From NCBI GenBank assembly GCA_013450215.1, contig JACDSH010000034.1, positions 1 to 32,115 on the forward strand: DNA of 32,115 bases, written 5' to 3'. This document shows, piece after piece, positions 1-32,115 of this stretch. A model generated the notes under the pieces. That model did no database searches and was not told the DNA's origin. It worked only from the letters and a program-made list of their open reading frames with translations. A program made the position numbers and the translations under genes. Position 1 is the first letter of the stretch. Each line of letters opens with the position of its first letter. This stretch comes from Nitrosospira sp. (GTDB lineage: Bacteria > Pseudomonadota > Gammaproteobacteria > Burkholderiales > Nitrosomonadaceae).

Positions 1-200
1 GCAAGGCAGGTTAGGAGAGTAGATTTTAATTCTTGAGAAGATTCAGAGGTAACGGCATCATTAGTAGCCTCAAGGGCGATATTAGTGGTTTTGACTGATT
101 CTGGATTCTGATTGGCATAATTAGCACTGCGATCAACGTAGCGAGTGGCGCAGCCTGTAATGCTGAATATAAAAATAATTAAGAGAGCTGACTGTTTCAT
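1..200 (-). CDS. Small lipoprotein, partial (3' end outside window)
   Basis: This minus-strand frame opens with ATG at 200 and stays open to the window edge (66 full codons). It begins MKQSALLIIFIFSITGC, a short hydrophobic signal ending in a clear lipobox (ITGC, Cys17), so the product should be lipid-anchored and exported. The mature part is polar, Ser/Thr/Asn/Glu-rich and shows no domain that I recognise. No good Shine-Dalgarno precedes the ATG. The lipobox in a short frame is the main evidence that it is a real gene. Its length and function cannot be judged because the C-terminus is missing. Confidence 0.5.
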   Translation of the reverse strand, partial: MKQSALLIIFIFSITGCATRYVDRSANYANQNPESVKTTNIALEATNDAVTSESSQELKSTLLTCL

Positions 201-746
201 TGAGTTGAACGAATTCCAGTATCGCTTACCTGAGTCAGTAACGACGGATAAGTATACTTAATACTGTTGATGAAATATCACTAAGTTCTGCTTATAAATC
301 AGATTACTTGGATTATTTTAGAATCTTACAGCTAAGCCGACCGGGATACTCTTAATCCGGAGGTCTGTACCTAAAGTATGTTCACTCTGTATACTGTCGA
401 AAAGATTCGAGCAATGACAAGGTAACTGATAATTTTTTCGTGCCTTCTTCATATGCCTGTCACAATCTACATGTATATTTCAAATCATGACTAGGTTCAG
501 TAGACGAATTAACTTCGAATCATTGCTGCTACTCTCAATGATCCCTATGCTGTCTATGATTGTCTTCGCAAGCTATCTGGTATGCAGGTATTTTGTCGAT
601 TTGTGACAATGTTAGTTGATGCACCTGCATATACTCCCTTTTCGATGTGGTCTAGACAGGGGTGTTCTTGCTGTACCGTCCCCTCTATTGCCAGTTCATT
701 CGAGTAGCTAATCAACACCGTGGCGGTTTATATAACCATCGCTAGG
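201..746. other. AT-rich intergenic stretch between two lipoprotein genes
   Basis: This gap of about 546 bases is AT-richer than the core region. No tRNA, rRNA or CRISPR-like structure is apparent. The only reading frame with protein-like character is a 39-codon membrane peptide at 487-606, listed separately. A near-palindrome GGTTTATATAACC occurs at about 725-737, just past the stop of the lipoprotein gene at 747; it lacks a U-tract, so I do not call it a terminator. Confidence 0.5.
487..606 (+). CDS. Possible 39-residue single-pass membrane peptide
   Basis: An ATG at 487 opens a 39-codon frame ending in TGA at 604-606. The translation has a basic N-terminus (MTRFSRRINFES), then a long hydrophobic stretch of about 18-22 residues (LLLLSMIPMLSMIVFASYLV) and a short tail ending YFVDL. 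That layout is typical of small inner-membrane proteins. Against it: there is no recognisable Shine-Dalgarno before the ATG, the frame is short, and random AT-rich DNA can give hydrophobic peptides. It resembles no family I know, and I treat it as a weak candidate. Confidence 0.2.
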   Translation: MTRFSRRINFESLLLLSMIPMLSMIVFASYLVCRYFVDL

Positions 747-1172
747 TTACTTGGATTCTGTGACCACTTTCCAATGTAAAGCGGCCCGGCTCATAATTTC
801 TTCAGCTAATTTCTCATAAGACCGTATCAAAGCTTGGCTTTTTAACTTATTGTCTTTTGCTCGTTTTGCAAAGAAATAATTTTCATCATCTCCTCGCAAG
901 CGATGAGTGTTGAATATACCTTTCTCGGCTTCCTGCCCATAGCGGTTGCTTTCCTCATCGTACTTCTCTATCAATATTTTTTGTTCTTGTATTTTTGCCA
1001 GCATTATTTTGGCTTCATTTTCATAACGCCTAGCAAGTGCCTCGTGGTCAGCTATGGTTTTAGGGCTTTGGACAGTTGGATTCATATCCGCCGACGACTG
1101 GTGTTCCATCTGTACGCAAGAGATCAGTACGCTGAGAACCGCAGGAACTAGAATAATTGACCTTATCTGCAC
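747..1172 (-). CDS. Putative lipoprotein with helical periplasmic domain
   Basis: The product is a lipoprotein of about 141 residues. The start is probably GTG at 1172, giving MQIRSIILVPAVLSVLISC with a lipobox (LISC, Cys19); an AGAGGG Shine-Dalgarno lies about 10 bases upstream. A TTG at 1178, 4-5 bases after the same site, is the alternative. The frame stays open to an ATG at 1241, but that would place about 23 residues before the signal and is unlikely. The mature protein is highly charged and predicted helical, with a pattern resembling coiled coil (DHEALARRYENEAKIML, then EEIMSRAALHWKVV). Similar small DHEALA-type lipoproteins of unknown role are, to my knowledge, common in betaproteobacteria. 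Function unknown. Confidence 0.6.
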   Translation of the reverse strand: MQIRSIILVPAVLSVLISCVQMEHQSSADMNPTVQSPKTIADHEALARRYENEAKIMLAKIQEQKILIEKYDEESNRYGQEAEKGIFNTHRLRGDDENYFFAKRAKDNKLKSQALIRSYEKLAEEIMSRAALHWKVVTESK

Positions 1173-1311
1173 GATCAATGCACCCTCTTTTATTACAAGA
1201 TAATGTGATGAATAAAAATCGGATTCTAAAATGAAGTGCAATTTTGATTAACGCAGGTCAAGTGGGTGAGATGCGGTAGCATCGGTGTCCTTTGACCGGC
1301 AAGTCGAAATT

Positions 1312-1467
1312 ACAAAAATTAACTATACACAGGCTTCACCCCTCTCGCTACCTTCTCCCCGAGAAGAACGATACCAGATTTACGCCCTTAAGAAGGAGGG
1401 GCACAAACAATACGAGATAGCCGTGGAAAAAAGAGGTGTTGCTCGGTGCGTTGTTAGTTTAAGTTGA
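1312..1467 (+). pseudogene. Decayed N-terminus of an IS30-family transposase
   Basis: Translation from about 1318 reads INYTQ, then an extra SPLSLPSP-like stretch, then REERYQIYALKKEGHKQYEIA and a degenerate GVARCVVS before a stop. The block ERYQIYALKKxGHKQxEIA is the helix-turn-helix start of IS30-family transposases, which normally continue into GVHxSTISREL. The usual ATG is replaced by ATT. A short insertion splits the YTQ-LT-REER junction, and the frame dies at 1467, so only about 35-50 residues remain of a roughly 320-residue enzyme. A weak further match (LPNRGVID, frame at 1483) may be leftover downstream sequence. The catalytic DDE domain is absent, so the remnant is inactive. No terminal inverted repeats could be defined. 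Confidence 0.55.
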
Positions 1468-1537
1468 GTCGACTGAACATTCCTACCCAATCGCGGCGTG
1501 ATCGATCGAGAGGAACAAGGAGAGGCTGAGAAACTGA

Positions 1538-4330
1538 TCAGCCGCTATTTCGAAGTCCGGCCGCGACCCCATTGATGGAGAGATGAATCGCACGCTGAAC
1601 CAGTTCCCCGGTGTCGCCAGCACGGTACCGTCTCAGAAGCTCAACCTGGAGATGGTTGAGTGGGTCGATATAAGGGATACGGTTACGGATACTACGTGCC
1701 AGTGTGGGGTTGTCTTGCAATAGCTCGGTATGCTCAGTCACAGCGAATAGCCACTTAATGCTGAGATCACACTCTGACTCGATCCGCCCGAAGATCTCTT
1801 GGCGAAGGCTTTCATCGGTCACGAGTTCTGCGTAGCGGGACGCGATTCCCATATCTGTTTTTGAGAGGACCATACCCATATTGGATAGAAGGGTCTGCAT
1901 GAACGGCCAGATCCGGTGCATCTCCTGGAGAAGATTCAGACCCTTTTCGCCTTCTCGCTGCACAAACTTTTCAACTGCTGAACCGAACCCGTACCATCCC
2001 GGGATCATTGTCCGGTTGACGCTCCAGCTGAATACCCAGGGAATCGCTCGTAGATCTTCAATTAGATCTGACCGCTTACGTGATGGGGGGCGGCTACCGA
2101 TATGCAGACCCGCGATCTCACTGATCGGGGTCGACTCCTGGAAGTATCGTTCAAAGCCAGGGGTCTCGTAGACTAGACTACGGTAGGCCGCAAGAGCATC
2201 CCCTGCAAGGGCCTCCATCACTTTGTAGTATCCATCGGCACGATCACCCAGAATATCATGACTCAGAAGGGTAGCTTCAACAGTGGCTGCGACCAGTGTC
2301 TCAAGATTACGTCGACCGATCTCTGGATCGGAGTACTTGCTGCCGATCACCTCGCCCTGCTCGGTGATGCGTATCTGACCATTAACGCTACCAGGGGGTT
2401 GAGCGAGTATCGCCTGATAGCTAGGCCCTCCCCCGCGACCGACCGTACCCCCCCGTCCGTGGAAGAGTCGTAGCTCGATTTGATGCTTAGCAAAGACTTT
2501 AGTCAGTTCGGTCTCGGCCTTATACAGTTCCCAATTAGCGGCGAGGAATCCACCATCCTTATTGCTGTCAGAATAGCCCAGCATCACCTCCTGAACATTA
2601 CCCCGCGAGTCGAGCAATTTCCGGTAGTAGGGCAGTGAGAATAGCTCGTCCATGATGGTGCCGCAGTCTCGAAGATCAGTGATGGTCTCGAAGAGTGGGA
2701 TGATGTTTACATATAAGACCGGCGACTCACTAGGCTGCAGCAGTCCTACCTCCTTTAGCATCAGAGCGACCTCCAGTACATCTGAGACACCATCGGTTTT
2801 TGAAATGATGTAATTGGGGAGTGCTGCACGTCCGAATCGGCGGTGTATCTCTGCGGCCGTTTGGAGAATACGAATCTCGCTCTGGCTCAGTTCAGAGTAA
2901 TCAAGATAGGGTGATAGAAGGGGTCGTGGGCTACTGATCTCGGCCAGTAGGCACAGAATCCTATCTGACTCGGTCAGTGCTGAGTAGTCATTGCACTGTG
3001 CTCCGTGCTTGAAGAGTTCTGCTACCACATGCTCATGAACCTTACTGTGTTGGCGCATGTCCAGAGGTGCCAAGTGAAACCCGAAAACCTCGGCTGCCCG
3101 CTGCAAGTTTCGCAATGCACCACGTGCCAGTAATTCCGATTTATTCTGTTTAAGAGATCGGATCACAATATCCAGATCATGTACAAAATCTGTACTATCC
3201 TTATAAGGATCAACCGGACTGACCGGTCGATGGTGTACGATGGAGTGCCCAAGATGATGGCTGGTCGAGGCGAGGCGGGCGTAGATTCCGATCAGGGCTC
3301 GGCGGTAAGGCTCATCCGCACGGCTCTCTGCATGATCGGGAGAGTCGTTGGCGAGTTGTCTCAGTTCATCGCTGACCTCGACCAGTCGATCGGTCAGGCT
3401 GAGTCTGCGGCCGATCAGGTGGACTTCATCCATAAAGAAGTCGAATACGAGTGCTGACTGACGCTCTGCAGCATGCTGCATTACCTTGTCTGTAACGAAT
3501 GGATTTCCATCCCGGTCGCTCCCAATCCAGCTACCGATTCGTAGGAATGGAGGGATACGTGGGACATCCTCACCAAAACGAGATTTCAGCATGTCTTCGA
3601 TCTCTGCATAGAGACGCGGGACTTCTGTCAGGAAGGTGTAACGGTAATAGGCTAATCCATTCTTGATCTCATCATGGACCGACAGACGGGATGATCTGAG
3701 TATACGAGTCTTCCACAGGATCTGAATGGCACGTCTTAAGCCCTCTTCATTATCTTGTAATTCATCCGGCGTGAGTTGCATCCGGTCACGTGAATTCATC
3801 AGGCGAGCGATGGCTAACTGCCAGTCGAGTATGCTCTTGCGTTGGACCTCGGTCGGGTGTGCAGTCAGTACCGGTGAGACCACCGCCTTGGCAAAGAACT
3901 TGGATAGGGTATTCCCATCCGCCCCACTGGAGAGTACGCGGTCAAGAGCCAGTGCAACGCTACCTGCCTGAGGGGGAGATCCCGCGCAGAGATGGGCCCG
4001 TCTGCGGCGGTTGTGGTGGATATCCTCTGCAATATTTGAAAGTTGGGAGAAGTAACTGAACGCACGGACCACCGAGACGGTCGATTTGCTGCTCAGTTGG
4101 TTGAGTATCTTGTCCAGCTCTTGCCGCGCATTCGGATCCTGCTCGCGACGGAATCGGATGGCGTTTTGTCGTATTCCTTCTACCAGTGAAAAGGTGGCAT
4201 CCCCCTCCTGCTCTCGCAGAGTGTCACCCAGCATCCGTCCCAGAAGACGGATATCCTCACGTAGGGGTGAGTCCTTATCATCGTTATGACTATTGTTGGG
4301 GGGGGTGACTCCATTCTGGATCGAGCTCAT
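1538..4330 (-). CDS. ppc: Phosphoenolpyruvate carboxylase
   Basis: The 930-residue product is full length for bacterial PEP carboxylase, which makes oxaloacetate from PEP and bicarbonate in the cytoplasm. The catalytic-His motif VLTAHPTEVQRKSI lies at about 154-167 (His158). GYSDSNKDGG is near 583, the glycine loop FHGRGGTVGRGGGPSY near 620, and the protein ends in the family tail SINGVAAGLRNSG. The ATG at 4330 is preceded by a purine-rich AGGGATGGG. The gene is divergent from hemC across about 123 bp. In an autotroph lacking a full catabolic TCA cycle the enzyme would be anaplerotic; that role is inferred. No frameshift is seen, and the identification is secure. Confidence 0.97.
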   Translation of the reverse strand: MSSIQNGVTPPNNSHNDDKDSPLREDIRLLGRMLGDTLREQEGDATFSLVEGIRQNAIRFRREQDPNARQELDKILNQLSSKSTVSVVRAFSYFSQLSNIAEDIHHNRRRRAHLCAGSPPQAGSVALALDRVLSSGADGNTLSKFFAKAVVSPVLTAHPTEVQRKSILDWQLAIARLMNSRDRMQLTPDELQDNEEGLRRAIQILWKTRILRSSRLSVHDEIKNGLAYYRYTFLTEVPRLYAEIEDMLKSRFGEDVPRIPPFLRIGSWIGSDRDGNPFVTDKVMQHAAERQSALVFDFFMDEVHLIGRRLSLTDRLVEVSDELRQLANDSPDHAESRADEPYRRALIGIYARLASTSHHLGHSIVHHRPVSPVDPYKDSTDFVHDLDIVIRSLKQNKSELLARGALRNLQRAAEVFGFHLAPLDMRQHSKVHEHVVAELFKHGAQCNDYSALTESDRILCLLAEISSPRPLLSPYLDYSELSQSEIRILQTAAEIHRRFGRAALPNYIISKTDGVSDVLEVALMLKEVGLLQPSESPVLYVNIIPLFETITDLRDCGTIMDELFSLPYYRKLLDSRGNVQEVMLGYSDSNKDGGFLAANWELYKAETELTKVFAKHQIELRLFHGRGGTVGRGGGPSYQAILAQPPGSVNGQIRITEQGEVIGSKYSDPEIGRRNLETLVAATVEATLLSHDILGDRADGYYKVMEALAGDALAAYRSLVYETPGFERYFQESTPISEIAGLHIGSRPPSRKRSDLIEDLRAIPWVFSWSVNRTMIPGWYGFGSAVEKFVQREGEKGLNLLQEMHRIWPFMQTLLSNMGMVLSKTDMGIASRYAELVTDESLRQEIFGRIESECDLSIKWLFAVTEHTELLQDNPTLARSIRNRIPYIDPLNHLQVELLRRYRAGDTGELVQRAIHLSINGVAAGLRNSG

Positions 4331-4350
4331 TTAACCCATCCCTGCCTATG

Positions 4351-4388
4351 AGGGGGCTTTACGAGTAGACCCTTCGGGTAGAGCCCCT
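4351..4388 (-). promoter_or_regulatory. Two-tier stem-loop in the ppc leader
   Basis: On the ppc mRNA strand, AGGGGCT (4388-4382) can pair with AGCCCCCT (4358-4351). The 23-base loop contains its own small hairpin, ACCC-GAA-GGGT. The structure sits about 20 bases upstream of the ppc start and next to its purine-rich ribosome-binding region. It could affect translation or be incidental. It matches no riboswitch class I recognise and has no U-tract that would make it a terminator. Confidence 0.25.
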
Positions 4389-4453
4389 CCGCCGTCGACC
4401 GTGCTAAAATAAACGGCAATCGAGGTTCGCGAAATTTTCTCATCGTTATATAA

Positions 4454-5389
4454 ATGCCCAATTCAACCATGCCCACTAAAATCGTTATTGCTACACGGGA
4501 AAGCGCTTTGGCCATGTGGCAGGCAAATTTTATCCATCAATGGCTGTCAGAATTATACCCGCAAACTGAAATCAGCATACTCGGCATGACGACCCGGGGG
4601 GATCAGATACTCGACACCTCTCTCTCTAAAATCGGTGGTAAGGGCCTATTCATAAAGGAGTTGGAACAGGCTCTGGAGGAGGGGCGTGCGGATATTGCGG
4701 TCCACTCGATGAAGGATGTTCCGATGCATATGCCACCTGGATTTTCGTTGGCGGCGATCGGTGAGAGGGAGGACCCGCGTGATGCATTTGTCTCTAACCG
4801 ATATACCGGTCTGGATGACCTCCCTCCGGGGAGTGTGGTTGGCACCTCGAGCCTTCGTCGAGAGAGCCAGCTCCGTGCTCGTTTTCCGCATCTGCACGTG
4901 CAGCCTCTCAGGGGCAATGTTCAGACCAGGTTGCGGAAGTTAGATGAGGACCAGTACGCGGCAATCATCCTCGCTGCGGCCGGTTTGAAGAGGCTCGGAC
5001 TGGTGGATCGTATTGCAGCACTCTTGACTCCGGAGATGAGTCTTCCTGCGGTGGGACAGGGGGCACTCGGGATTGAGTGCCGGACCGACCGTCCAGACCT
5101 CATCACACTCATGAAGCCCCTTCATCATCTGGACACGGCTCAGTGTGTTGAGGCAGAACGTGCCATGAGCCGCGCACTCGGCGGAAGTTGTCAGGTCCCA
5201 TTGGGTGGTTTCGGGCAAATCTCGCAGGGAGTGCTCCGTCTACGTGGGTTCGTTGCGAGCCCTGATGGAACACGCATGATCAGTTCAGAACTGAGCGGCG
5301 ATCCCGAATCGGGTGAGCTCATGGGAGCTCAGCTGGCATCGCACTTGAAGGATCAGGGTGCAGAAGAAATTCTGGCAGCATTGGCATGA
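4454..5389 (+). CDS. hemC: Hydroxymethylbilane synthase (porphobilinogen deaminase)
   Basis: The enzyme polymerises four porphobilinogens into hydroxymethylbilane in heme and siroheme synthesis. The 311-residue frame shows [15 protein letters not shown] near the N-terminus, the substrate/catalytic segment [13 protein letters not shown] (Asp88) and [11 protein letters not shown], whose Cys246 carries the dipyrromethane cofactor. Two starts are possible. ATG 4454 is the longer. ATG 4469 ([11 protein letters not shown]) fits the usual N-terminal length better and would be the only option if the TATATA at 4447-4452 is the -10 box, since transcription would then begin downstream of 4454. Neither has a clear Shine-Dalgarno. 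It is the first gene of hemC-hemD-hemX-hemY. Confidence 0.96.
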
Positions 5390-5417
5390 TAGGCACGACC
5401 AGAGGCGTGATCTACCC

Positions 5418-6221
5418 GTGAATAAACTTCTGACCGGGATCAATATCTTGGTCACTCGGCCAGCTCACCAGGCTGTCAATCTGGTCGATAAGATTCGTGC
5501 ATTAGGGGGGGACCCGATACCCTTTCCGGTACTTGAGATTCGTGATGTCGAGGATGTAGCTCCGCTATTCGAACTGATCGATCATCTGGATGACTTTGAT
5601 CTGGCGATCTTCATCAGCCCCAATGCAGTCGATAGGGCGATGAGTCTAATACTCAATCGGCGAGCACTCCCTCTAGCGATGAAGATTGCCGTGGTCGGGC
5701 AGGGGAGTGCGAGGGAGCTTAAAAAGTTTGGTGTGGGTGAGGTGATTGCTCCCACCACAAGGTTTGATAGCGAGGCACTGCTCTGTATGGCCGAACTACA
5801 GCAGATTAAAGGTCGTCGTGTGGTCATCTTCCGTGGTGATACGGGTCGTGAATTGCTGGGGGATACGCTGACTAAGAGAGGGGCATCGGTCACGTATGCT
5901 GAGTGTTACATCCGGACCCGCCCCGACACTGATAACGCCCCCTTACTAGAATCCTGGTCAAAGAATGCGATCCATGCGGTCATCATTACCAGTAGCGAGG
6001 GTCTGCGTAACCTTTTTGAGATGGTGGGTGAGTCTGGCCAGTCTTGGCTGAAGAAGACACCCTTATTCGTATCCCATGAACGTATATCAAAGACCGCCCA
6101 TGAAATGGGCTGCGAGGATGTGATCTCGACTGACTCTGGTGATGAGGGATTGATCAAGGGACTATTAGATTATTTCGGCCCGAGAGTGAGGGACGGAGTC
6201 TATTCTCAAGAGACGACATGA
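5418..6221 (+). CDS. hemD: Uroporphyrinogen-III synthase
   Basis: The enzyme closes hydroxymethylbilane with D-ring inversion to form uroporphyrinogen III. I prefer GTG 5418 (267 residues, starting VNKLLTGINILVTRPAHQA). ILVTRPAHQA is the typical N-terminal strand of this poorly conserved family, and AGAGG lies upstream. A longer frame from 5358 would overlap hemC by about 30 bases and add an unrelated 20-residue leader. Later landmarks are FISPNAVDRA near 70 and VIITSSEGLRNL near 190 of the mature numbering, matching the two-lobed HemD fold. The stop overlaps the hemX start as ATGA, so translation is probably coupled. Confidence 0.92.
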   Translation: MNKLLTGINILVTRPAHQAVNLVDKIRALGGDPIPFPVLEIRDVEDVAPLFELIDHLDDFDLAIFISPNAVDRAMSLILNRRALPLAMKIAVVGQGSARELKKFGVGEVIAPTTRFDSEALLCMAELQQIKGRRVVIFRGDTGRELLGDTLTKRGASVTYAECYIRTRPDTDNAPLLESWSKNAIHAVIITSSEGLRNLFEMVGESGQSWLKKTPLFVSHERISKTAHEMGCEDVISTDSGDEGLIKGLLDYFGPRVRDGVYSQETT

Positions 6222-7303
6222 ACGAAGAAGATCAGCCGATCACGAACTCAACCACAAGCACGGCGACGAGCACGAGTACGGCAACGTCCGCCGCCGAGAA
6301 ACCTCAAGAGCCGCGTAGACTCCCTCTGCGGGCGGTTGGTTTGGTCGTGATTCTAGCAGTCGTGGTGGTGTGGCAGTGGTACGACACACGCAGCCAGATC
6401 GAGGGCCTGCAGCAGGAGTTAGGAAGGAGGCTGGCAGAGGCCAGCGCATCGGGTAAGGAATCACGTAACCTGGCATCTGAGGCTCGTGAAGCGGGACGGC
6501 AGGCAGAAGGTAAGCTCCTCCTATTGGAGGCCAAGCTTGCAGAGTCACAGAGCCAGCAAATGGCTCTGGAGGCACTCTACCAGGAGGTGGCACGTAACCG
6601 GGATGAAGTCACCCTGGAGGAGGTTGAGCAGCTACTGTTAATTGCGAGTCAGCAGTTGCAACTGTCGGGTAATGTAAAGTCTGCACTGATCGCGATGCAG
6701 GAGGCAGACTCACGACTACAGCGTATCGACCGACCTCAGCTATCCCCATTACGTAAGGCCATTCTGAAGGATATCGATTTACTTAAATCTGCTCGTTATG
6801 TCGATACGGTGGGGATCAGCCTGAGACTGGATAATCTTGCGGCATCGGCAGAGACATTGCCGCTTGCGATGGAGATCCGGCCTCCGAAGGTTCTACCGGT
6901 TCCCGGAACAGCGCCGTTAGAGCAAGATCTCTGGCTTAATTTCGCGCGCGATATCTGGGGGGATATGAAGCAGTTGGTCCGTATTCAGAATATGAATCGA
7001 CCCGACCTACCACTCTTGGCGCCATCGCAGTCTTACTTCTTGCGGGAGAATCTTAAATTAAGATTGCTATCAGCAAGGCACGCACTACTGGTACGAGATC
7101 CGGTCAGTTTTAAGGCCGATATTAAGGCCTGCTTAGAATGGATTAACCGGTACTACGACAGACGATCAAAAGCCGCCATTACGATGACCGAGGCGCTGAG
7201 ACAGTTGCACGATAGTGAGGTCGGGATAGAGTTACCGGATATTTCGGCTAGCCTCGATGCGGTGCGTAATTACCGTTTAGCGAGAGAGCGGGGATCTAGA
7301 TGA
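6218..7303 (+). CDS. hemX: HemX-like membrane protein of the heme operon
   Basis: The 361-residue protein has a Thr/Ser-rich low-complexity N-terminus (about 8-25), a single transmembrane helix (about 38-55, AVGLVVILAVVVVWQWY) and a long helical, partly coiled-coil region (about 57-120). An alpha-rich C-terminal domain follows. This is the HemX family. It is often annotated as uroporphyrinogen-III C-methyltransferase, but it lacks the SAM-binding motifs of true methyltransferases, so that activity should not be assumed. It starts on an ATGA overlap with hemD and ends on an ATGA overlap with hemY. The likely role is organising heme-synthesis or envelope proteins at the inner membrane (inference). 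Confidence 0.88.
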   Translation: MNEEDQPITNSTTSTATSTSTATSAAEKPQEPRRLPLRAVGLVVILAVVVVWQWYDTRSQIEGLQQELGRRLAEASASGKESRNLASEAREAGRQAEGKLLLLEAKLAESQSQQMALEALYQEVARNRDEVTLEEVEQLLLIASQQLQLSGNVKSALIAMQEADSRLQRIDRPQLSPLRKAILKDIDLLKSARYVDTVGISLRLDNLAASAETLPLAMEIRPPKVLPVPGTAPLEQDLWLNFARDIWGDMKQLVRIQNMNRPDLPLLAPSQSYFLRENLKLRLLSARHALLVRDPVSFKADIKACLEWINRYYDRRSKAAITMTEALRQLHDSEVGIELPDISASLDAVRNYRLARERGSR

Positions 7304-8514
7304 GACGGACCTTTTGGCTGCTTGCGATCTGTGTCGCAGCAGTCGCTGTCGCGATCGCAGCCAGTTATAACAGTGGCTACGTGTTATTGGTGGTTCAGCC
7401 GTACCGTATCGAGCTCTCGCTCAATCTCTTGTTAGTACTGTTATTAGCGGTCTTTGTGTTGGGTTATTTTGTGGTGAGGCTGATCAATATCACCTTACAT
7501 CTGCCGACAGAGATACGCGAATCCAGAATGAACCGCCGGCGTGAGAAGGCACACGCAGCCATGCTCGAGGGGATCAAGTTCTTTCTTGAAGGTCAATATG
7601 CAAAGGCTGAAAAGTCTGCCACCGCGGCACTGGAAATCAAAGAGTCCTCCTCTGTTACCGCGATCAATACCGTCATCGCTGCCCGGTCTGCTCATGAGTT
7701 GAGGAAATTTTCTAAGCGTGATGAATTCATTGTCATGGCAGAGAATGAGGCCCCGAAAGAGGTCACGCTCCGTCTCATCACCCAGGCGGAATTATTGCTG
7801 GATGAACGCCGTCCATTAGAGGGGCTGCAGGTATTACAGAGACTCCATCCAGGGGAAGTCCGTCAGCATACTGCGGCATTGAGGTTAGCACTGAAGGCGC
7901 ATCAGCAAATGAGTAACTGGGATGCGGTACTAAACCTAGTCGGTGAGTTGGAGCAGCGCAACGCATTCGATCGAACGCTGGCCGAGCAGATACGGCTCAA
8001 TGCCCATCTACAAAATCTTAAAGTCAAATCGACAGACCTGCAGCAACTTAAAAATTACTGGCAGTCTATCCCCTCATCAGAGAGGAAGCAGGGAAAGCTA
8101 GCAGCGGCTGCGGCTCGTGCATATATATCACTGGGTGAGTGTGTGACCGCTCACCAGATCATTGAGCAGAGCCTTGATCATGAATGGAATCAGGAATTGA
8201 CTGGGCTCTATGCGGACTGCTTGGGTGAGGATGCGATGCATCAGATCAAGCGTGCCGAGTCGTGGCTCGAATCACATGCCAATGATGCCGGTTTACTGCT
8301 CGCTCTGGGGAGGATGTGTCTTCACTTTGAATTGTGGGGTAAGTCTCAAAACTATCTGGAAGCGAGCCTCTCTCTGGATCCCGGTCACTCGGCTCATTTT
8401 GCATTGGCCCATCTGAATGAAAAGATCGGTAAGCCTGAACTTGCCAAGGAGCATTACACCAAGGGTCTTGAGTTGATACTCGGTCATCTGGAACTCTCTA
8501 GAGTCAGGCAATAA
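7300..8514 (+). CDS. hemY: HemY-family TPR membrane protein
   Basis: The 404-residue product has two N-terminal transmembrane helices (about 5-27 and 40-63) around the conserved segment YNSGYVLLVVQPYRIELSLN. A cytoplasmic or periplasmic tetratricopeptide-repeat array follows; repeat-like helices such as ALGRMCLHFELWGKSQNYLE are visible near 330-350. This is the proteobacterial HemY named for its operon position, a porphyrin-pathway-associated protein of uncertain biochemistry. It is not the protoporphyrinogen oxidase called HemY in Bacillus. Translation is coupled to hemX through ATGA, and it is the last heme gene of the operon. Confidence 0.9.
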   Translation: MRRTFWLLAICVAAVAVAIAASYNSGYVLLVVQPYRIELSLNLLLVLLLAVFVLGYFVVRLINITLHLPTEIRESRMNRRREKAHAAMLEGIKFFLEGQYAKAEKSATAALEIKESSSVTAINTVIAARSAHELRKFSKRDEFIVMAENEAPKEVTLRLITQAELLLDERRPLEGLQVLQRLHPGEVRQHTAALRLALKAHQQMSNWDAVLNLVGELEQRNAFDRTLAEQIRLNAHLQNLKVKSTDLQQLKNYWQSIPSSERKQGKLAAAAARAYISLGECVTAHQIIEQSLDHEWNQELTGLYADCLGEDAMHQIKRAESWLESHANDAGLLLALGRMCLHFELWGKSQNYLEASLSLDPGHSAHFALAHLNEKIGKPELAKEHYTKGLELILGHLELSRVRQ

Positions 8515-8525
8515 AGGTTTGAGTC

Positions 8526-8960
8526 ATGCGGATCTGGACCCTACACCCAAAGTATCTCGATCCCCAGGGACTGGTCGCTCTGTGGCGTGAGACTCTTCTT
8601 GCGCAGAAGGTGTTAAGGGGCGAGACCAAGGGATACCGGCATCATCCACAGCTACATCGTTTCCAAGCACATCCCGATCTGATCGGGTGTATCGCCCTTT
8701 ATTTACGTGGGATCGCAGACGAGGCTGATCGGCGTGGATATCAATTCGACAAGACAAAGATAGATCCATCTCGTCTGCAATGTCAGTTGGACGAGAGTCT
8801 CGGTCAATTGATGTATGAGTGGGCTCATCTCGGTGGGAAACTTATGCATCGTAACCCCGTTTGGCGGACTCGCTGGGAGGGGGTGACGAGCCCGGATCCA
8901 CACCCATTATTTAGGATTGTCCCGGGAGAGGTGCGGAGCTGGGAAATAAGACCGGAATGA
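8526..8960 (+). CDS. Pyrimidine dimer DNA glycosylase (endonuclease V-like)
   Basis: The small 144-residue protein begins MRIWTLHPKYLDPQGLVALWRE and contains LLAQKVLRGETKGYRHHPQL. This layout is that of bacterial members of the Pyr_excise family related to T4 endonuclease V (DenV). In the phage enzyme, an N-terminal amine and a nearby glutamate excise UV-induced cyclobutane dimers. Here a Glu sits at residue 22 (LWRE), comparable in place to the catalytic Glu of the phage enzyme; that correspondence is my reading, not an alignment. The gene starts 11 bases after hemY with AAAGG upstream, so it may be read through from the heme operon. The family call is good; the substrate is inferred. Confidence 0.75.
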   Translation: MRIWTLHPKYLDPQGLVALWRETLLAQKVLRGETKGYRHHPQLHRFQAHPDLIGCIALYLRGIADEADRRGYQFDKTKIDPSRLQCQLDESLGQLMYEWAHLGGKLMHRNPVWRTRWEGVTSPDPHPLFRIVPGEVRSWEIRPE

Positions 8961-9005
8961 GGGCCTGCTGAAATAGCCTGCGGTGCAATCTCCTCGAATT
9001 GACCC

Positions 9006-10046
9006 TTAGGACTTAGACGCGCTCGAGGAGATGGTGAACATGTCCGAGAAGAACTCATCATCCGGTAGATTCTGTAACTGGATGAAGTCCTGATGAGCTG
9101 CAGACACCATCGCAGGTGTACCGCATGCATAGACCTGATAACCGGCCAGGCTATCGAAGTCCTGCATAACCGCTTGGTGGACGAGTCCGGTTCGGCCGTG
9201 CCAATCATCTTCAGGCATAGGCTCTGACAGGACGGGTATGAAGGTGAAATTATCATGTGACTGCTGCCAACTCCCCGCCAGTTCTGCCAGATAGAGATCC
9301 GACTTGGTACGGGTTCCCCAGTAGAGAACGATCTGCCGCTCACTCGGCTGCATATTCGACTTGTAGAAGATGGATTCGATCATACTCTTTATGGGCGCGA
9401 AACCGGTTCCGCTTGCGACGAAGATGATCGGCTTATCGGACTCCTCCCTCAGGAAGAAGGTTCCGAGAGGACCTTCAAATCGAAGGATCTCCTTCTCCTT
9501 CATGGAGGTGAAGACGTGTTCTGAGAAACTGCCGCCGGGATAGTTACGGACATGCAGCTGAAGTAGTTCATCATCATGAGGCGCATTGGCCAGTGAGAAG
9601 CTGCGTCTTTTCCCGTCCTTCATCAGGATATCGATATACTGACCCGCGAGAAATTGGAGACGTTCATTGGTGGGTAGTTTCAGGGAGATGATGGTCACAT
9701 CCGGTGCAACCCGTTCGAGTCGGTCGACACGGCAGGGGAGGGTCCTGACAGTGATATCCTTGATGGCACTGATCTCGCGCGATTCGATGACGAGTTCGGA
9801 GAGTGGTAGTGCGCAGCAGAATAAAGCCATTCCGGTAGTCTTCTCGATCTCTGTCAGGGTATCTATGCTATGACTGCCGAAGTCAACCTTTCCCTGTATG
9901 ATTTTACCTTTGCAGCTACCGCAAGCACCATCTCGGCAGCCATAGGGGAGCGGGAACCCCTGTCTTAATGCAGCTTGCAGCACAGTCTCGCCGGGTTCTG
10001 CGGTGAAGATATGGCCACTTGGTTGGATGGTAATTTTGTACGACAT
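9006..10046 (-). CDS. 2Fe-2S ferredoxin/flavin NAD(P)H reductase (AscD-like)
   Basis: The 346-residue protein carries three domains. A plant-type ferredoxin domain comes first, with the cluster motif C37-R-D-G-A-C42-G-S-C45 and a fourth cysteine at 77 or 78. An FAD-binding barrel follows, with RRSFSLAN at 147-154, and then a nucleotide-binding domain with SGTGFAPIKS at about 212-221. This is the arrangement of phenol-hydroxylase reductase and of the enzymes often labelled CDP-6-deoxy-3,4-glucoseen reductase. No deoxysugar genes are nearby, so the sugar assignment is doubtful; a general electron-transfer reductase is a safer description. It is divergent from the epimerase gene across only 52 bp. 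Confidence 0.85.
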   Translation of the reverse strand: MSYKITIQPSGHIFTAEPGETVLQAALRQGFPLPYGCRDGACGSCKGKIIQGKVDFGSHSIDTLTEIEKTTGMALFCCALPLSELVIESREISAIKDITVRTLPCRVDRLERVAPDVTIISLKLPTNERLQFLAGQYIDILMKDGKRRSFSLANAPHDDELLQLHVRNYPGGSFSEHVFTSMKEKEILRFEGPLGTFFLREESDKPIIFVASGTGFAPIKSMIESIFYKSNMQPSERQIVLYWGTRTKSDLYLAELAGSWQQSHDNFTFIPVLSEPMPEDDWHGRTGLVHQAVMQDFDSLAGYQVYACGTPAMVSAAHQDFIQLQNLPDDEFFSDMFTISSSASKS

Positions 10047-10098
10047 GGGTTTATATATACTTAGTCAGTTTAATGGACAGTTAATCAGATAGATCTGG

Positions 10099-11004
10099 AT
10101 GAAGAGAACGCTCTTAATTATTGGATGTGGCGATATCGCCTTGCGCGCATCATCGCTGTTAAGGGATCACTACCGTCTGGTTGGTCTGTGTCGACGGACA
10201 GAGAGCTTTGATCAACTCCGCTCTCACGGGATCATGCCTATCCTTGGCGATCTCGACAATCCCAATAGTCTCTCCAAGATTGGGGGGGTCGCTCATGCGG
10301 TACTCCATCTTGCTCCCCCACCTGATCGTGGAACTCGGGATACCCGGACGGCTCATCTCCTGACGGCACTTACCAAGCAATCCAGATCATTGGGTCGAAT
10401 GTTACCACAACAGCTAGTCTACATCAGTACCAGCGGGGTATACGGTGACTGCGGTGGAGCCCTGATCGATGAGAATCATCCGGTCAATCCACAGTCAGAT
10501 CGTGCCATAAGACGGGTCGATGCGGAGGGTCAGTTACGAGGGTGGGGTCAGCGTAACCGGGTGAATGTCTCGATCTTACGAGTGCCTGGAATCTATGCTG
10601 ACGATCGATTGCCGCTAGCCCGGCTACGAGAAGGGGTGGCTGCACTGATACCGGATGAGGATAGCTATACCAATCACATCCATGCCGATGATCTTGCGGA
10701 CAGCACGGTTGCGGCATTGAAGTATGGAAAGCCGGGCAGGGTTTACCATATCTGCGATGATTCGGATCTGAAGATGGGTGAATATTTTGATCTGGTAGCG
10801 GATCATTTTGGACTCCCCCATCCACCACGCATTCCGCGGGCCGAGGCTCAGGGGCGGATATCACCTGGAATGCTCTCATTCATGAGGGAGTCACGACGTC
10901 TGACCAATACCCGAATGAAGAATGAGTTGCATCTGAATCTACACTACCCAACCGTATCCGATGCATTGGCGCTGATCCCAGCAAGTCACTCGGAAAGCAG
11001 GTAA
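10099..11004 (+). CDS. NAD(P)-dependent epimerase/dehydratase family protein
   Basis: The 301-residue protein has an extended-SDR Rossmann fold. The nucleotide loop LLIIGCGDIALR (GxGxxA at 9-14) opens it, and YISTSGVYGDCGG follows near 113-125. The HIHADDLADSTVAAL segment near 195-209 is typical of YeeZ/GalE-like members. The canonical YxxxK is not evident (the equivalent region reads RRVDAEGQLR), as in several atypical SDRs, so a classical dehydrogenase reaction is uncertain. The substrate is unknown. A cutA start lies 4 bases after its stop, so the two are probably co-transcribed. Confidence 0.8.
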   Translation: MKRTLLIIGCGDIALRASSLLRDHYRLVGLCRRTESFDQLRSHGIMPILGDLDNPNSLSKIGGVAHAVLHLAPPPDRGTRDTRTAHLLTALTKQSRSLGRMLPQQLVYISTSGVYGDCGGALIDENHPVNPQSDRAIRRVDAEGQLRGWGQRNRVNVSILRVPGIYADDRLPLARLREGVAALIPDEDSYTNHIHADDLADSTVAALKYGKPGRVYHICDDSDLKMGEYFDLVADHFGLPHPPRIPRAEAQGRISPGMLSFMRESRRLTNTRMKNELHLNLHYPTVSDALALIPASHSESR

Positions 11005-11008
11005 AATC

Positions 11009-11386
11009 TTGAGTCATGATCCAATTGGCAATAGCTGCCCGATAGTCAGTCCGATGGATCCTGTCATCATCATGACTAACTTCCCTGACCGGGTGAGCGC
11101 TTTGGCCCTTGCTAAAGAGCTGGTTGATCAGAGGTTGGCCGCGTGCGTTAATGTTCTATCTGAATGCAGTTCTGTCTACCGATGGAAGAATGAGATCGAG
11201 CATGCAGATGAGGTGCCGGTACTGATTAAGACACTCTCCCAAAACTACCTGCAGGTCGAGAGTCTCGTGAAAAGGATGCACCCCTACGAACTCCCGGAGA
11301 TTATTGCTGTCCCAGTAGTTGAAGGTTTCCCTGGTTATATGCAATGGATCACTGACGAGACCACGCCACTCCCAGATAAAACATGA
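11009..11386 (+). CDS. cutA: CutA divalent-cation tolerance protein
   Basis: The small cytoplasmic CutA fold is shown by VIIMTNFPDRVSALALAK, LVDQRLAACVNVL, SVYRWKNEIEHADEVPVLIKT and HPYELPEIIAVPV. The last two are the hallmark strand motifs. The 125-residue form starts at TTG 11009, with GCAGG seven bases upstream. ATG 11054 (MDPVIIMTN) would give about 110 residues, the usual core length, but has no Shine-Dalgarno. CutA forms trimers and has been linked to copper tolerance, though its true role is unsettled. Its stop overlaps the dsbD start (ATGA), the cutA-dsbD pairing common in proteobacteria. Confidence 0.93.
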   Translation: MSHDPIGNSCPIVSPMDPVIIMTNFPDRVSALALAKELVDQRLAACVNVLSECSSVYRWKNEIEHADEVPVLIKTLSQNYLQVESLVKRMHPYELPEIIAVPVVEGFPGYMQWITDETTPLPDKT

Positions 11387-13338
11387 AAAGAATTGTGCCC
11401 ATATCCACGTACCTGAAACGTTATCTATTCATGCTGATGTGCGTCATCAGCATGAATGCATTCGCTCAGGAGGGTAAGTCCTTTAATCTGATGTCCGGTC
11501 TTCAGCAGCTCGGTGCAAATCTGGGTCAGATTGAGGAGGAGTTGCTGCCGCCTGATCAGGCTTTTAAGCTAACGGTCAGGGTTCGTGATGCGGATACGCT
11601 GATCGCGGACTTTGTTCCAGCAAAAAATTATTACCTCTACCGAGACAAGGTCGCATTTAAGTCTCAGGATGCCAATACCCTCATTGAGGGGATCTCTCTC
11701 CCGAGGGGGGAGATGAAGAGTGATGTCACCTTCGGCCAGGTCGAGGTATTTCATAAGCCATTCCAGGCAATTATCTCTCTCAAGAGAGACCCCTTCTCAA
11801 CCAATCAACTGACCCTTGCTGCGAGCTACCAAGGTTGCAATGAACCGATCGGTGTCTGCTATGCACCCATCAGCAAGTTACTTGAACTGACGCTACCGGC
11901 GGCTCGTGCTGTGGTCGGATCGGTGGCAGAGGCGTTGAGTAATAACGCGAACGCTGCCAGGACTAGCGCATCTGATGAGCTGTTCCAATTACCCGCTCAG
12001 TCTGCGGGGATTGAGACTGAATCAAACAGGATCGAGCAGATGTTTGAGAGCGGCAACTTCTGGCTCATCCTGACCGGATTCTTTGGGTTCGGTTTACTGC
12101 TCTCGTTCACACCATGCGTATTTCCGATGTTCCCCATTCTGTCTGGGATCATCGCGAACCGGGGTCACAACATCACCAAGACTCACGGATTCATCTTAGC
12201 GCTATCGTATGTCATGGGGATGGCACTGACCTATGCTGTGGCGGGGGTCGCGGCGGGGCTCTCGGGTGCGATGCTCTCAGCAGCGCTTCAGAATGGATGG
12301 GTGCTCGGAACCTTTGCGCTGACATTCGTTGTTCTTGCGCTCTCTATGTTTGGGTTCTATGAGTTGCAACTGCCCGGCTTTCTTCAGAGCAAACTCTCCG
12401 AGGAGGTGGGACATGTGAAGGGTGGACACCTGACCAGTGTATTCGGGATGGGTGCTCTGTCTGCACTGATTGTGGGCCCTTGTGTTGCGGCGCCATTAGC
12501 GGGTGCGCTGCTCTATATCAGTCAGACACGGGACGTGGTCTTGGGTGGGTCGGCACTCTTTGTGATGGCACTCGGAATGGGTATGCCGCTACTGCTACTT
12601 GGCGCATCGGCTGGGGCGTTGCTACCAAAGGCGGGTCCCTGGATGGAGTCAGTAAAACGATTTTCTGGAGTGCTTTTACTGGGGACGGCGATCTGGTTGA
12701 TATCGCCCGTCATTCCGGCGGTGGTGCATATGATCTTGTGGGCGGTCCTGCTAATTGTCTCGGCCATCTACCTGCACGCGATTGATCCACTTCCGCCATC
12801 ATCCTCAGGCCTACGCAAATTCTTAAAGGGGGTGGGACTGATCGCGCTATTGACCGGGGTGGCATTGCTGATAGGGGTTATGTCTGGTGGGCGGGATATT
12901 CTCCAGCCCCTCTCAAAATTAAATATTGCGAGCGTTGGTGCGGTAGAGGCGGGTAAGGAAAATGCTGGTGTGGGTGAGCATCTGCCCTTTCGACGGGTCA
13001 GATCGATCGCAGAGCTTGATCAGCAGATCATAGAGTCTCGTGGTCAGTATGTGATGGTGGATTTTTATGCGGACTGGTGTATCTCGTGTAAGGAGATGGA
13101 GCGTTTCACCTTTACCGATGCACGAGTCCAGTCTCGTCTGAAGGGCGTGACACTGCTCCAGGTCGATGTGACCGCAGGTACACCGGACGATCTGGCACTG
13201 CTCAAACGTTTTAAGCTATTCGGTCCTCCTGGCATTCTGTTTATGGATCGCCAGGGCCGTGACATCCCCGGAGTCAGGCTGATCGGCTTTCAGAATGCAG
13301 AGAGCTTCCTCACCGTGCTGAATGCACTCCTCATTTGA
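11383..13338 (+). CDS. dsbD: Thiol:disulfide interchange protein DsbD
   Basis: The 651-residue inner-membrane protein passes electrons from cytoplasmic thioredoxin to periplasmic DsbC/TlpA-type proteins. All three domains are present. A signal peptide ends near AFAQ (about 29). The periplasmic alpha domain has Cys152 and Cys159 in YQGCNEPIGVCYAPIS. An eight-helix membrane core has Cys245 (FTPCVFPMFPILSG) and Cys367 (VGPCVAAPLAGALLY). The C-terminal thioredoxin-like gamma domain has DFYADWCISCKEM (Cys566, Cys569). Every redox cysteine is intact. It is flanked by cutA (ATGA overlap) and a TlpA-like thioredoxin (TGATG overlap), its probable partner. Confidence 0.97.
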   Translation: MKRIVPISTYLKRYLFMLMCVISMNAFAQEGKSFNLMSGLQQLGANLGQIEEELLPPDQAFKLTVRVRDADTLIADFVPAKNYYLYRDKVAFKSQDANTLIEGISLPRGEMKSDVTFGQVEVFHKPFQAIISLKRDPFSTNQLTLAASYQGCNEPIGVCYAPISKLLELTLPAARAVVGSVAEALSNNANAARTSASDELFQLPAQSAGIETESNRIEQMFESGNFWLILTGFFGFGLLLSFTPCVFPMFPILSGIIANRGHNITKTHGFILALSYVMGMALTYAVAGVAAGLSGAMLSAALQNGWVLGTFALTFVVLALSMFGFYELQLPGFLQSKLSEEVGHVKGGHLTSVFGMGALSALIVGPCVAAPLAGALLYISQTRDVVLGGSALFVMALGMGMPLLLLGASAGALLPKAGPWMESVKRFSGVLLLGTAIWLISPVIPAVVHMILWAVLLIVSAIYLHAIDPLPPSSSGLRKFLKGVGLIALLTGVALLIGVMSGGRDILQPLSKLNIASVGAVEAGKENAGVGEHLPFRRVRSIAELDQQIIESRGQYVMVDFYADWCISCKEMERFTFTDARVQSRLKGVTLLQVDVTAGTPDDLALLKRFKLFGPPGILFMDRQGRDIPGVRLIGFQNAESFLTVLNALLI

Positions 13339-13886
13339 TGGCTCATTTCAAACAGATCTTAATCTATGCGGGGATTGCTTTATTGGCAGTAACGGCGGGA
13401 CTCCTGCTGCGGGGGCAGCTCACCAGCGGCAGTCCTTCAAGTGTTTCTGAAAGTGTTTCAAGTAAAGGGTCAGAAGCGATACTCGCAGCCGTTCTGCCTG
13501 ATCTGCAGGGGACGAGTCAGCCGATCTCACAGTGGCGTGGACAGGTTCTGGTAGTGAACTTCTGGGCGAGTTGGTGCGAGCCCTGTCGAAAAGAGATCCC
13601 AGAATTCATTGAGGTCCAGAATCAATTCCGTGATCAGGGTCTAGTCTTTGTAGGAATTGCGGTGGACCAACCTCAGAAGGCGGCTGCCTTCAGCCAAGAT
13701 ATCGGGATCAATTACTCGGTACTGACGGGTGGGATGGAGGCCATGTCATTAGCCGAGGCAGCGGGAAATAAACAGGGAGCACTCCCATTCACAGTTATCA
13801 TCGACCGTAGCGGAAATATTATTAGTACCCATCTAGGACTTCTCAGTCGTAGCAAGTTAGAGGCTACGATCAAGCCCCTTCTCTAG
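13338..13886 (+). CDS. TlpA/ResA-like membrane-anchored thioredoxin
   Basis: The product has 182 residues from the ATG at 13338, which overlaps the dsbD stop as TGATG; an in-frame TTG one codon earlier is less likely. An N-terminal membrane anchor (about 8-25) precedes a Ser-rich linker and a thioredoxin domain with the active site NFWASWCEPCRKE (Cys80, Cys83). GALPFTVIIDRSG near 145-157 carries the cis-proline. The protein should face the periplasm and receive electrons from DsbD, for disulfide reduction that may include cytochrome c maturation (CcmG/ResA-like role, inferred). The close match to TlpA-family proteins makes the fold certain; the specific substrate is not. Confidence 0.88.
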   Translation: MAHFKQILIYAGIALLAVTAGLLLRGQLTSGSPSSVSESVSSKGSEAILAAVLPDLQGTSQPISQWRGQVLVVNFWASWCEPCRKEIPEFIEVQNQFRDQGLVFVGIAVDQPQKAAAFSQDIGINYSVLTGGMEAMSLAEAAGNKQGALPFTVIIDRSGNIISTHLGLLSRSKLEATIKPLL

Positions 13887-13913
13887 CAGAAACCTTCTTC
13901 TTGTTTGAATGTA

Positions 13914-14411
13914 TTATCGAGCTTTGTATCCTCGAGCATTGATCAATCTCCACGAAAATTCACGAGTTCTGTCGGATGTAAGCGCCACCGAGAGCGCGGC
14001 CTTGGTCAGAGGTGCCGCGTTCATATCGATCGTGTACTCGTTCGTGATAAGTGGTATCTCAGGCTGGATCGGGGTGAGGTGGAGGGTGACTTGGGTGATG
14101 GTGTAATCGGTATTGCCATTGAAGAGGCTGCCGCTGAAGGTGCCATAGGCAGGTCCCCCATCTGCGTCGAGTTTATTCAGGACATCTGGTGACAGGTCCT
14201 GATCTTTGGGTCGCTTTTTTGGAAATTGCTCACGGCAGATCCGACTAATCTCTTGGGCGGAGGTTTTTCCAAGGGCTTTTCTAGATTCTTTTAGACAGTG
14301 TGTAAAATTAGAAAGTCCAGTCGGACTGGCGTCGGACTGGACTGGTGAGATGAGTGCTATGCTCGCAAGAATGGCCAGAGGGGTGAATGTTCCTCTGGCT
14401 ATTTTTTTCAT
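13914..14411 (-). CDS. Secreted protein of unknown function
   Basis: The 165-residue product has an N-terminal signal (MKKIARGTFTPLAILASIAL, probable cleavage after about residue 28). The mature part opens with a helical segment holding two cysteines (Cys39 and Cys59), which could form a disulfide. A likely beta-rich portion follows (YGTFSGSLFNGNTDYTITQV), ending FSWRLINARGY. I recognise no named family. The gene starts 4 bases after the stop of the DUF2490-like gene and has no good Shine-Dalgarno, so it is probably translated by coupling to that gene. The two presumably act together in the periplasm or outer membrane. Confidence 0.7.
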   Translation of the reverse strand: MKKIARGTFTPLAILASIALISPVQSDASPTGLSNFTHCLKESRKALGKTSAQEISRICREQFPKKRPKDQDLSPDVLNKLDADGGPAYGTFSGSLFNGNTDYTITQVTLHLTPIQPEIPLITNEYTIDMNAAPLTKAALSVALTSDRTREFSWRLINARGYKAR

Positions 14412-14415
14412 GCGG

Positions 14416-15192
14416 TTAGAAGTTGAGGAACAGATTCGTCGACAGAATATGATCCATCAGATTAGTGTTACCAAATCTATTGAGGGTCTGATTCATATAA
14501 CCAATCTCGGTGCGTGCAAATTTATTAATCGTATACGCCCCACCTGCAAATGCCCGGTTCTGATCAAAACCACTGTGAGGGCCCGATGCTCCCCATGCAT
14601 TATTCATATGCACAAATATTTCATTTGCCAAGACTAAGCCAAAGTTAGGGGCTTGTGGCACAGGAATCAATACCCTAGCCAGTTGACGGAAACGATAACC
14701 GGTATCGCCGCTAGGGTCTTTCCATTGTTCTACCCAGCGTTCTTCAAAACGGGTGCGAAGTGCGAATGTGGGGTTAAAGGGACCAATCTTGAAACGGTCA
14801 GCCCATGATAATTGTTGCCATATCCGTTGCTCATCAAACGATGTACTGGCAAAGGGGGCAGTGGTTGGGGCCCATGCATAGCCTAGCCAGACTTGGGTCG
14901 TCCTATTAACTTGATAACCGAGGCCGGGGCGAACGATGGCCTGTGAGAATCGTGTCCCATCATTGCCAAAACGTCCCTGACCTTCCATCCACCACCTGAA
15001 GTTTGCAAGCTTCGGATTGGTTATTCCTAGAGAATCGAACTTACCGATCGCAGTGACATTATTCCAAGACTGGAAGTCTATCGAATCGCCGGTATTATCG
15101 TTAAGGGCAGACTCAGCGTGGACCGATATGGGGGCCAAAAGCACTAGCCCAGTTGCGGCGAGTAGGGCAATAATTTTTTGTTTAATGAGCAT
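14416..15192 (-). CDS. DUF2490-like outer-membrane beta-barrel protein
   Basis: The 258-residue product has a clear signal peptide (LLAATGLVLLAPISVHA, cleavage near residue 26). The mature part has many alternating aromatic strands: FQSWNNVTAIG, RWWMEGQGRF, TQVWLGYAWAP, RIWQQLSWAD, LRTRFEERWVEQW. It ends NLFLNF, whose terminal Phe is the usual signal for barrel insertion. This matches the DUF2490 family of predicted outer-membrane proteins, whose function is unknown. The start is supported by a strong Shine-Dalgarno (AGAGGA, five bases before the ATG). It heads a two-gene unit with the small secreted protein. Confidence 0.8.
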   Translation of the reverse strand: MLIKQKIIALLAATGLVLLAPISVHAESALNDNTGDSIDFQSWNNVTAIGKFDSLGITNPKLANFRWWMEGQGRFGNDGTRFSQAIVRPGLGYQVNRTTQVWLGYAWAPTTAPFASTSFDEQRIWQQLSWADRFKIGPFNPTFALRTRFEERWVEQWKDPSGDTGYRFRQLARVLIPVPQAPNFGLVLANEIFVHMNNAWGASGPHSGFDQNRAFAGGAYTINKFARTEIGYMNQTLNRFGNTNLMDHILSTNLFLNF

Positions 15193-15428
15193 TTAATTCC
15201 TCTTTAATCGGTCACGTTAATTTGTTTATTTACATTAAATGATCAGGATCCAATCTTTCTTCTGATCAAGTCTTCAGTCTTCGATGCCACGCTAGCGTGG
15301 CTAAAAATTGACTGGGGGTATTCTGTACCGCCATCCGTTCGAGAAATTATCATGATCTGAGTGAAGAAATCGTCATGCAGAAGTGAGGTATTTGTGAAGT
15401 CTTGTACCTATTCATCGGAACTCTAAGG
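15193..15428. other. Intergenic region with a 16-bp perfect palindrome
   Basis: This gap of about 236 bases lies between the DUF2490-like gene and the 3' end of glnS. GCCACGCTAGCGTGGC at 15286-15301 is a perfect inverted repeat able to form an 8-bp stem. No U-tract follows on either strand, so it is not a standard rho-independent terminator. It could be a symmetric operator for the DUF2490-like gene, about 95 bp downstream of it in the direction of transcription, or a non-canonical glnS terminator. Nothing else is apparent in the gap. Confidence 0.4.
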
Positions 15429-17150
15429 TCAGCTGGACTTTCCCCAGGAGTCCCGTAACGTGACCGCGCGATTGAAGATCGGTCTTCCGGGCTTTGATTC
15501 AACCCGGTCAGCGATGAAGTAGCCATTCCGTTCAAACTGGAATAGCTCTTCAGGTAGGGCGTCACTGAGGGAGGGTTCAAGATAGGCCGATAGGATCTCC
15601 CTCGAGTGAGGATTCAGGGAGTCTTTATAATCCTTACCGCCCGAATCGGGGTGAGGTTCTACAAAGAGTCGGTCAAATATTCGGACCTCCGACTTGCAGG
15701 CATGGAGGGAGGATAGCCAATGAATATTACCCTTGACCTTGCGAGACTCGGCGCCCGGTGTCCCGCTCTTGGTGTCAGGGTCATAGGTGCAATGGATCTC
15801 CTCAATCTCACCGTTATCATTCTTAACGAGGCCAACGTACTTCACGATATAGGCATAACGGAGTCGGACCTCCATCCCGGGTGAGAGGCGGAAGTAGCCC
15901 TTGGTGGGAACCTCCATGAAGTCCTCTTGCTCGATATAGAGGACCCTTGAGAGGGCGACCGGACGGCTTCCCCATTCAGGATTTTGGGGATGGTTGGGAG
16001 CGGTGCACTCTTCAACTTGCCCCTCTGGGAAGTTATCTATGATGAGTTTGAGAGGTCTTAAGACTGCGATACGTCTGGGTGCGCTCTCATTTAAGTCCTG
16101 TCTGAGACAGTCTTCCAGCAGGCCCATATCGATCCACGAGTCGGATTTGCTCACGCCGATACGGTCAGTGAAGAGCCGAATCGATTGAGGGGTGTAGCCG
16201 CGGCGGCGCATCCCGACCAGGGTGGGCATGCGGGGGTCGTCCCACCCATCGACCAGGCTACTCTCGACCAGTTCCATGAGTTTGCGCTTACTCGTCACGG
16301 TATAGGTCATATTCAGACGAGCAAACTCAACCTGTTGTGGATGGCATTGGACCTGATCTTGCAATTGATCCAAGACCCAGTCATAGAGGGGTCGGTGGTC
16401 CTCGAACTCCAGTGTGCAGATGGAGTGTGTGATCCTCTCAAGGGCATCCGAGATGCAGTGGGTATAGTCATACATCGGGTAGATGCTCCACCTGTCACCG
16501 GTACGGTGGTGGTGGGCACGACGGATGCGGTAGATGACCGGGTCACGTAGATTGATATTGGGGGAAGACATATCAATCTTGGCTCGGAGTACATACTCAC
16601 CATCAGCGAAATCACCGGCCTTCATGCGTCGGAAGAGGTCGAGATTCTCATTGATGCTTCGGTCACGGTGAGGACTATTCTTGCCCACCTCGGTCAGTGT
16701 GCCTCTGAGTGAACGGATCTCCTCAGCGGTGAGGCTGTCGACATAGGCATGACCCCGAGTGATCAGTTGTTCGGCAAGTTCGTACAGCCTGTCGAAATAG
16801 TCGGATGCGTAGTGAAGGTTGCGACCCCAATCGAAGCCGAGCCACCTGACCGACTCGATGATGGTATCGACATACTCCTGATTTTCTTTTTCAGGATTGG
16901 TGTCATCGAAACGGAGGTGACAGATGCCACCGTAATCACGGGCAAGACCAAAGTTAAGACAAATGCTCTTAGCATGACCGATATGGAGGTATCCATTCGG
17001 TTCAGGTGGGAAGCGGGTCTCAACCCGTCCTCCCCACTTACCTGAACGGTTGTCATCATCGATCAGGTTACGGATGAAATTAGCTGCGGGCATAGTTGCG
17101 TTTGCAGCGGTGGGTGGTCTGACGGCAGGATTGTCTTTCAAGTGGGTCAC
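15429..17150 (-). CDS. glnS: Glutaminyl-tRNA synthetase
   Basis: This class I aminoacyl-tRNA synthetase charges tRNA-Gln. The 573-residue protein has the HIGH-type motif PPEPNGYLHIGHAKS (about 48-62), LRFDDTNPEKE shortly after, and a KMSKS-equivalent VTSKRKL near 283 (usually VMSKRKL). Bacterial GlnRS is about 555 residues, so the length fits. The longest start is GTG 17150. ATG 17093 (MPAANFIRNLI) aligns better with the usual N-terminus; neither has a Shine-Dalgarno. Its presence means Gln-tRNA is made directly here, as expected in beta/gammaproteobacteria, rather than only through the amidotransferase route. It is divergent from birA. Confidence 0.96.
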   Translation of the reverse strand: MTHLKDNPAVRPPTAANATMPAANFIRNLIDDDNRSGKWGGRVETRFPPEPNGYLHIGHAKSICLNFGLARDYGGICHLRFDDTNPEKENQEYVDTIIESVRWLGFDWGRNLHYASDYFDRLYELAEQLITRGHAYVDSLTAEEIRSLRGTLTEVGKNSPHRDRSINENLDLFRRMKAGDFADGEYVLRAKIDMSSPNINLRDPVIYRIRRAHHHRTGDRWSIYPMYDYTHCISDALERITHSICTLEFEDHRPLYDWVLDQLQDQVQCHPQQVEFARLNMTYTVTSKRKLMELVESSLVDGWDDPRMPTLVGMRRRGYTPQSIRLFTDRIGVSKSDSWIDMGLLEDCLRQDLNESAPRRIAVLRPLKLIIDNFPEGQVEECTAPNHPQNPEWGSRPVALSRVLYIEQEDFMEVPTKGYFRLSPGMEVRLRYAYIVKYVGLVKNDNGEIEEIHCTYDPDTKSGTPGAESRKVKGNIHWLSSLHACKSEVRIFDRLFVEPHPDSGGKDYKDSLNPHSREILSAYLEPSLSDALPEELFQFERNGYFIADRVESKPGRPIFNRAVTLRDSWGKSS

Positions 17151-17182
17151 TCACGAGGTAATTCGCCATTCAGGGCGTGGCA

Positions 17183-17194
17183 CATTATATAATG
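17183..17194. promoter_or_regulatory. Palindromic overlapping -10 elements between glnS and birA
   Basis: CATTATATAATG is a perfect 12-bp palindrome. It provides a TATAAT on the plus strand (17188-17193, toward birA) and another on the minus strand (17189-17184, toward glnS). It is 33 bases from the glnS GTG and about 85 bases from the birA ATG. Matching -35 hexamers are poor on both sides, so this is a plausible but unproven face-to-face promoter pair. Confidence 0.35.
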
Positions 17195-17278
17195 ATCGGC
17201 CATCCAGATTTAGTACGAATAAGGGTCTAATATTGGAACAGTTGCAATGATGACTCCAACACCCTCCGATCATCTTAC

Positions 17279-18268
17279 ATGAAGTCGCTCACACTCCCTG
17301 TTCTACGATTATTGAATGATGGGGAGTTCCATTCTGGTGTTGCCATCGCCCATGCATTGGGAGTATCTCGAGCTAGTGTGTCTCTCTCGCTACAAGGTGT
17401 GGAAGAACTTGGTCTTGTGGTGAATAAGGTTCATGGACGTGGTTACCGATTGCCGGAGAGGTTGCAGTGGCTTAACCGAGAATTGATTCTGACGCATCTT
17501 GGTCAAGAGGCGAGTGCATTCCGTCTCGAGATCATGGACACCACCGAATCAACTAATAGCCTGTTGTTGCAAAGATCTTCAATTAAAAAGATCTCTGGAG
17601 ATCGTTCTATCTCTGTCCTGGCGACGGAGCTACAGACCGGGGGTCGGGGTCGACGTGGGCGGGAATGGCATTCCGGACTGGGAGATGGGCTGACATTCTC
17701 TCTGGTCTGGAGATTCCAGCAGGGGGCCAATCTATTATCCGGACTGAGTCTCGCGGTGGGGGTCGCGATCGCGCGTGTACTCAGATCATCTGGGTTTGAG
17801 GATGCAGCCCTTAAATGGCCTAACGATGTTCTGATCGATGGCCGCAAGCTTGCGGGTACCCTGATCGAGTTACAGGGCGATATGCTGGGACCCACGGTTG
17901 CCGTGATCGGTATCGGCATCAACTTAAAAGTGTCAGACACTATCAAGGATCGTATAGATCAGTCTGCGACTGACCTATACTCTATCAATGGAGAGACGCC
18001 AGATCGGAACCGACTCATGGCGGCATTATTGCTCGAGCTTGCGAGGGTGTTAAGGGATTTTGAGTGCCATGGATTTGCACCCTTTAGGCAGGAGTGGGTC
18101 CATTATCACGCACTCGAGAATCAGTCCGTTCAGTTGCAGATGCCGGATGGATCATTCCAGGAGGGGTTGGTGCGTGGTGTGGGTCAGGACGGATCATTGA
18201 TACTGAATACCCCGGGGGGTGACCACAGTTACAACAGCGGCGAGATTAGTCTACGCAAGGTGGCCTGA
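17279..18268 (+). CDS. birA: Biotin--[acetyl-CoA-carboxylase] ligase / biotin repressor
   Basis: BirA makes biotinyl-AMP and attaches biotin to the acetyl-CoA carboxylase carrier protein. The 329-residue product has an N-terminal winged-helix domain (about 1-60; ALGVSRASVSLSLQGVEELG), so it can also act as a repressor. The ligase domain has GGRGRRGREW at 121-130, the biotinyl-adenylate loop, and LKWPNDVLIDGRKLAGTLIE near 178-197 with the conserved Lys residues. A C-terminal SH3-like cap follows. No Shine-Dalgarno precedes ATG 17279; a tiny frame (ATG 17247) ends in a TGA overlapping it, so coupling is possible but speculative. coaX begins two bases after its stop. Confidence 0.95.
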   Translation: MKSLTLPVLRLLNDGEFHSGVAIAHALGVSRASVSLSLQGVEELGLVVNKVHGRGYRLPERLQWLNRELILTHLGQEASAFRLEIMDTTESTNSLLLQRSSIKKISGDRSISVLATELQTGGRGRRGREWHSGLGDGLTFSLVWRFQQGANLLSGLSLAVGVAIARVLRSSGFEDAALKWPNDVLIDGRKLAGTLIELQGDMLGPTVAVIGIGINLKVSDTIKDRIDQSATDLYSINGETPDRNRLMAALLLELARVLRDFECHGFAPFRQEWVHYHALENQSVQLQMPDGSFQEGLVRGVGQDGSLILNTPGGDHSYNSGEISLRKVA

Positions 18269-18270
18269 TA

Positions 18271-19017
18271 ATGAATTACTTATTGGCAGTTGACTCTGGG
18301 AATGCTCGTATCAAGTGGGGGCTCCATGATGGTCATTCTTGGAGCCATCATGGGGTCGTCCAGCAAGGCGAGAGCGAGCAGTTGGAGAGGGTATGGCAAG
18401 GCCTGCCAGAGCCCATGAGGATCATCATCTCCAATGTGGCGGGGGATGGGGCAAGGTCAAACCTGTCTGACCTCTTTGCTCATTGGAGGGCACAGCCCCA
18501 ATGGGCGGTCGCAAGTGCCTATCAGTGCGGAGTGCGTAACTACTATGCAGACCCAACTCAACTGGGGACTGACCGATGGGCTGCACTCATTGCAGCATGG
18601 AGGATTCAACGGCAGGGTTGTATCGTGGTCAGTGCAGGCACCGCGATGACGGTGGACGCGCTCTCAGACACAGGTGAATTTCTGGGAGGGATTATCGTTC
18701 CAGGCCTTCAATTGATGCAGGATGCATTGACGAGGGGAACCTCCTCACTGAGGCCTGAGGGAGGAGAGTTTCGTGATTATCCGGACAGCACCAAGGATGC
18801 GATCTGGAGCGGGGGTGCGCATGCCCTAGCAGGAGCGGTTGAGCGTATGGCAGTCATGCTGACAGAGACCTTGGGGCATATCCCAGAATGCATCATAAGC
18901 GGCGGTGCGGCCTCAATATTACTAGACCGTCTTAATATTCCGGCTATGATGGTGGATAATCTCGTACTCGAGGGATTGATGGCGATGGACGAGGATGCTG
19001 CCGGGACGGTTTTGTAG
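18271..19017 (+). CDS. coaX: Type III pantothenate kinase
   Basis: The enzyme phosphorylates pantothenate, the first step of coenzyme A synthesis, without feedback inhibition by CoA. The 248-residue protein has the ASKHA-fold phosphate loop LLAVDSGNARIKWGL (Asp8). YYADPTQLGTDRWAALIAAW follows near 91-110 with Asp101, and then SAGTAMTVDAL near 121-131 with Asp129. These are the defining CoaX motifs. It starts two bases after birA, the birA-coaX pairing seen across betaproteobacteria. No other pantothenate kinase is visible in the window. Confidence 0.95.
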   Translation: MNYLLAVDSGNARIKWGLHDGHSWSHHGVVQQGESEQLERVWQGLPEPMRIIISNVAGDGARSNLSDLFAHWRAQPQWAVASAYQCGVRNYYADPTQLGTDRWAALIAAWRIQRQGCIVVSAGTAMTVDALSDTGEFLGGIIVPGLQLMQDALTRGTSSLRPEGGEFRDYPDSTKDAIWSGGAHALAGAVERMAVMLTETLGHIPECIISGGAASILLDRLNIPAMMVDNLVLEGLMAMDEDAAGTVL

Positions 19018-19105
19018 CGCTGGGGTATCCGGTACCGGTGGTGTCGTCTATTCCCATTAATCCAGTTAATTTAGCAGTTCTCCCCAAAACCTGATTCGGA
19101 AACCC

Positions 19106-19810
19106 ATGTCCCTCTTTCAGCACGCGACCTTCTACACCACCGTCAATCATATGCAGGACTTGCCGGTACTGGATGGGGGGGTGGAGATCGCCTTTGCGGG
19201 ACGATCCAATGCTGGTAAGTCGAGTGTTATCAATACACTATCCAACCGAGGCCGTCTCGCATTTGTCAGTAAGACGCCGGGCCGCACTCAGCATATTAAC
19301 TTCTTTCAGTTGGGGGGTAATCGGTTTTTGGTTGACCTTCCGGGGTATGGCTATGCCAAGGTCCCTAGGGAGATCCGAGAGCATTGGGAACACCTCCTCA
19401 GTAGCTACCTGCAAACTCGGGACCCGCTCCATGGAATGGTACTCATCATGGATGTGAGGCATCCATTAACGCCTCTTGATCGGAGAATGCTCGACTGGTT
19501 TGCGCCGACAGGGAAGGCGGTCCATGTGATACTGACCAAGTCGGATAAGCTCGCCAGACAGCAGGCCAGAAAGGTTCTCAAGGAGGTTGAATCCTTCCTG
19601 CAGGAGAGTTATCAACAGTGTACGACCCAACTCTTCTCTAGCCTTGCTAGGGAGGGGATTGAGGAAGCGACGAGTGTGCTCGGGGGGTGGCTTAAATCCA
19701 AACAGTTGGATGAGCCATTGGATCCGGCAGTAAGTTGGAATCCAATCGCCAGTCCCAACAAAAAAAACCCTCGGCTAAAGGGGAGTAAAGCCGAGGGTAA
19801 TCTGCCTTAA
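19106..19810 (+). CDS. engB: Ribosome biogenesis GTPase EngB (YihA/YsxC)
   Basis: This TRAFAC-class GTPase is needed for late assembly of the large ribosomal subunit and for cell division in several bacteria. The 234-residue product has G1 GRSNAGKSS (32-40), a switch [12 protein letters not shown]3 DLPGYG (77-82), G4 TKSD (144-147) and G5 SSLA (178-181). The GTPase core ends near residue 200. The last 30 or so residues are a charged tail ([19 protein letters not shown]). Their codons coincide exactly with a strong minus-strand terminator hairpin (19760-19798), so the tail is partly dictated by RNA structure. Core identification is secure; the tail is unusual. Confidence 0.95.
19760..19798 (-). 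terminator. Rho-independent terminator, minus strand
   Basis: A ten-pair stem (A19767-T19798 plus CCCTCGGCT/AGCCGAGGG) closes a 12-base loop and is followed on the minus strand by a run of eight U. In the plus direction no U-tract follows the hairpin (TAATCTGCC), so the orientation is clearly leftward. No annotated minus-strand gene lies to its right before mrcA at 21022 (a convergent arrangement with hemB between them), which is why a short RNA is proposed. Confidence 0.7.
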
Positions 19811-19852
19811 TTAGCATTAAGGTCCCGCCTAGGTAGGGAAAGCGGGAGACAA
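19760..19852 (-). ncRNA. Candidate minus-strand small RNA overlapping engB 3' end
   Basis: Read on the minus strand, this stretch holds three consecutive hairpins. The first is TCCCGC/GCGGGA (19847-19823) with a 13-base loop containing UUUCCCUACCU. The second is CCTTAAT-GCTA-ATTAAGG (19822-19805). The third is a terminator-type hairpin, CCCTCGGCT/AGCCGAGGG with a loop containing CUCCCC (19797-19768), followed by eight U (19767-19760). A -10-like TACAAT lies at 19864-19859, implying a start near 19852 and an RNA of about 90 bases; no good -35 was found. C-rich loops exposing UCCC are typical of sRNAs that bind Shine-Dalgarno sequences. No known family was recognised. Confidence 0.45.
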
Positions 19853-19950
19853 TCAAGTATTGTACTTATTTAGGACAGATGACCTGCGAACAAGTTCCAA
19901 GAATGTGAAATTTTTTGTTAAACTTTTTTCTTATCTCTTAACATGGGTAG

Positions 19951-20958
<1,008 letters not shown>

Positions 20959-21021
20959 CAGAGGAGCTACTGGATGACCTTGGGCCGGGTACTGCATCCG
21001 GTATCGACATTCGGGAGATTG

Positions 21022-23343
21022 CTACATCAGATCATCAGGTAGACCGGCAGGCGGCTTAGAGCCGTCACCATCCTCATGACCTGCCTCGGTGGGAGGCAAT
21101 TGCTCCTGCAGGAAGTGTTCCACTATCCCTCCATGAGATACCCTGAACCCGGTCGTCGGATTGACTCTGGCGGTAACGATCCCTTGAGGAGAGGTTGGGG
21201 GTGACATGGGGACATTTTGTAGAACCTTACCCATATAGTTAACCCATATCGGTAGCGCGGCACGGCCCCCGGTCTCATTTTCACCTAGTGATTTTGGGTT
21301 ATCAAAACCGATCCAAGCGACCGCGACTAGGTTGGTCTGGTAACCGCAGAACCAGGCATCGACATGGTCATTGGTGGTGCCGGTCTTGCCGGCCAGGTCG
21401 GTTCTGTTCAATTGCTTTGCACGTGTCGCGGTCCCCCTCTCGACCACGTCTTGCATCATGGTGGTCATGAGATAGGCATTACGAGGGTCGATGATCTGAA
21501 CCGCGTTCTTAGCCACCTGAGAGGGTTGTGCCTGCTCCAAGATATTCCCCTTCTCGTCCTCGATACGCTGGATGAAGTAAGGCGAAACACGGAAACCACC
21601 ATTGGCGAAGGCGGTGTAACCGACCGCCATCTGCATCGGGGTCACTGACCCAGCACCCAATGCCATGGTCATATAAGGGGGGTGCTTGCTCGGGTCGAAA
21701 CCGAATCGAGAGATATAGTCCTGTGCATACTGAACGGTGATCGCCTGGAGGATACGGACCGAGACCGTATTCTTCGACTTAGCAAGCGCTTCTCGCATAC
21801 GGATTGGGCCATCATACTTACTTTCGAAGTTACGCGGCTCCCACGGCTTACTCCCTGTCTCTGCCGCACTGAATGAGATCGGAGCATCATTAATGACCGT
21901 GGCAGGATTGAATCCCTTCTCCAATGCCGCAGAATAGATAAATGGCTTGAGGCTCGATCCGGGTTGACGCCATGCCTGAGTCACGTGGTTGAACTGGTTG
22001 CGGTTAAAGTCGAACCCGCCGACCAGAGATCGGATCGCGCCATCTTGTGGGTCTATCGAGACCAGAGAGGCCTCGACCTGTGGGATCTGAACAATCTGCC
22101 ACAGACCTTTATCACTCTTCTGAACACGGATGATTGAGCCAGGATGGATGCGTTGTTGAACCTGTGGAGCGGTCTCGGAGAGGAACTTCTGGGCAAACTT
22201 GAGACCCTCTCCAGCGATCTCGATCCGCTCACCGCCCCTGCGGTAGGCATGAACAGACTTCGAGTTGGCGGTTAGGACGACGGCCGCATAGAGATCGCCG
22301 CTATCATACCGATCCTGAAGCGCACTCTCCAGTATCTCTTCCTGAGAGACGTCATTCTTTACTAGTTTCACAAAGGACTCGGGGCCACGGTAACCGCGAC
22401 GCTGGTCATAATCCATTACCCCCTGACGGAGAGACTGATAGGCCGCCTGTTGGTCGAGCTGACGGACCGTGGTATAGACCTTAAATCCTCGTGTATAGGT
22501 CTCCTCCTGGTAACGGTCGTAGATCACTTGACGGGCCATCTCAGCCACATACTCAGCGTGGACTGCAAACTCTTGTGATTTACGCTTAATGACGAGGGCC
22601 TTTCCTGTAGCTTCTTTATATTCTTGAACCGAGATCTGCCCGATCTCATTCATCCGACGTAGAACATAGGCCTGTCTCGTTTTAGCACGCTTAGGATTCA
22701 CGATCGGGTTATAACTCGAGGGCGCTTTGGGCAAGCCTGCCAGCATCGCGGCCTCGGCCAGATTGATATCGGATAGGGGTTTGCCGAAGTAGACCTGTGA
22801 TGCAGAGGCGAATCCATAGGAACGCTGGCCCAGATAGATCTGGTTGATATAAAGCTCGAGGATTTCGTCCTTAGTCAGGCTATGTTCAATCTTGAAGGCG
22901 AGCAAGGTCTCACTGAACTTACGGGTGAGCGTTTTCTCTTTACTCAGGAAGAAGTTACGGGCGACCTGCATGGTGATGGTGCTGGCACCCTGACGTGCTC
23001 CACCCGAGGTTAAGTTGGAATAGGCGGCCCTCAGTACACCCGCGTAGTCGACCCCTCCGTGCTGGTAGAACCGGTCATCCTCTGCCGCCAGTATCGCCTG
23101 CTTCAGTTGTTTCGGGACCTCTCCAACCTTGACCACAGCACGACGTTCCTCACCGAACTCTCCCATCAGGATCCCATCGGCGGTGTAGACACGTAGCGGG
23201 ATTTTTGGACGGTAGTCTGTCAGAGCCTCGAGAGAGGGCAGTGTGGGGAGAGTGATCATGACCGCAAAACCGAGCATGAGTGCACCGATCAGAATCAGTC
23301 CCAGAAGGGTGGCGATTGGGTAGACCACCCACCGCCTCAGCAT
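21022..23343 (-). CDS. mrcA: Penicillin-binding protein 1A
   Basis: This bifunctional class A peptidoglycan synthase is anchored in the inner membrane (helix about 7-32). The 773-residue protein has a glycosyltransferase-51 domain with AAEDDRFYQHGGVDY (catalytic Glu88), GASTITMQVARNFFLS and KDEILELYINQIYLG. An OB-like insert follows, then a transpeptidase domain with SSLKP near 463 (nucleophile Ser), SKN near 522 and KTGTTND near 651. All motifs are intact. It is divergent from aroK. In many beta/gammaproteobacteria the pilMNOPQ genes sit between these two; here they do not. Confidence 0.97.
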   Translation of the reverse strand: MLRRWVVYPIATLLGLILIGALMLGFAVMITLPTLPSLEALTDYRPKIPLRVYTADGILMGEFGEERRAVVKVGEVPKQLKQAILAAEDDRFYQHGGVDYAGVLRAAYSNLTSGGARQGASTITMQVARNFFLSKEKTLTRKFSETLLAFKIEHSLTKDEILELYINQIYLGQRSYGFASASQVYFGKPLSDINLAEAAMLAGLPKAPSSYNPIVNPKRAKTRQAYVLRRMNEIGQISVQEYKEATGKALVIKRKSQEFAVHAEYVAEMARQVIYDRYQEETYTRGFKVYTTVRQLDQQAAYQSLRQGVMDYDQRRGYRGPESFVKLVKNDVSQEEILESALQDRYDSGDLYAAVVLTANSKSVHAYRRGGERIEIAGEGLKFAQKFLSETAPQVQQRIHPGSIIRVQKSDKGLWQIVQIPQVEASLVSIDPQDGAIRSLVGGFDFNRNQFNHVTQAWRQPGSSLKPFIYSAALEKGFNPATVINDAPISFSAAETGSKPWEPRNFESKYDGPIRMREALAKSKNTVSVRILQAITVQYAQDYISRFGFDPSKHPPYMTMALGAGSVTPMQMAVGYTAFANGGFRVSPYFIQRIEDEKGNILEQAQPSQVAKNAVQIIDPRNAYLMTTMMQDVVERGTATRAKQLNRTDLAGKTGTTNDHVDAWFCGYQTNLVAVAWIGFDNPKSLGENETGGRAALPIWVNYMGKVLQNVPMSPPTSPQGIVTARVNPTTGFRVSHGGIVEHFLQEQLPPTEAGHEDGDGSKPPAGLPDDLM

Positions 23344-23387
23344 GAAGGATACTCTTTGAGATTCAGCATCGGGATCGGCATCATTGA

Positions 23388-23416
23388 ATTATAAGTGCGT
23401 CTCGCCCAATAACCAA
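23388..23416 (-). promoter_or_regulatory. Sigma-70-type promoter of mrcA
   Basis: On the minus strand a perfect TATAAT (23393-23388) is preceded by TTGGTT (23416-23411) at the ideal 17-base spacing. The -10 box lies about 45 bases upstream of the mrcA ATG. The -35 matches consensus at three of six positions. Confidence 0.5.
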
Positions 23417-23561
23417 CTGCAATACCCGGGGTGACGTGTTGCTTTAAAAAATGCAAATCTGAGAATGCTTCTGAAACTCGGCTTCTATAGGTGATGATGT
23501 AGTAAAGGACGGTGCGGTTTTGTGTTACGCGGATGGGCGCATTTCCGCTACAATTGAACCA

Positions 23562-24158
23562 ATGAATTCAGTTAACGAGACCAGACCGATAGATGCTGCT
23601 GCGATAGGGCCGAGCGGCAATATTTTTCTGGTGGGGATGATGGGTGCGGGCAAGACCACCATCGGGAAGTCCTTGGCGGGCTATCTGGGCAAAACATTCT
23701 TTGATTCTGACCGCGAGATCCAGAAGCGGACTGGGGTCAGCATACCGGTCATCTTTGAGATTGAGGGGGAGGAAGGTTTTCGTAAGCGTGAGACTGGGAT
23801 GCTGCGGGAGTTGGTGAAGCTAAAGAATATTGTACTGGCTACGGGAGGGGGTGCGGTCTTGAGTGAAGAGAATCGCAACCTCCTCCGGGACAATGGAACT
23901 GTAATTTATCTGCGAGCCACGGTGGACCATCTGTGGAAGCGCACCAGAAACGACAAGAATAGACCGCTACTTCAGACCCCGGACCCCCGCGCCACAATGT
24001 CAGCGATTTACTCACAGCGCGACCTTGTTTACTCCGAGGCCGCTCATATTGTGGTTGAGAATGGGAGCCAGGGGAGTTACCAGATGACCCGTTCACTTGC
24101 CCAGCGGTTGATGGCTGCGGGCTCAGAGTCCGATCAGGCGGACAATGAAGACTCTTAG
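23562..24158 (+). CDS. aroK: Shikimate kinase
   Basis: The enzyme phosphorylates shikimate in aromatic amino acid synthesis. From ATG 23562 the product has 198 residues. It has the Walker A loop GMMGAGKTTIGKS (25-37), the shikimate-binding FFDSDREIQKRTG (Asp48, Asp50), EEGFRKRE (Arg74) and LATGGGAVL (93-100 region), plus the lid NDKNRPLL. A TTG at 23520 would add 14 residues without family support. TACAAT at 23549-23554 lies so close to ATG 23562 that, if it is the -10 box, the mRNA would be nearly leaderless; no Shine-Dalgarno is seen. The aroK-aroB-dgt order is typical of betaproteobacteria. Confidence 0.95.
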   Translation: MNSVNETRPIDAAAIGPSGNIFLVGMMGAGKTTIGKSLAGYLGKTFFDSDREIQKRTGVSIPVIFEIEGEEGFRKRETGMLRELVKLKNIVLATGGGAVLSEENRNLLRDNGTVIYLRATVDHLWKRTRNDKNRPLLQTPDPRATMSAIYSQRDLVYSEAAHIVVENGSQGSYQMTRSLAQRLMAAGSESDQADNEDS

Positions 24159-24203
24159 CCGGTTCGATATAGCGACCCTTCCGTAACGTTAGGCCCCAAT
24201 ACC

Positions 24204-25304
24204 ATGCAAACCATCACGGTCAAACTCACCCCCGCTGCTAATGAGCGCAGCTACCCAATTCATATCGGGGCCGGAATACTCGACCAGGCGGAACTCATCC
24301 TGCCTCATCTGCCGCAAAAGAGGGTCGCAATCGTCACCAATACCACGGTGGCGCCACTCTACCTAGCGCGATTGCAGGGGGGGTTGGAGGGGCAGGGGGT
24401 TGCATCATTTCCGATCATTCTTCCGGATGGTGAGGAGCATAAGAACTGGCACACACTGAACCTGATTCATGACGGACTGTTATCAAGTCGGTGTGAGCGT
24501 AATACTACAGTCATAGCCCTTGGAGGGGGGGTGGTTGGTGATCTGGCGGGATTCGCCGCAGCCACTTATCTGAGGGGGGTTCCGTTCATTCAAGTCCCGA
24601 CCACGCTATTGGCTCAGGTGGATTCATCTGTTGGGGGTAAGACCGGAATCAATCACCCACTCGGTAAGAACATGGTCGGCGCTTTTTATCAGCCTCGATT
24701 GGTACTGGCAGATAGTGCAACCCTTAAGACTCTACCCGAGAGGGAGTTGCGCGCGGGGATTGCTGAGATCATTAAGTACGGGCTAATCCGGGACCACGTC
24801 TTTTTTGAGTGGTTGGAAGTGAATATGGATAAGCTACTAATGCGCGATTATGACGTCATGAATGAAGCAATTCGACGAAGTTGTCAGAATAAGGCAGAAG
24901 TTGTGGCGGATGATGAGCACGAGGGCGGGGTCCGAGCACTGCTCAATCTGGGTCATACCTTCGCCCATGCCATTGAGAATGGAATGGGTTACGGCGTATG
25001 GCTGCACGGGGAGGCAGTGGCGGCGGGTACTTTATTGGCAGCGGAGTTATCTCACCGGATGCAGATGATCGGAGTGGACGCGGTCGAGCGTATCCGGAAG
25101 ATCTACGTGCAGGCGGGTTTGCCGGTTGTCGCGCCCAGTCTTGGGGTGGATCGGTACCTGGATCTGATGGGGCTAGACAAGAAGGTCGAGGGTGGGAGGA
25201 TGCGTTTCATCCTCTTGAACCGGATCGGCGAGGCCGTCATCCATGCTGAGGTCCCCGGCCCGGCATTGAGAGAGACACTCTTGGAATGTATTAATGATGC
25301 ATGA
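24204..25304 (+). CDS. aroB: 3-dehydroquinate synthase
   Basis: The NAD- and metal-dependent enzyme converts DAHP to 3-dehydroquinate, step two of the shikimate pathway. The 366-residue protein has PDGEEHKNW near 75, the [19 protein letters not shown] glycine-rich segment near 107-125, and [21 protein letters not shown] near 132-152. The metal-binding His motifs [11 protein letters not shown] and [10 protein letters not shown] follow near 250-275. It is full length and intact. It lies 45 bases after aroK, and its last codons overlap the dgt start, so aroK-aroB-dgt is likely one operon. Confidence 0.97.
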
Positions 25305-26418
25305 CTTTGCGGTCTACGCAGTCACCCCTGAAAATTCACGCGGAAGACGTGTTCAAGAGGACCCCCCCGCCGGTCGTAGCGAGTTCCAGCGTGACCGTGA
25401 TCGGATCATTCACTCAACCGCGTTCCGCCGTCTCGAGTATAAGACCCAGGTCTTCGTCAATCATGAGGGGGATCTGTTCCGTACCCGTTTAACCCATAGC
25501 CTAGAGGTGGCGCAGATCGGTCGCTCTGTCGCACGCAACCTGCACCTTAACGAGGACCTGGTCGAGGCGATCGCACTGGCCCATGATCTGGGACATACGC
25601 CCTTCGGTCATGCAGGGCAGGATGCTCTGAACGAGTGCATGAAGGATCATGGTGGATTTGAACATAACCTTCAGTCTCTCCGGGTGGTGGATGTACTGGA
25701 GGAGCGTTACGGTCTATTTAACGGGCTGAATCTGTGTTTTGAAACGCGTGAAGGCATCCTGAAACACTGTTCGATGAAGAACGCGAAGAGGCTTGGTGAT
25801 GTGGGTGAGAGGTTCATCGCGAATCAGAGGCCCTCACTTGAGGCCCAGCTCGCCAATTTAGCCGATGAGATTGCCTACAATAACCACGATGTGGACGATG
25901 GGCTGAGGTCGGGCCTTATCGATCAAGAGCAGTTGGAGGGGGTTGGCATATTCTCGCGCCATCTATCGATGGTGAGGAAACGATACCCAGACATCGCAGG
26001 ACGTCGTCTGGTCCATGAAACTGTTCGACGCATGATCAATACGCTGGTAGCGGACCTGACTCAGCAGAGTATGGACAGCATCTCGGACGCACGGCTAGAT
26101 AGCCTGAATGGGGTTCGCTCATCACCGGCACTCATCGGCTTCAGTGAGACGATCAGGCAGGAACAGCAGGAACTGAAGAAGTTCTTGAGGGAGCATCTCT
26201 ACCGTCACTACCAGGTCTCTCGAATGAGTAACAAGGCCCGTCATACCGTCGAGATGTTATTCAATGCATTCAGCTCTGATACACGACTGCTACCACCGGC
26301 AGACCAGTCCCGTTTTCAGAAGGAGGGTCACCAGGCGATTGCGGACTACATCGCAGGGATGACCGATCGTTATGCAATCCGAGAGTACCGCCGTCTATTC
26401 GCGATCGAGGAGAGTTAA
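25294..26418 (+). CDS. dgt: dGTPase-like HD-domain triphosphohydrolase
   Basis: This member of the deoxyguanosinetriphosphate triphosphohydrolase-like family splits dNTPs to nucleoside and tripolyphosphate. The 374-residue protein has [20 protein letters not shown], then the HD metal site: His68 ([12 protein letters not shown]), His97-Asp98 ([14 protein letters not shown]) and a later Asp in [15 protein letters not shown]. It is shorter than E. coli Dgt (about 505 residues) and fits the type-2 subfamily, whose preferred dNTP varies. The start ATG 25294 lies inside the aroB 3' end (11-base overlap), which suggests coupled translation. Confidence 0.93.
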
Positions 26419-26496
26419 TCATGGCTGGCACGGTGTACGCAGAGTCTAATCGCTGGTAGTATTTGGTCGAATTTATGGGATGGAGTGGTCTTCTGA

Positions 26497-27561
26497 ATGA
26501 CAAAATTAAAAAATGATACGCTGATACGTGCACTTCTAAGGCAACCGACTGAATATACGCCGGTATGGATGATGCGCCAGGCCGGTCGTTATCTCGCAGA
26601 ATATAACCAGACACGTGCACGCGCGGGCAACTTTCTGTCGCTATGCAAGAACCCTGACTTCGCAACCGAGGTCACCATGCAGCCTCTGGCGAGATTCCCT
26701 CTGGATGCTGCGATTCTCTTCTCCGACATTCTGACCATTCCGGATGCGATGGGTCTGGGCCTTTATTTCGCGGAAGGAGAAGGTCCGAAGTTTGAGCGAC
26801 CATTACGTGAGGAGTGGGAGATACAGGCATTAACCGTGCCCGACCCGAATGTCCATTTGCGGTATGTGATGGATGCGGTGTCACAGATTCGTAAGACCCT
26901 GGATAACCAGGTCCCCCTGATTGGTTTTTCGGGTAGCCCATTCACCCTCGCGTGCTACATGGTTGAGGGGTGTGGCGGGACCGACTTCCGTCAGATCAAG
27001 ACCATGCTCTACCAACGTCCAGAGTTGCTGCACCATATCCTTAATATCAATGCCCAGTCAGTCACCAGCTACCTGAATGCACAGATCGAGTCGGGTGCGC
27101 AGGCGGTGATGATCTTTGATACCTGGGGAGGGGCCTTATCGCATAACGCGTATCAAGAGTTCTCACTGCGTTACATGAGTCAGATACTGGCCGGGTTAAA
27201 GCGTGAGCATGGAGGTGTGCGTATCCCTGCAGTGGTCTTCACTAAGGGTGGGGGTCTTTGGCTTGAGAGTATTGCTAACAGTGGTTGCGATGCGGTTGGA
27301 CTCGATTGGACAACGGACATCGGTGAAGCACGTCGACGGATCGGAGACAAGGTCGCACTACAAGGAAATCTTGATCCATTCGTATTATTTGCATCCCCCG
27401 AAGTGATCACCGCCGAAACAGAAAAAATTCTGGCGAGCTATGGCAATGGGAGTGGACATGTTTTCAATCTCGGTCATGGTATCTCGCAGTTCACGCCGCC
27501 TGAGAGTGCGCTCACGCTGGTCGATGCTGTCCACGCACTGAGCCGTAAGTATCATCAGTGA
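26497..27561 (+). CDS. hemE: Uroporphyrinogen decarboxylase
   Basis: The enzyme removes four carboxyls from uroporphyrinogen III to give coproporphyrinogen III, the step after HemD. The 354-residue protein carries [16 protein letters not shown] (Arg27 and Arg31 region) near the N-terminus, [16 protein letters not shown] with the catalytic Asp77, and [16 protein letters not shown] near 140-160. The [17 protein letters not shown] signature comes near the end. It is full length and intact. It stands alone, 78 bases after dgt and 92 bases before the two-component genes. Confidence 0.97.
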
Positions 27562-27653
27562 TGATTGAGTATCTCTGACGGCCCGCACCGCTCTCATCAC
27601 CGTATTACATAGGCAATCCATGATCTTGTAACATCTCAGCAGGACACTCATCC

Positions 27654-28337
27654 GTGCATATACTTATCATCGAAGACGACCGTGCCATCGCAACCAATCT
27701 CTATGATTTTTTAGAAAGCAGGGGTCATAGCGTTGATGCGGCGGCCGATGGCGTGACCGGACTTCATCTCGCGATTACTCAACCATTCGACGGCATCCTT
27801 CTTGATATTGGATTGCCCGGCATGGACGGGATCACACTCTGTCGAAAGCTCCGTCGGGAGGCCCATCTCGATACGCCGGTACTGATGCTGACCGCGCGAG
27901 ATATGCTTGAAGATAAGCTGAAGGGTTTTGAGAGTGGGGCAGATGACTACCTGGTCAAGCCATTTGCATTGAAAGAGGTCGAGGCACGCCTGGTTGCAAT
28001 GCATAAGCGTCATAGCGGGAAGGTGATCAGCCGGATATTAGAGTCCGGTGACCTGTCATTCGATCCGAAGACCATGTCTGTTAATTTTGCGGGTGAAGGG
28101 GTTAAGCTGCCTCCAAAATGTATCCGATTGCTGGCACTGATGCTGGGAGAGCCTGGCCGTGTATTCAGCCGTAAAGAACTTGAGTCTGGGGTCTGGGGGG
28201 GCGTTCAGGAGACCAGCGACACCCTCCGTAGCCATATGCATGAGTTAAGGCGTGCATTGCTCCGGGCGGGGAGCTACGATCCGATCGAGACCGTCCACGG
28301 CCTCGGCTACCGACTGAATACGCGTGCTCGAGTTTAA
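27654..28337 (+). CDS. OmpR/PhoB-family response regulator
   Basis: The 227-residue product is a DNA-binding response regulator. The receiver domain has the acidic pair Glu7-Asp8-Asp9, the phosphoacceptor Asp51 (GILLDIGLPGMDG), Thr80 (LMLTARD) and Lys102 (LVKPFAL). A C-terminal winged helix follows, with GRVFSRKELESGVWGG and ETVHGLGYRLN. The start is GTG 27654, with AGGA nine bases upstream; no competing start gives an intact first strand. The frame overlaps the start of the kinase gene by 14 bases, so the pair is translationally coupled. The regulon is unknown. Confidence 0.93.
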   Translation: MHILIIEDDRAIATNLYDFLESRGHSVDAAADGVTGLHLAITQPFDGILLDIGLPGMDGITLCRKLRREAHLDTPVLMLTARDMLEDKLKGFESGADDYLVKPFALKEVEARLVAMHKRHSGKVISRILESGDLSFDPKTMSVNFAGEGVKLPPKCIRLLALMLGEPGRVFSRKELESGVWGGVQETSDTLRSHMHELRRALLRAGSYDPIETVHGLGYRLNTRARV

Positions 28338-29592
28338 GAGAGGACTGCGCCTACGTATTGCGCTGACATTCGCAATATTCAGTATACTTGTTGTCGGAAC
28401 ACTCGGTATCAGTCTCTATGTCGCCTCAGGCGATATTGAGGAGGCTCATATTGATCAGGTCATTGAGATGGAGATGGAACATCTCATCGAGCGTTACCGT
28501 CAGCAACCTAATTTTGTTCCGCAAGCTGGGTCCAACCTCGAAGAGTACATCCTTCCTGAACGTTCAGATGAGCTCCGTCTTCCCCCCTATCTGCAAGGTC
28601 TCAATCAGCGTCGGCATGTAGTATTTCGCGGCCCTCAGGAGGTCAGGGCCGCTGTACGTCATGTGGAGGGGGTCAAGTTTCTGGTCGCGTACGAAATCGG
28701 ATTGCATGAGCAGCGTAAGCGTGACTTTGGGCTGCTGATCGGACTATCCTTAATCTCTCTGATTGTGGTTGCGCTCGTGGTGGGATATCTGCTCGCTGGT
28801 CTCCTAGTCAGGGAGGTCGCAGATCTTGCAGGGCAGGTGAGGAAGCTCGCGCCAGGCAATGTTCAGGGGGTGCCACTGACACAGCCTGGTATGGATGTAG
28901 AGGTGGCCCAACTTGCAAATGCGCTGGATGATTACCAAAAACGGATCAGACGGATGTTGCAGCGTGAGCAGGAGTTCACGGCCAATGTAAGTCATGAGAT
29001 GCGTACCCCAATCACGACCATCTTAACGAGCTGTGAGTTGCTGGCAGCGGAGTCGAACATGTCCGAGAAGGTGCGTAACCGAATCGGCATGATCGAGTCT
29101 GCCGCGACTCGAATGGGTGAGCAGCTTCAGGCGTTATTATTTCTTGCTCGGGAGCAGGCACTGGGCGTTATGGAATTAGTTTCAATCGCAGAGTGTGTAT
29201 ACGATGCGGCCGAGCATCTACGCCCCGAAATCACGCTTAAGCAACTTGATTTTGAGGTGGATGTGGAACTAAATGCGGTCCTCACACTGAACCGGCAAGC
29301 CCTTCAGACGGCACTGGTGAATTTGCTTCGGAATGCCGTTCAATATACCTCTCAAGGGTCTGTGAAGGTTAAATTTAAGGGCCGCAAACTCACAATCTCT
29401 GATTCAGGAATTGGCATCGAACCCTCTTACCTGCCCTTCCTATTTGAACGGTTCTTCCGTGGGTCGACCCAGGGGGAGGGTCTTGGGATTGGACTCGCGA
29501 TTGTGCAGCGCATCTGTGATCATTACGGATGGCTGATCGAGGTGGACAGTACGCCTGGGTATGGAGCGACTTTCCATATCACCTTTCCCTGA
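28324..29592 (+). CDS. Membrane sensor histidine kinase
   Basis: The 422-residue protein is the partner of the response regulator just upstream. Two transmembrane helices (about 11-34 and 136-160) enclose a periplasmic sensor of about 100 residues with no recognised ligand domain. A HAMP-like linker leads to the H-box FTANVSHEMRTPITT (His224). The ATPase domain has the N-box NLLRNAVQYT near 337, DSGIGIEPSYLPFLFERFFRG and GLGIGLAIVQRICDHYG. All catalytic motifs are intact. The start is GTG 28324, inside the regulator gene. The signal is unknown; proximity to hemE and sbtA is suggestive only. Confidence 0.93.
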   Translation: MLEFKRGLRLRIALTFAIFSILVVGTLGISLYVASGDIEEAHIDQVIEMEMEHLIERYRQQPNFVPQAGSNLEEYILPERSDELRLPPYLQGLNQRRHVVFRGPQEVRAAVRHVEGVKFLVAYEIGLHEQRKRDFGLLIGLSLISLIVVALVVGYLLAGLLVREVADLAGQVRKLAPGNVQGVPLTQPGMDVEVAQLANALDDYQKRIRRMLQREQEFTANVSHEMRTPITTILTSCELLAAESNMSEKVRNRIGMIESAATRMGEQLQALLFLAREQALGVMELVSIAECVYDAAEHLRPEITLKQLDFEVDVELNAVLTLNRQALQTALVNLLRNAVQYTSQGSVKVKFKGRKLTISDSGIGIEPSYLPFLFERFFRGSTQGEGLGIGLAIVQRICDHYGWLIEVDSTPGYGATFHITFP

Positions 29593-29612
29593 CAAGAGTG
29601 ATCTTGATATTC

Positions 29613-29642
29613 TTGACATCACAAATTAATCACATCTAAAAG
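29613..29642 (+). promoter_or_regulatory. Possible sigma-70 promoter of sbtA
   Basis: A consensus TTGACA at 29613-29618 is followed after 18 bases by TAAAAG (29637-29642; four of six matches to TATAAT). It lies about 80 bases upstream of the sbtA ATG. A perfect -35 with only a fair -10 fits a regulated promoter, but other spacings are possible. Confidence 0.4.
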
Positions 29643-29657
29643 AGGATTTCTTCACAT

Positions 29658-29681
29658 TTGTTGTGATATTTTGCGCAACAA
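29658..29681. promoter_or_regulatory. Dyad operator candidate upstream of sbtA
   Basis: TTGTTG (29658-29663) and CAACAA (29676-29681) form an inverted repeat with a 12-base spacer, in the leader between the candidate promoter and the sbtA ribosome-binding site. The size and spacing suit a dimeric regulator such as a LysR-type protein. Bicarbonate transporters are often controlled by such regulators; the assignment here is inference. Confidence 0.35.
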
Positions 29682-29721
29682 GCAATTGTAGTAGAAAACA
29701 AAATAATTACGGAGATCAGAA

Positions 29722-30678
29722 ATGCCAACCATACAACCGGTAGTACTATTTTTTATCTTAGGCGTCTTGGCTGGGGTCTTAAAGTCTGACCTGAAGATCC
29801 CAGAGGCTTTATATAAGAGTATGAGTCTCTTCCTACTGATCGCGATCGGTATGAAGGGTGGGGTCTCAATGGCCAAGTACGAAATCATGGAAGTTCTGCC
29901 GATTGCTCTGTCGATGGTTGTGCTGGCAGCACTGGTTCCATTATGTGCTTACCCCATACTGAAAAAGATAGGTAAGTTCAGTCAGGCTGATGCGGGGGCT
30001 ATAGCGGCCCACTACGGATCGGTGAGTGCGGTGACCTTTGCGGTGGGCCTTGCCTTCTTGGAAGGTAAGGGCGTGGAAGCTGAAGGTTACATGGTCCTGA
30101 TCATGGCGCTGATGGAGATTCCTGCACTTGTGACCGGTACAGTCTTGGCAAGGCGAGGTGCCGGCGGTGAGACCCCATGGGGCAAGCTGATGCACGAGAT
30201 CTTAACAGGAACCAGTATCTTCTTGATGGTGGGCGGGGTCATTATCGGTTACTACGCCGGTATAGTGAAGTTGGTCTCACCACTCGACAAGATGTTCATG
30301 GATCTGTTCATGGGGGTGCTGGCATTCTTCTTACTTGAGATGGGTCTGCTGGCATCAGCTCGATTGGACGCTATCCGGAAGAAGGGCCTTTTCCTGGTGG
30401 TGTTCGGGATACTGTTCCCGCTCACTGCGGGGTTATTCGGTGCCTTTCTGGGTGGGATGTTTGGACTGTCTCTGGGTGGTACCACAATGCTGGCTGTGTT
30501 GTATGCTAGCTGCTCCTACATCGCGGCCCCTGCGGCAATGCGGATCGCAGTGCCGGAAGCGGATCCAGCGGTATCGATCGGTGCCTCACTCGGGATAACG
30601 TTCCCATTCAACATCTTTATCGGCGTCCCGATCTACTTTGCAATGGCGGAATTTTTTGTGGGTGCCGCTGGTAAGTAG
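29722..30678 (+). CDS. sbtA: SbtA-type sodium-dependent bicarbonate permease
   Basis: The 318-residue, highly hydrophobic inner-membrane protein has about ten predicted helices arranged as two inverted halves. The first half carries AAHYGSVSAVTFAVGLAFLE (95-114), a signature of SbtA, the cyanobacterial sodium/bicarbonate symporter. The second half carries the matching segment YASCSYIAAPAAMRIAVPEA near 266-285. The length is near, though below, cyanobacterial SbtA (about 370), because the cytoplasmic loop after helix 5 is short. ATG 29722 follows a good ACGGAG Shine-Dalgarno. No SbtB (PII-like partner) gene follows directly. It probably supplies bicarbonate for carbon fixation and PEP carboxylase. 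Confidence 0.88.
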   Translation: MPTIQPVVLFFILGVLAGVLKSDLKIPEALYKSMSLFLLIAIGMKGGVSMAKYEIMEVLPIALSMVVLAALVPLCAYPILKKIGKFSQADAGAIAAHYGSVSAVTFAVGLAFLEGKGVEAEGYMVLIMALMEIPALVTGTVLARRGAGGETPWGKLMHEILTGTSIFLMVGGVIIGYYAGIVKLVSPLDKMFMDLFMGVLAFFLLEMGLLASARLDAIRKKGLFLVVFGILFPLTAGLFGAFLGGMFGLSLGGTTMLAVLYASCSYIAAPAAMRIAVPEADPAVSIGASLGITFPFNIFIGVPIYFAMAEFFVGAAGK

Positions 30679-30706
30679 GGGCTCTAGATTTTGTTTCGAT
30701 CAAGGC

Positions 30707-30738
30707 GGGCCGCTTAGGGGCGGCTCATTTATTGTTTG
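30707..30738 (+). terminator. Terminator-like hairpin after sbtA
   Basis: GGGCCGC (30707-30713) pairs with GCGGCTC (30720-30726) through seven pairs, one of them G-U, around a six-base loop. A T-rich run (ATTTATTGTTTG) follows. It lies 29 bases after the sbtA stop. The tract is imperfect, so termination may be partial. Confidence 0.5.
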
Positions 30739-30790
30739 TATGTGTATATAAAAAATTTGTAAGAATGCATCTATCCTGCTGTTTGAAATA

Positions 30791-30807
30791 AGATACACGT
30801 AGTATCT
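30791..30807. promoter_or_regulatory. Inverted repeat AGATAC-N5-GTATCT
   Basis: A perfect six-base inverted repeat with a five-base centre (ACGTA) sits just after a TTGAAA (30783-30788) and before the strong Shine-Dalgarno at 30816. It could be an operator over a promoter for the downstream genes, or a small mRNA hairpin. The -10 element is not clear. Confidence 0.3.
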
Positions 30808-30827
30808 AGTCAAAAAGGGAGGCGGGG

Positions 30828-31034
30828 TTGTTGGATAGCTTAATCAAACAACGTTACGTTAGATATGGCCCTGGCGGGAGCAGTGTCATGCGTCTTCGAT
30901 TGCTATCCGGCATTCAATATATCCTGAGGAATGCTCGTTTCATTATAAGAGTGATTGGCCCTCCGCTCACCTGGTTCTGCCGTGGAACCCTCTCCCGGCC
31001 TTCAATTGCCTTCAAATCAAGTTTTAAAGTGTAA
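30828..31034 (+). CDS. Possible small basic protein preceding the NuoM-like gene
   Basis: A 68-codon frame opens at TTG 30828 (a second TTG follows at 30831), immediately after AGGGAGGCGGGG, one of the strongest Shine-Dalgarno-like sequences in the window. It ends 9 bases before the ATG of the NuoM-like gene. The product would be basic with a moderately hydrophobic middle (IQYILRNARFIIRVIGPPLTW) and no recognisable domain. Its tail looks non-selected. It may be a real small protein, a translated leader that couples to the downstream gene, or chance. Conservation in relatives would decide. Confidence 0.3.
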   Translation: MLDSLIKQRYVRYGPGGSSVMRLRLLSGIQYILRNARFIIRVIGPPLTWFCRGTLSRPSIAFKSSFKV

Positions 31035-31043
31035 GCCGGAATC

Positions 31044-32115
31044 ATGGGAATACTTAGCTTATTGCTTTGGACTCCTATAGTAGGCATTTTTGTTATATCT
31101 TTCACCTCTGGAACGGATACCCGTTCCATCCGTTTCCTGGCAAATCTTTTTGCGACCCTCACATTCCTAGTCAGTTGCTGGCTGATCGTTATTTATGATC
31201 AGCAGGATAGTGCCATACAGTTCAGCGAGCAGTTCACGCTCAACCCTAAACTCGGTAGCGCCTTCGCATTAGGGGTTGATGGATTGTCGATACCGATGCT
31301 GGTATTAGCGGCGCTACTCACCTCGGTTGCGATGCTGGCATCCTTTACCATTTCACATGGGGTTAAGAGTTTCCATATCTGTATTCTGCTGCTGGAGTTC
31401 GGGATGTTGGGCGTGTTCATGGCTCAGGACTGGGCCATGTTTTACATCTTCTGGGAACTGACCCTGATCCCGCTATTCTTTCTGATTGATCGTTGGGGTG
31501 GTAAGAGGCGTCACTCGGCCAGCCTTAACTTCGTTCTATACACGATGGGTGGTTCTATCTTTATGCTGATCAGTTTGCTTGCGATCGGCCACTACATGCC
31601 AGTCCAGGGTGGTTCATTGATGGCCTCAATGACTGAGGCCGCACGAAGCATGCCTCGGGATGAACAGGTCTGGGTGTTGATGGGATTTCTACTCGGCTTT
31701 GGTGTGAAGATGCCGATCTTCCCGCTACACGGATGGTTACCTCTAGCTCACGTTGAAGCGCCCAGCCCGGTCAGCATTCTCCTGTCCGGTGTATTACTGA
31801 AGATGGGTGCTTATGGCCTTATAAGGGTCGTGGTCATGCTGCCGGAGGCGGCCCTAGTATTACAGCCCTATCTCGTCTTCCTAGCGCTGTTCGGGATGAT
31901 TTACGGCGGGTTGTTGGCGTGGCGACAGAGCGATCTCAAGGCTATGGTGGCTTACTCCTCGGTCAGCCACATGGGCATTGTCTTGTTGGGGATCGCCGCC
32001 CTCAATGAGACAGGGCTCATGGGTGCAGTGTTGCAGATGTCCGCTCACGGGTTGATTGCAGGTGCGATGTTCTTGCTGGTGGGGTTACTGTATGAGCGGA
32101 CCCATACCCGCAATA
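31044..32115 (+). CDS. NuoM/NdhD-like proton-channel subunit, partial
   Basis: This antiporter-like (Proton_antipo_M) membrane subunit is open to the window end (357 codons of an expected 480-530). It begins MGILSLLLWTPIVG, as NuoM does, with GVDGLSIPMLVLAALLTSV near 77-95. Channel residues match NuoM: Glu138 in YIFWELTLIPLFF, Lys222 in VKMPIFPLHGWLP, and Lys253 in LLKMGAYGLIRV. The usual WLPDAH reads WLPLAH (231-236), an Asp-to-Leu change. No nuoL precedes it, so this is not a standard nuoA-N context. It may be part of complex I, or of a carbon-uptake complex of the NdhD/NdhF/CupA or DAB kind. The neighbouring sbtA favours the latter (inference). Confidence 0.85.
   Translation, partial: MGILSLLLWTPIVGIFVISFTSGTDTRSIRFLANLFATLTFLVSCWLIVIYDQQDSAIQFSEQFTLNPKLGSAFALGVDGLSIPMLVLAALLTSVAMLASFTISHGVKSFHICILLLEFGMLGVFMAQDWAMFYIFWELTLIPLFFLIDRWGGKRRHSASLNFVLYTMGGSIFMLISLLAIGHYMPVQGGSLMASMTEAARSMPRDEQVWVLMGFLLGFGVKMPIFPLHGWLPLAHVEAPSPVSILLSGVLLKMGAYGLIRVVVMLPEAALVLQPYLVFLALFGMIYGGLLAWRQSDLKAMVAYSSVSHMGIVLLGIAALNETGLMGAVLQMSAHGLIAGAMFLLVGLLYERTHTRN

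Follow-up and report, generated by a model that had tools for sequence, protein, structure and literature searches.

Introduction

Hydration of CO2 is energised in cyanobacteria via NuoL/M-type subunits of the NDH-1MS and NDH-1MS' complexes. Two DAB systems have been described from Halothiobacillus neapolitanus. For DAB2, the passages of the cryo-EM report considered here show that H260, K347 and I151 of DabB2 and E444 of DabA2 matter (PMC13144422), and DAB1 is presented, in the portions of two reports used here, as three genes in a carboxysome locus, including a long DabA (1046 aa reported) and a single PF00361 subunit of the NuoL type, with a P-II/SbtB-like gene nearby (PMC13144422, PMC4633670). 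In addition, a passage of a 2017 paper noted that some DabA operons have NuoM and SulP genes close by (PMC5700660).

Nitrification is driven by ammonia oxidizers, whose CO2 fixation has to run on little energy, and the CO2 supply of cells without carboxysome shell genes is poorly explained. Here, we analyzed a stretch of 32,115 nucleotides from Nitrosospira sp. (the window), the end of which leads into a conserved cluster, probably a DAB variant with four channel-type subunits, that could offer an answer. DAB itself is known; of a five-gene form with four antiporter-like subunits, no description was found in the open-access literature searched.

Results

The window ends where its contig ends (C18 of genome G000), with the last gene still open, and the genes of the window described below lie on the forward strand. 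An OmpR/PhoB-type response regulator (27654..28337) was assigned from NCBIfam matches, and the sensor histidine kinase predicted to be its partner (28324..29592) from NCBIfam and from the same conserved position in relatives. Orthologues of this two-component system stand upstream of carbon-uptake genes in L030-L033, and in the relative G007 (L185) they are followed by a SulP-USP pair and a two-gene DAB; the response regulator is a probable regulator of the locus. The next open reading frame (29722..30678, 318 aa) encodes a predicted sodium-dependent bicarbonate transporter of the SbtA family, matching Pfam Sbt_1 (PF05982; E 1.3e-111) and Synechocystis SbtA (7cye; E 9.9e-29), and is the one Sbt_1 gene found in the genome.

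Downstream of SbtA lies an intergenic stretch (30679..31043) without the CPII-like P-II gene that four congeners carry between SbtA and M1, as seen from an alignment with a gap over that gene. A CPII-like copy was found in the same genome at C22:8744-9061 (PF00543 match), and its best PDB match is 5d4n (E 6.2e-07), which we take to be CPII. We also considered a small gene upstream of M1, the frame of which is open in the window and in four congeners, but the differences among these sequences show no third-position excess and it is probably non-coding; a search for an inverted repeat upstream of M1 found none. Among 17 Nitrosomonadaceae loci, the slot upstream of M1 is occupied by SbtA or SulP in 14.

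The last gene, M1 (31044..32115), covers the N-terminal 357 of ~490 aa of a NuoM-type antiporter-like subunit, assigned by Pfam, NCBIfam and the tree described below. Though incomplete, it matches Proton_antipo_M (E 6.9e-56), scores 390.8 bits with the NuoM model TIGR01972 (cut-off 263.8) and is 91% identical to the full-length M1 of L030. The Pfam, 7cye and TIGR01972 matches bear out the preliminary description of an SbtA permease followed by a NuoM-like gene, and this pairing is not due to chance, since the same genes occur in the same order in congeners. That the NuoM-like gene stands outside a nuo operon also proved correct: the standard nuo operon of this genome is on a separate contig, C17, where nuoA to nuoJ were identified by Pfam, nuoL, nuoM and nuoN by search, and nuoK by position and length only. 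Likewise, the ORF lists of L030-L032 contain no nuo core gene inside the cluster.

The uninterrupted locus of close relatives runs two-component system-SbtA-CPII-M1-DabA (~1092 aa)-L-M2-M3-CsoSCA2-type carbonic anhydrase, where L is a NuoL/DabB-like subunit and M2 and M3 are NuoM-like subunits. The remainder of the locus in the Nitrosospira genome is on contig C22, and the gap of ~1.1 kb between C18 and C22 corresponds to the end of M1 plus the first ~225 codons of dabA. The missing piece was absent from the assembly when searched for, M1 occurring on C18 only and DabA on C22 only, and the predicted adjacency of the two contigs rests on synteny. The preliminary description had made a carbon-concentrating module conditional on two downstream genes, one for an NdhF/NuoL-like subunit and one for a protein resembling ChpX or DabA. 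In relatives, DabA comes directly after M1 and L after DabA, and in this genome both lie on C22, but a Pfam scan of nine cluster proteins gave no ChpX/CupA domain (PF10216). The same scan yielded four PF00361 subunits per cluster. The proposal that a NuoM-type subunit makes the arrangement unlike DAB had to be abandoned, as DabA and a DabB-like subunit are both present, with three NuoM-type subunits added.

Of 80 loci, mostly from Nitrosomonadaceae and methanotrophs, 59 show the complete order M1-DabA-L-M2-M3; 20 others are collinear as far as the contig end, and one (L094) has a lone M1, with no DabA within 4.6 kb downstream. Ten further loci of the class show the same order at 36-61% identity, and the five-gene order is kept from about 44% DabA identity upward. 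The five genes abut one another (L030), and L and M2 are fused into one gene in two genomes (G208 and G339), the DabA loci of which are incomplete. In L209 (G469), unrelated genes come after M1-DabA: L, M2 and M3 are all missing from the 6 kb that follow, and the locus is not cut by a contig end.

DabA matches PF10070 (E 6.5e-229 for the partial protein of this genome and 1.7e-253 for that of L030) and DabA2 (9rd0; E 1.7e-80). Its beta-CA-like zinc site, C351/D353/R355/H524/C539 in DabA2 numbering, could be aligned and is invariant in 49/49 rows, and the motifs are present in the partial DabA. Among long-form rows, the position of DabA2 E444 is variable (E in 1/46) and position 678 is K or R (46/46). 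The 1092-aa protein carries four insertions relative to three two-gene DabA proteins. An AlphaFold model predicts helices in the finger region; a PDB fold search with this model (library to 8 April 2026) returned nothing at E <= 0.001, probably because the DAB2 entries postdate the library. With its PF10070 domain, zinc site and adjacent NuoL/DabB-type PF00361 partner (L209 excepted), the cluster appears to be a DAB/DAC in the broad sense. As judged from the alignments, it would belong to neither the DAB1 nor the DAB2 subtype, having four PF00361 subunits and not keeping H260, K347 and E444; because these residues and I151 are not kept, the proton path of DAB2 is not transferable to it.

The antiporter-like subunits were placed in a tree of 88 rows, obtained from 109 by removing 20 rows of L038, L045, L072, L091 and L207 and one 74-aa fragment (L025); both L-M2 fusion proteins were included unsplit, and cyanobacterial NdhD/NdhF were left out and assessed by NCBIfam scores. 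M1, M2 and M3 form distinct clades outside complex I NuoM, and none of the four subunits groups with MrpA or MrpD. M1 makes up a clade of its own (support 100) beside complex I nuoM (SH-aLRT 97). It is not a complex I NuoM, since it lies outside that clade and no nuo core gene is found within the cluster in L030-L032. The preliminary description had let its carbon-uptake interpretation depend on two points; M1 is in its own clade beside NuoM and no nuo operon follows it, and the interpretation is supported. For L, the tree supports a grouping with four of the eight DabB references at SH-aLRT 99; the grouping that takes in all eight has 86.

The four NuoM channel residues checked are all present in full-length M1 proteins (94/94) and in M3 (71/71), and M2 has lost E144 and E407 and carries K234R (73/73); each of these counts holds two loci twice (L192 = L045, L193 = L092). 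L has Y at the position of DabB2 H260 (79/79), R at K347 (79/79) and E at I151 (78/79), and this Y and R are also found in four of the eight DabB references. The NuoL ion pairs E144/R175 and D178/K229 are kept in L. Its NuoL match stops near residue 361, and most NuoL C-terminal helices appear to be absent, since L shows no clear hydrophobic segments at ~330-498.

A model of the anhydrase at the end of the cluster (pLDDT 71.8, with low confidence near the active site, residues 43-67) matched 8thm in Foldseek (E 5.9e-13), and residues C42, D44, R46, H102 and C112 occur in 18/18 sequences. A CsoSCA fold in the model, active-site residues, a shortened N-terminus and the absence of a carboxysome locus point to a CsoSCA2. 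It is not the sole anhydrase, as a beta-CA is encoded on C8 of the same genome. AmoA and RuBisCO were found in this genome, and a search for carboxysome shell (BMC) genes gave no match. Among the 125 Nitrosomonadaceae genomes searched, some of them incomplete, 110 have no carboxysome shell gene, and the same holds for 49 of the 50 with a long DabA; strict exclusion between cluster and carboxysomes was rejected, since G106 has both. AmoA was found in 6/25 genomes and in 2/9 within the genus, many assemblies being incomplete, so that for most relatives the term "ammonia oxidizer" is based on taxonomy. The cluster is also carried by Methylobacter and relatives, presumably RuMP methanotrophs, and RuBisCO supply is therefore not its general role.

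Discussion

We consider it probable that the locus provides an ammonia oxidizer with a module for inorganic-carbon uptake, in which M1-DabA-L-M2-M3 would be a CO2-hydrating DAB variant driven by the proton motive force (PMF), with four antiporter-like subunits. SbtA would import bicarbonate under the control of a CPII-type P-II protein. The five cluster proteins would form a single membrane complex, an enlarged DAB/DAC variant; CO2 would enter by diffusion, be hydrated at the zinc site of DabA and be trapped in the cell as bicarbonate, with proton influx making the reaction one-way; the mechanism of DAB2 supports this scheme (PMC13144422). L would be the DabB equivalent that docks DabA, whose membrane finger may replace some of the last helices of NuoL. 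M2 probably adjoins L and, having lost its channel residues, is probably structural, and M1 and M3, with intact channels, probably conduct the driving protons, with lateral coupling as in complex I. In cells that lack carboxysomes, RuBisCO would be resupplied with CO2 by the CsoSCA2-type anhydrase. Gene content, gene order, conservation, residues, phylogeny and the presence of RuBisCO without a BMC match are observed. We infer the assembly into one complex, its stoichiometry, direction, substrate and protons per CO2, what M2, CsoSCA2, CPII and the two-component system do, and carbon concentration by the module.

A bolder version of this mechanism is possible but somewhat doubtful: the proton path would have moved from DabA-DabB to M1/M3, coupled via the degenerate M2, to give a geared CO2 pump using at least two protons per CO2. 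If true, low-energy chemolithotrophs could build up bicarbonate when PMF is low or CO2 very scarce, an alternative to carboxysomes.

It is unlikely that M1, L, M2 and M3 instead serve as alternative distal subunits on a complex I core, with DabA in place of CupA, as a proteobacterial counterpart of NDH-1MS. Such docking would fit the proximity of M1 to complex I NuoM (SH-aLRT 97) and the NuoL ion pairs of L (E144/R175 and D178/K229), and the absence of core genes alone does not exclude it, since the cyanobacterial ndhF3-ndhD3-cupA genes also form a separate operon without them. However, L is DabB-like and apparently lacks most NuoL C-terminal helices, no ChpX domain occurs in the nine proteins scanned, and DAB2 was solved as DabA2 and DabB2 alone, according to the passages considered here (PMC13144422).

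A cation/proton antiporter or pH-homeostasis system of the Mrp type, with a regulatory DabA and only a distant functional relation to DAB, is improbable. In the tree, the four subunits stay apart from MrpA/MrpD despite the PF00361 domain common to Mrp subunits, the abutting five genes leave no space for small Mrp subunits (L030), the catalytic residues of DabA are invariant, and an anhydrase and bicarbonate-type transporters are often encoded next to the cluster. Such a system would agree with the sodium use argued for MpsAB, a DAC homologue, in part of PMC13144422, and with a DabA gene of G165 (L216) in an apparent Mrp-type operon, recognized by BLAST, size and order only.

We regard as very improbable an ordinary two-part DAB (DabA-L) whose three extra NuoM-like genes merely share the operon and serve complex I. 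M1 does belong to the NuoM superfamily, above the cut-off of the NuoM model, and occurs in L094 without DabA nearby; yet the five-gene order persists from about 44% DabA identity up, L and M2 are fused in two genomes, the tree separates M1, M2 and M3 from one another and from complex I NuoM, the genome has separate nuoL, nuoM and nuoN, and L209 pairs M1 with DabA, L not being nearby. Finally, a reverse machine, in which an exergonic DabA reaction powers ion export by the four subunits, an idea put forward for DabA operons in 2017 (in a passage of PMC5700660), is barely credible: several channel-type subunits per catalytic subunit resemble a pump, and the four channel residues checked are intact in M1 and M3, but CO2 hydration is far too weak (~6.6 kJ/mol at pH 7.5 with a pK of 6.35, versus ~14.5 kJ/mol for moving a single proton against 150 mV, an assumed value; both calculated), DAB2 uptake is reported as uncoupler-sensitive (part of PMC13144422), and bicarbonate-type transporters are often adjacent.

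A PMF-driven DAB variant would amount to a natural experiment on coupling, with CO2 hydration served by one channel subunit (DAB2) or by four, and with intact and degenerate channels at fixed positions. The driving of DabA by proton flow and lateral communication among complex I-type subunits thereby become testable in E. coli.

Compared with the cyanobacterial NDH-1MS/MS' complexes (NdhF3 match, 6tjv), the cluster would work similarly, with DabA for CupA/ChpX and no complex I core gene within it. It shares with DAB2 the PF10070 zinc-site residues, a NuoL-related membrane partner and helices predicted in the DabA finger region, and differs in having four PF00361 subunits rather than one, a DabA of 1092 versus 870 aa, a K or R at DabA position 678 in all 46 long-form rows, and other residues at H260, K347 and I151 of DabB2 and E444 of DabA2 (passages of PMC13144422 considered here). 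DAB1 likewise has a long DabA, a NuoL-type subunit and a P-II/SbtB-like gene nearby, and is unlike the cluster in its three genes, single PF00361 subunit and carboxysome locus (portions of PMC13144422 and PMC4633670); DAB1-like DabA genes of Nitrosomonadaceae (G013, G050, G056 and G111) are only 28-44% identical in aligned pieces. COGNAT clade C, with ybcC (dabA) upstream of nuoL and COG1008 NuoM and COG0659 SulP nearby, very likely coincides or overlaps with the group studied here; for it, the passage concerned gives no gene set, order, taxa, residues, anhydrase or DIC function (PMC5700660). CsoSCA2 was described, with a N. oligotropha copy among those listed, as a shortened homologue of CsoSCA that has the active-site residues and is encoded away from carboxysome loci, in a section that makes no mention of a DAB neighbor (PMC9164163); here, 15 of 20 Nitrosomonadaceae loci have the CsoSCA2-type anhydrase as the last gene of the cluster.

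By synteny, the NuoM-like gene belongs to a five-gene DabA cluster

The preliminary description placed an SbtA-family gene and a NuoM-like gene, outside any visible nuo operon, at the end of the window. Both genes proved real: the former occupies 29722-30678, and the latter (M1) runs from 31044 until the contig end cuts it after codon 357. A standard nuo operon was located on another contig, C17 (A to J via Pfam, L, M and N via search, and K from position and length only), and M1 shares only 38% identity with the genome's own complex I NuoM. An open frame directly 5' of M1 (30886-31032) is kept in five genomes without a third-position excess of differences.

The closest loci among the matches listed (L030-L033 and L092) are 87-91% identical and all from Nitrosomonadales. 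In the three intact ones (L030-L032; L033 is cut), the order is response regulator, kinase, SbtA, CPII-like gene, M1, DabA, L (NuoL/DabB-like), two further NuoM-like subunits (M2 and M3) and a carbonic anhydrase-like gene, with proteins of 490 (M1), 1092 (DabA), 522 (L), ~540 (M2), ~500 (M3) and 356 (anhydrase-like) aa. The DabA-like and NuoL-like genes envisaged beyond the NuoM-like gene are thus present there, and the window genome (1.6 Mb, 59 contigs, 99.8% complete) has its own copies on C22, which begins within dabA and then carries L, M2, M3, the anhydrase gene and a CPII-like gene. Congeners put the sequence absent between C22 and C18, of which the window is the entirety, at ~1.1 kb; given this gap, we infer by synteny that the two contigs are adjacent. 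The genome also holds AmoA and one each of RuBisCO large subunit, SbtA, DabA and beta-carbonic anhydrase, and a search of it for carboxysome shell (BMC) genes found none, with E. coli and Synechococcus controls positive.

Among the M1 loci, the best 80 of 515 from one scan of genome contigs, M1-DabA-L-M2-M3 is whole and collinear in 59, a gene split across two ORFs being taken as one, and the order is kept up to the contig end in 20 others. In the last, L094, M1 lacks DabA in the remaining 4.6 kb; this lone M1-like gene (10001-11410, 469 aa), with the other subunits also missing downstream, is possibly a relict or an assembly join. The long DabA is rarer among 369 genomes of the class. Of 19 loci taken around the best DabA matches there, 10 hold the full set (L198, L201-L208 and L211, with M1 cut in L206 and M3 split in L201), and L210, L212 and L214 agree with it up to contig ends. 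In L209 (5162-9990, G469), M1 and DabA adjoin, the genes after them are unrelated, and L, M2 and M3 were not found in the 6 kb after DabA. Only DabA and an L-M2 fusion occur in L199 and L200, and the arrangements of L213, L215 and L216 are different. In L216 (874-11102, G165), a 950-aa DabA adjoins an apparent Mrp-type antiporter operon, whose subunits were identified from BLAST, size and order alone.

Putative carbon-uptake genes surround the cluster

Of the 17 Nitrosomonadaceae loci in the best 80 of 515 that have 2.5 kb or more 5' of M1, 14 carry a bicarbonate-type transporter there, either SbtA accompanied by CPII or SulP accompanied by a universal stress protein (USP); the exceptions are L038, L068 and L073, and lone-M1 L094 is excluded. 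The SulP-USP pair occupies the SbtA-CPII position in L092. Relative G007 (L185, 94-8987), in which a search for the five-gene cluster found none, has the same two-component system as the window, then a SulP-USP pair and a two-gene DAB; slot and regulator thus accompany carbon uptake irrespective of the DAB type. The window's two-component system, upstream of SbtA and M1 (27654-29592), is therefore a candidate inorganic-carbon regulator. G007 has AmoA and no RuBisCO match at 89% completeness. Four congeners carry a CPII-like gene between SbtA and M1; the window genome does not (30679-31043), its copy following the anhydrase gene on C22 (L026, 8744-9061), and L030 and L032 have one in both positions.

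The 356-aa protein after M3 matches CsoSCA weakly in sequence (PF20686, E 3.6e-05; 8thm, E 1.2e-4) and clearly in fold (8thm, E 5.9e-13), and its C42, D44, R46, H102 and C112 are invariant in 18/18. It fits the short CsoSCA2 type, which PMC9164163 describes as unstudied. Among the best 80 of 515 loci, 20 of Nitrosomonadaceae extend 8.9 kb or more past M1, and 15 of these have the gene after M3 (L055, L064, L068, L074 and L082 do not); none of the 34 from Methylococcales that extend 8.3 kb or more has it there. In two low-completeness congeners, the CsoSCA2 copies (L140, G004:C165; L141, G005:C106) are seemingly broken into frame-shifted pieces.

Distribution and origin

Of 25 genomes searched for AmoA, 6 yielded it; within the genus, 2 of 9 did. 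Most genus members without a match are incomplete assemblies, and for these the label "ammonia oxidizer" therefore comes from taxonomy. Among 125 Nitrosomonadaceae genomes, 50 have the long DabA (at least 58% identity, counting fragments), and BMC genes occur in 15, 7 of these in one genus (g4). Both occur together in one genome (G106) versus 6 expected (Fisher p 0.004, ignoring kinship). G023, of the same BMC-rich genus, carries M1 together with a fragment of DabA and gave no BMC match.

Nitrosomonadaceae M1 (with L093) is nested within three Methylococcaceae sequences (SH-aLRT 96 for a group excluding L107), which hints that the cluster's M1 may have been acquired from methanotrophs. A two-gene DAB lies directly 5' of the five-gene cluster in Methyloglobulus and a relative (L089, 162-4642; L090, 5033-9510).

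Subunit phylogeny and conserved residues

In a tree of 88 proteins, including two L-M2 fusions whole, M1, M2 and M3 formed three separate clades (SH-aLRT 100, 100 and 98), M1 adjoining complex I NuoM (97). L, together with the fusions, clustered with the eight DabB references from two- or three-gene systems: support was 99 for the grouping with four of them and 86 for that with the complete set.

Channel residues were scored against E. coli NuoM (L217), using what we take to be its position numbers. E144, K234, K265 and E407 are kept in 94/94 M1 and 71/71 M3 proteins. Of the four, M2 keeps only K265: in 73/73, R replaces K234 and both E144 and E407 are missing, and 62 of 73 have a Glu close to the E144 site (E-x-x-P). 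All three counts include loci from the best 80 of 515 and hold two loci twice (L192 = L045, L193 = L092). The M2 halves of the fusions show the same losses.

L retains the ion-pair residues E144 (78/79), R175 (79/79), D178 (77/79) and K229 (79/79), and has H254 replaced by Y and K342 by R in 79/79. Alanine at the equivalents of the latter two reduces activity in DAB2 (DabA2-DabB2 of Halothiobacillus neapolitanus), which has Ile151 at the E144-equivalent position (PMC13144422). Y and R are not unique to L, because four of the eight DabB references share both; E144 occurs in 4/8. The NuoL match of L ends near residue 361, and no clear hydrophobic segment was seen from ~330 to 498, so most of NuoL's last helices are seemingly missing. 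In DAB2, the membrane finger of DabA fills part of their place (PMC13144422).

The 1045-aa fusion of L and an M2-like half adjoins DabA in G208 and G339, of one family (L199, 9799-12936; L200, 5353-8490), and M1 and M3 were not found in the stretch retrieved around it. This fusion argues that M2 would sit next to L.

DabA zinc-site residues are kept in 49/49 rows (46 long-form, including fusion loci L199 and L200 and lone L213, plus 3 two-gene). The position aligned with finger Glu444 of DabA2 is variable, and position 678 is K/R in 46/46 long-form versus 0/3 two-gene rows. The AlphaFold model (pLDDT 81.9) places helices 629-655 and 657-680 in the finger region; as a guess, K678 might stand in for NuoL K399.

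Comparison with known DAB systems

An ion-exporter direction was ruled out on energy: hydration yields ~6.6 kJ/mol (pK 6.35, pH 7.5), and one proton costs 14.5 kJ/mol if 150 mV is assumed. Schmid 2021 reportedly lists one to three subunits for DAB systems. A single PF00361 subunit is present in each of DAB1 and DAB2 (PMC13144422), and NuoM and SulP neighbours of DabA operons were already observed in 2017 (PMC5700660). In the open literature as partly accessible, with subscription journals largely outside, we found no description of the five-gene form, M2 degeneration, the CsoSCA2 link or near-exclusion with carboxysomes; as far as found, the cluster is a DAB variant apparently new to that literature. 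For DAB2, PMF-driven one-way CO2 hydration has been put forward from structure and assays (PMC13144422). The five-gene complex would likewise be a PMF-driven one-way CO2 hydrator, with more channel subunits, of which intact M1 and M3 would be the first candidates for proton passage.
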